A DNA stretch of 64,000 bases, from positions 62,001 through 126,000 of the forward strand of contig NZ_QPIE01000004.1 in the NCBI RefSeq assembly GCF_003336205.1, read 5' to 3'. The stretch is from Chryseobacterium lacus (lineage in GTDB: Bacteria > Bacteroidota > Bacteroidia > Flavobacteriales > Weeksellaceae). Below the pieces are notes generated by a model. That model made no database searches. It was not told the origin of the DNA and worked only from the letters and a program-made list of their open reading frames with translations. Made by a program: the position numbers and the translations under genes. Shown piece after piece: positions 1 to 64,000 of the stretch (position 1 is its first letter; each line of letters opens with the position of its first letter).

Positions 1-252
1 AAGGTCTTAAGAATAAATGCAGAAAAATATACAAAACCCTAAAACGAGGATTTCTGCTGAAAATAAGGAAAGACATGAGCAATAATTATTTCATTACCAT
101 TATTTAAAAACAATTTTTTCATCATTATATTTTTTATCATTTGTGTGGTTTCCCGTGAGAGTTCTTACGGGAAATTGCTGTGAGCAGGAATTGTCATAGC
201 ACTTTATTAAAAAAATATATTTATCTTTACAATACAAAATAGCATATAATCG
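1..252. other. Upstream intergenic stretch with one hairpin
   Basis: No gene is visible. An inverted repeat at 149-156 and 167-174 (TTTCCCGT / ACGGGAAA, loop of ten bases) could fold into a hairpin. It is not followed by a clear T-run on either strand, so it is not a convincing terminator. A weak -7-like box TATCTTTA at 222-229 could serve the AraC-type gene that starts at 253, but no TTG lies at the proper distance. Confidence 0.4.
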
Positions 253-810
253 ATGAAAATTTACCTAAAATTTGACTTCAATACCATCTGCCGAAAAGTG
301 TTGGAAGATCGCCTGAATGATAAAAATATAAAATACAGAATCCTGAGTTTTGGCGAAGTGGAATTTCTGGATCAGATCTCAAAAGAAGAACAGAAAGCCT
401 TATTCGGTGAATTGAATGAGTACGGAATTGAGATCATTGAAAATCAAAAATCTGCGCTCGTTCAGAAGATAAAAGATACCATCGTGGATATGGTTTTCTC
501 GGAAAGAGATGTCAATGTGAAAGCTTCCGTTTATCTGGCCGAAAAACTGAATCACAGTTATGGATACCTTTCCAACCTTTTCTCGGAAGTAACCTATACT
601 TCTATCGAAAATTTTATTATCCTCCAGAAAATAGAACACTCCAAGCAACTTATTGTAAATGATAAACTTACTCTGACGGAAATCGCGTATAGGCTCAACT
701 ATTCCAGCGTTGCGCATCTGAGTACTCAGTTTAAAAATACAACAGGAATCACACCTTCACAATTCCAGAAAATTATTTCCAAAAGGAGAGAAATAGCAAA
801 TAAAAAATAA
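253..810 (+). CDS. AraC-family helix-turn-helix transcriptional regulator
   Basis: A 185-residue protein with an AraC/XylS DNA-binding domain in its C-terminal half, about residues 85-180. Seen are the two helix-turn-helix units typical of the family. The second has the pattern LTEIAYRLNYSSVAHLSTQF, followed by the family signature FKNTTGITPSQFQK. The N-terminal half, about residues 1-80, has no cupin or sugar-binding pattern I recognise; it is short and may be a dimerisation or phospho-signal region. The gene ends nine bases before a response regulator and histidine kinase that follow on the same strand, so the three probably form one signalling unit. Target genes cannot be told from the sequence. 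Confidence 0.85.
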   Translation: MKIYLKFDFNTICRKVLEDRLNDKNIKYRILSFGEVEFLDQISKEEQKALFGELNEYGIEIIENQKSALVQKIKDTIVDMVFSERDVNVKASVYLAEKLNHSYGYLSNLFSEVTYTSIENFIILQKIEHSKQLIVNDKLTLTEIAYRLNYSSVAHLSTQFKNTTGITPSQFQKIISKRREIANKK

Positions 811-819
811 TAATGTATA

Positions 820-1266
820 ATGAATAAAGAATATATGCATATCATCCTGGCTGATGATGACGAGGACGACAGGCTTTTCTTCACCGATGCTTTTGAGGAA
901 CTGAAAATCAACACCAAAGTGAAGACCTACAACGACGGCGCTGAACTAATGGACTATCTGAATAGCGAGGATTCCATACTTCCCGAAATCCTTTTTCTGG
1001 ACCTGAATATGCCGAAGAAAAACGGAATAGAATGCCTGCATGAAATCAAATCCAATCCCAGATTCGGAAATATCGCCATCGCTATATATTCTACTTCTTC
1101 TTCCGAAGAACATATTGAAGAAACTTTCGTGAACGGTGCTAATATTTATATTAAAAAACCAAACGATTTTAATACATTAAAAAAAGTCCTGTCTGATGTG
1201 GTAACCATCAATTGGCAATATCAGACTTCCGGGCTGAATAAGGACAACTTCCTGCTCCGAATGTAA
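820..1266 (+). CDS. Single-domain (CheY/Rcp1-like) response regulator
   Basis: A 148-residue receiver domain with no output domain. The acidic pocket (ADDDEDD, residues 11-17), the probable phosphoacceptor Asp61 in FLDLNMPKKNG, a Ser/Thr switch region (YSTSSS, about 90) and the conserved Lys in IKKP (about 112) are all visible. Single-domain regulators of this type, such as Rcp1 next to phytochromes, normally pass phosphate to another protein or act by protein contact. It sits two bases upstream of a histidine kinase (1269-3497) and just after an AraC-type gene, so the kinase is its likely partner. The HTH protein could be the downstream effector, but that is inference. Confidence 0.9.
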   Translation: MNKEYMHIILADDDEDDRLFFTDAFEELKINTKVKTYNDGAELMDYLNSEDSILPEILFLDLNMPKKNGIECLHEIKSNPRFGNIAIAIYSTSSSEEHIEETFVNGANIYIKKPNDFNTLKKVLSDVVTINWQYQTSGLNKDNFLLRM

Positions 1267-1268
1267 GG

Positions 1269-3497
1269 ATGAAAAAAATCCTTTTCGACAAATCATCTTT
1301 TTTACTCGCCGCTATTTTCGTCGTGGCGGCTGCACTTCTGTTCTTCCTCATGGTATTGGCTTACAAGCATTTGGAGAAGCAAACAGAATCCGTGGAGTGG
1401 ATGCAGCAATCCTATGAGATTTCAGCTAAATTGCAACATATTTTTTCGGATCTTAAAGATATTGAAACCGAAAGGAGAAACGTAATCCTGAGAGCAAATC
1501 ACGAAGAAGCCCGAAAAATCATTAACGAAAAAATGATCGAAATTACTGCTCTGGAAAACTCGCTGAAGCAGAATTTTATAAATTATCCGGTGCAGCAGGA
1601 AAATCTGCAAACACTGGATATGATGATCCGCTACAAGTACAATATTGTCAATAAAACACTTTCTTCATTATCCCGGGAGGAAGATATGGAAACCATGAAG
1701 GAATCGCTTTTGGCAGGGAAAAATGTGATGGCAAGCATTCAGGATAAAATAGGGGAGATGCTGGAAGAGGAAGAAATTCTTCTGAATCAAAGAAAAGATA
1801 CCCTGATCGATATTCAAAAATCCACACCATTCTATCTTTTTATTATTTCTCTTTTTTCTCTGGGAATGCTGGTTTTCGCTTTTTATAAAATGAATAAAGA
1901 TGTGAAAACCCAAAAAAGGAATAACGATGAACTTAAACTTGCCTTAGACACTTCCCAACTGGCAGAAAAAGTAGGGGGTTACGGCATCTGGATTTACGAT
2001 TATACAACGAAGGAATATTATTTTTCGGATAATCAATATCGCCTTTTGGGATACGAACCACAGGCTTTTCAGGCAGATCATGAAAAATTCTTTCAGCATA
2101 TCCATCCCGAAGACCGCAAAAGGGTAGACGCGAAATATCAAATTATGATAGAAACGGGAAGTATGATCCCATTTCGGTATCGTATTATTACAAAAGACGG
2201 CGAATTACGGCATTTTCAGATGGTTGGCGAATCAGTGTTGTCGCCGTCCGGAGAGCGAATTCTACTCGGAATCACCACGGATATCACCAGTGAAGTGGAA
2301 AGCCAACTGAAGTTGGAAGGCACGAACTGGATGCTGAGAGAGCGGAATAAAACCCTGAGTATTGCGAATGAAACCTTTGAAGAAGCAGAAAAAATCGGAT
2401 TCTTCGGGACTTGCCAATATCTTATTGATGAAGATCGGTTTATATTATCCGACAATTTATTCCGGCTTTTCGGGCATGAGTTGTCCGATGAAGAGCAGTT
2501 CTTAAAATCCTTCGAAGAAGATATTCATCCCAATGATCTGAAAATGGTGAAAATGAAAATTTCTTCTGTTTTTATTCAGAAAGAAATTACGTCGTTCGCT
2601 TTTAGAATTATCAGAAAAAATGACCGAAAGCTCCGGTATATTGATGTCAGCAGCAAGATAATTCGCGATAAAGAAGTAGGAGATTATTACCTTTTCATTG
2701 CTCAGGATGCGACGGATGAAATTCTGGATAAACTCAGCATTAGAGAAAAAAATAGAATTCTGGAAGCCAACAACAAGGAACTTCAGGCTTTCAATTATGT
2801 AGCGAGCCACGACCTTCAGGAACCGTTGCGTAAAATTGAAACCTTCATTTCGCGCCTTACAGATAAGGATTATGATAAACTTTCTGATTCTGGGAAACAA
2901 TATCTGGAACGCATACAACTTTCATCGGGCAGAATGAGGACGCTTATTAATGATCTTTTACAGTTCTCCCGAACAACGAGAGCAGAGCAAAGCTATGAAG
3001 TCTGTGACCTGAATTTACTGATGAATAATGCTTTGGAAGAAATCTATCACCCTATAGAGGAAAAACGTGCACAGTTGGAAATCAGTAACTTGCCTGTTTT
3101 GAAAGTCGTTCCTTTCCAAGTTCAACAGTTGTTCACCAATTTAATTTCTAATTCTCTGAAATACAGCAAAGAAGGCGTTAAGCCTTACATTAAAATAGAT
3201 TCCGAAAAGGTAAAATCGGCTACTGAAAAACTCCTTTCCAAAGCAGTTCCAGGTACTTATTATAAAATTACTTTTTCCGATAACGGTATCGGATTCGAAC
3301 AGGAATATGCTGATAAAATCTTCCAGCTTTTCCACAGGCTGCATGGAAAAGGCGAGTTTGAAGGAACAGGAATCGGGCTTGCCATTTGCAAAAAGATTGT
3401 AGAAAACCACAAAGGCTACATCTGTGCAAAAGGAATTCCGGGCGAAGGTTCCGTTTTCACCATTTATTTTCCTGAAGAAACTAAGGCTTTTTCCTGA
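1269..3497 (+). CDS. Membrane PAS-domain sensor histidine kinase with CHASE3-like sensor
   Basis: A 742-residue hybrid-less histidine kinase. A transmembrane helix at about residues 10-32 and a second at 187-206 bracket a helical extracytoplasmic region that fits a CHASE3-type sensor. Two PAS/PAC units follow (about 226-345 and 368-487), both with the FxxxIHPxD type of pattern. The dimerisation helix carries the phosphoacceptor His514 in VASHDLQEPLRK. The ATPase domain shows the N box (NLISNSLKYSKEG), DNGIGF, and the G2 box GTGIGLAICKKI. The H-box type is the one common in phytochrome-like and PAS kinases. The stimulus is unknown. The gene is closely linked to the preceding receiver protein, its probable substrate. 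Confidence 0.92.
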   Translation: MKKILFDKSSFLLAAIFVVAAALLFFLMVLAYKHLEKQTESVEWMQQSYEISAKLQHIFSDLKDIETERRNVILRANHEEARKIINEKMIEITALENSLKQNFINYPVQQENLQTLDMMIRYKYNIVNKTLSSLSREEDMETMKESLLAGKNVMASIQDKIGEMLEEEEILLNQRKDTLIDIQKSTPFYLFIISLFSLGMLVFAFYKMNKDVKTQKRNNDELKLALDTSQLAEKVGGYGIWIYDYTTKEYYFSDNQYRLLGYEPQAFQADHEKFFQHIHPEDRKRVDAKYQIMIETGSMIPFRYRIITKDGELRHFQMVGESVLSPSGERILLGITTDITSEVESQLKLEGTNWMLRERNKTLSIANETFEEAEKIGFFGTCQYLIDEDRFILSDNLFRLFGHELSDEEQFLKSFEEDIHPNDLKMVKMKISSVFIQKEITSFAFRIIRKNDRKLRYIDVSSKIIRDKEVGDYYLFIAQDATDEILDKLSIREKNRILEANNKELQAFNYVASHDLQEPLRKIETFISRLTDKDYDKLSDSGKQYLERIQLSSGRMRTLINDLLQFSRTTRAEQSYEVCDLNLLMNNALEEIYHPIEEKRAQLEISNLPVLKVVPFQVQQLFTNLISNSLKYSKEGVKPYIKIDSEKVKSATEKLLSKAVPGTYYKITFSDNGIGFEQEYADKIFQLFHRLHGKGEFEGTGIGLAICKKIVENHKGYICAKGIPGEGSVFTIYFPEETKAFS

Positions 3498-3666
3498 CTA
3501 ATACAGCATTTCTGGCAAATTTTGAAATAAATCATCTGAATGTTGTAATAGCTCAGAAGCGATGGTTTTTGATATTTGTATCGTTATTTAATAGTATTTT
3601 AAATGACATAGGACACAAAGTAAATGAAATATATAAGCAATAAATATTGCAATGGAAAGAGCATGA

Positions 3667-3825
3667 ATGATGAAATATAATATCTTCTACATTTTAGCGA
3701 CAGTACTATTTATCATTTGGGTTGTTGGTTATATAGTGTATGATGTAGGCGGTTTTTTCCATTTTACATTTCTTTTGGCTGTAATTATCCTTCTATTAAA
3801 ACTGATTCGGGACCATATTCGATAA
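3667..3825 (+). CDS. Small two-helix membrane protein (lmo0937/DUF5670-like)
   Basis: A 52-codon open frame that begins ATG ATG AAA and ends TAA. The product has two hydrophobic helices, NIFYILATVLFIIWVVGY and FTFLLAVIILLLKLI, separated by a short VYDVGGFFHF loop. This layout matches the small lmo0937-family (DUF5670) membrane proteins that are common in Bacteroidota and Firmicutes and are often linked to stress. The family match is from memory of the pattern, not a search. It lies 17 bases before another small membrane protein (3843-4076), suggesting co-transcription. Confidence 0.6.
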   Translation: MMKYNIFYILATVLFIIWVVGYIVYDVGGFFHFTFLLAVIILLLKLIRDHIR

Positions 3826-3842
3826 CACCAATACATAATATT

Positions 3843-4076
3843 ATGAAAAATTTTAATTTAATTTCAAAGACACAGTTAGCGTTGTACTCTCTTTTTCTGT
3901 CGGTGCTGACTTTTGCACAAGACACTACTCCTGATTTGGACGTTGATGTAGATATTGACAAGCCTGGCAGCATGGACGGTGATTGGATGTCCAATCCGTT
4001 GGTTTGGGTTATTGGCGCTTTGGTTTTTATTCTGATTATCGCACTGGTTGCAAGAGGAGGAAGAAGCAGAGACTAA
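3843..4076 (+). CDS. Small exported protein with acidic stretch and C-terminal membrane anchor
   Basis: A 77-residue protein with a signal peptide (residues 1-25, ending LTFAQ). A short acidic segment (TPDLDVDVDIDKPGSMDGDW) follows, then one transmembrane helix (about 50-71) and a basic tail (RGGRSRD). The predicted topology puts the acidic part outside the inner membrane and the arginines in the cytoplasm. I do not recognise a named family, although small proteins of this design are common in Chryseobacterium-like genomes. The gene is followed by a good intrinsic terminator at 4094-4127, which ends the short unit started at 3667. Confidence 0.6.
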   Translation: MKNFNLISKTQLALYSLFLSVLTFAQDTTPDLDVDVDIDKPGSMDGDWMSNPLVWVIGALVFILIIALVARGGRSRD

Positions 4077-4093
4077 TTCAAAATGAATTTAAT

Positions 4094-4127
4094 GAGCCGT
4101 TTTGCATTTTGCTAAGCGGCTTTTTTC
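4094..4127 (+). terminator. Intrinsic terminator after the small membrane-protein pair
   Basis: The arms AGCCG (4095-4099) and CGGCT (4117-4121) form a stem with an AT-rich loop, followed by a run of T. It lies 18 bases downstream of the 77-residue gene and ends that transcript before the convergent recG. Confidence 0.7.
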
Positions 4128-4187
4128 GTTCCCCAATGTCCCATTTGTTGAGAGCTCATTGCTTCTCTTTGAATAGGAAAGGCTCTT

Positions 4188-6272
4188 TTACGAGATCTTT
4201 CCCCATTTATTTTTTCCTTTGTAGTTTTTGGTGTAATAGTTTTTCATCATTTCATGGTCGGGATGGTTCAGGAAAGGATCTTTCGACAGTATTTTTTCTA
4301 CGATTTCTTTGGAAACTTTGATGATTTCACTGTCCTGCAGAAGATCCAGTCTTTTGAAATCCACCACGCCACTCTGTTGTGTTCCCAGAATATCTCCGGG
4401 TCCGCGCAATTCCATATCCACTTCAGAAATTTTAAATCCGTCGTTGGTTTCACACATGGTTTTGATTCTTTTCCGTGCTTCATTCGTCAGTTTGTCGGAA
4501 GTCATCAGAATACAATAACTCTGTTCCGCACCGCGACCCACTCTTCCCCGAAGCTGATGAAGTTGCGAAAGCCCGAAACGTTCGGCGCTTTCAATAATCA
4601 TTACCGAAGCATTCGGAACATTGACGCCGACTTCTATTACTGTAGTTGCCACTAAAATATCAACTGCTCCGGAAGCAAATTGCTGCATGGCTATTTCTTT
4701 TTCTGCGGGTAACATTTTTCCGTGAAGCATACTGACGGTATTTCCGCTGAAATATTGAGAAATATGAGCGAATCCTTCCGTAAGATTTTTATAATCCAGC
4801 GTTTCACTTTCTTCAATCAGCGGATAAACGAAGTAAATCTGTCTTCCTTTTTTTATTTCGTCCCGACAGAAGTTATAAACAAAAATCCGGTCTTTTTCTC
4901 TGCGGTGTGCCGTGATGATGGCTTTTCTTCCGACAGGTAATTCATCGATTACAGAAACATCCAGATCTGAATAAAAACTCATGGCCAAAGTTCTGGGAAT
5001 GGGCGTTGCCGTCATAATTAAAACATGAGGCGGAATTTTATTTTTTATCCATAATCTGGCACGTTGCGCAACACCGAAACGATGCTGTTCATCAATAATG
5101 GCAAGTCCCAGATTTTTAAACTGAACGGTTTCTTCCACAATAGCATGAGTGCCGATCAACAAAGATAATTCTCCGCTCATCAGGCCTTCATGAATGGTTT
5201 TTCTTTCAGAAGTTTTAGTCGAACCCGTCAACAGTTTTACCTGAATATCCGTGTTTTCAAGAAGTTTGGAAATTCCATGATAATGCTGTTGCGCAAGAAT
5301 TTCGGTAGGTGCCATAATACAGGCCTGAAAGCCGTTATCCATCGCAATCAACATGGAAAGAAGTGCGACCATGGTTTTTCCTGAACCCACATCGCCCTGC
5401 AACAGCCGGTTCATTTGAACAGGCCGTTTCATGTCATTTCTGATTTCTTTTAAAACCCTTTTTTGCGCATTGGTAAGCTCAAAAGGAAGGTGATTTTCGT
5501 AAAAATTATTGAAATATTCACCCACTATCGGAAAAGGATTTCCAACATTGTGAGACTGATGGTGTTGTTTTTTCAATCCATATCCCAGTTGAAAGAAAAA
5601 AGCTTCTTCAAACTTTAATCTTCGGTCAGCATGCTGCAAATGTTTGAGGTTTTTGGGAAAATGAATATTGAGGTAAGCGCTGCGACGGGACATCAGTTTC
5701 AAAGATTTCCTTAAGTCGTCAGGAAGGTTTTCATGAAGAAGATTCGGGATTTCCAGACAGATATTTCTCAGTACTGAACTGAAGAATTTCTGATTGAGGC
5801 CTCTTTTTGTCAGTTTTTCGGAACCGGGATAAATGGGTTTCAACCGTTCTTCTTTTTCTTTTTTTTCTTCAATTTCAATTTCCGGATGCGGCAACGAAAA
5901 CTGATTATTAAACAAATTCACTTTCCCGAAAATATACAGTTCACGATTCACGGGAAGCTGTTCCTTCATCCATTGTGAATATTGAAACCAGATGAGTTCT
6001 ATGACTCCCGTTTCGTCCTGAAATTTGGCTGTAAGTCTTTTGCCGCGACCGGTTCCGGTTTCCTGAAAGTGGGTTATTTTACCTTTCAACTGAATGTCGG
6101 GCATGTTTTCTTTCAGGTCTTTTATTTGATACGTTTTGCTTTTGTCCAGATAGCGAATCGGAAAAAAGTTCAGAAAATCTTCTACTGTCGCAATCCCGAA
6201 TACCGCCTTGATCAGCTTTGCGCGTTCCGGCCCGATGCTTTTCAGAAATTCTATGGGAGTTTCAATAGTCAA
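4188..6272 (-). CDS. recG: ATP-dependent DNA helicase RecG
   Basis: RecG remodels stalled replication forks and drives branch migration of Holliday junctions. The 694-residue length is normal for the family. Seen are the N-terminal wedge/OB region (about 60-150, including LKGKITHFQETGTGRGKRL), the Walker A loop GDVGSGKT (293-300), the DEQH Walker B box (394-397), and motif III TATPIPRT (421-428). The C-terminal RecG signature QLRGRVGRG is also present. The gene stands alone on the minus strand between convergent small genes and a thioredoxin-like gene whose terminator lies 29 bases before the recG start. Confidence 0.97.
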   Translation of the reverse strand: MTIETPIEFLKSIGPERAKLIKAVFGIATVEDFLNFFPIRYLDKSKTYQIKDLKENMPDIQLKGKITHFQETGTGRGKRLTAKFQDETGVIELIWFQYSQWMKEQLPVNRELYIFGKVNLFNNQFSLPHPEIEIEEKKEKEERLKPIYPGSEKLTKRGLNQKFFSSVLRNICLEIPNLLHENLPDDLRKSLKLMSRRSAYLNIHFPKNLKHLQHADRRLKFEEAFFFQLGYGLKKQHHQSHNVGNPFPIVGEYFNNFYENHLPFELTNAQKRVLKEIRNDMKRPVQMNRLLQGDVGSGKTMVALLSMLIAMDNGFQACIMAPTEILAQQHYHGISKLLENTDIQVKLLTGSTKTSERKTIHEGLMSGELSLLIGTHAIVEETVQFKNLGLAIIDEQHRFGVAQRARLWIKNKIPPHVLIMTATPIPRTLAMSFYSDLDVSVIDELPVGRKAIITAHRREKDRIFVYNFCRDEIKKGRQIYFVYPLIEESETLDYKNLTEGFAHISQYFSGNTVSMLHGKMLPAEKEIAMQQFASGAVDILVATTVIEVGVNVPNASVMIIESAERFGLSQLHQLRGRVGRGAEQSYCILMTSDKLTNEARKRIKTMCETNDGFKISEVDMELRGPGDILGTQQSGVVDFKRLDLLQDSEIIKVSKEIVEKILSKDPFLNHPDHEMMKNYYTKNYKGKNKWGKIS

Positions 6273-6301
6273 TGTAGGTTGAAATTTTATTCGAATTTCG
6301 T

Positions 6302-6335
6302 GAAAATAAAAAAGACTTCCAAAAAACTGGAAGCC
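6302..6335 (-). terminator. Intrinsic terminator of the thioredoxin-like gene
   Basis: On the minus strand the arms GGCTTCCA and TGGAAGTC (plus coordinates 6314-6335) form an eight-pair stem with one G-U pair and a six-base loop. They are followed by TTTTTTATTTT. It starts just eight bases after the stop codon at 6343 and separates this gene from recG. Confidence 0.75.
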
Positions 6336-6342
6336 CTAGAAA

Positions 6343-6876
6343 TTAATCCTTAATATTTGATCGGAATTTCTTCTGATAATTTTCCCATTCTTCCCGGGTT
6401 TTAATTTTCAGATGTTCATTTTCAGCAAAAAAAGGAAGGTAAGGTTCCAGTTCCTTCGCCGTAAGTGCTCCTTGAAGCAACGTAATAGGATTGGTGTTTT
6501 CATCCAAAAATATGATGCTGGGAACGGCGTTCACGTTCATGAATTTCGTGAAGTCATGCAAAGGATTTCTATTTTTCCGGTTTGCAGCATCTGAATTTTC
6601 AAAAGTTCTTCCATAGAGCGTGATTGGTTTTTTGCCTTCAGCATCAAATTTTACGGCGTAGTAGTTTTCATTCAGATATTTGGCAATTACGGGATGGTTG
6701 TAGGTTTTTTTCTCCATAATTTTACACGGGCCACACCAATCGGCATAGAAATCAATAAGAATTTTTTTAGGCTGAATTTTCTGAGCTTCCACAGCTTCTT
6801 CCAGCGTGTACCATTTTAGTTGTGCATATCCCGAGGTAATATAAAAAAGAGAAAAGAGAACGAGTAATTTTTTCAT
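6343..6876 (-). CDS. Exported thioredoxin-fold protein (WCGPCK)
   Basis: A 177-residue protein with a signal peptide (about 1-18, ending SGYAQ) and a thioredoxin fold. The redox motif WCGPCK lies at residues 47-52 in a DFYADWCGPCKIMEKKTY context. The cis-proline segment VNAVPSIIFLDEN is also present. The context and length fit the periplasmic thioredoxin_7/DUF255-like group that reduces or isomerises disulfides in the cell envelope. The substrate is unknown. It is a single-gene unit with a terminator directly after the stop. A weak -7 box (TAACTTTA, minus strand, plus 6902-6909) lies about 26 bases before the start. Confidence 0.88.
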   Translation of the reverse strand: MKKLLVLFSLFYITSGYAQLKWYTLEEAVEAQKIQPKKILIDFYADWCGPCKIMEKKTYNHPVIAKYLNENYYAVKFDAEGKKPITLYGRTFENSDAANRKNRNPLHDFTKFMNVNAVPSIIFLDENTNPITLLQGALTAKELEPYLPFFAENEHLKIKTREEWENYQKKFRSNIKD

Positions 6877-6914
6877 TATGATTTGGATGCTTATTTTGCA
6901 GTAAAGTTAAAGGT

Positions 6915-8426
6915 TTAACGAACGTCCTGCATCAGTTTTTTCACTAAGGGTGAGATGAGCATTAATATTATTCCCGCAACGATGGCATAAATGGCAAGTT
7001 GTTTATAACCTTCCGCATAGCTGATGAGTGCTTCCAGATTGGATGTTCCCGACTTTGTAGTCGCCATATTGGCACCGATAAGTCCTGCGACATACTGTCC
7101 GTAAGCAGAAGCCAAAAACCACAATCCCATCATCATTCCCTGAAGGTTTTTAGTGGAAAGTTTTGTCATAATGGATAAACCGATGGGAGAAAGGCATAAT
7201 TCCCCGAAAGTAATGACGAGTAAAGCAATGGTGAAAAACCGCAGAGAAGTGATTCCTTCGGCATTGGCAAAAAATTTAGTAGCAAATAAAGTGTAATAAC
7301 CCAAACCGAGAAAGACGAAACCTAACCCGAATTTAATAATGGTGTTGGGTTCGAGTTTTCTCTTGCTCAGCCAGATCCATAATAAACCTAACAATGGTGC
7401 TAGAAAAATGATGAAAAATGCACCTCCGGAATTATTAATACCATTTGGATCAAGGCCTAACAAATCTTTGTTGAGGTTTTTTGCCGCGAAAATACTGAGT
7501 GATCCTCCGCTCTGTTCATAAATGCCCCAAAACAGGATAGAAAACAAAATAAAAATTAACGCTGCCCAAAGTTTTTTGCGTTGTTCGGAAGTCACTTTTG
7601 ACATTTCATAAAACAGATAAATTAGCGTTAGCGGCCCGATGGTGTACATGAAATAATCGGTATATTCTGTTTTTGCAACCATGATCATGATTAGCGGAAC
7701 GAAAATGAGCGAAAGCACATAAACACCATATTCTTTCCATTTCGGAATGATGGCGGATTTGATATCGGAAAGCGGATGTCCTGGCTGAAGGCCAATTGTT
7801 CCGAGCGTTTTCTGGGTGAATATAAAATTGATTAAACTGATCACCATAACGATCGCCGCCAAACCAAAAGCGACATTCCAACGGATTCCTGCGGGAATTA
7901 TTTCGCCGAAAAGTTCTCCTTTTCCGATGGCGATGCATAAATATCCTCCCAATAATGCGCCTAAATTAATTCCGGCATAAAAAAGCGAAAAACCAGCATC
8001 TGCTCTCGAGTCATTGGGTTTGTAGAGTTGGCCAACCATGGAAGAAATATTCGGTTTAAAAAAGCCTGTTCCTACTACGGTGAATGCAATTCCCAGAAAG
8101 AAGAAACGATGAGGGTCCGTTGCAAGAATTAAACTTCCGACAATCATTAACAATCCGCCCCAGAAAAGGGATTTCCTGAAACCAAGGATTTTATCAGCAA
8201 ATAGGCCGCCCACAAAAGTGAATGCATATACAAAAGCTTGTGTGGCACCATATTGTAAATTGGCCTGTTCTTCCTCTAAATTGAGTTGCGAAATCATGAA
8301 AAAAACCAGCATTCCGCGCATTCCGTAGAAACAGAAGCGTTCCCACATTTCGGAGAAGAAAAGCGGCCAGATTTGTTTCGGATATTTCCCTTTAAAATTC
8401 TGGATTTGTTCTAAAGTTTGTGCCAT
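6915..8426 (-). CDS. POT-family proton-dependent oligopeptide transporter
   Basis: A 503-residue MFS membrane protein with about 12-14 helices. The proton-coupling motif ExxERF is visible as EMWERFCFYGMRGML near residues 27-41. The PTR2 signature GxGFFKPNISSMVGQLY is also present. Proteins of this family import di- and tripeptides with protons. It is the third of three consecutive POT genes on this strand (8507 and 10126 are the others). A terminator at 8452-8480 lies between it and the upstream POT gene, so it is probably transcribed separately. No start change seems needed. Confidence 0.95.
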   Translation of the reverse strand: MAQTLEQIQNFKGKYPKQIWPLFFSEMWERFCFYGMRGMLVFFMISQLNLEEEQANLQYGATQAFVYAFTFVGGLFADKILGFRKSLFWGGLLMIVGSLILATDPHRFFFLGIAFTVVGTGFFKPNISSMVGQLYKPNDSRADAGFSLFYAGINLGALLGGYLCIAIGKGELFGEIIPAGIRWNVAFGLAAIVMVISLINFIFTQKTLGTIGLQPGHPLSDIKSAIIPKWKEYGVYVLSLIFVPLIMIMVAKTEYTDYFMYTIGPLTLIYLFYEMSKVTSEQRKKLWAALIFILFSILFWGIYEQSGGSLSIFAAKNLNKDLLGLDPNGINNSGGAFFIIFLAPLLGLLWIWLSKRKLEPNTIIKFGLGFVFLGLGYYTLFATKFFANAEGITSLRFFTIALLVITFGELCLSPIGLSIMTKLSTKNLQGMMMGLWFLASAYGQYVAGLIGANMATTKSGTSNLEALISYAEGYKQLAIYAIVAGIILMLISPLVKKLMQDVR

Positions 8427-8451
8427 TTTCTCGGTTTTACTGAACGAAAGT

Positions 8452-8480
8452 ATAAAAAAACCACCGAATAAACGATGGTC
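8452..8480 (-). terminator. Intrinsic terminator between the first two POT genes
   Basis: On the minus strand the arms CCATCG and CGGTGG (plus 8461-8466 and 8473-8478) make a six-pair stem with one T-G pair. Seven T follow (plus 8454-8460). It ends the transcript of the POT gene at 8507-10003. Confidence 0.7.
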
Positions 8481-8506
8481 TTAAATTATTTAGGTTGGAA
8501 ACGGGA

Positions 8507-10003
8507 TTAATGAATTCCTTTCATAAATTTATTCAATAGGGGAGAAAGTAGTAATAAGCTAACTCCTGATCCTAACATTAAATAGGTGATGAAGGGGTAG
8601 AGGTCAAAGTCATAAGTCGTTAGAATTTGCTCTAATGTAGCTGCCAGATAATTTCCTAAGGCAAAACTGGCCATCCAGACTCCCATCATAATAGAAGTGA
8701 TTTTTCCCGGAGAAAGTTTTGTAACCATTGATAATCCGATTGGCGAAAGCATTAACTCACCAATGGTTAATAGTACATATACCACTACCAGCCACATTGG
8801 GCTTACCAGATTTCCTGCGTCTGCACTGTCTTGAGCCTGAGTCATGATGAAAAATGCCACCGCACCTATGAACATCGCCATCGCAAATTTCACCGGAGTT
8901 CTTGGATTAAGTCTTTTGGCTGCCAGTTTGATCCACAAAATAGAGAATAAAGGAGCCAATGTTACAATTGCAATCGGGTTGATATTCTGAAACCATGTGG
9001 TAGGAATTTCAAAACCACTTACATTTCTGTCCGTATTTTCCTGTGCGAAAAGATTAAATGTCCCACCTGCCTGTTCAAATCCTGCCCAAAAGACGATATT
9101 GAAAAAAGCAAGAATTAAAATAACGAAAACACGCGTCCATTCTGTAGAACCTGTGGTTCCTTTGAAGATGGATAGGCCTATGAATCCTGCTCCTGCGATA
9201 CCCAGAACCCAAACCATAATGGTGTGGAATAGGTCGGAAGTATTGTTCCAAATAAACATGACCAGAAATACAAAAGCTACATTGGCAATCGTATAAACGA
9301 CTACGTCTCTCCAGTCTTTTGGCAAAAGTTTCGTTATTCCTTTTTCTTTATATCCGGGAGGAAGGCCTATATCTTCCAGCGTATTTCTTTTTCCGTAGAA
9401 CCACAAAACACCAATCAGCATTCCGATACCTGCAGCAAGATAGCCATAAGGCCAGCCTACTTTCTCACCTAAAGTTCCGGCTACAAAAGGAGAAAGAAAA
9501 GCACCGATATTAATACCCATATAAAAAATGGTGAAGGCACCGTCTTTTCGAGGATCATCGTTATCATACAAATCGCCAACTATGGTGGAAATATTAGGCT
9601 TAAAAAAACCATTCCCCAGAATTAATACTCCTAACCCTAAGTAGAAAAAGTTTTTTCTGGTTTCCAGATCGCCCATTAAATCTACAAAAGCACTGGCTGC
9701 CAACATAAACTGACCGATAGCCATTACCAAACCTCCGATAAGAATGGATTTTCGCTGGCCTAAAATTTTATCAGCAAACCATCCTCCCAGAATTGGGGTA
9801 AGATATACCAGCGCAGTGAAAACTCCATAAATTGACAAAGATTCTGAACGGTCAAGTCCAAACCCTCCGGTAGCTAATTCCGCCGTTAGGAAGATTGTTA
9901 GTAATGCCCGCATTCCATAGTAGGAAAAACGTTCCCACATTTCTGTAAAAAACAGAGAGTAAAGTCCCTTTGGATGCCCTTGTGTTGGCTTTGCTGTATC
10001 CAT
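8507..10003 (-). CDS. POT-family proton-dependent oligopeptide transporter
   Basis: A 498-residue peptide:proton symporter of the PTR2/POT group. The ExxERF motif (EMWERFSYYGMRALL, about residues 21-35) and the signature GNGFFKPNISTIVGDLY are present. It has the usual 12 or more membrane helices. A consensus Bacteroidota promoter (TTG-N19-TATATTTG, minus strand, plus 10032-10061) sits 28 bases upstream, and a terminator lies after the gene, so it is a monocistronic unit. It is clearly related to the POT genes on either side, which points to old duplication and probably different peptide preferences. Confidence 0.95.
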   Translation of the reverse strand: MDTAKPTQGHPKGLYSLFFTEMWERFSYYGMRALLTIFLTAELATGGFGLDRSESLSIYGVFTALVYLTPILGGWFADKILGQRKSILIGGLVMAIGQFMLAASAFVDLMGDLETRKNFFYLGLGVLILGNGFFKPNISTIVGDLYDNDDPRKDGAFTIFYMGINIGAFLSPFVAGTLGEKVGWPYGYLAAGIGMLIGVLWFYGKRNTLEDIGLPPGYKEKGITKLLPKDWRDVVVYTIANVAFVFLVMFIWNNTSDLFHTIMVWVLGIAGAGFIGLSIFKGTTGSTEWTRVFVILILAFFNIVFWAGFEQAGGTFNLFAQENTDRNVSGFEIPTTWFQNINPIAIVTLAPLFSILWIKLAAKRLNPRTPVKFAMAMFIGAVAFFIMTQAQDSADAGNLVSPMWLVVVYVLLTIGELMLSPIGLSMVTKLSPGKITSIMMGVWMASFALGNYLAATLEQILTTYDFDLYPFITYLMLGSGVSLLLLSPLLNKFMKGIH

Positions 10004-10031
10004 ATTGAATGTTAATTATTGTTAAGACCCA

Positions 10032-10061
10032 CAAATATACTTTTTTTTGGTAATCGGACAA
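10032..10061 (-). promoter_or_regulatory. Consensus Bacteroidota promoter for the 8507-10003 POT gene
   Basis: Read on the minus strand: TTG (plus 10061-10059), a 19-base spacer, then TATATTTG (plus 10039-10032). This matches the flavobacterial -33/-7 consensus TTG-N17-23-TAnnTTTG. Transcription should begin near plus 10026, about 25 bases before the ATG. Confidence 0.8.
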
Positions 10062-10072
10062 GATTTACTACA

Positions 10073-10101
10073 AGAAAAAATCGCAACCTGAGGCTGCGAT
10101 T
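10073..10101 (-). terminator. Intrinsic terminator of the peptidase-transporter operon
   Basis: The arms AATCGCA and TGCGATT, with an inner CC/GG pair (plus 10079-10101), form a stem. On the minus strand it is followed by seven T. It ends the transcript that carries the DPP IV gene and its POT neighbour. Confidence 0.8.
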
Positions 10102-10125
10102 ATCGTATTGAATAAAAATTAAATA

Positions 10126-11826
10126 TTAGTTGACTCCTTTTTCTTTCATTACTTTATTGAGCTGTTTCAAAATAGAAAGCCCTAAAAGTGTGGCCAATAA
10201 TAATAATCCGAAATTTACCCAGAAGAAATTGGCTTTGTCCTCATAGCCGTACCACAAGCTGGCAAGTACACCAGACAGTTTATTTCCAATAGACGTGGAA
10301 AGGAAAAATCCTCCCATCATCAATGCCGTAATTCTCGGAGGAGAAAGTTTGGAAACCAAAGACAATCCCATCGGAGAAAGGCATAGTTCACCCACGGTGA
10401 TAACTCCATACGCAGCAATAAGCCACCACGATGATACTTTATCCAAACTGCCTCCGCTGGCATAAATGGCGGCTACCATTACTAAACATGAAAGTGCCGA
10501 AATGAATAACCCAAGTACGATTTTCGACGGAGTAGTTGGTTCTTTTCCTCGTCTCCGAAGGAACATGAAAAATCCGACGACAACCGGTGTTAACGCAATT
10601 ACCCAAAATGGGTTTACTGATTGCAGCAGTTCTGTATTATAAAGATAAACGGGCTGATCTGGATTAGCATCGAGTTTTTCTTTCTGCTCGCTGTTCAGGT
10701 TCCTGAAATAAATATGTTTTCCTGTTTCTTTCAGGGCCTCACCTTGATCGTCCTTCTGTGCGCGGAATTGCTCATCATACACCGGGACTTCCTGATCTTT
10801 GTAACTCAACCCAAGCTGTCCGCGTTTTCCCGTTTCGTCTTGTTCCCCATCAATCATATAAACAGACTGCAATGGTTTCACAATACTTGCAGGAATTTCC
10901 CGATCGGTATAATACTTCGCCCAGTTGGTTAATGCAGTTCCGTTTTGTTTGAACACTGCCCAGAACATCAAACTAACCGCAAAAATTGCGAGCAAAGCAC
11001 CAATGGGACGTTTGTCTTCGGCATTGGCTTTTACATACAGCATTACATAGAAGTAGATCACCGGAATACAAGCGAAAATAAAGGCATCAGTAGAGTCGCT
11101 GCCAAAAATATCACCCGGAATTACCCAACCAATGATCCCCGCAATGATTGCTGGCAAGAACACCTTGATCAATACATCAGAAATCTTGGTATCACCTTCC
11201 TGAACCGGTTTGATAATGTTTCCTGAACGGATGTGCTTCATTCCCATAGTGAAAACCAAAAGCCCAAACAGCATTCCTCCACCGGCGGTGATGAACGCAG
11301 GTCCCCAACCATATTTGTTTCGCATATAAGCTGCAACAAAATTACAAATCAGCGCACCGATATTGATTCCCATATAGAAAATGTTATAACCAGCATCTTT
11401 ATTGGCTCTATAAGGTTCTTCGGTGTACAGGTTTCCCAAAAGCGTAGAAATACTTGGTTTGAAAAAACCGTTCCCCAAAATAATGAGGCCCATTGATGCA
11501 TAAAAAAGTGGAATTTCCTGAAAAAGACCCAAACCAATGTAACCTGCTGCCATCAGAATTCCGCCTATGTAGATGGCTTTTACATAGCCCAAAACCCTGT
11601 CGGCAAGAAAACCTCCTAAAAATGGCGTAAGATAGGTAAGGGCGATGAAAGTTCCGAAAATATCGTAAGCGTTTTTATCCAAAAAAGCTAATCCACCAGT
11701 ATCTTTCGGATCAATCATATACAGCACAAAAATTCCGAGCATCAGGTAATATCCGAATCGTTCCCACATTTCTGTGAAAAAAAGAAATGGAAGCCCTTTC
11801 GGGTGTTTGTTGTTTGTTTTTTCCAT
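10126..11826 (-). CDS. POT-family oligopeptide transporter with large periplasmic insertion
   Basis: A 566-residue PTR2/POT protein, about 65 residues longer than its two neighbours. The ExxERF motif is EMWERFGYYLML (about 19-30), and the signature GNGFFKPSISTLLGNLY is present. The extra length is a polar, charged segment of roughly 90 residues in the middle of the protein, starting near EIPASIVKPLQSVYMIDGEQ. It lies between membrane helices and is probably exposed at the periplasmic face. The start is only 33 bases after the stop of the DPP IV gene at 11860-13989, so the two are almost certainly one operon. The peptidase would produce the dipeptides that this transporter imports. Confidence 0.95.
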   Translation of the reverse strand: MEKTNNKHPKGLPFLFFTEMWERFGYYLMLGIFVLYMIDPKDTGGLAFLDKNAYDIFGTFIALTYLTPFLGGFLADRVLGYVKAIYIGGILMAAGYIGLGLFQEIPLFYASMGLIILGNGFFKPSISTLLGNLYTEEPYRANKDAGYNIFYMGINIGALICNFVAAYMRNKYGWGPAFITAGGGMLFGLLVFTMGMKHIRSGNIIKPVQEGDTKISDVLIKVFLPAIIAGIIGWVIPGDIFGSDSTDAFIFACIPVIYFYVMLYVKANAEDKRPIGALLAIFAVSLMFWAVFKQNGTALTNWAKYYTDREIPASIVKPLQSVYMIDGEQDETGKRGQLGLSYKDQEVPVYDEQFRAQKDDQGEALKETGKHIYFRNLNSEQKEKLDANPDQPVYLYNTELLQSVNPFWVIALTPVVVGFFMFLRRRGKEPTTPSKIVLGLFISALSCLVMVAAIYASGGSLDKVSSWWLIAAYGVITVGELCLSPMGLSLVSKLSPPRITALMMGGFFLSTSIGNKLSGVLASLWYGYEDKANFFWVNFGLLLLATLLGLSILKQLNKVMKEKGVN

Positions 11827-11859
11827 ATATCAGTTTTAAATTTTTATAAATTAAATAGT

Positions 11860-13989
11860 TTACAGCTTTTCAAGAATATAGTCTGTCATCATTTGATAGA
11901 GTTGTGGCCGTGTATTTCCACCGTAGATGCCGTGGTTTTTGTCAGGATAAGTCATAAACTGGAATTTCTTTTTGTTTTGAATAAGTGCTTCTGCAAAGGT
12001 GGCCGCATTTTGATAATGCACGTTGTCATCGGCAGTACCATGAACCATGAGGAAATTTCCTTTCATCAGTTTTGCAAAATGAATGGGAGAATTGTCATCA
12101 TATCCTGAAGGATTTTCCTGCGGAGTGCGCATAAATCTTTCGGTATAAATGGTGTCGTAATACCTCCAGTTGGTAACGGGAGCCACAGCAATTCCGGTTT
12201 TGAAAACATCTGCACCTTTGGTCAGCGCCAGTCCGGCCATATAACCACCGTAACTCCAGCCGAAAATTCCAATTCTGGAAGCATCAACATAGGATTGTTT
12301 CCCAAACCATTTGGCGGCAGTAATCTGGTCTTCGATCTCATATTTTCCCAGTTGCATATAGGTTACTTTCTTGAATTTTGTTCCTTTTCCGCCTGTTCCT
12401 CGTCCGTCAACACAAGCTACAATGTATCCCTGCTGAACAAGATGACTGAACCACAATCCATTGCCTCCGTCCCATGAATTGGTTACTTGTTGAGATCCGG
12501 GCCCGGAATATTGGTACATAAATAATGGATACTTTTTATTCGGATCGAAATTTTTTGGTTTCATGATCCAGGCATTCATTTGATCGCCAGCTTCGTTGGG
12601 AATCGTGATAAATTCTCTGGCAACCCAGCCGTCAGATTTTAATTTATCCAGCATTTCACTGTTGTTTTGCAATGGTCTCACGGTTTTCCCTTGGTTGTCT
12701 TTCAGCGTAAAAGTATGAGGCTGGGAAGCGTTGGATGAGGTTTCAATAAAATAATGAAAATTCCCGCTGAAATTAGCCGAATTGTTGCCTTCACGCTGTG
12801 AAACAATAGAAGATTTCCCGTTAGAGATATTTACTTTGGAAATCACTTTATGAATACTTCCGGTTTGGTTTGTCTGAACAAAAATCTCGTTGCTGGCCGG
12901 ATTGTAACCATAATAATCGGTTACTTCCCAGTTTCCTTTGGTGATTTGCTTTTTCAGTTTGCCGTCAGCATTATACCAGTAAAGATGGCGATGACCGTCT
13001 CTTTCGCTGGCCCAAAGAAAAGAATTGTCTTTAAGAAATTCCATCGTGACATTATCCGTATCTACCCATCTTTCGTCGGTTTCGGTGAAGAGTTTTGTGA
13101 CAGATCCTGTTTTGGTATTTACTTTCAGAACATCCGAAGCATTTTGAATTCTCTCTGAAGTAATCAAAATCATTTCATCTGCTTTTGCCGTCTGAATGAC
13201 ATTAGGGATGTAATAATTTTTAAAACCCGACAGATCCAAAGGTAAAATATTTCCAGTATTTAAGCGGTAAAAATGCGCAGAAACCTTAGCGTTTTCTTCG
13301 CCTGCTTTCGGATATTTGAAACGCATTTCCGCCGGATAAAGCAAATCGCCGTAAATCGGAATGTAGACTTCTTTTACTTCGCTTTCATCGAACTTCACAA
13401 AAACTATAGCGTCTGAATTTTTAGTCCATTCATACATTCGCGCATGGCCAAATTCTTCCTCATATACCCAATCCGCCAATCCGTTCAGGATATGATTTTT
13501 TTTTCCGTCGTGAGTAATTTGAGTAATTTTTCCATTATTCAAATCCTGATAATACAGATTGTTGTCAGAAATAAAAGCCACTTTTTCCGCATCGGGCGAA
13601 AATCTCGGTTCCTGAACAGGGTTTCCATTATTCAGCGAAATGGTTTTTTGTGATTTTAAATCTTTAATTTCAAATTTTCCCAGAAAAGAATGTCGATAAA
13701 TTGGCTGACTTTCTTTCAGCAACAGGATTTTATTTTCATCTTCGGAAAATTCATAGCTTTCGTAGTTTCCTTCCGCTATTATTCCTGATTTCTGTCCGGT
13801 TTGATAGGAGAATTTAGCGATTCCATCCCGTTCAATTACAGTGTAGTGTTCGCCGTTTTTCATGGAATTTATTCCTGAAATTCCTTTGCCACGGTAATAT
13901 CCTGAATATATCTTATCGAGCGTGATTTGCTGTGCTAATGTAAATTGAAAAGTAGTAAAAAGTAATAAGGATAAAACAATTTTTTTCAT
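11860..13989 (-). CDS. Dipeptidyl peptidase IV (S9B prolyl oligopeptidase family)
   Basis: A 709-residue exported serine peptidase that removes X-Pro (or X-Ala) dipeptides from peptide N-termini in the periplasm. Signal peptide 1-19 (ends TLAQ). An N-terminal beta-propeller holds the substrate-anchoring double-glutamate region DWVYEEEFG. The C-terminal alpha/beta hydrolase domain shows the nucleophile in GWSYGG (Ser about 579), the acid in HGTADDNVH (Asp about 653) and the His in DKNHGIYGG (about 686). Length and motifs match bacterial DPP IV. It heads an operon with the POT transporter at 10126. A -7 box TATCTTTG (plus 14009-14016) sits 19 bases before the start. Confidence 0.95.
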   Translation of the reverse strand: MKKIVLSLLLFTTFQFTLAQQITLDKIYSGYYRGKGISGINSMKNGEHYTVIERDGIAKFSYQTGQKSGIIAEGNYESYEFSEDENKILLLKESQPIYRHSFLGKFEIKDLKSQKTISLNNGNPVQEPRFSPDAEKVAFISDNNLYYQDLNNGKITQITHDGKKNHILNGLADWVYEEEFGHARMYEWTKNSDAIVFVKFDESEVKEVYIPIYGDLLYPAEMRFKYPKAGEENAKVSAHFYRLNTGNILPLDLSGFKNYYIPNVIQTAKADEMILITSERIQNASDVLKVNTKTGSVTKLFTETDERWVDTDNVTMEFLKDNSFLWASERDGHRHLYWYNADGKLKKQITKGNWEVTDYYGYNPASNEIFVQTNQTGSIHKVISKVNISNGKSSIVSQREGNNSANFSGNFHYFIETSSNASQPHTFTLKDNQGKTVRPLQNNSEMLDKLKSDGWVAREFITIPNEAGDQMNAWIMKPKNFDPNKKYPLFMYQYSGPGSQQVTNSWDGGNGLWFSHLVQQGYIVACVDGRGTGGKGTKFKKVTYMQLGKYEIEDQITAAKWFGKQSYVDASRIGIFGWSYGGYMAGLALTKGADVFKTGIAVAPVTNWRYYDTIYTERFMRTPQENPSGYDDNSPIHFAKLMKGNFLMVHGTADDNVHYQNAATFAEALIQNKKKFQFMTYPDKNHGIYGGNTRPQLYQMMTDYILEKL

Positions 13990-14008
13990 GTATTCTAAGG
14001 TAAGTTTT

Positions 14009-14016
14009 CAAAGATA
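14009..14016 (-). promoter_or_regulatory. -7 box for the DPP IV-POT operon
   Basis: Minus-strand TATCTTTG matches the TAnnTTTG consensus and lies 19 bases before the ATG at 13989. I see no clean TTG at 17-23 bases upstream, so the -33 part is weak. Confidence 0.5.
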
Positions 14017-14042
14017 TAAAATTTCTTAAAATGGCAGCAGGT

Positions 14043-14942
14043 TTACGGATTTAAGTTCTGGGGAGCAGCTGCAGCTGAATCCTTTTTTATTGGCGGATTG
14101 ATATTAATTTCCAGATCATCCGAACTCATTTGTTCTAATGTTTCATCGCTGGCATACATCACAATTGCTACTAGAAGAAGCGTTAAAGATAAAAACATCA
14201 CATAGAAAAAAGTAAATGTAAAGGACAGAAAGTTAGACCACAGTGTTCTTATTATTATAATTTTCTTACTTTTCCCTTTGAAAAACTGAAGAAAAGTCCA
14301 AATATTTAAGCTCATCGCAATCAGCAGAAATAATCCCATGAGATCACGATCCATAAAGTGTCCGATTAGTTCAGTGAAGAAATAAACCACCAAAGCCTGT
14401 CCTGCAAGAAAAGTCATAACCACCAACCATTCTGCATAGTATAATCTGTATTTTCGGAAGCCTAAATAAAATCCCAACGCAGCGGCAGGAATCATCAGTA
14501 AGATAAGAAAAGCAAGATGATCGGCGAACCAACCTATAATATTTTCCAGAAAATCAGACATATTGATAAAGTCTGGATTTTCAGCTAATTGAGGGTCGTC
14601 TTCTTCTTCAAAAAACTTCTCCCTTTCTCCATTTTCAATTACAAAATGATTCAGCAAACCGCACAAGGTTCCAAGAATAACCACAAAAAGCACGGGTTTA
14701 AAATGATTTTTTCTCCTTCCTTCCAGATATTCGCGAATGGTGTGGCCGGGTTTCGTGAATAGCATTTTGATGCTGTATAAAATACCTTTGTCCACATGGA
14801 AAATCCCATGTTGTATTTCATGGATGAGAAAATGAAAGTCGATACGTTCGGTATCCGCTTTTTGTCCACACGTGGGGCAGAATTTCTGATCTATAAGTAA
14901 ATGTTGCCCACAATTTCTACAGAGTTTCCGTTCATTTTGCAT
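14043..14942 (-). CDS. DUF3667 membrane protein with N-terminal zinc ribbon
   Basis: A 299-residue protein. The N-terminus carries a CxxC-CxxC zinc ribbon (KLCRNCGQHLLIDQKFCPTC). An amphipathic segment with the DUF3667-like pattern HFLIHEIQHGIFHVDKGIL follows, then TREYLEGRRKNHFKP, then four to five membrane helices and a polar tail. DUF3667 proteins are common in Bacteroidota and have no established function. I start it at ATG 14942 and not at the in-frame TTG at 14960, because a consensus -7 box (TACTTTTG, minus strand, plus 14958-14965) covers that TTG. It is separate from the DPP IV operon, which starts 50 bases downstream. Confidence 0.8.
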   Translation of the reverse strand: MQNERKLCRNCGQHLLIDQKFCPTCGQKADTERIDFHFLIHEIQHGIFHVDKGILYSIKMLFTKPGHTIREYLEGRRKNHFKPVLFVVILGTLCGLLNHFVIENGEREKFFEEEDDPQLAENPDFINMSDFLENIIGWFADHLAFLILLMIPAAALGFYLGFRKYRLYYAEWLVVMTFLAGQALVVYFFTELIGHFMDRDLMGLFLLIAMSLNIWTFLQFFKGKSKKIIIIRTLWSNFLSFTFTFFYVMFLSLTLLLVAIVMYASDETLEQMSSDDLEININPPIKKDSAAAAPQNLNP

Positions 14943-14957
14943 CGTAAAAGTTTTTTT

Positions 14958-14965
14958 CAAAAGTA
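14958..14965 (-). promoter_or_regulatory. -7 box for the DUF3667 gene
   Basis: Minus-strand TACTTTTG matches TAnnTTTG. The predicted start of transcription falls about 9-12 bases before ATG 14942, which decides the start codon in favour of this ATG. No clear TTG at the -33 position. Confidence 0.5.
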
Positions 14966-15043
14966 TTCTATTTCTGAATTATATTCATCTAAATTTATAA
15001 AAAACGGATGGTGGTGCTATTTTTTAAGTAATTTTAAAGTGTG

Positions 15044-15051
15044 TAATTTTG
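15044..15051 (+). promoter_or_regulatory. -7 box for a small gene
   Basis: TAATTTTG matches TAnnTTTG and lies 21 bases before the ATG at 15073. It argues that the small open frame there is transcribed and that the alternative start at 15049 is not used. No clear -33 element. Confidence 0.4.
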
Positions 15052-15072
15052 ATTTCACAAACATCAGAGTTC

Positions 15073-15288
15073 ATGAAAAAATATATGAAGTTCCCATTTA
15101 AAAAGAAGATTTCGTTTCCATTTTTCCTAACAAACTTGCTGAGAAATATTTTTTCGTTGAAGAAAAAGAGGGTTTCGAAACTCGGGGAATTTTCTCAGAA
15201 ACCAAGACAAGAAGAAGAGTTGCCCGAAAACGCTTCACCGGTATGCTTTGCGGAAGGTTCTGAAATAAGAGAAGAATATAAAGTTTGA
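15073..15288 (+). CDS. Small basic protein of unknown function
   Basis: A 71-residue open frame. The N-terminal half is basic and hydrophobic (MKKYMKFPFKKK, FPFFLTNLLRNIFSLKKKR) and could lie on a membrane surface. The C-terminal part is acidic and ends PVCFAEGSEIREEYKV, a composition that looks coding and not random. No known domain is recognised. A -7 box 21 bases upstream supports expression. A loose inverted repeat (TTTGATTT 15284-15291, AAATCAAA 15310-15317) overlaps its stop codon. It could be a lineage-specific protein. Confidence 0.5.
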   Translation: MKKYMKFPFKKKISFPFFLTNLLRNIFSLKKKRVSKLGEFSQKPRQEEELPENASPVCFAEGSEIREEYKV

Positions 15289-15404
15289 TTTTGCTCTTTA
15301 TAAAATCTGAAATCAAATTGCTTTTCTGATAAAAGTCACCATGTCAACTGGTTTACTTGCGCTTTATCTTGGTAAATTTACATTGTATAATAAAGACTAT
15401 CAAT

Positions 15405-15986
15405 ATGAAAACCGAAATTGCTGCTTTGCCGCTTGTGAGCACTTTGGAACACCTCACGATTCATCCAAAAGAATTCAATGAGGTTATAGCTGACCTGTTC
15501 GGCTACAATTATGAAGACTATAATGCGCTTTTTGAAATTGACAAAATCAGTCTTGATAAAGATACGCACGTCAGAATTCCGGTTTTCAGCAATGAAGAAT
15601 GTACTGTTTTCTTACGGATTTGGGGGCCAGATAATGCAACTGCAATACACGATCATTATCATTGGAAGGGCAAAATAAAAGTACTGAAAGGGCTTTTGAC
15701 TGAAATCAGCTATCGGGAAAATTCTAATTTTATTGAATATAACGGTGCTACCTCTGCTCCGGCAAATATGATTTTTCAGGAAAATTATCCCGGGATTCAT
15801 TCCATTGTTAATAATGATATAGGAATCACAGTGAGTCTTCACATTTATAAAAGCCCGGAATTTAATCTGAAAGGTATCCGAATTTTTGATACCGGACTTC
15901 GCAGGATTGCCTGGCTGAACGAAAAAGCGGCTTCCTGTTCATGGAATCTCCCGGAAGAATGCTATGATAAAATAATCTGTAATTAA
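15405..15986 (+). CDS. Cysteine dioxygenase (cupin)
   Basis: A 193-residue cupin that oxidises cysteine to cysteine sulfinate with non-haem iron. The three iron-binding histidines are visible as His82 and His84 (AIHDHYHWKG) and His132 (YPGIHSIVN). The position of the Cys that forms a thioether link in mammalian enzymes is Gly here, as in other bacterial members. The frame is open further upstream, to 15357, but the first ATG with a normal Flavobacterium-type start is 15405 (MKTEIAALP). A TAAATTTA box at 15373-15380 is a possible weak promoter. The gene stands alone. Confidence 0.85.
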   Translation: MKTEIAALPLVSTLEHLTIHPKEFNEVIADLFGYNYEDYNALFEIDKISLDKDTHVRIPVFSNEECTVFLRIWGPDNATAIHDHYHWKGKIKVLKGLLTEISYRENSNFIEYNGATSAPANMIFQENYPGIHSIVNNDIGITVSLHIYKSPEFNLKGIRIFDTGLRRIAWLNEKAASCSWNLPEECYDKIICN

Positions 15987-16258
15987 CAAGATTTTAAGGT
16001 GGCTACCCGGTGGATAGTCAGGATTTAAACTGAAAACTACCTGTCAAACTACCTTATAATAGTTTTGATAAAGCAGGTTCTCCTATTAAATTTGCGCTTA
16101 AAGAAAGAGGGTGAAAACCAACAACCATTGAAGGCATCATCAATCTAAGATTCAAAAAAACACAAATGATTGAATTGAAGGAAAGCTGACTCGATATGAG
16201 TACAGTTTTCTTTTTTTTATTGGTGATCGTCTCTTCGCCTCAGGTAGAAATTATTCCT

Positions 16259-16266
16259 TAAATTTG
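16259..16266 (+). promoter_or_regulatory. -7 box for mtaB
   Basis: TAAATTTG is a perfect match to TAnnTTTG. A TTC lies 22 bases upstream (16234-16236) as a possible -33. Transcription would begin about 16270, so ATG 16280 would have only a ten-base leader while ATG 16295 has about 25. Confidence 0.6.
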
Positions 16267-16294
16267 CAGTTATAAAACGATGCAAAAAGAAATA

Positions 16295-17629
16295 ATGAAA
16301 ACAGCTGCTTTTCACACGCTCGGATGCAAGCTAAATTTTGCAGAAACCTCCACTATTGCCAGGCAACTTACTGATGCAGGTTATGAAAAAGTGAGCTTTG
16401 AGGAAAAAGCCAGCGTATATATCATTAATACCTGTTCCGTAACTGAGGCCGCAGATAAAGAATGCAGGTTTCATATCCGAAGAGCGTTGAAAGCGAACCC
16501 GGATGGACTGGTCATTATAATCGGATGTTACGCACAACTGAAACCGGAAGAAATTGCAGAAATGGAAGGTGTTGACATGGTGTTGGGTGCAAAAGAAAAA
16601 TTCAATATTCTGAGTTATCTGGATGATCTGGAGAAAACCGAAAATTTTGGCGTTGTGCATTCCTGCGAAATAGAAGAAGCAGATTTTTTCATCGGAAGTT
16701 ATTCCATAGGCGACAGAACCCGTGCTTTTCTCAAAGTTCAGGATGGTTGCGATTACAAATGTACTTACTGTACCATTCCATTGGCGCGGGGTATTTCACG
16801 TTCAGATACCATTGAAAATGTAGTCCGAAATGCACAGGAAATTGCGGAAAAAGGAATTAAAGAAATTGTGTTAACCGGAGTAAACATCGGAGATTACGGG
16901 AAAGGAGAATTCGGCAATAAGAAACATGACCATACATTTCTAGATCTCATCAAGGCTCTGGATCAGGTAGAAGGAGTGGAGAGAATCCGCATTTCTTCGA
17001 TTGAGCCCAATCTTCTGAAGGACGAAAGCATCAAATTGGTGGCGGAAAGCGAACGTTTTGTTCCTCATTTTCATATCCCGTTACAGTCAGGAAGTGATGT
17101 TCTTTTGAAAAAAATGAAGCGCAGATATCTCACTCAACTTTACGCCGATAGAATTACCAAAATAAGGAAAGTAATGCCTGATGCTGCCATCGGCGTGGAT
17201 GTTATTGTTGGATTTCCCGGAGAAACTCAGGAGCTTTTCCTCGAAACTTATCATTTCCTGAACAATCTTCCGATTTCTTACCTGCACGTTTTCACTTATT
17301 CAGAAAGGGAAAATACAGAAGCCGCCGCCATGGAAGGAGCTGTACCTGTTCAGGAAAGAAAGAAAAGAAATAAAATGTTAAGGATTCTTTCGGAAAAGAA
17401 AAAGACCGCATTTTATGAAAGCCAGTTGGGTAAACGGTTTCCGGTGCTTTGGGAACATGAAAATAAAGAGGGAGCAATGTATGGTTTTACAGAAAATTAT
17501 ATCCGTGTTCAAAAGCCGTTTGATGCAGATTCCATCAATCAGATTGAGGTAGTTTCACTTCAGCAGATCGAAAACGACGGCTCTGTTTTTGTCATTCCTG
17601 CTTTTGATCGCTTTCTGGAAAGAGTATGA
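16295..17629 (+). CDS. mtaB: tRNA t6A37 methylthiotransferase MtaB
   Basis: A 444-residue radical-SAM enzyme that adds a methylthio group to t6A at position 37 of tRNAs reading ANN codons. It has an N-terminal MTTase domain with three cluster cysteines (HTLGCKLNF, NTCSVTEAAD, IGCYAQ). The radical-SAM domain carries CDYKCTYC and the TIPLARGISRS context, and a short TRAM-like C-terminus follows. HTLGCKLNFAETST is typical of the MtaB branch, and a RimO paralogue is also present at 37486. An upstream in-frame ATG at 16280 is possible; 16295 gives the usual family start (MKTAAFHTLGCK). Confidence 0.93.
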   Translation: MKTAAFHTLGCKLNFAETSTIARQLTDAGYEKVSFEEKASVYIINTCSVTEAADKECRFHIRRALKANPDGLVIIIGCYAQLKPEEIAEMEGVDMVLGAKEKFNILSYLDDLEKTENFGVVHSCEIEEADFFIGSYSIGDRTRAFLKVQDGCDYKCTYCTIPLARGISRSDTIENVVRNAQEIAEKGIKEIVLTGVNIGDYGKGEFGNKKHDHTFLDLIKALDQVEGVERIRISSIEPNLLKDESIKLVAESERFVPHFHIPLQSGSDVLLKKMKRRYLTQLYADRITKIRKVMPDAAIGVDVIVGFPGETQELFLETYHFLNNLPISYLHVFTYSERENTEAAAMEGAVPVQERKKRNKMLRILSEKKKTAFYESQLGKRFPVLWEHENKEGAMYGFTENYIRVQKPFDADSINQIEVVSLQQIENDGSVFVIPAFDRFLERV

Positions 17630-17881
17630 TAAGAAAATGGAAATTTTAAGATGATTAACCTATTCAGAAAATCTGCAATTTTTGATCAAATATTATAGAT
17701 TTTTTCAATAACTAAGGAAAGATTTCATTAAATTTTAGAAACTATAATTTTGCATAAAAGAAGTTTATATTTTATAATGCTTTGAGAAGTTTTCAATAAA
17801 TGTTTTAGATATATATTAGATGATTAACAATATAAAAGATATGATTTTAATGATTATTTTTGGCCATAAAAATTCACAAGC

Positions 17882-19393
17882 ATGAGAGATATGTTTTTCA
17901 AATGGGGTACTGTATTGGTTATTGCTACTTGGATTGTGGCACTGCTCATAAAATCCTATTACTGGATCCCGGTTTTACTTACCTGTCTTTATCTGGTAGG
18001 GATTTATAATACTGCACAGACCAAACATGCTATTCTCAGAAATTTTCCGGTTCTGGGCTATTTCCGATATTTTTTTGAAGGGATCTCTCCGGAAATGCAA
18101 CAATATTTTATAGAAAGAGAGACAGATGGCAAACCATTTCCCAGACATCAGCGGTCCGCTGCATATCGCAGGGCGAAAAACTTGAGTGATACCGTAGCTT
18201 TCGGAACGCAACTGGAAGTGAACCACAGAAAATATGAAGGGATAAAGCATTCTATTTATGCCAAAACTCCGATGGAAGATCTGCCGAAAGTATTGGTAGG
18301 AAATGAACAATGTTCCCAGCCTTACGTTGCTTCTTTGTTTAATATTTCCGCGATGAGCTTCGGCTCGCTGAGTGACAGAGCACAAATTTCTCTGAACCGC
18401 GGAGCCAAAAAAGGACAGTTTTTCCACAATACCGGTGAAGGAGGAATTTCTCCTTATCACATGGAAGGAGGCGATCTTTGCTGGCAGATAGGAACCGGAT
18501 ATTTTGGATGTCGCGATGATAAAGGAAACTTTTCTCCTGAACTTTTTGCTGAGAAATCTAAAATAGAAAGTGTGAAAATGATTGAAATCAAACTTTCACA
18601 AGGTGCAAAGCCAGGACACGGTGGTGTATTGCCGGGAGTTAAAAACACTCCGGAAATTGCCCGCATCCGTCACGTAACTCCAGGGATGACGATTATTTCT
18701 CCCCCGGGCCATTCTGCGTTTTCCGACGCTGCAGGATTGTTAAAATTCATTCAGCAACTCAGAGAGCTTTCTCAGGGAAAACCAGTTGGTTTTAAGCTTT
18801 GTATTGGTGATACCAAGGAATTTGAAGATATTTGCGAACAGATGAATGTCCTTCAGATTTTCCCGGATTTTATTACAGTTGACGGCGCCGAAGGCGGAAC
18901 AGGAGCTGCACCACCTGAATTTTCTGATGGAGTGGGAATGCCTTTGGAACCTGCACTTATTTTTGTGAATAATACTTTGAAAAATTATAATCTGAGAGAG
19001 AAAGTTCGCATCATTGCCAGCGGAAAAGTACTGACTTCTCTGGATATTCTAAGAGCTATCGCTATGGGAGCAGACATGTGTAACAATGCCCGTGGATTTA
19101 TGTTTGCGCTGGGTTGTATTCAGGCATTAAGATGTAATACCAATGCCTGTCCTACTGGTGTGGCTACTCAGGACAAGATGCTCATCAAAGGATTGGATGT
19201 GACAGATAAATCTGAAAGAGTATACCATTTTCATAAAAATACCCTTCTCACCTGTAATGAACTGATCGCTGCTGCAGGAAGATCTTCCTATGAAGAAGTA
19301 GACGCTTCTATGTTCATGAGAGGAGACGAATTTGAGCATCTTTCAGACATTTATTTCCCTGATGTTTTGGCCAATGTGAGGAACAAAAAATAA
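17882..19393 (+). CDS. FMN-binding glutamate synthase family protein
   Basis: A 503-residue membrane-anchored relative of the large subunit of glutamate synthase. Two hydrophobic helices at about residues 8-42 precede the GltS FMN/Fe-S domain. Seen are the glycine-rich FMN/substrate segments (GAKPGHGGVLPG and VDGAEGGTGAAPPEF) and the three-cysteine 3Fe-4S motif with CIQALRCNTNACPTGVAT. No glutaminase domain is present, so it cannot use glutamine by itself. The physiological reaction of these stand-alone proteins is not settled. The gene ends at a strong terminator (19417-19439) just before the polysaccharide locus. Confidence 0.88.
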   Translation: MRDMFFKWGTVLVIATWIVALLIKSYYWIPVLLTCLYLVGIYNTAQTKHAILRNFPVLGYFRYFFEGISPEMQQYFIERETDGKPFPRHQRSAAYRRAKNLSDTVAFGTQLEVNHRKYEGIKHSIYAKTPMEDLPKVLVGNEQCSQPYVASLFNISAMSFGSLSDRAQISLNRGAKKGQFFHNTGEGGISPYHMEGGDLCWQIGTGYFGCRDDKGNFSPELFAEKSKIESVKMIEIKLSQGAKPGHGGVLPGVKNTPEIARIRHVTPGMTIISPPGHSAFSDAAGLLKFIQQLRELSQGKPVGFKLCIGDTKEFEDICEQMNVLQIFPDFITVDGAEGGTGAAPPEFSDGVGMPLEPALIFVNNTLKNYNLREKVRIIASGKVLTSLDILRAIAMGADMCNNARGFMFALGCIQALRCNTNACPTGVATQDKMLIKGLDVTDKSERVYHFHKNTLLTCNELIAAAGRSSYEEVDASMFMRGDEFEHLSDIYFPDVLANVRNKK

Positions 19394-19416
19394 GATTTGA
19401 AACGATATTTTAACAG

Positions 19417-19439
19417 AGCAGCTTTAGGCTGCTTTTTTT
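19417..19439 (+). terminator. Intrinsic terminator before the polysaccharide locus
   Basis: AGCAGC (19417-19422) and GCTGCT (19428-19433) form a perfect six-pair stem with a five-base loop and a run of seven T. It isolates the glutamate synthase-like gene from the promoter at 19492. Confidence 0.85.
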
Positions 19440-19491
19440 ATTGGAAACCTTAGTGAATAGAATATGAGAGGGTATGATTAACATATTTTTA

Positions 19492-19520
19492 TTGAACTTT
19501 GAAAATTAATCGTAAATTTG
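19492..19520 (+). promoter_or_regulatory. Consensus promoter of the surface-polysaccharide locus
   Basis: TTG (19492-19494), an 18-base spacer, then TAAATTTG (19513-19520) is a perfect match to the Bacteroidota -33/-7 consensus. It is the only strong promoter between the terminator at 19417-19439 and the first sugar gene, and would give an untranslated leader of about 350 bases. Confidence 0.8.
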
Positions 19521-19874
19521 CGAATAGACTGAAAGAGAGTGTACACTTTTTCAGGGAAAAACGAAAACCTAAAACTCATAACTCATTAATTCACAATATA
19601 AGAATGTTTAAAAATATTCTGTCGAATTTTACATTTCTTATTTTATTCTTTTTGCCCGGCAAGGAGAACTGGTGCGAACTTTTTAAAAAAGCGTTTTGCT
19701 TTTCACTGATTTCCAAAATCGGATTTCTTTTTATAACTTTTCTCCGTATAATGTACAGACTGCTCCTAAAGAATTTTAGTTTAATAGGATATAATACCCT
19801 TTATCAGCACAAAGCTGAATATTTTCGTGCGATTGAATTTAGAAATTTGAAATGAAAAAAATACAAGATCAATA
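19521..19874 (+). other. Long leader of the polysaccharide operon
   Basis: About 350 bases between the mapped promoter and the first gene, with no supported coding region. An open frame of 118 codons runs through it (19499-19855), but it begins inside the promoter, is rich in Phe/Leu/Lys as expected of AT-rich non-coding DNA, and shows no family pattern. In Bacteroides, polysaccharide leaders carry NusG-like regulation; no such gene is seen here. The stretch is a candidate for attenuation or antitermination control. Confidence 0.5.
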
Positions 19875-21020
19875 ATGGATACAAAAATCTGGCTTTCTTC
19901 CCCACATATGGGCGGAGGTGAAATGAAATATATTCAACAGGCATTCGACGAAAACTGGGTAGCACCACTGGGTCCAAATGTCAACGGTTTTGAGCAGGAC
20001 CTGGAAGATTTTTTGCAGAATGGTGCTCATGTTGCCGCATTAAGTTCAGGAACCGGAGCTTTGCATCTTGCATTGGTACTGTTGGATGTACATGCGCATG
20101 ATGAAGTGATCTGCCAGTCGCTCACGTTTTCAGCTTCTGCAAATCCTATTAAATACCTTAATGCCAATGCGCTTTTTGTGGATAGTGAGCGGGATACATG
20201 GAATCTTTGCCCAAATGCAGTAGAAGATGCGATTAAAAAAAGATTAAAAACCGGAAAAAAACCCAAAGCGATTATTGCTGTCGATTTGTATGGAATGCCT
20301 TATAAAATAAATGATCTCCGTTCCATTTCCAAAAGATATGAAATTCCTATCATTGAAGATGCTGCCGAAGCTTTGGGCAGTACTTTTAAAGGAAAAAAAT
20401 GTGGGACCTTCGGAGACATTTCCATATTGAGTTTCAATGGAAATAAAATTATCACTACTTCCGGTGGGGGTGCTTTGATTGTTAAGAAAAAAGAGTATAA
20501 AAAGAAAGCCGTATTTCTTTCCACACAAGCGCGCGATGACGCACCTCATTACGAGCATACCAATTTGGGTTACAACTATAGAATGAGCAATATATGTGCA
20601 GGAATCGGGCGCGGCCAGATGGAAGTTATTAATGACAGGGTAGCCCAACGCAGAGCTAATCATGATTTTTATGAAGATCTTTTTCAGGAAATTCCCGGTG
20701 TAACAGTGCTGAAAGAACCTAACGGAGATTATTTTTCAAATCGCTGGTTATCTGTGATTACCATTGATCCTCAATCAGCTTATTTGACGCGTGAAGAATT
20801 GAGATTAGCTTTGCATCAGGAAAATATCGAATCTCGACCGATATGGAAACCGATGCATTTGCAACCGGTATTCAAAAAAGAACGCTACTATGGTGGCAAA
20901 ATAGCCGAATCCATTTTCAATAACGGCTTGTGCCTGCCTTCAGGATCCAATCTCACCGACGATGATAGAAGCCGAATTGCGGAAAATATTCTCAATACGT
21001 TCAAAAAAGTAATGGTTTAG
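19875..21020 (+). CDS. DegT/DnrJ/EryC1/StrS sugar aminotransferase (PglE/EpsN-like)
   Basis: A 381-residue PLP-dependent aminotransferase that adds an amino group to a nucleotide-linked keto-sugar. The Schiff-base lysine is Lys191 in SFNGNKIITTSGGGAL. The cofactor-binding aspartate region EDAAEALGS and the N-terminal SSGTGALHLAL segment are also visible. The motif set resembles the PglE/EpsN group that works on UDP-4-keto-6-deoxy-GlcNAc. The next gene is a PglF/CapD-type 4,6-dehydratase that makes exactly that substrate, so the pair probably makes a UDP-4-amino-4,6-dideoxy-N-acetylhexosamine. First gene of the locus. Confidence 0.88.
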   Translation: MDTKIWLSSPHMGGGEMKYIQQAFDENWVAPLGPNVNGFEQDLEDFLQNGAHVAALSSGTGALHLALVLLDVHAHDEVICQSLTFSASANPIKYLNANALFVDSERDTWNLCPNAVEDAIKKRLKTGKKPKAIIAVDLYGMPYKINDLRSISKRYEIPIIEDAAEALGSTFKGKKCGTFGDISILSFNGNKIITTSGGGALIVKKKEYKKKAVFLSTQARDDAPHYEHTNLGYNYRMSNICAGIGRGQMEVINDRVAQRRANHDFYEDLFQEIPGVTVLKEPNGDYFSNRWLSVITIDPQSAYLTREELRLALHQENIESRPIWKPMHLQPVFKKERYYGGKIAESIFNNGLCLPSGSNLTDDDRSRIAENILNTFKKVMV

Positions 21021-21050
21021 TGTGTAACATCTCTTTTGAGAATGTACACA
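21021..21050 (+). other. Bulged hairpin between the first two sugar genes
   Basis: TGTGTAACAT CTC TTTT GAG AATGTACACA folds into a stem of about twelve pairs with a TTTT loop and two single-base bulges. It starts directly after the aminotransferase stop and has no T-run after it. It could be an RNA processing or stability element. Confidence 0.5.
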
Positions 21051-21110
21051 TTAAAGAGGACCCGTCTGAAATTTTATTAATAAATGAAAAAAATATAGTA
21101 TTGAGTAATT

Positions 21111-23036
21111 ATGAACATGCAAAATCTTAAAAACAGGATTTACAGCGGCGATAATATGGTGAGCTTATCAGATGTTCGTTATCTGCCCAGATGGGTGGTG
21201 CTGGCTATTGATGTCATGATCTTGATGACAGCGGTTTCCGGCTCATTCTATTTGCTGGAAAAATTGCATGTTCACTCCTCTGAAGCAGTTCCAAACTATA
21301 CTAAATATCTTCTAATTCTGGTGGTGAATACCATATATATGTATATTTTTAAAACATATTCTGGTATTATTCGGCATTCCACCTTTATCGATCTTTTCAA
21401 GATTATGCTGGCCAATGTTCTCACAGGGATAACCTTGGGAATTCTCAATATCATTACTTTTGTTATTACGGGAAATAAATTATTTCTGCCCACATTTCTA
21501 TTTATTTATTTCACTATTTCGGTGACGCTGTTGTTCATGTTCCGGCTTTTTGTGAAAGAATTTTTTCATTTTGCCAGAGAACTCAGGAGAACAAGTCTCA
21601 AAAAAAGAATTCTGGTTTTAGGAATAGATGAGCAGGCAATTGCCGTTGCAAGAGCATTATTAGATAATCCATCATTGCCTTATCATGTGGCCGGTTTTTT
21701 AACGCAAAGAACTGATTCCAAGAGTGCAAAACTTTTAGGGAGACCTATCTATAATCGTAAAAAACTGGAAAGCAATACTAAAGATAAATTAGATGCAGAC
21801 GGTATTCTTATTATAGAAGAAATGATGACCAAAGAGGAAATGAACCATTGGGTGAACCTTTTTCTGGAAAAAGACCTCGAGGTTTTTAAATCTCCTCCGG
21901 TACAAAAACTCCGAGATGATATCCGCAGTTCCATTAAGAATCTTCAAATTGAAGACTTACTGAACCGAAAACCGATAAAAATAGAAAATGAAGAAGTAAA
22001 AAGAAGGCATTATGACAAAGCAGTGTTGGTGACCGGCGGTGCTGGTTCAATTGGAAGCGAAATCGTAAGGCAAGTAGCCATATTTAACCCTTCTCTAATT
22101 GTGGTTTTGGATCAAGCAGAAACACCTTTATACGAAGTGGAGCTGGAAATGAGAGAAAAGTATCCGCACATCAGATTTAAATTTGTTTTGGCGGACATTT
22201 CCAACAGACACCGAATTGAACCTCTTTTCAAGAAATACAGATTCTCCATGGTGTATCATGCTGCGGCATACAAACATGTTCCGCTGGTGGAAGAAAATCC
22301 ACACGAAGGAATTCTGGTAAATACTTTCGGTACAAAAAATATCGCAGCACTTTCCAGTCTTTATAAAGTCAACCGTTTTGTAATGGTGTCTACCGATAAA
22401 GCCGTGAATCCAACCAATGTGATGGGTGCCTCAAAAAGAGCTGCCGAATTGCTGGTTCAGGCATTACAAGATGTGGAAGGAAATACCACCAAATTCATCA
22501 CCACCCGCTTCGGGAACGTATTGGGATCTAACGGTTCTGTAATTCCTCATTTCAAAAAGCAGATTGAAAAAGGAGGCCCGATCACCATTACACATCCGGA
22601 AATTGTTCGGTTTTTCATGACTATTCCAGAAGCTTGTGAGCTCGTATTACAGGCAGGCACCATGGGATCAGGAGGAGAAATCTTCGTGTTCGATATGGGC
22701 GAGCCGGTGAAAATCCTGGATCTGGCGAGAAGAATGATCAAACTTTCAGGATTAGAACCTGATGTGGATATTAAAATTATTTATACAGGCCTTCGGCCGG
22801 GTGAAAAACTTTTTGAAGAATTGCTGAGTGATGGCGCTAAAACGCTGCCGACTCCGCACGAGAAAATTATGATTTCCAAGGATCCACACATGGAATTCTG
22901 TGATATAGAAACCTTAGTGAACCGAATTACAAAAGCCGCTTTAAGAAGGGATAAATTGGAAGTAGTCACCTTGCTTAAAATTATAGTTCCCGAATTCAAA
23001 AGCAATAATTCCGTATATGAGACATTGGACAAATAA
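21111..23036 (+). CDS. Membrane-bound UDP-sugar 4,6-dehydratase (PglF/WbpM/CapD-like)
   Basis: A 641-residue protein. Four to five transmembrane helices (about residues 27-160) are followed by a CoA-binding-like domain and a C-terminal SDR domain. The NAD loop TGGAGSIGSE and the STDKAVNP motif are visible. The usual catalytic Tyr is replaced by Met438 in VMGASKRAAE, as in the PglF/WbpM group of inverting or retaining 4,6-dehydratases. The family converts UDP-GlcNAc to the 4-keto-6-deoxy sugar. Context with the upstream aminotransferase supports a diamino- or amino-dideoxy sugar route. ATG 21117 is an equally possible start. Confidence 0.93.
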   Translation: MNMQNLKNRIYSGDNMVSLSDVRYLPRWVVLAIDVMILMTAVSGSFYLLEKLHVHSSEAVPNYTKYLLILVVNTIYMYIFKTYSGIIRHSTFIDLFKIMLANVLTGITLGILNIITFVITGNKLFLPTFLFIYFTISVTLLFMFRLFVKEFFHFARELRRTSLKKRILVLGIDEQAIAVARALLDNPSLPYHVAGFLTQRTDSKSAKLLGRPIYNRKKLESNTKDKLDADGILIIEEMMTKEEMNHWVNLFLEKDLEVFKSPPVQKLRDDIRSSIKNLQIEDLLNRKPIKIENEEVKRRHYDKAVLVTGGAGSIGSEIVRQVAIFNPSLIVVLDQAETPLYEVELEMREKYPHIRFKFVLADISNRHRIEPLFKKYRFSMVYHAAAYKHVPLVEENPHEGILVNTFGTKNIAALSSLYKVNRFVMVSTDKAVNPTNVMGASKRAAELLVQALQDVEGNTTKFITTRFGNVLGSNGSVIPHFKKQIEKGGPITITHPEIVRFFMTIPEACELVLQAGTMGSGGEIFVFDMGEPVKILDLARRMIKLSGLEPDVDIKIIYTGLRPGEKLFEELLSDGAKTLPTPHEKIMISKDPHMEFCDIETLVNRITKAALRRDKLEVVTLLKIIVPEFKSNNSVYETLDK

Positions 23037-23052
23037 AAAATTAATATATTTA
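23025..23052 (+). promoter_or_regulatory. Possible internal promoter before the export genes
   Basis: TTG (23025-23027), a 17-base spacer and TATATTTA (23045-23052) nearly match the consensus. It would start transcription around 23058, just before the outer-membrane export gene. It also argues against the TTG start at 23061 and for ATG 23073. Confidence 0.45.
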
Positions 23053-23072
23053 CGCTCTTTTTGAGATCGAAA

Positions 23073-23873
23073 ATGAAACATATTTTTTATAGTGCCTGTC
23101 TAGTATTAGTGCTGTTTTCATGTAAATCACGGCCATCCAATGACTTGAATTACATGCAGAATATCGAACAAACAGCCACGCAACTGGTTTTGGCAAATTC
23201 CACAAACTTTATTCAACCCGGCGATCAGCTAGTGATCATGGTGACAGCCCGCGATATGGAGGTGGCAAAACCATTCAACCAAAATTACAGTTCCGGAACC
23301 GCTGCGCAATATAGCCTTCCCAATTCTAATTTGCCTACAGCCTCTCAAACCACTGTTTCAGGGCCAACTTATGTTGTGGATTCTGAAAGTAATATTTATT
23401 TTCCTTATATCGGAAAAATGTCCGTGGAAGGCAAAACGATTGAGATGTTTCGGGACGAACTGAGAAACAGCCTGACTGCTTATATCAAAGATCCTGGGAT
23501 TAATATTCGGCATGCAAATTACAAAATAACCGTTTTGGGAGAAGTGAGGAATCCCGGCACTTTCGTTGTTCCTGATGGAAATGCAACGCTTCTCAGTGCT
23601 TTAGGTCTCGCTGGAGATCTGACTATTCACGGAAAAAGAGACAATGTTCTGGTATTGAGAAAAATGAATGATGAAGTTGTTAAAAAAACGCTTGACCTTC
23701 GGGATGCCGGTATTATCAGTTCAGATTTTTATCAGCTGAAACAGAACGATGTTATTGTAGTGGCAGCCAACGAATCCAAACAAAAAGAATCACGTATGAA
23801 CCCCAATACTCCGCTGTACATAGGTGCGGCAGGAATTATCGTTACTGTATTGGGTGTTGTTTTATCCAAGTAA
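23073..23873 (+). CDS. Outer-membrane polysaccharide export lipoprotein (Wza-like)
   Basis: A 266-residue lipoprotein with signal peptide and lipobox (VLFSC, Cys17). It has a poly_export domain with the pattern NFIQPGDQLVI and two SLBB-type segments (TYVVDSESNIYFPYIGKM and NYKITVLGEVRNPGTFVV). A C-terminal helix (about 243-265, IGAAGIIVTVLGVVL) may span the outer membrane as in Wza. It forms the outer-membrane channel for the polymer. The following Wzc-like kinase starts seven bases after its stop, so they are co-transcribed. Confidence 0.93.
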   Translation: MKHIFYSACLVLVLFSCKSRPSNDLNYMQNIEQTATQLVLANSTNFIQPGDQLVIMVTARDMEVAKPFNQNYSSGTAAQYSLPNSNLPTASQTTVSGPTYVVDSESNIYFPYIGKMSVEGKTIEMFRDELRNSLTAYIKDPGINIRHANYKITVLGEVRNPGTFVVPDGNATLLSALGLAGDLTIHGKRDNVLVLRKMNDEVVKKTLDLRDAGIISSDFYQLKQNDVIVVAANESKQKESRMNPNTPLYIGAAGIIVTVLGVVLSK

Positions 23874-23880
23874 TTATTTG

Positions 23881-26241
23881 ATGAGCAGTAATCAATCTAC
23901 GTCACAGAATACCCAGGAAGATCTTAACCTGAATGAAGTTATAAAACCTTACCTCAGAAAATGGTATTGGTTTGTATTAACCGTTTTAGCGATGCTTGCA
24001 TTGGCAGTATTGTATATCAAAAGTACCGCCCCGGAATATGAGATAAAATCCCAAGTGCTGATTAAAGATGCCAAAAAAGGGATGTCTTCTGACCTAAGCA
24101 TGCTTTCTGACCTGTCCGGATTGGGTGGAATGTCCACGAATAGTATCGACAACGAGGTGGAGGTTTTCAAAACAAAAAAGCTCATGAATTCCGTAGTAGA
24201 AGGGTTGAATTTGCAGGTGCACGTTTTGGAAAAAGAGGGACTCCTCACCACAGAACGTTACAATGAAAGTGCGCCGGTGATTGTAAAAGTGATTAATGAA
24301 AAGGACTATAAAGAAACGATAGAACCAGTAGAGCTGACCATTGCCGGAGATAAAATTACTCTTCAATCCGATGGTTTTACAAATCCTATAAAGACCACTT
24401 TTAATAAACTGATCAATCTGCCTTATGCCAATATTATGATCTTAAAAAACAAAGATTATAATGCTCGTAAATATCCGGTAGATGGGCAGTTGCTGTTGGC
24501 TTATGCTCCTATGGAAGAAAGAGTAACGGAGTATCAGAAGAAAATGTCCATAGATTTGGCCAATAAAGATGTTACTGTTATTGATATTATCTTGAAATAC
24601 AGTAATGTAAAGAAGGCGAAAGAGATGGTGAAAAAGCTGATAGATGCCTATAATGAAGATGCTATTGCGGATAAGAATTCCGAATCTCAGAAAACCAAAG
24701 ATTTTATTGACGAACGTATTGCCATTATTGCGGAAGAATTAGGTGTTGTTGAAGGTGAGAAAGAGCGGTTCAAAATAACAAATAGAATTGCCGATCTGGA
24801 AACGGAAGCTCAGTTAAATGTAGGAACTTCTGCCAGTGCTGCTGCAAAACTGCTGGAAACTGAAACCCAGATTCAGCTTATTAATGATCTTATCGGTTTT
24901 ATACAAAGACAAGGAGTGGATCAGACGCTTCCTACAGGAATAGGCATCAATACAGGCGGTGCTTCCACGGCGATTGCAGCATATAACCAGATGGTATTGG
25001 AAAGGGCAAAATTGATGGAAAACGCAACTCCGCAGAATCCTTTGATTGCGGAGCTTTCAAAACAATTAATTTCTACTAAAGCATTAATTATCGAAAATCT
25101 GATGAAAGGGCGAACAGCGTTGTTGGCCACCAGAAATCAGATTGAAACTCAACAGGGAAGAGCAGATTCTAAAATCTCAAGAATTCCGTCACAGGAGAAA
25201 ATGTTCCGCAGTATCGAACGACAGCAGCAAATAAAAGAAAGCCTGTATCTACTTTTGCTCGAAAAAAGAGAAGAGGCTGCCATTGCTATGGCGATTACAG
25301 CGCCAAAAGCCCGCGTTATAGATGCTGCTTATGCTTCGGAAAAACCAGTTTCGCCGAAAAAAGCTTTGGTATTGGGAGGAGCTTTTTTGATAGGGCTTAT
25401 TATTCCTTTTTCACTTATTTACGTAAAAGAAATTCTGAATGACAAGATTCTTTCAAAACAGGATCTGATAAAATTGACCAACGGGAAACCAATTCTCGGG
25501 GAAATTCCGAGATTAGGCAAAGGCGAAACCGAACTGGTAAGAATGAACGATCTTACTCCAATGGCCGAAGCCTTCAGGATTTTGATTACCAATATGAATT
25601 TTATGCTACCTAAACAGAAGGAAGGCAAGGTCATCTTTGTGAGTTCATCCGTGAAAGGGGAAGGGAAAACATTTGTTTCGGTAAACCTATCGCTAACTCT
25701 CGCTACTCCCGGCAAAAAGGTGATTATCATTGGTTCAGATATCCGGAATCCGCAGTTGCAGCGTTACAATCAAGCCAGAAAAGGTTTGGAAGGACTGACA
25801 GAATTTTTATATTCTCCTGATAAAAAGATTGATGATCTTATCCATGTCTCTATTTATAATCCGCATTTAGATGTGATTTATTCCGGAAGCATTCCGCCGA
25901 ATCCTACGGAGTTATTAGGAAATGGACGTTATGAAGAACTATTGGTGGAACTTCGCAAGAGATATGATTACATTATTTTAGATACGGCTCCGCTGATGTT
26001 GGTAACCGATACTTTGATCATTTCCAACCTGGCAGACGCCACCCTTTATGTAACCCGTTCCGGATACACAGAAGAAAGTCTGATTGAATTTGCGAACAAG
26101 CAGATAGAATCCGGCAAGATTAAAAACACAGCCTTCATCCTGAATGACGTCTCTAAAGACCATTTCGGCTATGGAAACAAATATGGGTATGGTTATAATG
26201 CTGAGCAGAAAAGTTGGTGGGGAAAATTGACAAATAAATAA
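23881..26241 (+). CDS. Polysaccharide co-polymerase tyrosine autokinase (Wzc-like)
   Basis: A 786-residue inner-membrane protein that controls polymer length and export by cycles of tyrosine phosphorylation. A Wzz-type chain-length domain lies between transmembrane helices near residues 32-50 and 495-515. A long coiled-coil periplasmic part and the cytoplasmic BY-kinase domain follow. The kinase has Walker A (SSSVKGEGKTFVSVN), Walker A' (IIIGSDIRNP) and Walker B (YIILDTAPLMLVTD). The C-terminal tail FGYGNKYGYGYN is the expected tyrosine cluster. The frame extends upstream to 23824, but ATG 23881 avoids overlap with the export gene and gives a normal N-terminus. Confidence 0.94.
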   Translation: MSSNQSTSQNTQEDLNLNEVIKPYLRKWYWFVLTVLAMLALAVLYIKSTAPEYEIKSQVLIKDAKKGMSSDLSMLSDLSGLGGMSTNSIDNEVEVFKTKKLMNSVVEGLNLQVHVLEKEGLLTTERYNESAPVIVKVINEKDYKETIEPVELTIAGDKITLQSDGFTNPIKTTFNKLINLPYANIMILKNKDYNARKYPVDGQLLLAYAPMEERVTEYQKKMSIDLANKDVTVIDIILKYSNVKKAKEMVKKLIDAYNEDAIADKNSESQKTKDFIDERIAIIAEELGVVEGEKERFKITNRIADLETEAQLNVGTSASAAAKLLETETQIQLINDLIGFIQRQGVDQTLPTGIGINTGGASTAIAAYNQMVLERAKLMENATPQNPLIAELSKQLISTKALIIENLMKGRTALLATRNQIETQQGRADSKISRIPSQEKMFRSIERQQQIKESLYLLLLEKREEAAIAMAITAPKARVIDAAYASEKPVSPKKALVLGGAFLIGLIIPFSLIYVKEILNDKILSKQDLIKLTNGKPILGEIPRLGKGETELVRMNDLTPMAEAFRILITNMNFMLPKQKEGKVIFVSSSVKGEGKTFVSVNLSLTLATPGKKVIIIGSDIRNPQLQRYNQARKGLEGLTEFLYSPDKKIDDLIHVSIYNPHLDVIYSGSIPPNPTELLGNGRYEELLVELRKRYDYIILDTAPLMLVTDTLIISNLADATLYVTRSGYTEESLIEFANKQIESGKIKNTAFILNDVSKDHFGYGNKYGYGYNAEQKSWWGKLTNK

Positions 26242-26282
26242 AAATTGCAAGCGACCTTTTAAGTACACTATAATTTGATCCC

Positions 26283-27710
26283 TTGACGTACAATAGCAAA
26301 GATATATCCAAAGGATTGTTTTGGAGCGCAGTGGATAAATTTGGATTCGTTGCGCTCCAGCTGGTTTTGGAGCTTATTCTTGCACGTTTATTGTTGCCTA
26401 GGGATTATGGTGTCATTGCCATAGTTTTGGTTTTTGTAACCCTTTCCCTCACCCTTACCGAAGGGGGTTTTTCCAACGCACTTATTCAGAAACTGAATCG
26501 AACTGAGAAAGATTTTTCTACGGTTTTTTATTTTAATATTCTTGCGGCTGCTATTATTTATTTGGTGATATTCTTGGCAGCACCTTCTGTGGAAGCTTTT
26601 TTTAATATCGAAAATCTTGCAACTATTCTCCGGGTGATTTCACTCAGTATTATTTTCAATTCTTCGATTATGGTTCATAAAGCGAAACTTAGTATAGCGA
26701 TGGATTTTCGTTTGCAAGCAAAATACTCGCTTCTTTCTGTGTTTCTTTCAGGTGGGGTAGCGGTATGGTTGGCTTTTGACGGTTATGGAGTATGGGCATT
26801 GGTGTATCAAAATTTATTAATGACATTATTCAACGCGTTGTTCTTGTGGATAGGATATCGTTGGACTCCTGATTGGGTTTTCTCCTTTAACTCCTTGAAA
26901 TCTCTACTATCTTTTGGTTCTAAAATAATGATCTCTGCTATTATTCAGGCTGTTTACTTCAATGCATATCCTATTCTAATTGGTAGAGTTCTCAGAACTG
27001 CAGATTTAGGACTTTATACAAAAGCCAGCCAATTTACTCAGATGCCAGCCAGTGTTCTTACCAATGTATTGCAGCGGGTATTATTTCCTTTTTTCTCTTC
27101 ACATCAAAATGATAATGACAAGCTTTTCCAACTGAATCAATTTTATACCACTGTCTGCTGTCTAATTTTTTTTCCTCTTTTTTTTATTATGGCTGCCGTT
27201 GCCCAGCCTCTTATCATTTTTTTGTTTTCTGAAGTATGGGCAGATATGGCGCCAGTTTTTACTTTGTTGTGTATGGGATATGCTTTTTATCCATTGATTG
27301 TGAATAATATGATGCTCTTTCAGGTGAAAAATAAAACAACATTATTTCTTAAAATTGAAATCATCACAAAAATTATAGGTTTCGCTATACTTTTGTTAAC
27401 AGTAAAACATGGAATTTTAGCTATAGGTTACGGAATCTTAATACAGCAGGTTTTACAATTTTTAATTACTTCATTTTTTGCACAAACCGTATTAAATAAA
27501 TCACTTTTAAAGCAGATAGCCATTGTTTCACCACCCTTTTTGATTTCGTTTGCTATCTTTGTTGCCGTACATTTTTTGGTTAAAGATGTTGAAACTGTTG
27601 CAGTGAAACTTATTAGTGGGAGTACGTTGGCGTTGGTTTCTTATGGACTGATCTATTTCCTGTTTTATAGAAACATACTCAGCAGGATTATAGCTATGGC
27701 GAAAAAATAA
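26283..27710 (+). CDS. Wzx-type oligosaccharide flippase (MATE/MOP superfamily)
   Basis: A 475-residue integral membrane protein with about 12-14 helices. The N-terminus (SKGLFWSAVDKFGFVALQ, then LARLLLPRDYGVIAI) is the standard pattern of the PST/Wzx flippase family, which moves lipid-linked oligosaccharide repeat units across the inner membrane. The start appears to be TTG 26283, since no ATG occurs in frame before residue 120. It lies 41 bases after the Wzc-like gene. Confidence 0.9.
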   Translation: MTYNSKDISKGLFWSAVDKFGFVALQLVLELILARLLLPRDYGVIAIVLVFVTLSLTLTEGGFSNALIQKLNRTEKDFSTVFYFNILAAAIIYLVIFLAAPSVEAFFNIENLATILRVISLSIIFNSSIMVHKAKLSIAMDFRLQAKYSLLSVFLSGGVAVWLAFDGYGVWALVYQNLLMTLFNALFLWIGYRWTPDWVFSFNSLKSLLSFGSKIMISAIIQAVYFNAYPILIGRVLRTADLGLYTKASQFTQMPASVLTNVLQRVLFPFFSSHQNDNDKLFQLNQFYTTVCCLIFFPLFFIMAAVAQPLIIFLFSEVWADMAPVFTLLCMGYAFYPLIVNNMMLFQVKNKTTLFLKIEIITKIIGFAILLLTVKHGILAIGYGILIQQVLQFLITSFFAQTVLNKSLLKQIAIVSPPFLISFAIFVAVHFLVKDVETVAVKLISGSTLALVSYGLIYFLFYRNILSRIIAMAKK

Positions 27711-27792
27711 ATTATGTATCTCTATAATAATATCTGGCTGTTTTTTCGGCATCCCATAATGACTTTTGTTAATCTTCTTATATGAAAAGACG

Positions 27793-28947
27793 ATGATTTA
27801 CTTATTGATATTTTTTATCTGTTTATTTGGAATATTTCATTATGAGATAAGAAATAAGGCATTATTCCTCAAGCCGTATTACTTTTTATTATTTGTGATT
27901 TGCACTCTTATGACTGGTCTGCGTTATCGGGTTGGTGGAGATGCTCTACTTTATGAGAATTATTTTTTTGTATATCCCACACTTAAGAATTATCTGTACT
28001 TTATTGAATTCAAAAATTCAATGAATTACCAGCCATTGTGGATTTTGATGGTAGCTGTTTGTAAAACCTTCAACCCAGATTATTACTTTTATCAGTTTGT
28101 CCATTCAGTTATATTCAATTCAGTTCTTTTTTGGTTTTTATGGAAATATTCTGCCAAGCCTTTTACTTGTTTATTTATCTTATTTATTAATTTACTTTAT
28201 TTATATTATGGCTTTGAGATTCAGAGAGAAATCTTGGCTATTTGTTGTTTTTTGTTGTCATACGGTTTTTTTAAAAAAAATAAATGGTTCCATTATTACG
28301 GGTTTGTTCTACTTGCTTTTTTCTTTCATATTTCTGCAGTCATTTTAATATTTCTACCTTTTTTTAAATTGATTAAATTCACACGTAAGTTTGTCTTTCT
28401 TTCAATCATCATTTCAATACCACTAATTATTGGTAAAACTGTATTTTATGATGTCCTAAGTTCTTTGTTTTTTACTGAAGCAATGTCTGAAAGAGGAAAC
28501 GTTTATTTAGGATTTCAATTTAGTGGTTCAGGAATCGTATTTTTTTACTTTTTAAGAGTATTGGTTTTTCTCCCATTTCTCTTATATTTTGCTAAAAATA
28601 AAACTTCGGACGAGCATAACTGGTTATTATCCTCGTTTTTAGTACTATCTATTTTGTCACAAGTTTTGGTTGGTTTTGATCGTTTATTAAATTACATTTA
28701 TATACCATTGATAATTTTTGTCGTTGATTTCATTTATGATCAAACGTTAAATATAAACGCTATTAAACGCAAAATTTTACTTTCCGGAGTAATTGTCGGG
28801 TTCTCGGGGATTTTGTTAATTAAATTGTTTATTTCTAATTATGGCAATGCAAAATATTATTCAGTATTCTTTCCGTATGAATCAGTATTTGATAAACACA
28901 AAACCCCTCAGAGAGAACGCTATTTAATAGAATTATGGAGGCAATAA
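27793..28947 (+). CDS. EpsG-family membrane protein, probable Wzy polymerase
   Basis: A 384-residue membrane protein with about ten helices. It shows the EpsG pattern TGLRYRVGGDALLYENYF near its N-terminus and a QREILAICCFLLSYG segment. EpsG-type proteins polymerise repeat units delivered by Wzx, so together with the flippase at 26283 it makes the locus Wzx/Wzy-dependent. ATG 27793 is chosen over an upstream TTG at 27766. The gene is visibly richer in A/T than the export genes, as is usual for polymerase genes exchanged between strains. It overlaps the next glycosyltransferase by 13 bases. Confidence 0.85.
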   Translation: MIYLLIFFICLFGIFHYEIRNKALFLKPYYFLLFVICTLMTGLRYRVGGDALLYENYFFVYPTLKNYLYFIEFKNSMNYQPLWILMVAVCKTFNPDYYFYQFVHSVIFNSVLFWFLWKYSAKPFTCLFILFINLLYLYYGFEIQREILAICCFLLSYGFFKKNKWFHYYGFVLLAFFFHISAVILIFLPFFKLIKFTRKFVFLSIIISIPLIIGKTVFYDVLSSLFFTEAMSERGNVYLGFQFSGSGIVFFYFLRVLVFLPFLLYFAKNKTSDEHNWLLSSFLVLSILSQVLVGFDRLLNYIYIPLIIFVVDFIYDQTLNINAIKRKILLSGVIVGFSGILLIKLFISNYGNAKYYSVFFPYESVFDKHKTPQRERYLIELWRQ

Positions 28948-29819
28948 GAGTAAGCATAATCATAGTCACGTACAATTCCCAACAGTATATTCATGACTGT
29001 CTTTCTTCTATTGAGGAATACAGAGATATTGAACCTCAGTTCTTGGAAGTTCTGGTAGTAGATAACAGTTCCGGAATAAACGCTGAAGAGATGAAAAAGA
29101 TAACAGAATCTCATTCATTGAATCAGATTCTATCTGTAAAATACCTTCATAATAATACAAACTTAGGGTATGGACAAGGCAATAATATTGGAATACGGGC
29201 ATCATCAGGGGATATTGTTTGTATCATGAATCCGGATGTACGTTTTGGGTCTTCTATACTTTTCGATGTGCTTTCCGAATTTTCAGAAAATATAACACTT
29301 GCGCTGCTGGGCTATAAGCAAATGGGGGGTTCCAATTATTCCTTCTACCAGAAACCGGAGTTTAAAAATCCATTGAGTGGGTGGATTATGAAGTATATGA
29401 ACCGAATAGAAGCATTCAATTCGGAACAACATTATCTTGCTGGAGCTTTTCTTTTTCTTCGCCGAAGTTCTTTCGAAGAAGTTGGCTTGTTTGACGAAAA
29501 TATTTTCATGTATTATGAGGAGCCAGATATTACCAACAGATTACAGAAAGGAGGCTTTCATGTGAAATACAAGTCTGAGAAAATATATTATCATCTGGTG
29601 GGAAATCGAACAGCTTATTCTGAAAAAGCGTTTGAAAGCGAAATGAATGCATTGTATTATTACCTTAATAAATATTCCGTAAACAAACGAAAGTTTCTTA
29701 AAAATTTCCTCAGAGAATATCAGTTGAAATTACTTGCTGCAAGGATATTTGGAGATATGGAAAGAAAGAATAAATTTCTTTTGGAAATACAGAAAGTAAA
29801 AGAAATTTTCGGGAAATAG
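28935..29819 (+). CDS. Family 2 glycosyltransferase
   Basis: A 294-residue GT-A fold transferase. The N-terminus VSIIIVTYNSQQYIHDCLSS, the NLGYGQGNNIGI segment and the metal/nucleotide-binding region IMNPDVRF are those of rhamnosyltransferase-like GT2 enzymes. MYYEEPDITNRLQKGG matches the acceptor-side ED motif. It probably adds one sugar of the repeat unit at the cytoplasmic face. The start overlaps the Wzy-like gene. The specific donor sugar cannot be assigned; the presence of rfbC in the locus makes rhamnose possible but unproven. Confidence 0.9.
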   Translation: MEAIRVSIIIVTYNSQQYIHDCLSSIEEYRDIEPQFLEVLVVDNSSGINAEEMKKITESHSLNQILSVKYLHNNTNLGYGQGNNIGIRASSGDIVCIMNPDVRFGSSILFDVLSEFSENITLALLGYKQMGGSNYSFYQKPEFKNPLSGWIMKYMNRIEAFNSEQHYLAGAFLFLRRSSFEEVGLFDENIFMYYEEPDITNRLQKGGFHVKYKSEKIYYHLVGNRTAYSEKAFESEMNALYYYLNKYSVNKRKFLKNFLREYQLKLLAARIFGDMERKNKFLLEIQKVKEIFGK

Positions 29820-29822
29820 GAA

Positions 29823-30915
29823 TCATTCATTAATCGTTTTTTCTACGAATTTTGATTTTAATATTTCATTATTGTCTTTCCCAAAGTCAATTACATTCGA
29901 TGATAAATCACTGTTGTTTTGTAAGATAATCCGTAACGCATCCGTTTTTGGTGTAGCTCCCATTGTTTGATTATTTTGAATAACATTATGAGATGTTTTT
30001 CCAGACAGGTTCAAAATGTTTTGCGTTTTGTTTTCCAACTGTGTCACACCGAAAAAATTGGAAGAAATATAGTTGTTTTTAGCATTGTGAAGCACAATAT
30101 TATTATAGTGTTGTTCAAAGTAATTATTCTGTACAAAATTGTTTGTTGAGTTTTTGATGATCAATCCATTTCCTGCAGATACAGTAGAATCTTTAGAGTT
30201 GGGCTCATTCAGCATATTCCCCAGATTATTTTCTATCATATTATTGCTGATAAAATTAGCGTAGGAACTTTGGTCTATCAGCAAACCAGCGCCGTTCATC
30301 CGCAATTCGTTTCCCCTAATGAAAGCACTAGTTGAGGTGTTTTCAAGAGTAATTCCAATACGGTTATTTTTAATGAAATTATCGCTGATGTAATTGTAAT
30401 AACTTCCTGACACCAAAATGCCGCTCCATAGAAAAACCATCTATGGTACAGTTCTCAATCCGGTTTCTTAATCCCTGAATTTTTATACCGATACTTCGGA
30501 TATTGTTTTTGCTGGTGTCTTTCCATTCGAATGGATTTTTCCCGAAATCAGGTCCGGTAATGGTCAGATTACGGATTGTATTGTAGCCACTGTTGATATC
30601 AGTTTCGCTCCGATTATTTTCTAAAATTATACCTTCCATATTCTGAACTTTTACCTGCAATACTGTTCCTCCTGATGCATCACCTTCCAAGCTGATGTAT
30701 TTATCTAAAACAAGAGGTTGGGTGAGTGTATAAATCCCTGGTGGAATTTCCAGTACAACTCGTTTCTTTTTGGCAGAGTAATCTCTTTTAATAATGGAAA
30801 CTGCTTTTAGAATGTCATCCCCTGTTTTGGAATGAGCAAAATCAGTAAGATTCATTTTCTGGCTGAAAAGCAAAGATGAAAGAAGGAAAGCAAAAATAGT
30901 AGGCAATATTCTCAT
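29823..30915 (-). pseudogene. Frameshifted secreted parallel beta-helix protein, inverted in the locus
   Basis: Two overlapping minus-strand frames, 30379-30915 (178 codons) and 29823-30440 (205 codons), together read as one right-handed beta-helix protein of about 360 residues. The first part has a signal peptide (ends LLFSQ) and LEIPPGIYTLTQPLVLDKYISLEGDA. It goes off frame near 30425-30435, where ENCTIDGFSMERHFG should continue into SGILVSGSYYNYISDN of the second frame. One extra base in the GGTTTTTCTATGGAG stretch would explain it. The family includes NosD-like and polysaccharide-degrading proteins. It is the only minus-strand gene in the locus. A sequencing error is the main alternative. 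Confidence 0.75.
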
Positions 30916-31084
30916 GGAAAACGATTATTCAATAAATGTATAAAATATATTTTGTTAATTTGTGCCGTTACATGAAATCAATAGTTTGCTTGATAATTTA
31001 TATATTTTTAAAAAACCCGTATAAATGAATAACCCACATCTGGCAGAAGCAATACCAAAATAAACTACTTAACCGAAATTGTCT

Positions 31085-32014
31085 ATGAACATAATTGCTA
31101 TTGTAGGTGGAGGAGGCTTCATCGGTACTAATTTAAGTGAATTTTTACTTTCCCACGGGATGAAAGTAAAAGCTATTGGCAGCAGTTTTTTTCGAAATTT
31201 TGAAGATGAAAATTATCAGCAGATTACCCTTGATGTAAACATCCTGAATGAATTATTGGATGCTCTTCGGGATTGCAGTACCGTTATTTGGTTAGTAAAT
31301 GCTACCGTTCCTGGTTCAAACGCCAGTTTGGCTGAAGAATTTATGCTTAATACCCAACCCGTAATCCGTTTTCTCGAACAAAGTTCGAGAAGTATCCAGA
31401 TGAAAAAATTCATTTATCTCTCGTCGGGCGGTACTGTGTATGGAGATGTGGCTCAACGTATTCCGATTCCTGAAGAAACTTCTGAATATCCTATATCTAC
31501 ATACGGGCTTTCTAAATTAATCACTGAAAATTATGTTGATTTTTTGACTCGTATTTCGGGATTTGAAAGTTATATCCTGCGTCCGGCAAATGTTTACGGC
31601 CCCTACCAGAATCTTAATAAGCCGCAGGGTATAATTGGTTTTGCATTCCGGGCTGTGAAAGAAAACGGTCTATTAGATCTTTACAACGGCGGAAAAGTTA
31701 TCAGGGATTTTGTATATGTAGATGATCTTTCAGATGCAATTTTAAAATGTATTACTCAAATCAAGCATCCCGGAGCTGTCACAAAGTACAATGTTGGAAG
31801 TGGGGAAGCCCGGAGTATAAAAGAAATCGTTGATGAAATCAGCCGAATAGCAAAAAAGCCAATCAGCTTGAATGAAAAATTATCCAGAAATTTTGATTGT
31901 GCTTATAATGTTTTAAGCATTGACAAGATACACCGTGAAACAGGATGGAAACCGACAACGAAGCTGACAGATGGCTTGCTGAAAGTTGAGCAATGGATCA
32001 ATAGGATTGACTAA
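31085..32014 (+). CDS. NAD-dependent sugar epimerase/dehydratase
   Basis: A 309-residue extended SDR protein. The NAD-binding loop GGGGFIGTNL is at residues 8-17. The catalytic Tyr and Lys are in STYGLSKLITEN, with the conserved serine in YLSSGGTVYGD upstream. RPANVYGPYQN is the usual sugar-binding region. It resembles UDP-hexose 4-epimerases, but the exact substrate is not fixed by the motifs. ATG 31085 is preferred to TTG 31079. The next gene starts on the base after its stop. From here to 37375 the genes abut or overlap. Confidence 0.88.
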   Translation: MNIIAIVGGGGFIGTNLSEFLLSHGMKVKAIGSSFFRNFEDENYQQITLDVNILNELLDALRDCSTVIWLVNATVPGSNASLAEEFMLNTQPVIRFLEQSSRSIQMKKFIYLSSGGTVYGDVAQRIPIPEETSEYPISTYGLSKLITENYVDFLTRISGFESYILRPANVYGPYQNLNKPQGIIGFAFRAVKENGLLDLYNGGKVIRDFVYVDDLSDAILKCITQIKHPGAVTKYNVGSGEARSIKEIVDEISRIAKKPISLNEKLSRNFDCAYNVLSIDKIHRETGWKPTTKLTDGLLKVEQWINRID

Positions 32015-33205
32015 ATGAAAGAATTGATAATGGTGGGAGCCACCACACAGAACAATACCTTAGTTAACGGACAGTCGATGATGTTTCAGTTGATTGTGGA
32101 TAAACTCGAAGAAAAAGGAATTTCTACTAAAGTGGTCGATTTCGGAAAGTCTATTGATCCGGATTTTCATAAAAAAAGAGTCTCAGGCAAATTTAATTTT
32201 ACGAAACTCATTGATAATTTCCTGCTTATCTTCCAGTTCATTTGGGTTATGATGACTACAAGTAAACTAACTCTTGTTTATATCAATACAGCACAGTCTA
32301 AGGTTGGTTTTCTGAGAGATTATATTTTTATCCGGGTCGCTTATTTATTTGGTAAGAAAGTTATTGCGCATCAGTTCGGTGCGAATTATAGCAAGTTTTA
32401 TTCTTCTCAAAGTCAGAAAGTTCAAGAAATGATCAAGAATACTTTCCGAAAAGTAGAATGTATCATTGTAGAGGGGGATTTTACTAAGCAACAGTTTAGC
32501 TTTCTTCCAAATTATCATAACAAAGTGATTTCAATTCCTAACGGGCTTCCTGAGAAAATAGACATGGCAGCAATGATTCCTAAGCAAATAAAAAAGGAAG
32601 AGCCGGTAAAACTTTTTTATCTTAGTAATTTAATTGAAGGTAAAGGATATTGGGATGTTTTGGAAGCCATAAATATTTTAGTGAATGAATATAACCATAA
32701 TGTCACTGCTGTATTTGCCGGGAGAATTTTAGAAGATGGAGAAGATGAAATGTTTAAATCTGCAACAGAAGCAAAAAAAAGTTTTTTTAATTTCATCAAG
32801 ACAAATCGTCTGGAGGGTAAAGTAACTTATACAGAAGGATTATACGGTTACGAAAAAGCACGGCAGTTTTCCGAAAATCATTTTTTTTTATTACCAAGCT
32901 ATTATATCAACGAAGGACAACCTGTTTCCGTCCTCGAAGCTCTTGCTTACGGCTGTGTTCCCATTGTTACAAAATATCGTTTGATTCCCACGATGGTAAA
33001 TCCAGATAACGGTTTCTTTGTAGAGCCTAAATCACCGGTGCAAATTGCTGATGCTGTCCGGAATATGATTAATGATTCCGATGAGTACCATAAGAAATCA
33101 AGAGAAGCTATTTCCTTTTACAAAAAGAATTTCACAGCTGATAAATACGTGGAAAAACTAGTAAATTTATTCTTAGAACATGCAACTTCGAATCGTATGA
33201 AATGA
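32015..33205 (+). CDS. Family 4 glycosyltransferase
   Basis: A 396-residue GT-B fold transferase. A membrane-associated N-terminal half precedes the GT4 donor-binding region, with LFYLSNLIEGKGYWDVLEAI and the E-x7-E type motif in EGQPVSVLEALAYGCVPI. It likely adds a sugar of the repeat unit on the lipid carrier. The ATG begins directly after the stop of the epimerase gene, and the end overlaps the next glycosyltransferase by ATGA, which points to translational coupling. Confidence 0.9.
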   Translation: MKELIMVGATTQNNTLVNGQSMMFQLIVDKLEEKGISTKVVDFGKSIDPDFHKKRVSGKFNFTKLIDNFLLIFQFIWVMMTTSKLTLVYINTAQSKVGFLRDYIFIRVAYLFGKKVIAHQFGANYSKFYSSQSQKVQEMIKNTFRKVECIIVEGDFTKQQFSFLPNYHNKVISIPNGLPEKIDMAAMIPKQIKKEEPVKLFYLSNLIEGKGYWDVLEAINILVNEYNHNVTAVFAGRILEDGEDEMFKSATEAKKSFFNFIKTNRLEGKVTYTEGLYGYEKARQFSENHFFLLPSYYINEGQPVSVLEALAYGCVPIVTKYRLIPTMVNPDNGFFVEPKSPVQIADAVRNMINDSDEYHKKSREAISFYKKNFTADKYVEKLVNLFLEHATSNRMK

Positions 33206-34431
33206 AACGAAAATCAATGAGCAGAAATTTTTTTTATATCGCACAGTTTTTTACTCCGGAACCTTATCTGAAAGATATTGATTTCATCAAAAATATTAGG
33301 GAGAAAGGATGGAATCCTGTCGTGATAACGAGCTTTCCAAATTATCCGAAAGGGAAGATTTATGCCGGCTATAAAAATAAATTTTTTGCAGAAGAAACCA
33401 TGGACGGAATTCAGGTCGTTCGCGTCTTCACGTATGCTGACCACAGTTTGAACAGTATGAAACGAGCACTGAATTATTTTATATTCGGTTTTTTTTCGGC
33501 TCTGGCTGTATTAAAATACGGAAAAAGAAATAGTTTCTACTACATTCTTCAGTCATCTCCATTTGTCATTTTTTGTGCGTGGGCGATTAAAGTTTTTAAA
33601 CCCAAATCAAAAATCCTTTTGGATATTCAAGATGTTTTTCCGGAAAATATAAGAGTTTCGGGTTTTATCAACTCGAAGGTGATGATTAATATCTTGGATT
33701 TTTTATTAAATCATTTTTATTATAAAACTTTCGATTTATTTGTCACTGTATCAGAGAGTTTCCGTAAAATCGTTGCTTCTAAGAATATTTCGCCAGATCG
33801 TATTCTGACTCTCTACAATTGGTCAATGATAGAAAGTCATCCTACTATAATCACTCCATCATATCAATTTGAAGATAATGGATTTCATATTGTGTATGCA
33901 GGAAATATCGGAGTTCATCAAGGTCTGTCCAAATTGAGTTCAGCAATTAACAACATCACTGAAAAAAATCATCAAATTTTTTTTCATTTCTTTGGAGACG
34001 GAACGGATTTCAAACTGTTAAAAAAAAAAGTAGGTCATAACAAAAATGTGATTTTACACGGAAGGGTTTCCGAAAACGAAATCGGTAAATACCTGCAGGC
34101 AGCCGATGCTTTATTCTTACATTTGATCAAAGATCCGATTTATGAAAGCATTATCCCTTCTAAACTTCAGGCCTATATCGGAATCGGCAAGCCATTATTA
34201 GCCGGAATAGAAGGAGAAGCGCGTGCTTTCGTTACAGAAGCTCAATTGGGTGAAGTGTTTCATTCTGAAGATAATACGGGTTTTGAAGAAGCTGCATTAA
34301 AACTGATTCAATATTCGCAGGAAATAGTAGTAAGAATACGAAAAAACAGTTTAAACTTGTATGCTGAAAAATTTTCGCGTGCAGCCGGGACTGAAAGGCT
34401 AAACACTTATATCATTAAAAACACAAAATGA
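33202..34431 (+). CDS. Family 4 glycosyltransferase (WbuB-like)
   Basis: A 409-residue GT-B glycosyltransferase. The N-terminal pattern YIAQFFTPEPYLKDIDFIKN and VVITSFPNYPKGKIYAGYKN are typical of the WbuB/fucosaminyl transferase group. HIVYAGNIGVHQGLSKL and the donor site ALFLHLIKDPIYESIIPSKL are also visible. WbuB relatives transfer amino-dideoxy sugars such as FucNAc, which would fit the amino-sugar enzymes here, though this is inference. It overlaps both neighbours by ATGA. Confidence 0.88.
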   Translation: MKRKSMSRNFFYIAQFFTPEPYLKDIDFIKNIREKGWNPVVITSFPNYPKGKIYAGYKNKFFAEETMDGIQVVRVFTYADHSLNSMKRALNYFIFGFFSALAVLKYGKRNSFYYILQSSPFVIFCAWAIKVFKPKSKILLDIQDVFPENIRVSGFINSKVMINILDFLLNHFYYKTFDLFVTVSESFRKIVASKNISPDRILTLYNWSMIESHPTIITPSYQFEDNGFHIVYAGNIGVHQGLSKLSSAINNITEKNHQIFFHFFGDGTDFKLLKKKVGHNKNVILHGRVSENEIGKYLQAADALFLHLIKDPIYESIIPSKLQAYIGIGKPLLAGIEGEARAFVTEAQLGEVFHSEDNTGFEEAALKLIQYSQEIVVRIRKNSLNLYAEKFSRAAGTERLNTYIIKNTK

Positions 34432-35021
34432 CCATTAGGAAAGCTAACTCATCGGATATTATTGAGATCGTGGAGATCCATATGAACCGTTTTCATAATT
34501 TTTTTTTAACATCCTTAGGAAGTTCTTTTCTGAGAATTTTTTATAAGGCGTTCCTTAAATCACCCGGCATTCTTCTCGTGTTGGAAGATGAGGGCGAGGT
34601 AAAGGGATTTGTGGCCGGAACCAGAGATAACAGGGGTTTTTACAAAAAAATTGTTAAAAATAATTTTCTCAGTTTCTTTCTCATTGGAATAAAACTTCTT
34701 TTTGCCAAACCCGCTTCACTTTTAAGAGTTGGTTATAAAATTATTAAATCTGATAAAAATAGTATTATATTTGCCGAACTCCTCAGTATAGCCAGCAAGA
34801 AAAATAAGAGAGGGTATGGGAAGTTGCTTTTAAAAGGTTTTGAATCGGAGGTTAATAATTACAATCCTGATCTATTACCCGTTGCTTTAACAACAGATTA
34901 TGATGAAAATGAAAAGGCTGTGCGGTTTTATAGAGATTCAGGATATGTTGTATTAGAAGTTTTTGAGAGTTTTCGAGGGAGAAAAATGTACAGATTTATA
35001 AAATATTTTAATAATATATGA
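34428..35021 (+). CDS. GNAT-family N-acetyltransferase
   Basis: A 197-residue acetyltransferase. The N-terminus TIRKANSSDIIEIVEIHMNRF and the acetyl-CoA binding segment LSIASKKNKRGYGKLLLKGF are GNAT hallmarks, and VRFYRDSGYVV is the usual C-terminal motif. It sits between a glycosyltransferase and a sugar aminotransferase, so its probable role is N-acetylation of the amino sugar made by the aminotransferase at 35018, in place of the PglD type found in other systems. It overlaps both neighbours by ATGA. Confidence 0.85.
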   Translation: MTIRKANSSDIIEIVEIHMNRFHNFFLTSLGSSFLRIFYKAFLKSPGILLVLEDEGEVKGFVAGTRDNRGFYKKIVKNNFLSFFLIGIKLLFAKPASLLRVGYKIIKSDKNSIIFAELLSIASKKNKRGYGKLLLKGFESEVNNYNPDLLPVALTTDYDENEKAVRFYRDSGYVVLEVFESFRGRKMYRFIKYFNNI

Positions 35022-36253
35022 AAATTCCGTTTTCGCCGCCTTACATTGATCAAGACATAATCAATGAAGTAGTGGACACTATGAAGTCAGGTTGGATAAC
35101 CACAGGTCCCAAAGTCAAGGCTTTTGAAGATGAGATTTCTAGATTCACAGATGTTGATAATACACTGTGTGTAAATTCTTGGACATCTGGAGCTATTCTT
35201 GTATTAAAGTGGTTTGGTGTAAAAAAAGGAGATGAAGTCATCGTTCCTGCTTATACCTATTGTGCAACAGCCTTAGCAGTGATAAGATGCGGTGCCACTC
35301 CAGTGATGGTAGACGTAAAAGAAGATTTCACAATTGATATTGATAAAATAGAAGCATCGATAACTGAGCGTACCAAAGTGATTATTCCGGTGGATATTGC
35401 TGGTTTGCCCTGCCACTATAAGGAGTTAAATGACTTGGTGAATAATAAAAAAATAAAATCAAAATTTTCACCAGATTCAGAAAATCAACACAAGCTCGGC
35501 AGAATTTTATTGCTAGCAGATGCAGCCCATTCATTTGGAGCTAATTATGAAAAATTACGAACAGGAAAACTGACGGATATCACCGTTTTTTCTTTTCATG
35601 CAGTTAAAAATGTAACCACAGCAGAAGGTGGCGCAATATCCCTTAATTTACCCGCTCCTTTCCAAAATGCAGAAGAGTACCGTGTTCTCAGGCTATGGAC
35701 ATTGAATGGACAAACTAAAGATGCTTTTACAAAATCTCAAGGTGGCGGAAATAGCTGGCAGTACGATATTGTATTTCCAGGATTGAAAATAAATATGCCG
35801 GATCTGTGTGCTGCAATGGGTTTGGCTCAAATTAGAAAATACTCAGGGCAAATACTTCCAGAAAGAATTAGAGTAGGAGAAAGATATCAGGCATTTTTCA
35901 ATAACAAACCTTGGGCTCAGCTTCCGATATTAAAAGATGATCAACGCACCTCTAGCTATCATTTATATCCTTTGAAAATCCGAAATATATCTGAAGGCCA
36001 AAGGAATGAAATCATTAATGAAATTGCAGATAAAGGAGTGTCAGTAAATGTACACTTTATCCCAATGCCAATGCTCACTTTGTTTAAGGATCTTGGTTAT
36101 AAAATGGAAGATTATCCTGTTTCTTATGATATTTACTCTCGGGAAATATCACTTCCCATTTATCCGGAACTGAAGGATGACCAGGTTGATTTTATCTGTA
36201 AAGTAGTTGAAGAATCTTATGAGCGGGTAATTGGAAATGAAACGAATATTTGA
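35018..36253 (+). CDS. DegT/DnrJ/EryC1/StrS sugar aminotransferase (second copy)
   Basis: A 411-residue PLP enzyme. Lys197 in FSFHAVKNVTTAEGGAI forms the Schiff base, and LLADAAHSFGANY holds the cofactor Asp. It has a short insertion (about residues 144-165, NNKKIKSKFSPDSENQHKLG) and differs clearly from the copy at 19875, so it is not a recent duplication. It most resembles UDP-4-amino-4-deoxy-arabinose or perosamine-type aminotransferases. Two different aminotransferases in one locus suggest two amino sugars or one diamino sugar. It overlaps the next gene by 17 bases. Confidence 0.9.
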   Translation: MKIPFSPPYIDQDIINEVVDTMKSGWITTGPKVKAFEDEISRFTDVDNTLCVNSWTSGAILVLKWFGVKKGDEVIVPAYTYCATALAVIRCGATPVMVDVKEDFTIDIDKIEASITERTKVIIPVDIAGLPCHYKELNDLVNNKKIKSKFSPDSENQHKLGRILLLADAAHSFGANYEKLRTGKLTDITVFSFHAVKNVTTAEGGAISLNLPAPFQNAEEYRVLRLWTLNGQTKDAFTKSQGGGNSWQYDIVFPGLKINMPDLCAAMGLAQIRKYSGQILPERIRVGERYQAFFNNKPWAQLPILKDDQRTSSYHLYPLKIRNISEGQRNEIINEIADKGVSVNVHFIPMPMLTLFKDLGYKMEDYPVSYDIYSREISLPIYPELKDDQVDFICKVVEESYERVIGNETNI

Positions 36254-36833
36254 TATTTTCTTTTCCGCTTTAGGGATTCTCCTTTTCTCCCCTTTGTTCA
36301 TTATAATTGGTATTTTTGTCCTTTTTGATAGTAAGGGCGGAATGCTTTTTAGTCAGGAACGCATCGGCAAAAATGGCTCTGTATTCAAGGTTTTAAAGTT
36401 CAGAACCATGCATCCTAATTCTTTTGATAAAGGTGCTCTTACTATAGGAAATAAGGATCCAAGAGTGACTTCAGTAGGATATTATCTCAGGAATTATAAG
36501 TTGGATGAACTTCCTCAGCTTTTCAATGTATTAATGGGCGATATGTCGTTTGTGGGACCGCGGCCTGAGGTGGAAAAATATACCCGACTTTATAACGATG
36601 AACAAAAAAGAGTGCTTTCCGTAAAGCCGGGAATCACAGATTATGCTTCTATTAAATTCAGAAATGAAAGCGAAATTCTTGCAAAATCTAATGATCCCGA
36701 AGAAGCGTATATACAGGAAATTATGCCTGAAAAACTTAGGCTGAATATGAAATATATCGATAATCAAAGCGTCTTTAATGATATAGCTATTATTTTCAAT
36801 ACATTTTATGTTTTAATAAAAGATCGATTATGA
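36237..36833 (+). CDS. Initiating sugar-phosphate transferase (PglC-like)
   Basis: A 198-residue monotopic phosphoglycosyl transferase. The N-terminus KRIFDIFFSALGILLFSPLF is the re-entrant membrane helix. QERIGKNGSVFKVLKFRTM, the catalytic Asp-Glu pair in LDELPQLFNVL, and SFVGPRPEV are family marks. It attaches the first sugar phosphate to undecaprenyl phosphate and starts each repeat unit. The short size matches PglC rather than the larger WbaP. I start it at ATG 36237 and not at TTG 36231. Since PglC normally uses UDP-diNAcBac, this agrees with the PglE/PglF-like genes at the other end of the locus. Confidence 0.92.
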   Translation: MKRIFDIFFSALGILLFSPLFIIIGIFVLFDSKGGMLFSQERIGKNGSVFKVLKFRTMHPNSFDKGALTIGNKDPRVTSVGYYLRNYKLDELPQLFNVLMGDMSFVGPRPEVEKYTRLYNDEQKRVLSVKPGITDYASIKFRNESEILAKSNDPEEAYIQEIMPEKLRLNMKYIDNQSVFNDIAIIFNTFYVLIKDRL

Positions 36834-37375
36834 CCCTCTCTGAAACTCCTTTGAAGGATTGCTACATTATAGAACCCACTGTTTTCGAGGATGAACGCGG
36901 CTATTTCTATGAGAAATTTAATGAGAAAAAATTCACAGAAATTACCGGTATGAACGGGCATTTCGTTCAGGATAATATTTCAAAATCCACCTTTGGCGTT
37001 CTCCGGGGAATTCATTTACAAAAAGGCGAACATGCGCAGGCGAAACTGGTATCATGTCTGGAAGGTAGGGTTTGGGATATAGCAGTGGATTTACGTCACG
37101 ATTCTCCCACTTTTGGGAAATGGTTCGGGCTGGAAATTTCCGGCGAAAATAAGAAACAACTGTATGTTCCCCGAGGTTTCGGCCACGGGTTTGCAGTGCT
37201 TTCTGAGACTGCAATTTTCGCTTATAAATGTGACAACTATTATAGCAAAGAATCGGAAGGGGGCATCATTTGGAATGATTCTGATCTCATGATTGACTGG
37301 AAATTGCCATTGTCAGAGGTTATTCTGTCTGAAAAAGATAAAAATCTACCCGCCTTCAGTCAGGGAAATTTTTAA
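36830..37375 (+). CDS. rfbC: dTDP-4-dehydrorhamnose 3,5-epimerase
   Basis: A 181-residue cupin-fold epimerase. Seen are FYEKFNEKKF, the catalytic His in GVLRGIHLQ, DLRHDSPTFGKW and the VPRGFGHGFAVLSE signature. It converts dTDP-4-keto-6-deoxyglucose to dTDP-4-keto-rhamnose in dTDP-rhamnose synthesis. The partner genes rfbA, rfbB and rfbD are absent from this window, so they must lie elsewhere or the enzyme feeds another sugar. Last gene of the locus; it overlaps the preceding gene by ATGA. Confidence 0.95.
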   Translation: MTLSETPLKDCYIIEPTVFEDERGYFYEKFNEKKFTEITGMNGHFVQDNISKSTFGVLRGIHLQKGEHAQAKLVSCLEGRVWDIAVDLRHDSPTFGKWFGLEISGENKKQLYVPRGFGHGFAVLSETAIFAYKCDNYYSKESEGGIIWNDSDLMIDWKLPLSEVILSEKDKNLPAFSQGNF

Positions 37376-37421
37376 TATCCTATAACTTTTAAAGAATCAG
37401 AAATGGTTCTTTTTTTATTGC

Positions 37422-37429
37422 TAAATTTG
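37422..37429 (+). promoter_or_regulatory. -7 box for rimO
   Basis: TAAATTTG is a perfect TAnnTTTG match 56 bases before the ATG of rimO. A clear TTG at 17-23 bases upstream is not seen. No T-run hairpin separates it from rfbC. Confidence 0.55.
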
Positions 37430-37485
37430 CACCCTGCAATTCTGATGTTCAGCGGTTGTCAATTTAATCTATCCGAACTTTTACT

Positions 37486-38787
37486 ATGCGCACAAAATCA
37501 ACAGGAAAAAAGAAAATTAATGTCATCACTCTGGGATGTTCCAAAAACGTAGTGGATTCTGAAGTGCTGATGGGGCAATTATCTGCCAACGGAAAAGAAG
37601 TTGTTCATGAGGATCGTGGTGATATTGTGGTGATCAATACTTGTGGTTTTATCGATAATGCCAAGCAGGAAAGCATCAATACCATTCTGGATGCTGTAGA
37701 AGCCAAAGAAAGAGGCGAAGTGGAAAAAGTGTTTGTGATGGGCTGTCTTTCCGAACGGTACAAACCGGATTTGGAAAAGGAAATTCCGAATGTAGATCAG
37801 TATTTCGGAACCCGGGAGCTGCCATTTTTATTGAAACAACTCGGTGCAGATTATAAACACGAACTGGTAGGAGAGCGACTGACAACAACTCCAAAACATT
37901 ACGCTTATTTGAAAATTTCGGAAGGTTGCGACAGGCCGTGTTCTTTTTGTGCCATTCCCTTAATGAGAGGCGGTCATATTTCAAAACCGATAGAAAAGTT
38001 ATCTGAGGAAGCGCGAAATCTCGCAAAAAACGGAACTAAAGAACTGATTCTTATTGCACAGGATCTCACGTATTACGGTTTAGATTTGTATAAGAAACGA
38101 GCACTTGCAGATCTTTTGCGCGAACTCGTAACCGTGGACGGAATTGAATGGATTCGGCTGCATTATGCGTTTCCTTCAGGGTTTCCGGAAGATGTTCTGG
38201 AAATCATCCGCACCGAACCTAAAGTGTGCAATTATATTGACATTCCGTTGCAGCATATTAATTCTGATCTTCTCAAATCGATGCGAAGAGGAACAACCGC
38301 CGAAAAAACAAATGATTTGCTCAGAAAATTCAGGGAATATGCTCCGGATATGGCCATTCGTACCACGCTGATTGTAGGATATCCCGGCGAAACGGAAGAG
38401 GTTTTTCAGCAATTGAAAAACTGGGTTGCTGAACAGCGGTTCGACAGACTGGGCTGCTTTACCTATTCTCACGAAGAAAATACACATGCTTACCATCTTC
38501 AGGACGATATTCCACAGGAAGTGAAAGAGAGAAGAGTAGAGGAAATCATGGAACTGCAATCACAGATTTCCTGGGAGAAAAATCAGGAAAAAATCGGTAA
38601 AGTATTCCGTTGTATTTTCGACAGGAAAGAAGGAAATTATTTTGTGGGACGAACAGAATTTGATTCTCCGGATGTCGATAATACTGTACTTGTGGAAGCC
38701 AGTAACGTTTATATTTCTTCAGGAAGCTTCATGAATATTAAAATAACCGCTGCTGAAGAATTCGATTTATATGGAATATTGGTATAA
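37486..38787 (+). CDS. rimO: Ribosomal protein uS12 methylthiotransferase RimO
   Basis: A 433-residue radical-SAM enzyme that methylthiolates Asp88 of ribosomal protein uS12. N-terminal MTTase cysteines are in ITLGCSKNVVDSE, INTCGFIDNAKQES and VMGCLSERY. The radical-SAM motif is CDRPCSFCAIPLMRGGHIS. A TRAM domain ends the protein (VLVEASNVYISSGSFMNI). LGCSKNVVDSE and the RGGHISKP context separate RimO from MtaB, whose gene is at 16295. A good terminator follows at 38826-38855. Confidence 0.96.
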   Translation: MRTKSTGKKKINVITLGCSKNVVDSEVLMGQLSANGKEVVHEDRGDIVVINTCGFIDNAKQESINTILDAVEAKERGEVEKVFVMGCLSERYKPDLEKEIPNVDQYFGTRELPFLLKQLGADYKHELVGERLTTTPKHYAYLKISEGCDRPCSFCAIPLMRGGHISKPIEKLSEEARNLAKNGTKELILIAQDLTYYGLDLYKKRALADLLRELVTVDGIEWIRLHYAFPSGFPEDVLEIIRTEPKVCNYIDIPLQHINSDLLKSMRRGTTAEKTNDLLRKFREYAPDMAIRTTLIVGYPGETEEVFQQLKNWVAEQRFDRLGCFTYSHEENTHAYHLQDDIPQEVKERRVEEIMELQSQISWEKNQEKIGKVFRCIFDRKEGNYFVGRTEFDSPDVDNTVLVEASNVYISSGSFMNIKITAAEEFDLYGILV

Positions 38788-38825
38788 TTTCCTTTTCAGA
38801 AATATATCTTTTCATTTTGATAGAA

Positions 38826-38855
38826 AAAACGCTCATTTTTGAGCGTTTTATTTTT
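38826..38855 (+). terminator. Intrinsic terminator of rimO
   Basis: AAAACGCTCA (38826-38835), loop TTTT and TGAGCGTTTT (38840-38849) form a perfect ten-pair stem, followed by ATTTTT. It lies 38 bases after the stop codon. Confidence 0.85.
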
Positions 38856-39070
38856 GTATTGAATTGATGATCAATGTCATGTGTTTTTCAGGAATCAGTT
38901 AGAATAATAGAATTAGTTAATTAAATTAACTTTTAACCGCTTCTTTTAACACTATTTAACATCCTTTCGGAAAGGCTTTTCTCACGGTGTTTCACAGCAA
39001 TTTTAAGTTTTATTTAACGTTTTATTAACTTTCATTAACGCAATAATTCTGAAGGGTTATTATTTCAGTT

Positions 39071-39078
39071 TACATTTG
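39071..39078 (+). promoter_or_regulatory. -7 box for the RlpA-like gene
   Basis: TACATTTG matches TAnnTTTG and lies 27 bases before the ATG at 39106. There is no good TTG at the -33 distance, and the upstream TTAAC repeats may supply an activator site instead. Confidence 0.55.
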
Positions 39079-39105
39079 CCCTCGTCAAACCAATAAAAAT
39101 TCAAA

Positions 39106-39483
39106 ATGATGAAAAGAGGAATTCTCGTAATCATAATGATGATTTCAACTCTTGGCCTTTATTCTTTCAAGAATAATACCAAAGATAATGAAGAGGTAAA
39201 AACAAGTTATGCGTCGTATTATCACGACAAATTTAATGGAAGAAAAACAGCAAGCGGTGAGGTTTTTCATAACACAAAACTCACAGCAGCGCACAGAACG
39301 CTTCCTTTTGGTACTAAAGTAAAAGTAACCAACCTGCGAAACGGCGAAAGTGTGGTGGTAACTATTAACGATCGTGGCCCGTTTCATGCCGCCAGAGCAC
39401 TGGACCTTTCCAAAGCAGCGTATGATGAAATCGGAAACCTCAGAACAGGTACCATGCCAATAGAATTTGAAATTATTGATTAA
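39106..39483 (+). CDS. RlpA-like double-psi beta-barrel protein
   Basis: A 125-residue exported protein: signal peptide 1-20, then one double-psi beta-barrel domain. The RlpA signature is visible (ASYYHDKFNGRKTASGEVF, LPFGTKVKVTNLRNGESVVV, INDRGPFHAARALDLSKAA), including the catalytic Asp of INDRGP. RlpA proteins cleave or bind peptidoglycan lacking stem peptides. No SPOR domain is present, so it is the short form. It has its own promoter with repeated upstream boxes and its own terminator, which suggests regulated monocistronic expression. Confidence 0.9.
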   Translation: MMKRGILVIIMMISTLGLYSFKNNTKDNEEVKTSYASYYHDKFNGRKTASGEVFHNTKLTAAHRTLPFGTKVKVTNLRNGESVVVTINDRGPFHAARALDLSKAAYDEIGNLRTGTMPIEFEIID

Positions 39484-39498
39484 TAATCTTTTAAACCA

Positions 39499-39534
39499 AA
39501 AAGTCCTTCCGCAACTGTGGAAGGACTTTTTTTT
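39499..39534. terminator. Bidirectional intrinsic terminator
   Basis: AAGTCCTTCC (39501-39510) and GGAAGGACTT (39519-39528) pair perfectly with an eight-base loop. T runs follow on the plus strand, and five A precede it, giving five T on the minus strand. It serves the RlpA-like gene and the convergent Mur-like gene ending at 39553. Confidence 0.85.
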
Positions 39535-39552
39535 ATGACTATGTTATAAGAA

Positions 39553-40098
39553 TCACATTGAAGAAACCGCCAGCAACGCCTCATAAAATTCTTCTTCCAT
39601 CAGCCCGAATTGTTGACAACATAATCTGAGGCCTTCCAGATGCATCATCGTGTCTGATTTCTGAATTTCCAAGGGTAGTTCGCCTAAAGATGTTTTAGCG
39701 ATAAAATAGCCGTCTTTCTGACTGTATTCGGAGGTGCTGTAGGGAAGTTGTCTGAAATAATTTGAGGTTTGTTGTAACGCTTCCGAGAAAATAACGTGAT
39801 TTTCTGGATAAATTAGAACTCCGCCCGAAGTCATCTTGCTGACAAGTAATTGGCTTTCCTCAGCATTTACAGGTGTTGTAATCAGTGCGATATTAGGCCG
39901 GAAATCGGAACCTGCGATGAGGTCCTGAGTGGAATAAAGCGCAAAATCGTTTCCTGTATCCGTGGAAGTTTCAGTAATCTCATCAAAATTTTTTCCATGA
40001 AAGTTCAAAATGTTTTTAAGCAGTTGCTGCACTTCATTTCCTGCGACAAGAACCCGGGTTTTATGTTGTGCTTTCTCAAAGGCGTCAGCGATGTTCAT
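39553..40098 (-). CDS. Truncated Mur-ligase-like protein without ATP-binding loop
   Basis: A 181-residue protein that looks like pieces of the UDP-MurNAc-tripeptide ligase Mpl joined together. KTRVLVAGN (13-21) sits where Mpl/MurC have KTRVxxxGxHGKT, but the GxHGKT loop is lost. FRPNIALITTPV and SGGVLIYPENH match the central-domain strands. The end, GYFIAKTSLGELPLEI then GLRLCCQQFGLMEEEFYEAL, matches the Mpl segment that leads into its C-terminal domain, which is missing. No ATP site remains, so it cannot be a ligase. It could bind muropeptides or a Mur protein. It is the last gene of a Nudix-plsC-lipoprotein operon. The match comes from memory of the family, not a search. Confidence 0.7.
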   Translation of the reverse strand: MNIADAFEKAQHKTRVLVAGNEVQQLLKNILNFHGKNFDEITETSTDTGNDFALYSTQDLIAGSDFRPNIALITTPVNAEESQLLVSKMTSGGVLIYPENHVIFSEALQQTSNYFRQLPYSTSEYSQKDGYFIAKTSLGELPLEIQKSDTMMHLEGLRLCCQQFGLMEEEFYEALLAVSSM

Positions 40099-40117
40099 GC
40101 TATCTTTAATATTTAAT

Positions 40118-40555
40118 TTAGGGGTTTGTATTCAGTTTGGATTTCAGAAGCTCCTGAAAAGCCTGTGTCACACGATCCCATTTTTCCTGGTCTTGTTCCA
40201 TGATGTAACTTGCGTCACTTTTGCTGGCAGATTGCTGACCGACATTAACTTTTATGGTAGTACTGATGTAATCGTAGAGTTTTTTTCGGTCTTCCTGTAT
40301 CATCCGAAAATTATTCGCAGCCAATACTTCTTCTAGTTTTTGAATTTCGTCGGAAGAAATCTTAAAATTTTTCTTGATTTTCTTTCCCTGGCCTTCGAAA
40401 GAATAATGCGCTTTATTCCCTTTGATGAGAAAGTTTTCATACACAGGTGCAAAACCTCCGCTTCTGGAATAACTGTAATCATAATCGGAATACACTTTTT
40501 GTGTGTTGCAGGAAGCGATAAAAAACAAGATGAGCAGGAATGTTATTTTTTTCAT
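40118..40555 (-). CDS. Predicted lipoprotein of unknown function
   Basis: A 145-residue protein with a lipoprotein signal (LFFIASC, Cys16) followed by a Tyr/Ser-rich segment (SDYDYSYSRSGGF). The rest is a soluble alpha/beta region with FKISSDEIQKLEEVLAANNFRMI and a helical tail WDRVTQAFQELL. I do not recognise a named family. The pattern of a short periplasmic domain with STTIKVNVG resembles DUF6438-type lipoproteins, but weakly. It starts nine bases after the plsC stop and ends 19 bases before the Mur-like gene, so all are one operon. The promoter of the unit is near 42023. Confidence 0.6.
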   Translation of the reverse strand: MKKITFLLILFFIASCNTQKVYSDYDYSYSRSGGFAPVYENFLIKGNKAHYSFEGQGKKIKKNFKISSDEIQKLEEVLAANNFRMIQEDRKKLYDYISTTIKVNVGQQSASKSDASYIMEQDQEKWDRVTQAFQELLKSKLNTNP

Positions 40556-40564
40556 ATAAAGAGA

Positions 40565-41377
40565 TTAGGAAGGTAATTCTGCTTTTTTCTTTGCTTTCAG
40601 TTCTTCTTCATACTGATGCAATAAATTAAAATCTTCAGTCTGTTCTATGGAAATCATAATTTTGGTCAGAATTTGCTGTGCTGTTTCGGTTTCATAATCT
40701 ATTTCCAGCGGTTTTTTAAACTCCAGCGTCGGACGTACTCCGGTTACTTTTATGCGAAGTCCTCTTTTATCAAACGCTCTTCTGAAGCCATTTATTTTGA
40801 TGGGAACAACAATGGGCCTTTGGTTTTTCACCAGTTTGGCTGTTCCTTTTCTTCCCTGCGCAAAAGCGGCAGTGGTTCCCTGTGGAAAAGTAATCACCCA
40901 GCCGTTGTCCAAAGCTTTCATAATATTGTCCACTTCGGTCATGTCCAGCAACCGGTTTACATTTTTGCCTTCAGCGCGCCAAGTTCTTTTCACGGTAACA
41001 GCGCCTGCAATTTTAAAAATTCGGGCGAGAATCCCTTTGTTCATGGTTTCTTCCGCTGCTACGTAATAGAAATCTACTTTGGGGTTCAGCAGATATACCG
41101 GATTTTTAATGGTGTTTAAATAGCCGTTATTTACAGCACAGAAAGCGTGGTACATCGCAGCTACATCAGCAAAATAAGTCTGATGATTAGAAACAAAAAG
41201 TACGTTGGAATCGGGCAAATCCAGAAGATGTTCGGTTCCTGTTATCGTCAGTTTATTGAACCCGTTGAATCTTCTGTAAGAAACAATTCCTAAAATAAAA
41301 ATAATCAGTCTTTTGAAGACATACGGTGTACCAAATGCATCGGTGAAAATGTTCTTTTTCGCCATTCGTTTTAACAT
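40565..41377 (-). CDS. 1-acyl-glycerol-3-phosphate acyltransferase family protein
   Basis: A 270-residue PlsC-like acyltransferase of phospholipid synthesis. The active-site block is SNHQTYFADVAAM. It has five residues between His and Asp instead of the usual four, and the second motif FPEGTR appears as FPQGTTAAF. Both changes may be lineage-specific. The frame continues upstream to 41446, but that overlaps the Nudix gene. I use ATG 41377; ATG 41365 is equally possible. A -7 box TAACTTTG (minus strand, plus 41384-41391) lies six bases before ATG 41377. The following lipoprotein starts nine bases downstream. Confidence 0.85.
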   Translation of the reverse strand: MLKRMAKKNIFTDAFGTPYVFKRLIIFILGIVSYRRFNGFNKLTITGTEHLLDLPDSNVLFVSNHQTYFADVAAMYHAFCAVNNGYLNTIKNPVYLLNPKVDFYYVAAEETMNKGILARIFKIAGAVTVKRTWRAEGKNVNRLLDMTEVDNIMKALDNGWVITFPQGTTAAFAQGRKGTAKLVKNQRPIVVPIKINGFRRAFDKRGLRIKVTGVRPTLEFKKPLEIDYETETAQQILTKIMISIEQTEDFNLLHQYEEELKAKKKAELPS

Positions 41378-41383
41378 AATCTG

Positions 41384-41391
41384 CAAAGTTA
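41384..41391 (-). promoter_or_regulatory. -7 box for the acyltransferase gene
   Basis: Minus-strand TAACTTTG matches TAnnTTTG. The G lies six bases before ATG 41377, so a transcript from here would be leaderless or use ATG 41365. It lies across the end of the Nudix gene. No TTG at the -33 distance. Confidence 0.4.
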
Positions 41392-42018
41392 CATATTTTT
41401 CAAAACCTGGCTGAATTCGCTCAGAATCATGGAAGTGGCTCCCCAAATGCGATAACCTTCAAAATTGATTACAGGAACTTCTACATTTCGCGAACCGGCA
41501 AGCACCATCATTTCAGGTTTATCTGGAAGTTGAAGCAAAGTTGATACCGGAAATTCAATCAGTTCCACAACTTCATTTTTCTGTGGAATGAATGTCGGAT
41601 TTTTTTTGGTGAAAGAAACGAACGGGTGTACATAAAAATTGCTGGGAAGGATGTACACCGGCGACATTTCCCTGATAATACGAATGTAAGGTTTTTCAAT
41701 TCCCATTTCCTCAGATGTTTCTCTGATGGCGGTGTGGGCAAAACTGTTATCTTGCGCTTCACGGCTTCCTCCGGGAAGCGAAATTTGCCCGCTGTGACGG
41801 TCGCGCTCATGCTCTGTACGCTGCATCAAAGGGAAATACCATTCATTATTTTTAAAATACAACAGGATGTTGACTGCCGCAAAACGCGGATTTTTTTCCA
41901 GAATTTCTTCGTAAGAAAAAAGAGGGCGGTAGGGCGGGGAATAAACTGAGTGAGCGTGCTCTCCGTACAGGCTTGTATTTTTTATTCTGTTCAGTAAATC
42001 TCTTCCATCAAATTTCAT
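41389..42018 (-). CDS. Nudix hydrolase, CoA pyrophosphatase-like
   Basis: A 209-residue Nudix protein. The Nudix box is seen as GGSREAQDNSFAHTAIRETS followed by EEMGI, with the LPGG lead-in that marks the CoA/acetyl-CoA pyrophosphatase (NudL/CoaL) group. The FPLMQRTEHERDRHSGQIS segment before it supports that group. It would split CoA into phosphopantetheine and 3',5'-ADP. The -7 box TAAATTTG (plus 42023-42030, minus strand) stands only four bases before the ATG, so the transcript may be leaderless. First gene of a four-gene operon with plsC. Confidence 0.88.
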   Translation of the reverse strand: MKFDGRDLLNRIKNTSLYGEHAHSVYSPPYRPLFSYEEILEKNPRFAAVNILLYFKNNEWYFPLMQRTEHERDRHSGQISLPGGSREAQDNSFAHTAIRETSEEMGIEKPYIRIIREMSPVYILPSNFYVHPFVSFTKKNPTFIPQKNEVVELIEFPVSTLLQLPDKPEMMVLAGSRNVEVPVINFEGYRIWGATSMILSEFSQVLKNM

Positions 42019-42022
42019 AGTT

Positions 42023-42030
42023 CAAATTTA
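42023..42030 (-). promoter_or_regulatory. -7 box directly before the Nudix gene
   Basis: Minus-strand TAAATTTG is a perfect consensus match. Its G is four bases from the ATG at 42018, so transcription would begin at or within a base or two of the start codon. No clear TTG at -33. Confidence 0.5.
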
Positions 42031-42102
42031 ATAATTGTGAACAGATGATGTTAAAAAAAAAGGTTAAAGTTATTCAATTAAAACGCATAAGTTGTTTCAG
42101 TT

Positions 42103-42585
42103 TTACTTAGCGGTTTTGAAATCAGTATGCACTTTCCATAGTCTATATTCAACAGTCCAAGTTTTAGGAATAAAAAAAGGAGTGGGCTGAGTTGCGATAT
42201 TTTCTATAAATATATTTTGATCACTCAGTACTTTTTTGGTGATTTGTTTATCGGGATTACATTCTTTCGTCTCTGTAAACGTCAAAATTTGAATAGGTTG
42301 GTTTTCTCCAATGTAATAATACATATATCGGTTTGGCAACCCGAAATCTTTTTTTAAATTTTTAATATTAAAATCAAAACTTCTTGTGTTTTCACATTCT
42401 GATATTTTCACTTCGGTACCGAAGCGAACTTCAACTCTATAATTTTCCGGATCTTGAATTTTCGGAATAAGAAGATCCACCCTTTTCATATTTTGTGTAA
42501 GTTCAGGATATTTGGGCTCAGTTTGAGCAATTGTAGATAAACTGAAAAGGGTAGCAATTGAGAGAAATGTTTTTTTTAATTTCAT
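42103..42585 (-). CDS. Ecotin-like periplasmic serine protease inhibitor
   Basis: A 160-residue exported protein (signal peptide 1-20, ends TIAQ). The mature part follows ecotin: YPELTQNMKRVDLLIPKIQD at the start (ecotin YPQAEKGMKR), YRVEVRFGTEVKIS, then Cys64 and Cys109, which occupy the places of the ecotin disulfide. The end PFFIPKTWTVEYRLWKVHTD matches ecotin's VYTP-DVKYRVWKAEE. Ecotin dimers inhibit trypsin-fold proteases. The reactive P1 position (Met84 in E. coli, three before the second Cys) is Thr here, in TETKEC. It lies 40 bases after rng on the same strand. The match is by eye. Confidence 0.75.
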   Translation of the reverse strand: MKLKKTFLSIATLFSLSTIAQTEPKYPELTQNMKRVDLLIPKIQDPENYRVEVRFGTEVKISECENTRSFDFNIKNLKKDFGLPNRYMYYYIGENQPIQILTFTETKECNPDKQITKKVLSDQNIFIENIATQPTPFFIPKTWTVEYRLWKVHTDFKTAK

Positions 42586-42625
42586 TTACAACTATTTAAA
42601 TTTATGTAAATTTCCACTAATTGTT

Positions 42626-44182
42626 TTAATTAGAATAGCTCATCAGCTCTTCCTTTTTGCTGTTATAAAGCTTGTATTCCAGATACTTGTAGCTGTCTCG
42701 TGGTATGATGGTGACCCATTTTTTATACTTCAGGTACCATTTAGTTTGGATACTCATGAGGCCTTTGGTAAGATATGCTTCTACGAAAGGATGTACATGA
42801 AGGAAAAGCTTGCCTTTCTCTTTCTGAATAAAGTTTCTGATGGCTTCTTCCATGCGTTCCACCACTACGATTGGAGCCAGAATTTCTCCTGTAGCATTTG
42901 GATTTTCTTCCTTGGTTTCAATTTGTTTTTCCGGACGGTTCCGCTGTCTGGTGATCTGAATAAGCCCGAATCTGCTGGGCGGAAGAATTTTGTGTCGCGC
43001 TTTGTCACGTTTCATTTCTTCTTTCAGATGTTCGTACAGGTTTTTCCGGTGTTCTGCATTGGGCATGTCGATAAAATCTACCACAATAATCCCGCCCATA
43101 TCCCGCAACCGCAGCTGGCGTGCAATCTCTGTTGCAGCCATTTTATTTACGTTCAAAGCATGTTCTTTATTGGTGGATGCTGAAGATAAATTCGGGCCTG
43201 AATTCACATCTATAACGTGCAAAGCCTCAGTGTGTTCCACTACGAGATAAGCACCTCTGGAGCCGGAAATATTAACGTGTTTTCCAAAACTTTGCTTCAG
43301 CTGTTTTTCGACATTATAATATTCCAATAAAGGAATATGATGATCATAATACTGGACAATATTTTTTCTTTCCGGAGCAATAACTTCCAGATAGCTTTTC
43401 ATATCACTCACCATCTGCTCGTCATCACAAATAATGCTCACGAAATCTGCATTGAAATTGTCTCTCAGAATAGCAGAAGCTTTATCGTCTTCGCTTAGTA
43501 CCTTGCTGGGAATGATGTTTTTCTGAATATTTTTGAAAGTGGTTTCCCATTTTTGCACCAGTTGATTCATGTCATTGTGCAGTTCAGCCACTTTTTTTCC
43601 TTCTGCAACTGTTCTGATAATCGCCCCGAAGCCTTCAGGTTTTATGCTTTCTATCAGGTTGCGCAGGCGTTCGCGTTCTTCGGCAGTACCTATTTTTTTG
43701 GAAATGGAAACTTTATTGTCAAAAGGGATCAACACCAGAAATCGGCCTGTAAGAGAAATTTGCGTAGAAATACGCGGGCCTTTTGTGGAAATAGGTTCTT
43801 TGGTAATTTGGAGCAAAACGAGATCGTCTTTGGCAATGACACGGTCTACGGTGCCATTTTTATTAATTTCCTTTTGAATGGGAAAATTTTTCAGACTGGA
43901 AGAAGTCTGCTTTTTGCTGAGCGTGTCTTTCAGGAATTTTTTATAGGTCAGGAACTCCGGTCCTAAGTCGTGATAATGTAGAAAAGCATCTTTTCCGTAC
44001 CCGATATTTACAAAAGCGGCATTCAGGTTGGGAGCCAGTTTTTTTACTTTACCGATAAACAGATCGCCTACTACGAAGTCGGTTTTGTCTTCCTGCTCAT
44101 GGAGTTCAAAAAGGCGGCCGTCTTCCAGCAGGGCTATTTTGGTCAGCTCATCTTCATGCGATACAATAAGTTCTTTCTTCAT
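42626..44182 (-). CDS. rng: Ribonuclease G/E family endoribonuclease
   Basis: A 518-residue RNase G-like enzyme that processes rRNA precursors and begins mRNA decay. An S1 domain lies at about residues 37-120 (LFIGKVKKLAPNLNAAFVNI). The DNase-like core carries the metal-binding Asp residues in LHVIDVNSG and IIVVDFIDM. SRFGLIQITRQRNRPEK is the family motif just before the zinc-link. The CPxC zinc-link cysteines of E. coli RNase E/G are absent here (EENPNATGEI instead). In this segment it sits with HU and a tiny basic protein upstream. Confidence 0.93.
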   Translation of the reverse strand: MKKELIVSHEDELTKIALLEDGRLFELHEQEDKTDFVVGDLFIGKVKKLAPNLNAAFVNIGYGKDAFLHYHDLGPEFLTYKKFLKDTLSKKQTSSSLKNFPIQKEINKNGTVDRVIAKDDLVLLQITKEPISTKGPRISTQISLTGRFLVLIPFDNKVSISKKIGTAEERERLRNLIESIKPEGFGAIIRTVAEGKKVAELHNDMNQLVQKWETTFKNIQKNIIPSKVLSEDDKASAILRDNFNADFVSIICDDEQMVSDMKSYLEVIAPERKNIVQYYDHHIPLLEYYNVEKQLKQSFGKHVNISGSRGAYLVVEHTEALHVIDVNSGPNLSSASTNKEHALNVNKMAATEIARQLRLRDMGGIIVVDFIDMPNAEHRKNLYEHLKEEMKRDKARHKILPPSRFGLIQITRQRNRPEKQIETKEENPNATGEILAPIVVVERMEEAIRNFIQKEKGKLFLHVHPFVEAYLTKGLMSIQTKWYLKYKKWVTIIPRDSYKYLEYKLYNSKKEELMSYSN

Positions 44183-44312
44183 TGCTTCATAAGATTATTT
44201 TTAATAGATGAAAATGGAGTTAGGGTTTGCTTAAAACAAAATATAGTCGGTGAGACTTTATTTTAAATAAAAAACACCAACTATACTATATATTTCTGAA
44301 GTCAGAAGAGAC

Positions 44313-44405
44313 TTATTTTTTCTTTTTATGTCGGTTTGCTCTTCTTCTTTTTTTTCTTTTGTGGGTGGCTACTTTGTGCCTTTTTCTTTTCTTTCCGCTT
44401 GGCAT
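44313..44405 (-). CDS. 30-residue highly basic protein, unlabelled, between hup and rng
   Basis: An ATG-to-TAA frame of 30 codons. The product begins MPSGKKRKRHKVATHKRKKR and continues with RR, ANRHKKKK. Eighteen of 30 residues are Lys or Arg and three are His; there is no acidic residue. This composition fits an RNA- or DNA-binding peptide of the ribosome or nucleoid, and I remember near-identical short proteins being widespread in Bacteroidota, usually called hypothetical. Frame choice is firm: the basic bias is carried by the AAA/AGA codons of this frame only, although T-rich runs on the other strand are a caution. It starts 32 bases after hup stops and precedes rng, so the three are probably one transcript. 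Confidence 0.75.
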   Translation of the reverse strand: MPSGKKRKRHKVATHKRKKRRRANRHKKKK

Positions 44406-44437
44406 TTCTAAAAATTTAAAATGTTATTACTCAGTTA

Positions 44438-44728
44438 TTATTTTACAGCTACTTTAGCCTTTACTTTTTCAGTGAAAGTTTTGGAGGGTTTGAAAGCCGG
44501 TATATTGTGAGCGGGGATTTCAATAGCAGTATTCTTAGAAATGTTTCTTCCCGTCTTGGCTGCCCTTGTTTTGATAATAAAAGAGCCGAAACCTCTCAGA
44601 TAAACATTATCACCCTGATACATTGCACTTCTGATCTCATGCATGAAAGCTTCTATAATTTTCTGAGTTTCAGCTTTTTCAGTCCCTAATTTACTTGAGA
44701 TGGTATTTACCAATTCTGCCTTTGTCAT
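44438..44728 (-). CDS. hup: HU-family DNA-binding protein
   Basis: A 96-residue nucleoid protein. KAELVNTISSKLGTEKAETQ and the DNA-arm region RGFGSFIIKTRAAKTGRN with IPAHNIPAFKPSKTF are diagnostic of HU/IHF beta-arm proteins. HU dimers bend and compact DNA. A full consensus promoter (TTG-N17-TATATTTG, minus strand, plus 44758-44785) lies about 30 bases upstream, and it overlaps the start region of the divergent mutY. Confidence 0.96.
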   Translation of the reverse strand: MTKAELVNTISSKLGTEKAETQKIIEAFMHEIRSAMYQGDNVYLRGFGSFIIKTRAAKTGRNISKNTAIEIPAHNIPAFKPSKTFTEKVKAKVAVK

Positions 44729-44752
44729 TTTCTGTTTTTCTTTTTAATTTTG
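44722..44752 (+). promoter_or_regulatory. Consensus promoter of mutY
   Basis: TTG (44722-44724), 20-base spacer, TAATTTTG (44745-44752): a full -33/-7 match. Transcription would begin near 44758, 17-18 bases before TTG 44776. The -33 lies inside the HU gene. Confidence 0.65.
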
Positions 44753-44757
44753 GTGTG

Positions 44758-44785
44758 CAAATATAAAACTTATTTTTGAAAACAA
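44758..44785 (-). promoter_or_regulatory. Consensus promoter of hup
   Basis: Minus-strand TTG (plus 44785-44783), 17-base spacer, TATATTTG (plus 44765-44758). Its start site falls within the -7 box of the mutY promoter, so the two promoters overlap head to head. Confidence 0.75.
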
Positions 44786-45813
44786 ACAAACAAAACCCTG
44801 ATTTTCTTTGCATTGGTGTAAAGCTATTGAAATGGTTCTCAGTACACGGAAGAGATCTTCCGTTCCGAAAGACAGATGATCCATACAAAATCTGGATCTG
44901 CGAAATTATTTTTCAGCAAACCAGAATACAACAGGGACTTAATCATTATCATCGGTTCATAAATCGTTTTCCCGACGTGCAAACTTTAGCAGAAGCTTCT
45001 TCGGATGAAGTGCTTCTTCATTGGAAAGGACTCGGATATTATTCCCGTGCTCTCAATATTCATAAGGCTTCGCATCAGATTATGGAAAATTTCGGAGGGG
45101 TTTTTCCACAAGAATATGACGATATTCTGTCGCTGAAAGGAGTAGGAAAATATACCGCAGCCGCTGTGCACAGCATTTGTTTTGGAGGCCATCTTCCTGC
45201 GGTGGATGGGAATTTTTATCGCGTATTGAGCCGCATTTTTGCTGATGATTATGATATTTCTACAACCGGTGCATTTTCGCATTTCAGCAGTCTAGCTTTG
45301 TTGATGATGCCTCTTGGAAAAGCTGGTGAATTCAATCAGGCGATGATGGATTTGGGTTCCGAAATTTGCCGGCCGAGAAATCCATATTGTGAAATTTGTC
45401 CATTAAACGCTGATTGTACTGCTTTTCAACTCAAAAAAGTACACGAATTTCCTAAAAAACTCAAAAAAATAAAACCTACCGAACTGCAACTTCAGTATGC
45501 TTTTGTGCAGCATGGTGATCATTTTCTCATTCGACGTCGCAACGAAAGCAGCATCTGGAAAAAACTGTATGAATTTCCAACGGAAATTGATGAAAAATAC
45601 AAAACGTACGAACTGGATTCTACTGAAATAAAACATAAGCTGACACACCGGAATCTCACCGTTATCATTCGGCATTTTATCATCAAATCTCAGGAAGAAT
45701 TTGAAAATTTGGCAGAAGAAGGTGGCTTTCATATTGTAGATTATGAGCAATCTGCAGCGAAATCATTTCCAAAACCGCTGGAAAATTATCTGAAAATCCG
45801 CTTTGAAAAATGA
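44776..45813 (+). CDS. mutY: A/G-specific adenine glycosylase MutY
   Basis: A 345-residue base-excision enzyme that removes A opposite 8-oxoG. LLKWFSVHGRDLPFRKTDDP then PYKIWICEIIFQQTRI is the usual MutY start. The HhH motif LSLKGVGKYTAAAV, the catalytic Asp region VDGNFYRVLSRIF, and the 4Fe-4S loop C-x6-C-x2-C-x5-C (CRPRNPYCEICPLNADC) are all present. A Nudix-like C-terminal domain follows (LRR-like IRRRNESSIWKKLYEFP). The start is TTG 44776: no in-frame ATG exists before residue 100, and the promoter places transcription just upstream. In flavobacteria, mutY is usually next to gld genes, as here. Confidence 0.95.
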   Translation: MKTNKQNPDFLCIGVKLLKWFSVHGRDLPFRKTDDPYKIWICEIIFQQTRIQQGLNHYHRFINRFPDVQTLAEASSDEVLLHWKGLGYYSRALNIHKASHQIMENFGGVFPQEYDDILSLKGVGKYTAAAVHSICFGGHLPAVDGNFYRVLSRIFADDYDISTTGAFSHFSSLALLMMPLGKAGEFNQAMMDLGSEICRPRNPYCEICPLNADCTAFQLKKVHEFPKKLKKIKPTELQLQYAFVQHGDHFLIRRRNESSIWKKLYEFPTEIDEKYKTYELDSTEIKHKLTHRNLTVIIRHFIIKSQEEFENLAEEGGFHIVDYEQSAAKSFPKPLENYLKIRFEK

Positions 45814-45827
45814 CGGAACAATCCTGT

Positions 45828-45857
45828 TTGTCTTCCGCAGAAAAAAAGGTATTTTTG
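45828..45857 (+). promoter_or_regulatory. Consensus promoter of gldD
   Basis: TTG (45828-45830), 19-base spacer, TATTTTTG (45850-45857). The ATG of gldD at 45862 is four bases after the G, so transcription should begin at or within two bases of the start codon. A near-leaderless mRNA is predicted. Confidence 0.65.
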
Positions 45858-45861
45858 CAGA

Positions 45862-46416
45862 ATGTTAAAACATTTTTTCTGTATTGGCCTTGCCATTTCT
45901 TTGATCAGCTGTGCGAAAGACCCTGTTCCGAAACCATCGGGTGAGCTGAGGCTCGAATATCCGGAATCAAAATACGCGAAGTTTGAAAACGACTGTCATT
46001 ATACTTTTGAATTTTCAGATTTTGCAGCGATCGAAGATGCGAAAAAGCCCTGCTGGTTTTATCTGAATTATCCTGAAATGAAGGGAAAAGTTTTTATTAC
46101 TTATTTTCCGATCAAAGGTGATCTGCAGGCTCACATTAAAGAAGCGGAGAAAATGGTGTATGAACATACTGTAAAGGCCAGTTCCATCGATACAAAATCT
46201 TTTGAATATCCTGAAAAAAGAGTTTTCGGAAATTTTTATGAGCTGAAAGGCCAGAGCGCTTCCAATCTACAATTTTATATTACGGACAGCACGCGGCATT
46301 TTGTAACGGCGTATCTGTATTTCAATTCAAGGCCAAAACCGGATTCTCTGGCTCCGGCAGTGGAGTACGTGAAAAAAGATATGCAACATCTGATAGACAC
46401 TTTTGAGTGGAAATAA
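45862..46416 (+). CDS. gldD: Gliding motility lipoprotein GldD
   Basis: A 184-residue lipoprotein (lipobox LISC, Cys17). KPSGELRLEYPESKYAKFE with the C-h-F-x-F strand (DCHYTFEFSDFA), the PCWFYLNYPEMKGKVFITY core and the FYITDSTRHFVTAYLYFN region near its end match GldD. GldD is required for gliding and stable type IX secretion in Flavobacterium. Its place beside mutY is the conserved order in that group. It is likely anchored at the periplasmic face of the inner or outer membrane. Confidence 0.85.
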   Translation: MLKHFFCIGLAISLISCAKDPVPKPSGELRLEYPESKYAKFENDCHYTFEFSDFAAIEDAKKPCWFYLNYPEMKGKVFITYFPIKGDLQAHIKEAEKMVYEHTVKASSIDTKSFEYPEKRVFGNFYELKGQSASNLQFYITDSTRHFVTAYLYFNSRPKPDSLAPAVEYVKKDMQHLIDTFEWK

Positions 46417-46447
46417 AAACGATAGTATTTAACTGAAATTTAAAAAA

Positions 46448-47368
46448 ATGAAATTATTAGTCGTAGGAAGCGTAGCATTTGATGCCATCGAAACTCCTTT
46501 CGGTAAAACGGATAAAATATTGGGCGGTGCTGCTACGTACATCGGGCTGGCCGCTTCTGTAATGAATGTAAAATCCGGGATTGTTTCCGTAGTAGGAGGC
46601 GATTTCCCGCAGGAAGATATGGATCTTTTGAACAACCGTGGTGTGAATACCGAAGGAATTGAAATCATCAAAGAAGGAAAGACATTTTTCTGGAGCGGCA
46701 GGTATCATAACGATCTCAATACCCGCGATACTTTAGTAACCGAAGTGAATGTTTTGGAACATTTCGATCCTAAAATCCCTGATTCTATGCAAGATGCCGA
46801 AGTGTTATTGCTCGGAAATCTTCATCCGGGAGTTCAGCTTTCTGTTCTTGAAAAAATGAACCACCGCCCGAAACTGGTGATTCTGGATACCATGAATTTC
46901 TGGATGGATACGGCCTGGGAAGTGCTGATGGAAATGGTCTCGAAAACAGATGTGATTACCATTAATGACGAAGAAGCGCGCCAGCTTTCCGGAGAATATT
47001 CTTTAGTGAAAGCAGCAAAAAAAATCCATGCCATGGGTCCTGAATTTGTCATTATTAAAAAGGGAGAACACGGCGCATTGTTGTTTCATGAAGGGAAAGT
47101 TTTCGCCATTCCTGCACTTCCGCTGGAAGAAGTTTTCGATCCTACAGGAGCGGGAGATACTTTTGCCGGAGGTTTTGCTTCTTATCTCGTGAAAAAAGAA
47201 ACTTTTGATTTTGAAACCATGAAATCCGCCATTATTGTGGGTTCGGCATTAGCATCTTTTACTGTAGAGAAATTCGGAACTGAAAGATTGAAAGAAATTA
47301 CACCCGCTGAAATTTCGGAAAGAATTGCGCAGTTTAAGGATTTGACAACATTCGAAGTGGAAGTATAA
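46448..47368 (+). CDS. PfkB-family carbohydrate kinase
   Basis: A 306-residue ribokinase-fold sugar kinase. N-terminal GxxAxDxIETPFGKTDKILG with GGAATYIGLAAS is the substrate lid side, and FDPTGAGDTFAGGF carries the catalytic Asp and anion hole. VIIKKGEHGALLF is the nucleotide strand. The family phosphorylates sugars or nucleosides; the substrate is not decided by the motifs. It follows gldD by 31 bases on the same strand without a clear terminator, so co-transcription is possible. Confidence 0.9.
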   Translation: MKLLVVGSVAFDAIETPFGKTDKILGGAATYIGLAASVMNVKSGIVSVVGGDFPQEDMDLLNNRGVNTEGIEIIKEGKTFFWSGRYHNDLNTRDTLVTEVNVLEHFDPKIPDSMQDAEVLLLGNLHPGVQLSVLEKMNHRPKLVILDTMNFWMDTAWEVLMEMVSKTDVITINDEEARQLSGEYSLVKAAKKIHAMGPEFVIIKKGEHGALLFHEGKVFAIPALPLEEVFDPTGAGDTFAGGFASYLVKKETFDFETMKSAIIVGSALASFTVEKFGTERLKEITPAEISERIAQFKDLTTFEVEV

Positions 47369-47436
47369 TTTTTTTTAGATTTTAAAGTTTAAGAAATTAT
47401 TATAACAAAAAATGAAGCCTAATTGGTTTAGAATTA

Positions 47437-47444
47437 TAAATTTG
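47437..47444 (+). promoter_or_regulatory. -7 box for the SurA-like gene
   Basis: TAAATTTG is a perfect match. It sits downstream of the in-frame ATG 47412 and 27 bases before ATG 47472, so 47472 is the likely start. A TTG lies only 11 bases upstream, too close for -33. Confidence 0.55.
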
Positions 47445-47471
47445 CAGATTGATTTAAAAAAAATATATAGG

Positions 47472-48833
47472 ATGAGTAGGATAAAATGCTCTTTTTTACT
47501 GGGAGTTTTCTTTGTGTTAGTTTCAGTTCAGGTCTCAGCACAGCTGGAAAAAGGACAGTTGGTAGACGGTATCGCTGCAGTGATAGGTGATGAAATAGTG
47601 CTGGAATCGGATGTGGAGGAGCAAATCAATTATGCCAAGCAACAGGGAAGCCAGATGCTGGATAAATGCAAAGTGATGGAAAGCATCCTAATCAATAAAA
47701 TTATTGTTCACGAGGCCAAAAGAGATACGCTGATTGAAAACCGTTCCGCCGCCATCAGAGAAAATGTGGAGATGAAATACAATCAGATCCTTTCTCAGTT
47801 TCCGGATGAAAGAGCTATGCTCTCGGCATACAAATTCAGAACGGGTTTTGAAATGAAAAATGCTATTGAAAAAATAGATACTGATCAATATTACGGACAG
47901 GCAAAATATCAGAGCATCACTATGAAAGCGGATGTAACGCCAAACGAAGTAACCGATTTCTACAACACCTTTAAGCTCCAGCTTCCTGAAGTAAAAGATG
48001 AAGTGACACTGGCTCAAATCAGTATGTATCCTAAGTTGACAGAAGCACACAAAGAGGAAATTATCAATAGACTTAAAAAGATAAAGCAGGACATCCTGAG
48101 CGGCGAATCGTTTGAAAGTCAGGCGCGCATTTATTCGGAAGATCCCGGATCTGCGGCCAACGGCGGTTTGATGAAAAATATTTCCCGCGGGCAGATGGTA
48201 AAACCTTTTGAAGCGGCAGCATTAAATCTTCAGGAAGGGGAAATATCCGATCCTATAGAATCGGAATTTGGGTTCCACATCATTCAGCTCGAAAGAAAAG
48301 CAGGTAAAATTTATGATGCCCGGCATATTCTCATTGCGACCACGCCGAATAGCGACGAAATTGCGGCAGCAAAAAAAGAATTAGACAGCATCAGAACCTT
48401 GATTATGGATGGGAAAATGACGTTTAAAGAAGCGGCTTACAAATTTTCAGACGATAAAAGAACAAAATTCAACGCCGGAATCCTGACCAATAATGACGGC
48501 TCCGATAAACTGGAAAGAATTTCTCTTCCGCCAACTTTGGGTTACCAGATTGCAGGGTACAACAAAGGCGACATCACCGAAGTATACGAAGATGAAATGA
48601 ACCGCAGAAAAGTGGTGACCATGGTGAAAATCGAAGACTCAATTCCTGCACACCAATTGTCTATTGAAACCGATTATGACCGCATCAAGCAAATGGCACT
48701 CAACAAAAAGAAAAGCGAAATGATCGACAAATGGGTGAAGGAAAGAATTCCGCACGTATTTATCAGTATCGACAACCGCTACTCCAACTGTACTTTCGAA
48801 GGCGATCTCCAGAAAGCGATTTTGACGAAATAG
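47472..48833 (+). CDS. Periplasmic peptidyl-prolyl isomerase/chaperone (SurA-like)
   Basis: A 453-residue exported protein with a signal peptide (MSRIKCSFLLGVFFVLVS, ends VSAQ). A SurA-type N-terminal domain follows (LVDGIAAVIGDEIVLESDVE). Two parvulin domains come next: residues about 175-280 (EVTLAQISMYP through EFGFHIIQLE) and about 285-395 (DARHILIATTP). SurA assists folding of outer-membrane beta-barrels. The frame is open to an upstream ATG at 47412, but that N-terminus has no signal and overlaps the promoter. It ends at a strong terminator. Confidence 0.9.
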   Translation: MSRIKCSFLLGVFFVLVSVQVSAQLEKGQLVDGIAAVIGDEIVLESDVEEQINYAKQQGSQMLDKCKVMESILINKIIVHEAKRDTLIENRSAAIRENVEMKYNQILSQFPDERAMLSAYKFRTGFEMKNAIEKIDTDQYYGQAKYQSITMKADVTPNEVTDFYNTFKLQLPEVKDEVTLAQISMYPKLTEAHKEEIINRLKKIKQDILSGESFESQARIYSEDPGSAANGGLMKNISRGQMVKPFEAAALNLQEGEISDPIESEFGFHIIQLERKAGKIYDARHILIATTPNSDEIAAAKKELDSIRTLIMDGKMTFKEAAYKFSDDKRTKFNAGILTNNDGSDKLERISLPPTLGYQIAGYNKGDITEVYEDEMNRRKVVTMVKIEDSIPAHQLSIETDYDRIKQMALNKKKSEMIDKWVKERIPHVFISIDNRYSNCTFEGDLQKAILTK

Positions 48834-48841
48834 AAAAATTC

Positions 48842-48872
48842 ATCCTCCGTTCAAAAAACGGGGGATTTTTTT
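48842..48872 (+). terminator. Intrinsic terminator of the SurA-like gene
   Basis: ATCCTCCGTT (48842-48851) and AACGGGGGAT (48857-48866) pair over ten positions with one T-G, loop CAAAA, then a run of T. Confidence 0.85.
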
Positions 48873-48892
48873 AGTCTGCAAGGGTAGGATTT

Positions 48893-48923
48893 TTGCGAAA
48901 TAAATTCCTTTTCAATACATTTG
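48893..48923 (+). promoter_or_regulatory. Consensus promoter of a small membrane-protein gene
   Basis: TTG (48893-48895), 20-base spacer and TACATTTG (48916-48923) match the consensus. Transcription begins near 48928, 26 bases before ATG 48954. Confidence 0.7.
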
Positions 48924-48953
48924 GTAATCAAATTACAATTTAAAACTATTACA

Positions 48954-49157
48954 ATGATCATATCTCCCTTTCTCATGTTGTTCGGAACCATAATTTACTT
49001 CTTATTGCTGATTCTTGCTTTTATGCAAATGATGAGAAATGAGAAAGGTATCAATCTCGTTGTTTGGCTACTCATGCTGATTTTCTTGCCTTTTGCAGGA
49101 GCAGCTTTATATCTCATTTACGACAAATGGAATAGAAGTATAGCCAAGTTGAAATAG
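48954..49157 (+). CDS. Small two-helix membrane protein (PLDc_N-like)
   Basis: A 67-residue protein with two membrane helices (about 4-22 and 30-50). The pattern GINLVVWLLMLIFLPFAGAA then LYLIYDK is that of the phospholipase D N-terminal membrane domain, here alone without any PLD catalytic motif (no HKD). Stand-alone copies exist in many bacteria and lack a known function. The start is ATG 48954; the frame extends to 48921, but the promoter's -7 box covers that region. Confidence 0.75.
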   Translation: MIISPFLMLFGTIIYFLLLILAFMQMMRNEKGINLVVWLLMLIFLPFAGAALYLIYDKWNRSIAKLK

Positions 49158-49221
49158 GAAATATTAATTTTTTTGAAGGTAAAACATGTCGAATTTTATA
49201 CATTTTGGGATCGCGGAAAAG

Positions 49222-50169
49222 ATGTACAGCGAAGAACAAAACAAAATCACCAAACTTTTTGAAATTCAATATCCCATTATTCAGGGCGGGATGATCTGGC
49301 ACTCCGGATGGCGTCTCGCATCGGCAGTGTCGAACTGTGGAGGTTTAGGATTAATTGGTGCAGGAAGTATGTATCCTGATATTTTGAGAGAAAATATTCA
49401 AAAATGTAAAGCGGCAACGGACAAACCTTTTGGGGTGAATGTTCCTATGCTTTATCCTAATCTGGAAGAAATTATCAACATTATTCTCGAAGAAGGTGTT
49501 AAAATTGTTTTTACTTCTGCCGGAAATCCTAAAACTTATACGGAAACCCTGAAAAAAGAAGGATTAAAAGTAGCGCATGTCGTTTCTTCGGCGAAATTTG
49601 CATTGAAATGCGAAGAGGCCGGTGTGGATGCTGTAGTAGCCGAAGGTTTTGAAGCTGGAGGACACAACGGAAGAGAAGAAACGACCACTTTTTGTCTCAT
49701 CCCGAATGTGAGAAAACACATTTCCACACCGTTGATTGCTGCCGGAGGAATTGCGTTGGGCTCTCAAATGAAAGCAGCGATGATTCTGGGTGCAGACGGC
49801 GTTCAGATCGGCTCCCGTTTTGCGGCTACTGAAGAAGCGAGCGCGCATGACAACTGGAAACAGAAAATAGCCGAACTCAGGGAAGGAGATACTCAGTTAA
49901 CTTTGAAAGAACTCGCACCGGTACGGATGGTAAAAAATAAATTTTTTCAAGAAATAGATCAACTGTACGAGAATGGAAGAAATGTCGAGAATCTGAAAGC
50001 AACTTTAGGTCGTGCCCGCGCAAAACGGGGAATGTTCGAAGGTGATCTGGAAGAAGGCGAACTGGAAATAGGGCAAGTGTCTTCTCTGATTGAGGAAGTT
50101 CTGCCGGTGCAAAAAGTATTTGAAAATCTGCTAAAAGAATTTCGGGAGACCGAATGTCCAGACTTTTAG
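49222..50169 (+). CDS. Nitronate monooxygenase-like FMN enzyme
   Basis: A 315-residue TIM-barrel flavoprotein of the NMO/FabK family. The N-terminal IQYPIIQGGMIWHSGWRLAS motif, GLGLIGAGSM, the catalytic-His region VAEGFEAGGHNGREETTTF, and the FMN-phosphate site AAGGIALGSQMKAAMILGAD then GVQIGSRF are visible. Members oxidise alkyl nitronates or reduce enoyl-ACP (FabK); the sequence alone does not separate these fully. I prefer ATG 49222; ATG 49186 gives twelve extra residues not typical for the family. A bidirectional terminator follows. Confidence 0.85.
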   Translation: MYSEEQNKITKLFEIQYPIIQGGMIWHSGWRLASAVSNCGGLGLIGAGSMYPDILRENIQKCKAATDKPFGVNVPMLYPNLEEIINIILEEGVKIVFTSAGNPKTYTETLKKEGLKVAHVVSSAKFALKCEEAGVDAVVAEGFEAGGHNGREETTTFCLIPNVRKHISTPLIAAGGIALGSQMKAAMILGADGVQIGSRFAATEEASAHDNWKQKIAELREGDTQLTLKELAPVRMVKNKFFQEIDQLYENGRNVENLKATLGRARAKRGMFEGDLEEGELEIGQVSSLIEEVLPVQKVFENLLKEFRETECPDF

Positions 50170-50185
50170 ATTCCAAAAAAAGTGA

Positions 50186-50214
50186 AAAAGACCTCGTTGC
50201 CAAGGTCTTTTTTT
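50186..50214. terminator. Bidirectional intrinsic terminator
   Basis: AAGACCT (50188-50194) and AGGTCTT (50203-50209) form a seven-pair stem with T-runs on both sides. It serves the convergent flavoenzyme gene and the oxoacid dehydrogenase gene; the T-run reaches into the latter's stop codon. Confidence 0.8.
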
Positions 50215-52285
50215 ATGATTTTAAAATATTTTCTATTGCTCCAGCCAGCTTGTCTGCGTTGGGCAACATTTCTTTTTCAAGAATTAAATTAATCGGAACA
50301 GCCGGAAGATTCATAGCTCCAATTGCTTCCACCGGAGCGTCCAGATGTTGAAAACAGTTTTTTGAAATTCTGTGTGCCAATGCTTCAGCAAAAGAATTCT
50401 GAATTTGTTCCTCAGTAAGTACAATGCATTTTCCGTGAAGTTTGACTCTTTCAAAAATGAGGGTTTCATCCAAAGGAATCAATGTTCGGAGGTCAATAAT
50501 TTCTACTCTTCCTGAGAACTTTTTCGCTGCTTGTTTCGCCCAGAAAACGCCCATTCCGTAAGTCACAACCACCATTGTTCTTCCTTTCTTCATCTCAGAT
50601 TCATCAGCTTCCAGAATAAGATTGGCTTTGCCGAACGGAAGGATATAATCTTCTGCGGGTTCTATTGTTTTAGCATCTTCGGTGCCGGGAACTTTGCTCC
50701 AGTACAGTCCTTTGTGTTCCAGCATGATCACCGGATTCGGGTCATAATACGCTGCTTTCAGCAAACCTTTGAAGTCGGCTGCGTTGCTGGGATAGGCTAT
50801 TTTAATTCCTTTAATATTGGCAAGAATACTTTCGACACTTCCGCTGTGATACGGTCCGCCGCCACCATACGCACCGATGGGAACACGAATAATACTGCTC
50901 ACAGGAAATTTACCATAGGAAAGATAAGATGATTTGGATATTTCTGTAATCAGCTGATTGATGCCCGGATAAATATAATCCGCAAATTGAACCTCAACAA
51001 TAGGTTTTAATCCTACAGCGCTCATTCCAACGGTAGAACCAATAATATAAGCTTCCTGAATCGCTGTATTAAATACTCTTTTTACGCCGAATTTGGCTCC
51101 CAATGTTACCGTTTCACGGAAAACACCACCAATTCTTTCACCCACATCCTGCCCGTACAATAAAGCTTCGGGATGTTTCCACATCAGTTCCTGTATCGCA
51201 TGAATGGCGGCATCCACCATTACAATTTTTTCCTGTCCTTCAGGAGTTCGCGTTCCGGTTTCTTCGGTAATGGGAGTTGGCGCAAAAACATGATCAGCTA
51301 CACTTTCAGCTTTGGGATCCTCTGCTTTTATGGCTTTTTCAAATGCTTCTTCAATTTCTTTTCTGCATTGAATTTCTATTTCATCAAGATTTTTTTCATC
51401 AAAACCTTCGTCGTGAATCAGGTGATTTTTCAAGAGTATTCCGGGATCTTTTGCACGGTGTTTTTCCAGATCGGTTTCATCACGGTAAAATTCTCTTCTA
51501 ACGCCGGAAGTATGGTGGCCAATCAAAACTGTGGAGGCGCATACGAGCATGGGTTTGCGTTCCGTTCTTACGAAATCCACGGCTTTTTTCATCGCCAGAT
51601 AACTTTCAGCGAAATCAGTTCCATTTACACGCATCCTGTTCAGTCCGACAAATCCTGCTGCATAATCGTAGGCATCAGAAGTGCGAGCTTCTTTTTTAGT
51701 AACGGAAATTCCCCATTCATTATCCTGAACCAGAAAAATAACGGGAAGTTGATGAAGTGCCGCAAATTGAAATGCTTCCGCTACTTCGCCCTCAGTGACA
51801 GAGTTGTCGCCCAGACTACACACAACGACTGGATTATTGTCAAATTGCTGAAGATTAAATTCTTCGATATACTGAATTCCCTGCGCAACACCGGTAGTAG
51901 GAATCGCCTGCATTCCTGTAGCAGAACTTTGATGGATAATTTTCGGTTTATCTTCTTCTCTACTGGAAGGATGGGAATAATAAGAACGGCCTCCTGAAAA
52001 AGGATCCTCAGCTTTCGCCAATAACTGAAGCATCAAACGGTAAGGCTCAAAACCGATGCCCATCAACAGGCTTTCGTCTCGGTAATACGGGGAAACCCAG
52101 TCGTCTTTTGTGAGGTGATAAGCGGTAGCCAATTGTATGGCTTCGTGGCCACGGGAAGTGGAATGAACATACGTAGTGACGGATCTGTTTTCCTCGTAAA
52201 CATCGGCCATTGCACGGGCCAGCATCATGTGGCGGTACGCTTTCAACAGAATATCGTGAGCTACTTTTTCTTTAATAATTTCCAT
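50213..52285 (-). CDS. Branched-chain 2-oxoacid dehydrogenase E1, fused alpha and beta subunits
   Basis: A 690-residue fusion of the E1 alpha and E1 beta subunits of the 2-oxoisovalerate dehydrogenase complex. In the alpha part, STSRGHEAIQLATAY, VSPYYRDESLLMGIG and the thiamine-diphosphate motif CSLGDNSVTEGEVAEAFQFA are seen. The beta part starts about residue 350 and holds YGQDVGERIGGVFRETV and GMSAVGLKPIVEVQFADYI. The enzyme gives branched acyl-CoA used for iso-fatty acids, which dominate flavobacterial membranes. I start it at ATG 52285, since a -7 box (TATCTTTG) overlaps the upstream ATG 52294. Confidence 0.94.
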   Translation of the reverse strand: MEIIKEKVAHDILLKAYRHMMLARAMADVYEENRSVTTYVHSTSRGHEAIQLATAYHLTKDDWVSPYYRDESLLMGIGFEPYRLMLQLLAKAEDPFSGGRSYYSHPSSREEDKPKIIHQSSATGMQAIPTTGVAQGIQYIEEFNLQQFDNNPVVVCSLGDNSVTEGEVAEAFQFAALHQLPVIFLVQDNEWGISVTKKEARTSDAYDYAAGFVGLNRMRVNGTDFAESYLAMKKAVDFVRTERKPMLVCASTVLIGHHTSGVRREFYRDETDLEKHRAKDPGILLKNHLIHDEGFDEKNLDEIEIQCRKEIEEAFEKAIKAEDPKAESVADHVFAPTPITEETGTRTPEGQEKIVMVDAAIHAIQELMWKHPEALLYGQDVGERIGGVFRETVTLGAKFGVKRVFNTAIQEAYIIGSTVGMSAVGLKPIVEVQFADYIYPGINQLITEISKSSYLSYGKFPVSSIIRVPIGAYGGGGPYHSGSVESILANIKGIKIAYPSNAADFKGLLKAAYYDPNPVIMLEHKGLYWSKVPGTEDAKTIEPAEDYILPFGKANLILEADESEMKKGRTMVVVTYGMGVFWAKQAAKKFSGRVEIIDLRTLIPLDETLIFERVKLHGKCIVLTEEQIQNSFAEALAHRISKNCFQHLDAPVEAIGAMNLPAVPINLILEKEMLPNADKLAGAIENILKS

Positions 52286-52291
52286 AGAAAA

Positions 52292-52299
52292 CAAAGATA
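52292..52299 (-). promoter_or_regulatory. -7 box before the oxoacid dehydrogenase gene
   Basis: Minus-strand TATCTTTG matches TAnnTTTG. Its G is six bases before ATG 52285, so the mRNA would have almost no leader. It also covers the other candidate ATG at 52294. No TTG at -33. Confidence 0.45.
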
Positions 52300-52493
52300 G
52301 TATTTTTTTAAGAGAAGACCAGCGGTGAAAATCTCGTTAGCAGAATGTTTGAAATTAAATTTTTCTTTATCAACTTCCAATAATTCAAATTGTTTTTACA
52401 TGATATTCATTTTTCATCCGTCATCGCAGTAAATGGTGAAAGTTTTGATATTTTCTTCAGACAAGTTTATTCTCAGTTTAAATACTATTTATC

Positions 52494-52784
52494 ATGAAAT
52501 ATATTCTTATTCTTTCATCTATGCTTTTGATGGCGTGTAACAATTCTACAACTGATTGTGATTGCTCCCAACTAAGATGGCAACGAACGGTTGATTATCA
52601 GGGAACTTCTGATAATGTTGTGGCGACTACCGACTGGAACGCGCAGGGAACCGAAGAACCCATCAACACTACCGATTGCACCGCAGACGGAACCATAGCT
52701 GAATCCGGAGTAGTGAGCACCGAAGTTTTGACTAACGGAAATATCCGAAAAACGGAGTACGAATATCGGGTGACGTGCTTTTAA
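52494..52784 (+). CDS. Small predicted lipoprotein of unknown function
   Basis: A 96-residue protein with lipoprotein signal (LLMAC, Cys15) and a short mature part rich in Thr, Asp and Asn. It has a Cys pattern CDCS-x-CTADG-xCF that suggests a disulfide-bonded fold (DCDCSQLRWQR, NTTDCTADGTI, YEYRVTCF). No known domain is recognised. It is convergent with the gene at 52787, whose stop is three bases away. No clear promoter was found. It may be an envelope protein peculiar to this lineage. Confidence 0.6.
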   Translation: MKYILILSSMLLMACNNSTTDCDCSQLRWQRTVDYQGTSDNVVATTDWNAQGTEEPINTTDCTADGTIAESGVVSTEVLTNGNIRKTEYEYRVTCF

Positions 52785-52786
52785 CG

Positions 52787-53374
52787 TTAAAACTGCTTAG
52801 AAAAAGGTGTTTTTTCGAAATCAAAGATCGTTGTGGTGACATCATACCGAAACCATTCTTTGAACATTTTGAAATTTCTCCGTTGTGGCCACTTCTTTTT
52901 ATCAGTACGCCAGGAATCTAATTCAAATTCGAATATTTTGCTATATTTTTTCCGCATCCACACTTCCAGATCCTTAATGTCTTCGCTCACCAAATACACT
53001 CTTGTTTCTCGTAAAATCTCGTAGTCCAATTCTTCTGCAAATAAATCGGAACACCAGTTAATAAAGGGTTCTAAGGGTGTGACAATGATCGCACAGCGGT
53101 TGATGAAATTTTCCTGAAATTCATCCTCACATTCTTCGTCCTTTATCTCACTTAGCATCATATCCAGAAATGTCTCTTGTTCTTGGGTAACAACGGTTAA
53201 TACAGGATCCACATTGGTTTCTTTAAACTCAAAATCCACAATAAAATTCGTATATTCTTTTAAATGACTCGCTTTATAATCGATCAATTTTTTCATTAAT
53301 TCTCTGTTGATCGACATATCATGTACGGTTTTAATAGCCTCCTCGCTATCTTTCAAGGGCATCAGCACCATCAT
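52787..53374 (-). CDS. Cytosolic protein of unknown function
   Basis: About 195 residues, no signal or membrane segment, acidic centre (DEECEDEFQEN) and aromatic C-terminal half (FKMFKEWFRYDVTTTIFDFE). No family recognised. The open frame extends upstream to ATG 53413, but a -7 box (TATGTTTG, minus strand, plus 53407-53414) overlaps that codon. The paired ATG codons at 53374 and 53371 (MMVLMPLKDSEEA) are therefore more likely starts. It lies between two unrelated plus-strand genes. Confidence 0.65.
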   Translation of the reverse strand: MMVLMPLKDSEEAIKTVHDMSINRELMKKLIDYKASHLKEYTNFIVDFEFKETNVDPVLTVVTQEQETFLDMMLSEIKDEECEDEFQENFINRCAIIVTPLEPFINWCSDLFAEELDYEILRETRVYLVSEDIKDLEVWMRKKYSKIFEFELDSWRTDKKKWPQRRNFKMFKEWFRYDVTTTIFDFEKTPFSKQF

Positions 53375-53406
53375 GTTCCCTAAATTCCAAGCCGTTATTG
53401 CAAATT

Positions 53407-53414
53407 CAAACATA
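53407..53414 (-). promoter_or_regulatory. -7 box for the 52787 gene
   Basis: Minus-strand TATGTTTG matches TAnnTTTG and would start transcription near 53402, about 28 bases before ATG 53374. No -33 TTG is seen. Confidence 0.35.
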
Positions 53415-53540
53415 TCTTCATAGTAAGGCGTGTCAGAAAAGTCATTTGCAAATTATTTCAATAGAAAAAGAATCTGGATCCATATGTCGCAATTTTTTTT
53501 TCAATTAATTTTCCTCTAATTTTACCGAAATTCTCCATTA

Positions 53541-56500
53541 ATGTATTTAGTTTTTGATACCGAAACCACGGGCTTGCCTCAAAATTTTAATGCTCCCGTT
53601 TCGGATTCAGGCAATTGGCCCAGGATGGTTCAGTTGGCGTGGCAACTTCATGATGAACAAGGTAATCTTATCGAAAATCAGGATTATATCATTAAACCTG
53701 AAGGCTATGATATTCCCTTTAATGCTTCACGGATCCACGGAATTACCACGAAATTGGCTCAGGAGGAAGGCCGCGATCTGTCCGAAGTACTGCATGAGTT
53801 CAACGCTGCGCTCACAAAAGCACAATTCGGTGTGGGACAGAATGTAGAATTCGATTATAAAATTATCGGTGCTGAATTTTTCAGAAAAGAAATTGAAAAT
53901 AATCTTCAGGAACTTCCCAAAGCCGATACCATGATTTTCGGTACCGATTTTTGTCAGCTTCAGGGCGGGAAAAACGGCAAATTCAAATCGCCGAAACTGG
54001 AAGAAATTTACGAAAAACTGTACGGATACAAATTCGAGGAAGCGCATAATGCTGCAGCCGATGTGAATGCGACAGCGCAGTGTTTCTTTGAAATGATGCG
54101 AATCGGGGTTATTAATGCAACGGATTTAAAGATTTCCGAAGAACTAATCCAGGAATTCCGCAGCAGATATCCTGAACCAATCCGCCCTTTTGAAATCGTG
54201 ATCAGAAGGCAGGTAACCGCACTGAAAAAGAAAAAGTCCAAAGTGGTATTGGGCGAAACTCCCGATGTGGATTTAGGCCGGTATTTCAATTTTCATAATC
54301 ACAGTATATATTCCTCGCTTCAGGCTTCCACGGGTATTCCGGAGCTCATCAATAAAGCCGTCGAAAATAAATTTCCAGCAGTGGGAATGGTGGATATCGG
54401 CAATATGATGGGCGCATTTAAATTCATCGCTGAGGTGGAAAAAAGAAATGAACCTCTGCAGAAGGAACATCAGGAATATGCGGAAAGAAAAAAGCAGGCG
54501 GAAGAAAATGGAGAAGATTTTTCTGAAACTGAACCCGCTCCGCTGCTGATGCCTGTTTTGGGATGCGAATTTTTCATTTCAGACCGTCCTGAACAAAAAC
54601 AGTTTACCAAAGATGATCCGGACCGAAGAACTCAGGTGGTGCTTCTGGCGAAAAATTTCAATGGTTACCGGAATCTGGCGAAGCTTTCCAGTCTGGGCTT
54701 TGTGAACGGATATTATTTCGGAGTTCCCAGAATTTCCAGAAAAATGATTGCTGAATATAAAGAAGACCTTATTGCCCTGACATCGGGTGTTAACGGGGAT
54801 ATTCCTTCCACGATTCTGGAATTTGGGGAACAGAAAGGAGAGGAACTTTTCAAATGGTGGAAAGAAACTTTCGGGGATGATTTCTATGTCCAGATTCAGA
54901 ACCATGAAGTGTTGGAAGAAGAACACGTGAACGATGTTCTCCTCCGATTCGCCGATCAATATAGTGTGAAAATTTTGGCGCAAAACGAAACCTATTATAC
55001 AGAGAAAAAAGATGCGGGAATTCAGGACATTCTGTTTTGCATCAAAGACGGCGAAAAACTGTCAACTCCCATTGGAAAAGGTTTTGGAAAAAGAAAAGGA
55101 CTTCCATCCACAGAGTTTTATATTAAAGATGAAGAAGAGCTAAAACAGGCTTTCAGAAATTATCCCGATGCTTTTGAAGCCTACGATGAGTTTTTACAGA
55201 AATTTGAATCGTATACCTTAAGCCGCGAAGTTCTACTTCCCAAATTTGATATTCCTGAAGAATTTCAAAGCGAAGAAGATGAAAAAGATGGAGGCAAACG
55301 CGGAGAAAATGCTTATCTGAGGTATTTAACCTACGAAGGAGCGAAGCACAGGTACAAAGAAATAACGCCGGAAATTGCGGAACGGCTGGATTTTGAACTG
55401 GAAGTCATTGCTAATACAGGATATCCCGGTTATTTTCTCATTGTTCAGGATTTCTGTAATGAAGCCCGGAAAATGGGCGTTTCGGTAGGTCCGGGAAGAG
55501 GATCGGCGGCCGGTTCTGCCGTAGCTTACTGTATTGGAATTACCAATGTGGATCCTATTGAATATGATCTCCTTTTTGAGCGTTTCCTGAATCCTGAACG
55601 GGTTTCCATGCCGGATATTGATATTGATTTTGATGATGAAGGAAGAGACAGAGTGATCAAATGGGTGGTGGACAAATACGGTAAAACCAATGTGGCGCAA
55701 ATCATCACTTATTCCGTTCTGGGCGGTAAATCTGCGGTGAAAGATGCTGGAAGAGTGCTGGAACTCTCAATTGCTGACACCAATACGATTGCGAAACTAG
55801 TTCCTTCCATACCGGGAATGAATATTGCCAAAGCGCTTTCCAAATACGACAAACTTCCACCGGAAGATAAAATGCTCGTCGAGGAAATGAAAAAAATCCT
55901 CAGCGATGAGGAAGATTATCGCCATCCCGTGATGGCTGCCGCACAAAAAATGGAAGGTGCAGTCCGGAATACCGGAATTCATGCTTGCGGAGTGATTATT
56001 ACCCCGGAAGATATTTCTAATCTGGTGCCCATCACAATTGCGGCGAAAGACAGCGATATTATTGTGTCGCAATTTGACAACTCTGTGGCGGAAAATGCAG
56101 GCCTTCTGAAAATGGATTTTCTGGGACTCAGAACGCTCACCATTATTAAAGATGCGATTAAATTAATCCAAAAAAACCATCAGATTAGTATTGATACAGA
56201 TGAAATTCCACTCAATGATGAAAAAACCTATCAGCTGTTTCAGGAAGGAAGAACGGTAGGTGTTTTTCAGTATGAAAGCCCGGGAATGCAAAAATACATG
56301 AGAGAGCTGAAACCGACGGTTTTTGCGGATTTAATTGCTATGAACGCGCTTTACCGTCCAGGGCCTATCAAATATATTCCGAATTTTATCAACCGGAAAC
56401 ACGGCATCGAAGAAATTGTTTATAATTTACCCGAAACCGAAGAGTATTTAGCAGAAACCTACGGAATTACCGTCTATCAGGAGCAAGTAATGCTGCTTTC

Positions 56501-58184
56501 GCAAAAGCTGGCCAATTTTACTAAAGGAGAAGCGGATACCTTGCGGAAAGCGATGGGGAAAAAACAGAAGAATGTACTGGATAAAATGTATCCTAAGTTT
56601 TTGGAAGGCGGAAGAAGTAATAATCTGGATGAAGAAAAACTCAACAAAATATGGAAAGACTGGGAAGCTTTTGCAGAATATGCTTTTAATAAATCGCACT
56701 CTACCTGTTATGCATTGATAGCTTATCATACCGCATATCTGAAGGCTAATTATCCCGCTGAATATATGGCGTGTGTCATGACCCACAACCTGAATAATAC
56801 TAAGCAAATCACCATGTTTATGGAAGACTGTAAAAATATGGGTGTGGATGTTTTGGGGCCGGATGTGAACGAAAGCCAGTATGAATTTGCGGTGAACGAC
56901 AGAAGACAGGTTCGTTTCGGGCTCGGGGCTATCAAAGGGATCGGAGAAGGCCCGAGTGAAGCCATCGTAGAAGCCAGAAAAAATGGAAGGTTCAAAAATA
57001 TTTATGATTTTTTTGAAAGAATACCTGCTTCACAAATCAACAAAAGAGTAGTGGAAAGCTTGGTAACTGCCGGTGCATTTGATGAGATCGATACCTGGCA
57101 CCGTGCGCAATATTTTGACATTGATAATGCAGGCCGAACCAATATCGAGAAATTATTGAGGTATGGACAAAGCTATCAGGAAAATAAAAATGAAGTGGAA
57201 AATTCCCTGTTTGCAGATTTCGCTGATGAAATAAGAATAGAACCTCCGAAAATTCTGCCCGCTCCCGAATGGCCCAATATGTACAAACTCAATAAAGAAA
57301 AGGAAATTATCGGTTTTTATCTTTCTGCACATCCGTTGGACGAGTTTAAATTCCATTATAAGTTCATACAGGGCGTTTTCTCAAAAAAGGAAGTACTCGA
57401 AATTCGGAAAGAAGAGGAAATTATACCGGTGGAAACCGTTCTTTCAACAGTGAAGTTTTCTGACGATGACGCTGCCGATGAGGTTATTGACATGGAACTG
57501 GCAGAAGGAGAAGAAATGCCTGAAGAAGAACCTCTTAAAAATGTGGATGCAAAAGGTCAACTCAATTTTCTGAATCTGGACGAAATCGATGCCTTTCGGG
57601 ATCGGAATTTCGGCGCAGAAGAAATTCGGCTTTTCGAAGAAATTTCTGATTTTCGGGAAAAGCAGAAGTTCAACGCCAATGCAAAAGAATACACTGTGGC
57701 CGGGCTTGTGACGGAATACACCATTCGAGATGGCAGAAACAGCGGCGAAAAAGTCGCTTTCATTACGTTGGAAGATTATACCGGAAGCTATTCATTCCGC
57801 CTTGGCGACCGCGATTACCTGAGACTTCGTGATAAACTGGATATTCAGCGTTTTGTGATCCTGAAAATCAAATTTACCATTTCTAAAGACGGACGTGTTT
57901 TTGTGAACATTATGGATGTGATTGAGCTGAAGGAAGCGTTCGAAAGGTTTGCAAAAAGCCTTTCAGTGGTGATGAACATACAGGATCTCCGGAAAGAAGA
58001 TGTTGATTTTTTCAAACAGATACTTCAGCAGAACAACGGTGAGCATAAAATTCATTTTTATCTTCGCAATCTTGCAGATAACAGTCATATAGAACTGCAT
58101 TCCATGAAAAGCTCCGTACATATTAATCACGACATTCTGGAGGCTTTTACAGAGCGAAATAAATATGAATTGTTCCTGAATTGA
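53541..58184 (+). CDS. dnaE: DNA polymerase III alpha subunit with fused N-terminal 3'-5' exonuclease
   Basis: A 1547-residue replicative polymerase. Residues 1-185 are a DnaQ-type DEDDh exonuclease: FDTETTG (Asp6, Glu8), VGQNVEFDYKIIGAEF and HNAAADVNATAQCF. A PHP domain starts near residue 247 (FNFHNHSIYSSLQASTGIPE). The polymerase palm follows with GPGRGSAAGSAVAYC and catalytic Asp residues in MPDIDIDFDDEGRDRV (about 690). The fingers, HhH and an OB-fold (about 1383-1470, YTVAGLVTEYTIRDGRNSGE) complete it. Usual DnaE is near 1160 residues; the extra length is the exonuclease and some insertions. Proofreading would be in cis here. Confidence 0.95.
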   Translation: MYLVFDTETTGLPQNFNAPVSDSGNWPRMVQLAWQLHDEQGNLIENQDYIIKPEGYDIPFNASRIHGITTKLAQEEGRDLSEVLHEFNAALTKAQFGVGQNVEFDYKIIGAEFFRKEIENNLQELPKADTMIFGTDFCQLQGGKNGKFKSPKLEEIYEKLYGYKFEEAHNAAADVNATAQCFFEMMRIGVINATDLKISEELIQEFRSRYPEPIRPFEIVIRRQVTALKKKKSKVVLGETPDVDLGRYFNFHNHSIYSSLQASTGIPELINKAVENKFPAVGMVDIGNMMGAFKFIAEVEKRNEPLQKEHQEYAERKKQAEENGEDFSETEPAPLLMPVLGCEFFISDRPEQKQFTKDDPDRRTQVVLLAKNFNGYRNLAKLSSLGFVNGYYFGVPRISRKMIAEYKEDLIALTSGVNGDIPSTILEFGEQKGEELFKWWKETFGDDFYVQIQNHEVLEEEHVNDVLLRFADQYSVKILAQNETYYTEKKDAGIQDILFCIKDGEKLSTPIGKGFGKRKGLPSTEFYIKDEEELKQAFRNYPDAFEAYDEFLQKFESYTLSREVLLPKFDIPEEFQSEEDEKDGGKRGENAYLRYLTYEGAKHRYKEITPEIAERLDFELEVIANTGYPGYFLIVQDFCNEARKMGVSVGPGRGSAAGSAVAYCIGITNVDPIEYDLLFERFLNPERVSMPDIDIDFDDEGRDRVIKWVVDKYGKTNVAQIITYSVLGGKSAVKDAGRVLELSIADTNTIAKLVPSIPGMNIAKALSKYDKLPPEDKMLVEEMKKILSDEEDYRHPVMAAAQKMEGAVRNTGIHACGVIITPEDISNLVPITIAAKDSDIIVSQFDNSVAENAGLLKMDFLGLRTLTIIKDAIKLIQKNHQISIDTDEIPLNDEKTYQLFQEGRTVGVFQYESPGMQKYMRELKPTVFADLIAMNALYRPGPIKYIPNFINRKHGIEEIVYNLPETEEYLAETYGITVYQEQVMLLSQKLANFTKGEADTLRKAMGKKQKNVLDKMYPKFLEGGRSNNLDEEKLNKIWKDWEAFAEYAFNKSHSTCYALIAYHTAYLKANYPAEYMACVMTHNLNNTKQITMFMEDCKNMGVDVLGPDVNESQYEFAVNDRRQVRFGLGAIKGIGEGPSEAIVEARKNGRFKNIYDFFERIPASQINKRVVESLVTAGAFDEIDTWHRAQYFDIDNAGRTNIEKLLRYGQSYQENKNEVENSLFADFADEIRIEPPKILPAPEWPNMYKLNKEKEIIGFYLSAHPLDEFKFHYKFIQGVFSKKEVLEIRKEEEIIPVETVLSTVKFSDDDAADEVIDMELAEGEEMPEEEPLKNVDAKGQLNFLNLDEIDAFRDRNFGAEEIRLFEEISDFREKQKFNANAKEYTVAGLVTEYTIRDGRNSGEKVAFITLEDYTGSYSFRLGDRDYLRLRDKLDIQRFVILKIKFTISKDGRVFVNIMDVIELKEAFERFAKSLSVVMNIQDLRKEDVDFFKQILQQNNGEHKIHFYLRNLADNSHIELHSMKSSVHINHDILEAFTERNKYELFLN

Positions 58185-58565
58185 TTGCTTTAATAGTGTT
58201 TTTCATGGAGATTAGGGTGCGCTGATCTATCACTGAAGGAATATTTTATAGGAATGATATCTGTATACAGATTCATATTAAAGAAAATATTCCAAATCTT
58301 CCCATTGAAATCAATTAATTTGTAAATTGCTAAATTTTGTTGCAATTTTTTACGATATTTACATTTATATGTCAGTATTTGTCTCGTTTATTATTATATA
58401 TTGAAATTATATTGATGTGAAAATTTCAATATGCAGCTTGATTTCATAGTTTTCATTAATCAAAATTAGATATTCCGTTATAATTTTTCAATGAATTAAC
58501 TTATTTTAATATTATATGATTTTTTATTCTATATTTGTTGCGATTAACTTTAAATTAATACAAGT
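58185..58565 (+). other. AT-rich region upstream of the surface protein gene
   Basis: About 380 bases, very AT-rich, with no supported coding region. It contains the -7 box at 58530-58537 for the surface protein, and several incomplete TTG/TA-rich patches. No terminator is evident after dnaE. Confidence 0.5.
58530..58537 (+). promoter_or_regulatory. -7 box for the secreted repeat protein
   Basis: TATATTTG matches TAnnTTTG and lies 28 bases before the ATG at 58566. No TTG is seen at 17-23 bases upstream. Confidence 0.5.
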
Positions 58566-61500
58566 ATGAAGAAAATTTTATTTTCGTGTCTATTATTTCT
58601 GATAGCCACGGTGACCAATGCTCAGATTAATCTGGGTTCGGGAACAACACAGACGGGAATCGCTCCCATTGATGTTAACTACGGCTACAGCTACACCCAG
58701 CAGATTTTTACCAAGACAGAAATTGGTGCAGCATCTGCAGGAAATATCACCGCAGTTAAGTTTTTTCTTCCGGCTGCAGCGGATATTTCAAATTCGGTAG
58801 GATGGAAAGTTTATGTGGGACATACTACTTTATCTACATTTTCAGGAACCACAGCCTGGATTCCTGTCGCATCTCTGACGGAAGTATTTACCGGTAATGT
58901 AGCAAATGTTGGAGGGGAAGTGACAATTACCTTTAATGCTCCTTTTGCTTACAATAATACCGATAATCTTGTAGTTGCCGTCTTGGAGGATACTCCGGGT
59001 TATACTGCCTCATCGAACAGGTTTTATACTTATTCTGGTGTTACTAATTCTACTCTTTATTACAGAAGTGATACTACTGTTCCTAACCCGGCTTCTCCAC
59101 CTACAGGAACCAGAAGCCCAACTAAATCCAGAACGGGATTAATTGGGCTCACTCCATTGCCTCCTGCATGTCCTTCATTGACAGCTCCAAGTGCTGGATC
59201 TACTACAGTGAGTTCTACTCCTACATTCACTTGGTCCGCAGCAGCAAATGCAGCCGGATATAGAGTGTCCCTTGGGACAACCCCTGGAGGTACAGATCTT
59301 ATGAATAAAGTAGATGTTGGTGCAGTTACCTCGTATCAATATACAGCGGGATTAATGTATGGAACTCAGTATTATTTTACCGTGTATTCTTATAACGTAT
59401 CGGGGGAATCTACAGGATGTACAGAACGTACCTTTACTATAACTACTACCGTTCCTTGTCCTACGGTTACGCTTCCTGTTGCAAATGCACAAAATATGAG
59501 TCTCACTCCTACATTTACATGGAATCCTGTGGCATCCGTAAGTGGATATCGCATTTCAATAGGAACCACATCTGGAGGTACTGATATTTTAAATTCAGAA
59601 GATGTGGGGAATGTTACCACCTATACTTACAATGGGTCTACTGTATTAACCAAAGGAACCATCTACTATTACACCATTTCAGCATACGGTGCTTCGGGAA
59701 CTACTTCAGCTACCTGTTCTGCGAGAAATTTCACTACTGTATGTGATCCTGTTGTTACTGTGACTGAGAATTTTGATTCATATACAACGGGAGATTTAGT
59801 GCCTCAGTGTTGGTTCAGGTTGGTACCTCCTACATCTGCAGGAAACCAGACCATTACCACAACGACTCCTGCATCTGGAACTCGCAATATTTATCAGAAT
59901 GCAGCTGCTACTGCTAATCCTGTTATTGTAGTACTGCCTTCTACTTCAAATGTGAACGCAGGTACTCATTGGTTAAGATTTAAAGCAAGAGTAAGTTCAG
60001 GGGCGCCGGGAATACTCCATGTCGGCTACGTAACGGATGTTAACGATTATAATTCATTTAATTTAATTCAATCCTTAACAATTAATAATACTTCATATAC
60101 AGCTGCTGATTCCGAATATACAGTTGCAGTTCCTAATACAGTTCCGTCCGGAGCTAGAATTGCCATTAAAAATGATGCAGACGGTAAATCTTATTATTGG
60201 GATGATGTTTTCTGGGAACAAGCTCCGGCTTGTATAGATCCTTTTGGAACGAGTATTTCAGGTGTAACTTCGAATGCAGCTACCGTAAACTGGACTGCAT
60301 CACCGAGTTCTCCTGCAAATGGATATTCTGTATATTATTCTACAGTGAACACTGCTCCTACAAGTACTACAGTTTTAGACGGTACCAACTCAGTTACTTC
60401 TATGGGTATCAGCGCTCCATTGTCTGGGCTTTCTTCCAATACAGTATATTATGTTTGGGTTAGAGCAAATTGCTCTGCAACGGAGTTCAGCGAATGGGTA
60501 TCTGTAGGAAGTTTTACTACTGCATGTAACAGTACTAATGTTCCATATTCAGAGAACTTTGAAAGTGTGACTGTACCTGGTATGCCAGCTTGTACAATGT
60601 TAGAAAACGCTGGATCCGGTAATAACTGGAATACCTACGTAGGTTCAGGTGATTTTAATACTAAAGTGCTAAATTATGTGTATAATAGTACTAATCCCGC
60701 TAACGCCTGGTTCTTTACACAAGGTATCAATATGACTGCAGGTATTTCTTATCGTATTAAATATGATTATGGAAATGCAAGTAGTACAACATACCCAGAA
60801 AAATTAAAGATCGCTTATGGTACGGCCGCTTCTAGCACGGCAATGAATACTATATTGGCTGATCATCCAAATGTTGTAAACGGAACCACAGCTATAAATA
60901 ATTTTGTTGACTTTGTTCCAGTTGCCACAGGAGTATATTATTTCGGATTTAATGCATATTCTGATGCTGATATGAACAGACTGTATGTTGATAATATCTA
61001 TATCGATGTAACGCCCTCCTGCTCTGAACCCACTGCATTGGTATTAGATGGAAGCACAGTAGCATCGGTAAGTGTATCATGGACAGCGCCAAGTGTTGCT
61101 CCGGCTAATGGATATGAAATCTACTATAGTACCGTGAATACAGCCCCAGATGCCACTACCATTTTGGATGCTACAAATTCTGTAACATCTGCAACAGTAT
61201 CTGCAACCATTAATGGTCTCACTAACGATACCGTATATTATATATGGGTAAGAGCTAAATGTGTGGCTTCCGATGTTAGTATTTGGACTGGACCAGTAGT
61301 GGCGTCAACAGGATATTGCCCAGTAAGTACAACAAATCAAAACACCTGGTTCACCAATTTTACTTCCACCGGTGCTGTAATTAACTTAAATTATAATTCT
61401 CCCACAGCAGCGGCGGGAACGAACGGTTATCAAAACCTTTCTGCTTCGCAGAAATTAGCTAATTATGCAGGTAGCACTACTCCAATTGCGTTTACTGTAG

Positions 61501-62783
61501 GAGGTGGGTCTACTTCAGGTGTAGCAGTGTGGATAGACTGGAATAATGATCTGCAGTTTGATGCATCAGAAAGAGTGTATAATACTACTTCTTATACAAA
61601 TGGAACTTCAGGAAATATCACGGTACCTGCTGGTACACCTCTTGGCAATTACAGAATGAGAATGGTCGTTCATAATAGTTCCAGTAATCCATCCAATCCA
61701 TGTCTTGTATTTACAAGAGGCGAATATCTTGACATGACTTTTGAGGTAACCGCAACACCTACATGCTTTGCGCCAACAGGCCTGACAGTAGCAAGTGTGA
61801 CTCCTGTTACTGCAGATTTAACTTGGACTGTAGCAACTCCAGTACCTGGTGTTGGTTACGAAGTGTATTATAGTGCCTCAAACGTTGCACCTACTGCTTC
61901 TACAGTTTTGGATGCTACTAATTCTGTAACTTCTACGGGACTTTCTGCACAATTAACAGGATTAACACCAGCAACTACGTATTATGCATGGATTAGATCC
62001 GCATGTTCTGCTTCTGACAAGAGTGGTTGGTCATCTGTAGTGGCGCTGACCACAGCGTGTGATATTGTACAAACTTTTTCACAGAATTTTGATGGCGTTA
62101 CAACACCTGCGCTTCCGAATTGTTGGAAAAAAGTTGGAACAACAGGTACTGTAGATACAAGAAGCGGAACTTTCGGTACGAGTCCTAATGTGATGTATAT
62201 GTATTCCAGCAGTGCTTCCAATATAGCGATGGTAGCAATGCCGGCTGTTAGTAATCTGGATACGGGACTTTACAGTCTCAAATTCAAAGCAAGAGCGAAT
62301 ATTACTGCAGGCGGAGTGATCGAAGTAGGATACTTAAATAATCCTACCGATCAATCAACGTTTACTATTTTAGGGTCATTCATAGCAACAAGTACAACCA
62401 TTGCAAATAATTTCATTATTGAAATTATAGGTGTACCTACTGGCGTGACAACTTTAGCATTCAGACATAATCCAACACCATCGAATAGTGTTCTTATTGA
62501 CGATGTAGAGTATGCTCTTACTTCTTCTCTAGCAATTACTGAAACAAAAGTAACCACCAGCGAAGTGAAGGTATATCCAAATCCATTTACAGACGTGATC
62601 AACATCTCTGATGTAAAAGACCTGAAATCAGTATCCGTAATAGATGCTTCCGGAAGAATGGTGAAAACCATTGCTACTCCAGGTACTCAAATCCATTTAG
62701 GAGAACTAAAATCAGGATTGTATATACTGAAACTGGATTACAGAAACGGTTCTGTAAAAACGGTGAAAGTGGTTAAAAAATAA
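58566..62783 (+). CDS. Large secreted modular protein with type IX sorting signal
   Basis: A 1405-residue exported protein (signal 1-19, ends TNAQ). Modules in order: an N-terminal adhesin-like beta domain (about 20-195); two Ig/FN3-like units (about 200-286 and 297-385, with CPSLTAPSAG and CPTVTLPVAN starts); a jelly-roll/cleaved-adhesin unit (397-553); FN3 (554-650); a second jelly-roll (655-816); FN3 (817-905); a GEVED domain (about 915-1063, WIDWNNDLQFDASERVYN); FN3 (1065-1160); a third jelly-roll (1164-1318). It ends with a type IX secretion sorting domain (VKVYPNPFTDVINI, KSGLYILKL, KTVKVVKK). Probably surface-attached or released, and binding carbohydrate or peptide ligands. A terminator follows. 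Confidence 0.92.
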   Translation: MKKILFSCLLFLIATVTNAQINLGSGTTQTGIAPIDVNYGYSYTQQIFTKTEIGAASAGNITAVKFFLPAAADISNSVGWKVYVGHTTLSTFSGTTAWIPVASLTEVFTGNVANVGGEVTITFNAPFAYNNTDNLVVAVLEDTPGYTASSNRFYTYSGVTNSTLYYRSDTTVPNPASPPTGTRSPTKSRTGLIGLTPLPPACPSLTAPSAGSTTVSSTPTFTWSAAANAAGYRVSLGTTPGGTDLMNKVDVGAVTSYQYTAGLMYGTQYYFTVYSYNVSGESTGCTERTFTITTTVPCPTVTLPVANAQNMSLTPTFTWNPVASVSGYRISIGTTSGGTDILNSEDVGNVTTYTYNGSTVLTKGTIYYYTISAYGASGTTSATCSARNFTTVCDPVVTVTENFDSYTTGDLVPQCWFRLVPPTSAGNQTITTTTPASGTRNIYQNAAATANPVIVVLPSTSNVNAGTHWLRFKARVSSGAPGILHVGYVTDVNDYNSFNLIQSLTINNTSYTAADSEYTVAVPNTVPSGARIAIKNDADGKSYYWDDVFWEQAPACIDPFGTSISGVTSNAATVNWTASPSSPANGYSVYYSTVNTAPTSTTVLDGTNSVTSMGISAPLSGLSSNTVYYVWVRANCSATEFSEWVSVGSFTTACNSTNVPYSENFESVTVPGMPACTMLENAGSGNNWNTYVGSGDFNTKVLNYVYNSTNPANAWFFTQGINMTAGISYRIKYDYGNASSTTYPEKLKIAYGTAASSTAMNTILADHPNVVNGTTAINNFVDFVPVATGVYYFGFNAYSDADMNRLYVDNIYIDVTPSCSEPTALVLDGSTVASVSVSWTAPSVAPANGYEIYYSTVNTAPDATTILDATNSVTSATVSATINGLTNDTVYYIWVRAKCVASDVSIWTGPVVASTGYCPVSTTNQNTWFTNFTSTGAVINLNYNSPTAAAGTNGYQNLSASQKLANYAGSTTPIAFTVGGGSTSGVAVWIDWNNDLQFDASERVYNTTSYTNGTSGNITVPAGTPLGNYRMRMVVHNSSSNPSNPCLVFTRGEYLDMTFEVTATPTCFAPTGLTVASVTPVTADLTWTVATPVPGVGYEVYYSASNVAPTASTVLDATNSVTSTGLSAQLTGLTPATTYYAWIRSACSASDKSGWSSVVALTTACDIVQTFSQNFDGVTTPALPNCWKKVGTTGTVDTRSGTFGTSPNVMYMYSSSASNIAMVAMPAVSNLDTGLYSLKFKARANITAGGVIEVGYLNNPTDQSTFTILGSFIATSTTIANNFIIEIIGVPTGVTTLAFRHNPTPSNSVLIDDVEYALTSSLAITETKVTTSEVKVYPNPFTDVINISDVKDLKSVSVIDASGRMVKTIATPGTQIHLGELKSGLYILKLDYRNGSVKTVKVVKK
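60227..62056 (+). repeat. Three homologous FN3 modules within the surface protein
   Basis: FN3 units starting at 60227, 61017 and 61760 share a strongly conserved core: YYSTVNTAPT or similar, then VLDATNSVTS, then YYxWVRAxC. The third differs most in its first half. They alternate with jelly-roll or GEVED modules, so the unit of duplication seems to be FN3 plus partner. Confidence 0.8.
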
Positions 62784-62804
62784 CCTACAATACTTTTAGT
62801 AATG

Positions 62805-62835
62805 GAAGGCTGCCTTAGGGTAGCCTTCTTTTTTT
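62805..62835 (+). terminator. Intrinsic terminator of the surface protein gene
   Basis: GAAGGCT (62805-62811) and AGCCTTC (62822-62828) form the stem, extended by an inner CC/GG pair, and are followed by eight T. Confidence 0.85.
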
Positions 62836-62868
62836 GAAAGAATATCTGTCTATTGAATAATAACACAA

Positions 62869-62902
62869 AAAAAAACCTCCCAAACTAAATTCGGAAGGTT
62901 TA
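62869..62902 (-). terminator. Intrinsic terminator of the isocitrate dehydrogenase gene
   Basis: On the minus strand AAACCTTCC and GGGAGGTTT pair with an 11-base loop and one mismatch, followed by about seven T. It lies 24 bases after the stop at 62926. Confidence 0.75.
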
Positions 62903-62925
62903 TTTCGTATTGAAGTACGTTGGTA

Positions 62926-64000
<1,075 letters not shown>

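Follow-up and report, generated by a model that had tools for sequence, protein, structure and literature searches.

In the window analysed here, a stretch of 64,000 nucleotides from a Chryseobacterium lacus contig, a short open reading frame (Table 1) is the in-place orthologue of the full-length Mpl ligase of Bacteroidota (445 aa), reduced to its middle domain. The short form is seen only in genomes that also carry X458, a second, MurC-type ligase; this link is strict, is new here and was absent from the preliminary description of this DNA. The best explanation, which we rate as somewhat better than even, is that the gene is a remnant of mpl, that X458 has taken over the work of the enzyme and that the middle domain has been kept for a non-catalytic role.

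The descent of the gene from Mpl is supported by orthologues, synteny and predicted structure, as its preliminary description had proposed from sequence motifs. Searching with the 181-aa protein returned matches in 78/99 related genomes, either to short orthologues or inside longer, mostly ~450-aa, Mpl-type frames, with close relatives having the short frame and others matching within the longer ligase. By blastp the short protein corresponds to Mpl residues ~97–300 of 445, and in the alignment its frame stops where the C-domain of Mpl began. The by-eye placement of KTRVLVAGN at the P-loop strand, of FRPNIALIT and SGGVLIYPENH in the centre and of GELPLEI...FYEAL where the middle domain ends agrees with this alignment. 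The frame on the reverse strand was likewise confirmed as intact, with 181 aa from an ATG, and so was its operon-like position after the NUDIX, PlsC-like and lipoprotein genes. This arrangement, RNaseG-NUDIX-PlsC-(lipoprotein)-Mpl, is common to short and full forms; the short gene combines the Mpl locus with best matches to Mpl rather than to MurC-F.

Table 1. Coordinates of the short gene, its conserved segments, its neighbours and X458 (window positions unless stated otherwise)
Feature	Position	Strand	Remarks
Short Mpl pseudoenzyme, stand-alone Mur ligase middle domain	39553..40098	(-)	181 aa, ATG start
KTRVLVAGN, former P-loop strand	40036..40062	(-)	Alignment; GSHGKTT of Mpl replaced and shortened
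FRPNIALIT, core strand preceding the deleted GIAWDHINVF Mg loop	39877..39903	(-)	Alignment
SGGVLIYPENH, middle-domain GG turn, invariant	39796..39828	(-)	Both Gly at 1.00 in 56 rows
HLEGLRLCCQQFGLMEEEFYEAL, well-conserved last helices of middle domain	39574..39642	(-)	Alignment
145-aa predicted lipoprotein (by eye)	40118..40555	(-)	Upstream neighbour; weak DUF6438 match below cut-off
Acyltransferase, PlsC-like	40565..41446	(-)	Conserved locus marker
NUDIX hydrolase	41389..42018	(-)	Conserved locus marker
15-bp hairpin with A/T runs	39498..39531		Between convergent RlpA-like and short Mpl genes
X458, complete MurC-type ligase	G000:C21:130156-131529 (L007:994-2367)		Outside the window, in the window genome

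Single-sequence Pfam and NCBIfam scans of the short protein returned no family at E≤10, and PF08245 matches eight other places in the window genome, not the short gene. One short orthologue (L049) gave a weak NCBIfam murC match (E 6.6e-8, 32 bits), and the Mur similarity of the short protein shows mainly through its orthologues and its structure. From 18 short orthologues AlphaFold2 gave a high-confidence model of a Mur middle domain (pLDDT 89.6, pTM 0.87) that fits solved Mur middle domains over its whole length. In the comparison with Mpl and MurC structures for which the preliminary description had called, the top solved match was Neisseria Mpl (3eag residues 92–320, Z 16.9, rmsd 2.8, 176 aligned), tied with MurC of M. 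bovis (Z 16.4); Foldseek's own ranking put a MurC first (7bvb_B, 1.7e-7) and 3eag 38th. Among the matches listed, 47/50 titles named a Mur, MurT or pseudomurein ligase protein, the remaining three being two plastid RNA polymerase entries and one 'sp protein ligand 1'. A short form from genus g11 also has a confident predicted fold (pLDDT 92.9).

The lipoprotein gene ends 19 nt before the short gene. Its product is fast-evolving, and it lies between PlsC and Mpl in many, not all, genomes, being found beside full Mpl as well in two of them (L060, L066). Downstream, the hairpin (folding energy -22.2 / -19.2 kcal/mol) is a possible bidirectional terminator for the RlpA-like and short Mpl genes. 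It was found by folding and was absent from the output of a simple promoter and terminator scan, whose 8 promoter-like sites (5.6 expected) and 2 terminator-like sites (2.5 expected) carry no information.

Both outer domains of Mpl, the N-terminal one for UDP-MurNAc and the C-terminal one for the tripeptide, are missing from the short forms, as are the P-loop Lys and the His loop that binds Mg. That GxHGKT and the C-terminal domain are missing had been noticed before and holds throughout, the P-loop Lys (K114 of full Mpl) being present in 0/56 short forms; the absence of the N-terminal domain and of the D-H-x-N-V-F Mg loop goes beyond that observation. In the alignment the position of the Mg His (H191; PaMpl His210) is a gap in 56/56 short forms, and neither the His nor the Asn of GxHN ranks with the six commonest letters at its position. 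Glu159 of the EGDE motif remains Glu in 35/56. Thus none of four marks of a functional Mpl, the P-loop GxxGKTT, the N-domain, the C-domain and the Mg2-site His, is found. In Das et al. 2011 (PMC3060825), the ATP phosphates of Mpl are assigned to the GKTT loop, the Mg ligands to Thr115/Glu178 and His210 and the adenine contacts to Asn205, His323 and Asn327, partly by analogy with MurC; the N-domain there holds the UDP-MurNAc site, and the C-domain that of the tripeptide. Given the loss of the P-loop Lys and the Mg His, and the absence of both outer domains, we infer that ligase activity of the short form by the known mechanism is excluded. Residues that are retained across the 56 short forms look structural (KTR, GG, YFRK, LxTxxG). 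Also kept are the closing helices, EGxRLxCQQxGIMEEEFYEAL. The conserved residues are largely common to full Mpl and fold-like, and no new motif was seen among them. With its catalytic residues lost, its predicted fold kept and its gene under purifying selection, the short protein qualifies as a pseudoenzyme.

X458 is 29.9% identical to the apparent MurC of the window genome, which is encoded separately, close to MurD and MurE (L006), and looks like the true MurC. X458 scores 329 bits against the NCBIfam MurC model TIGR01082, just below the cut-off of 335.1, and 130 bits against the Mpl model TIGR01081, below the cut-off of 388.7; two full-length Bacteroidota Mpl score just 154 and 169 bits on the latter. 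These two Mpl-type ligases, at L057:5562-6896 and L060:6249-7583, reach neither the mpl nor the murC cut-off of NCBIfam and score higher to murC, and curated annotation may misname such proteins. The X458 P-loop, GTSGKS(T/S), is retained in 43/43 copies, DDYAHNPAK is found in 34/43 and FQPHGY(G/K)PT in at least 35/43, whereas the window genome's own MurC reads DDYAHHPTE and FQPHLFSRT.

In the 60 genomes of the family (Weeksellaceae) in which all frame lengths are known, the 25 X458 carriers comprise 20 with the short form, 3 with no Mpl match and 2 with full Mpl (both of genus g11), and 35/35 genomes lacking X458 have full Mpl (Fisher 1e-14, relatedness ignored). A census of 320 genomes placed X458 in 64 of them, from 16/33 genera: all 56 short-form genomes, three without an Mpl match and five of g11 with both ligases. 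Frame lengths in this census come from the matches listed and cover only part of the genomes that lack X458, so that the strict two-way count is the one made in the 60 genomes. Moreover, in a distant family of the same class (98 genomes) X458 was found in 40/98 and an Mpl-type match in 51/98, both together in 0/98 and neither in 7/98 (Fisher 1e-20, relatedness ignored); the Mpl-type frames there, of 448–483 aa, were assigned by their similarity to A1, and a short remnant that has diverged may have escaped detection. A sample of the phylum had X458 in 4/247 genomes, namely the window's own and three of the distant family. Because X458 and Mpl exclude each other in the distant family and almost always in this one, they probably do the same job, and because the short form is seen only with X458, X458 has, on this pattern, probably taken over muropeptide ligation. 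The exclusion pattern therefore points to X458 as a candidate muropeptide ligase that has gone unrecognised by missing the curated cut-offs.

Three X458-carrying genomes in the family lack the short form, and the short gene may therefore be dispensable. In one, G004, there is no Mpl match and a different gene occupies the site after PlsC; by eye, the frame that follows PlsC there (L282:2438-3784) is Cas9-like. G040 and G031 have no Mpl match either, and are uninformative on the locus because no PlsC was found in them and the locus was not located.

How the family came to this distribution bears on history alone, not on the reading of the short gene. Rather than X458 displacing Mpl, the family ancestor may have had both ligases, with lineages then losing one or the other, and to this we give an even chance. 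X458 has the same neighbours across the family (h304 in 19/20 and rsmI in 14/20 loci, within 1.5-kb flanks) and its family copies form one side of a single branch, which together suggest one entry into the family followed by differential loss. Five g11 genomes, moreover, still carry both ligases. However, the support for that branch is only 73/91, in a tree whose MurC outgroup row sits on a very long branch and whose root is not trusted, and on the rpoB tree 6 changes are required to account for the presence of X458. In the g11 genomes with full Mpl and X458, the Mpl loci are L212, L217 and L218 and the X458 loci L167, L232 and L233; these genomes are in an apparent transitional state.

The number of origins of the short form itself is read differently by different trees. 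Its carriers include a Chryseobacterium sp. MAG (same genus), Kaistella treverensis, Kaistella solincola, Cruoricaptor ignavus and Cloacibacterium rupense (genus g11). Species-type trees require 5 changes (2 forced) or 6 changes (3 forced), and nest the g11 short forms among full-Mpl carriers of their own genus. In the gene tree 20/20 tested short forms share a single branch (100/99), with long branches throughout, and with the catalytic columns removed the 9 tested short forms still group together at 89/87, again with long branches. A clade of g11 short and full forms was not rejected by the AU test (p 0.226). The two g11 short forms match g11-type diagnostic residues at 4 and 5 positions, against a mean of 2.0 and a maximum of 6 in 54 others, which gives an independent g11 origin no clear support. 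A segment of equal length in 53/56 short forms, 8 residues shorter than in two full forms, favours a common origin.

As to what the short protein may do, we propose that X458 would take over the ligation of recycled muropeptide to UDP-MurNAc and that Mpl would therefore be freed from catalysis. The middle domain would then have been kept for a task other than catalysis. Most likely it binds a protein, and it could serve another Mur enzyme, either X458 or MurC, as scaffold or regulator. Such a binding role was probably already present in ancestral Mpl. The E. coli MurC dimer, as described in PMC3060825, has the middle domain of one chain in contact with the N-domain of its partner, and the Mpl residues at this contact differ; by analogy, the contact suggests in concrete terms how the short protein could dock on X458 or on MurC.

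Alternatively, the short protein could be an obligate subunit of X458 and not the remnant of an earlier role. That the short form is never found without X458 in the family, among the frames listed, is in keeping with this, as is the same middle-domain to N-domain contact in E. coli MurC (PMC3060825). Yet X458 stands without a detectable Mpl match in 40/40 of its distant-family carriers (a diverged remnant could be missed there) and also in G004, and it stands beside full Mpl in the five g11 genomes. We therefore think an obligate subunit unlikely. Less probable again is a sensor that still binds nucleotide or muropeptide. The preliminary description had suggested a muropeptide-binding or regulatory pseudoenzyme. 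A regulatory role may hold, but muropeptide binding is unlikely, since the short protein lacks both the N-domain and the C-domain, the places of the UDP-MurNAc and the tripeptide site respectively (PMC3060825); substrate sensing is less likely for the same reason. The same source has ancestral Mur middle domains binding ATP, and the fold is kept by selection, both of which would suit a sensor. Nevertheless, the Mg His loop and the P-loop Lys have been lost, the His and Asn of GxHN do not rank with the commonest letters, and the domains for both substrates are absent; we consider a sensor quite improbable.

Among the matches listed, 56 family genomes have the short form (51 + 3 + 2 by source, the three being g26 genomes and the two G025 and G056, with that of G056 ending at a contig boundary), and internal stops occur in 0/56. 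In nine close pairs dN/dS was 0.07–0.24, with pN<pS in 9/9 and p from 5e-3 to 3e-28, site numbers being approximate. The function that the preliminary description had supposed to be retained is borne out by this purifying selection and by the open frames. Median dN/dS was 0.216 in the short forms (40 pairs) against 0.08 in full Mpl (6 pairs), the neighbours having medians of 0.026 (PlsC), 0.057 (NUDIX) and 0.11 (lipoprotein), and distant short-form pairs, including those with G014, reach 0.5–0.76, close to saturation. The constraint on the short forms is relaxed but real. A pseudogene in slow neutral decay, its frame open by chance after Mpl became redundant, would fit the looser constraint relative to full-length Mpl and the three X458 carriers without an Mpl match. 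The close pairs, however, speak against it, although the distant pairs near saturation count the other way. The simulated neutral probability of an open frame ranges from 0.25 down to 0/1500 per pair, no short form has a stop (the stops in seven alignments of short forms to full Mpl are put down to the alignments continuing beyond the short frame), and a confident fold is predicted in two lineages; we regard decay as highly improbable. 

A split enzyme was rejected because no detached domain or second Mpl was found: relics of the N- and C-domains beside the 56 short loci were absent at E≤0.1 in the flanks searched, both positives being recovered, searches for detached domains in the window gave no match (best E 0.17 and 0.75), and searching full Mpl in 20 genomes found no second copy, with G043 as the positive. 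The check for a complete mpl elsewhere, called for by the preliminary description, thus returned no other Mpl in the window genome, whose other matches to full Mpl are Mur ligases at 23–27% identity. Chance resemblance to Mpl is ruled out by the genome matches, the shared locus, the predicted fold and the solved-structure matches.

A genome of another family in the same order, G070, encodes a 301-aa Mpl (L290:2007-2912) in which the N-domain is present, the P-loop is changed to GSSQRAN, DH is lost and there is no C-domain; it ends at the same middle-domain boundary as the short forms. It seems to represent a separate case and another kind of Mpl pseudoenzyme. X458 was not found on searching that genome, and therefore X458 is not the sole route to such a protein. 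The window genome also holds a stand-alone MurF (L002:1051-2322), above the NCBIfam cut-off, and an 833-aa Mur-ligase frame (L004), which we assume may be a MurF-alanine racemase fusion.

Among known systems, the short form shares ancestry, locus and middle-domain fold with full Mpl but is without its N-domain, C-domain, P-loop and Mg His. It belongs to the same fold superfamily as MurC, the UDP-MurNAc:L-Ala ligase, as the M. bovis match attests, but lies at the Mpl locus, whereas the apparent MurC is encoded elsewhere in the genome. The two plastid polymerase entries among the structural matches (8xzv_J and 9epc_Q) we take to be the MurE-like subunit PAP11. PAP11, which is of MurE type, is a case of the Mur-ligase fold used within a non-ligase complex, the plastid-encoded RNA polymerase; unlike the short form, its chain is much longer and eukaryotic, and it has no link to a displaced ligase. 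MurT of the MurT/GatD amidotransferase is likewise a Mur-fold protein that acts with a partner protein, but its chain is much larger (target length 384, 6gs2_D) and it has been solved with the ATP analogue AMPPNP bound (6h5e). No title among the matches listed in the open-licence PMC literature names a protein such as the short form.

To our knowledge, Mpl is known solely as a recycling ligase. The short gene amounts to a natural separation-of-function experiment, in which evolution took away ligation and left one domain, and if the short protein has a phenotype then Mpl has a second role. Genus g11 offers a setting for studying the transition, since some of its species have both full Mpl and X458 and some have the short form. 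Beyond the family, we offer as a doubtful generalisation that takeover by a foreign or paralogous ligase can pare an old enzyme down to one folded domain with a hidden second role, in this case that of a regulator or scaffold docked on a MurC-type N-domain, and that this has been repeated in Bacteroidota. Were that true, it would mean a non-catalytic role for Mpl itself across the phylum.
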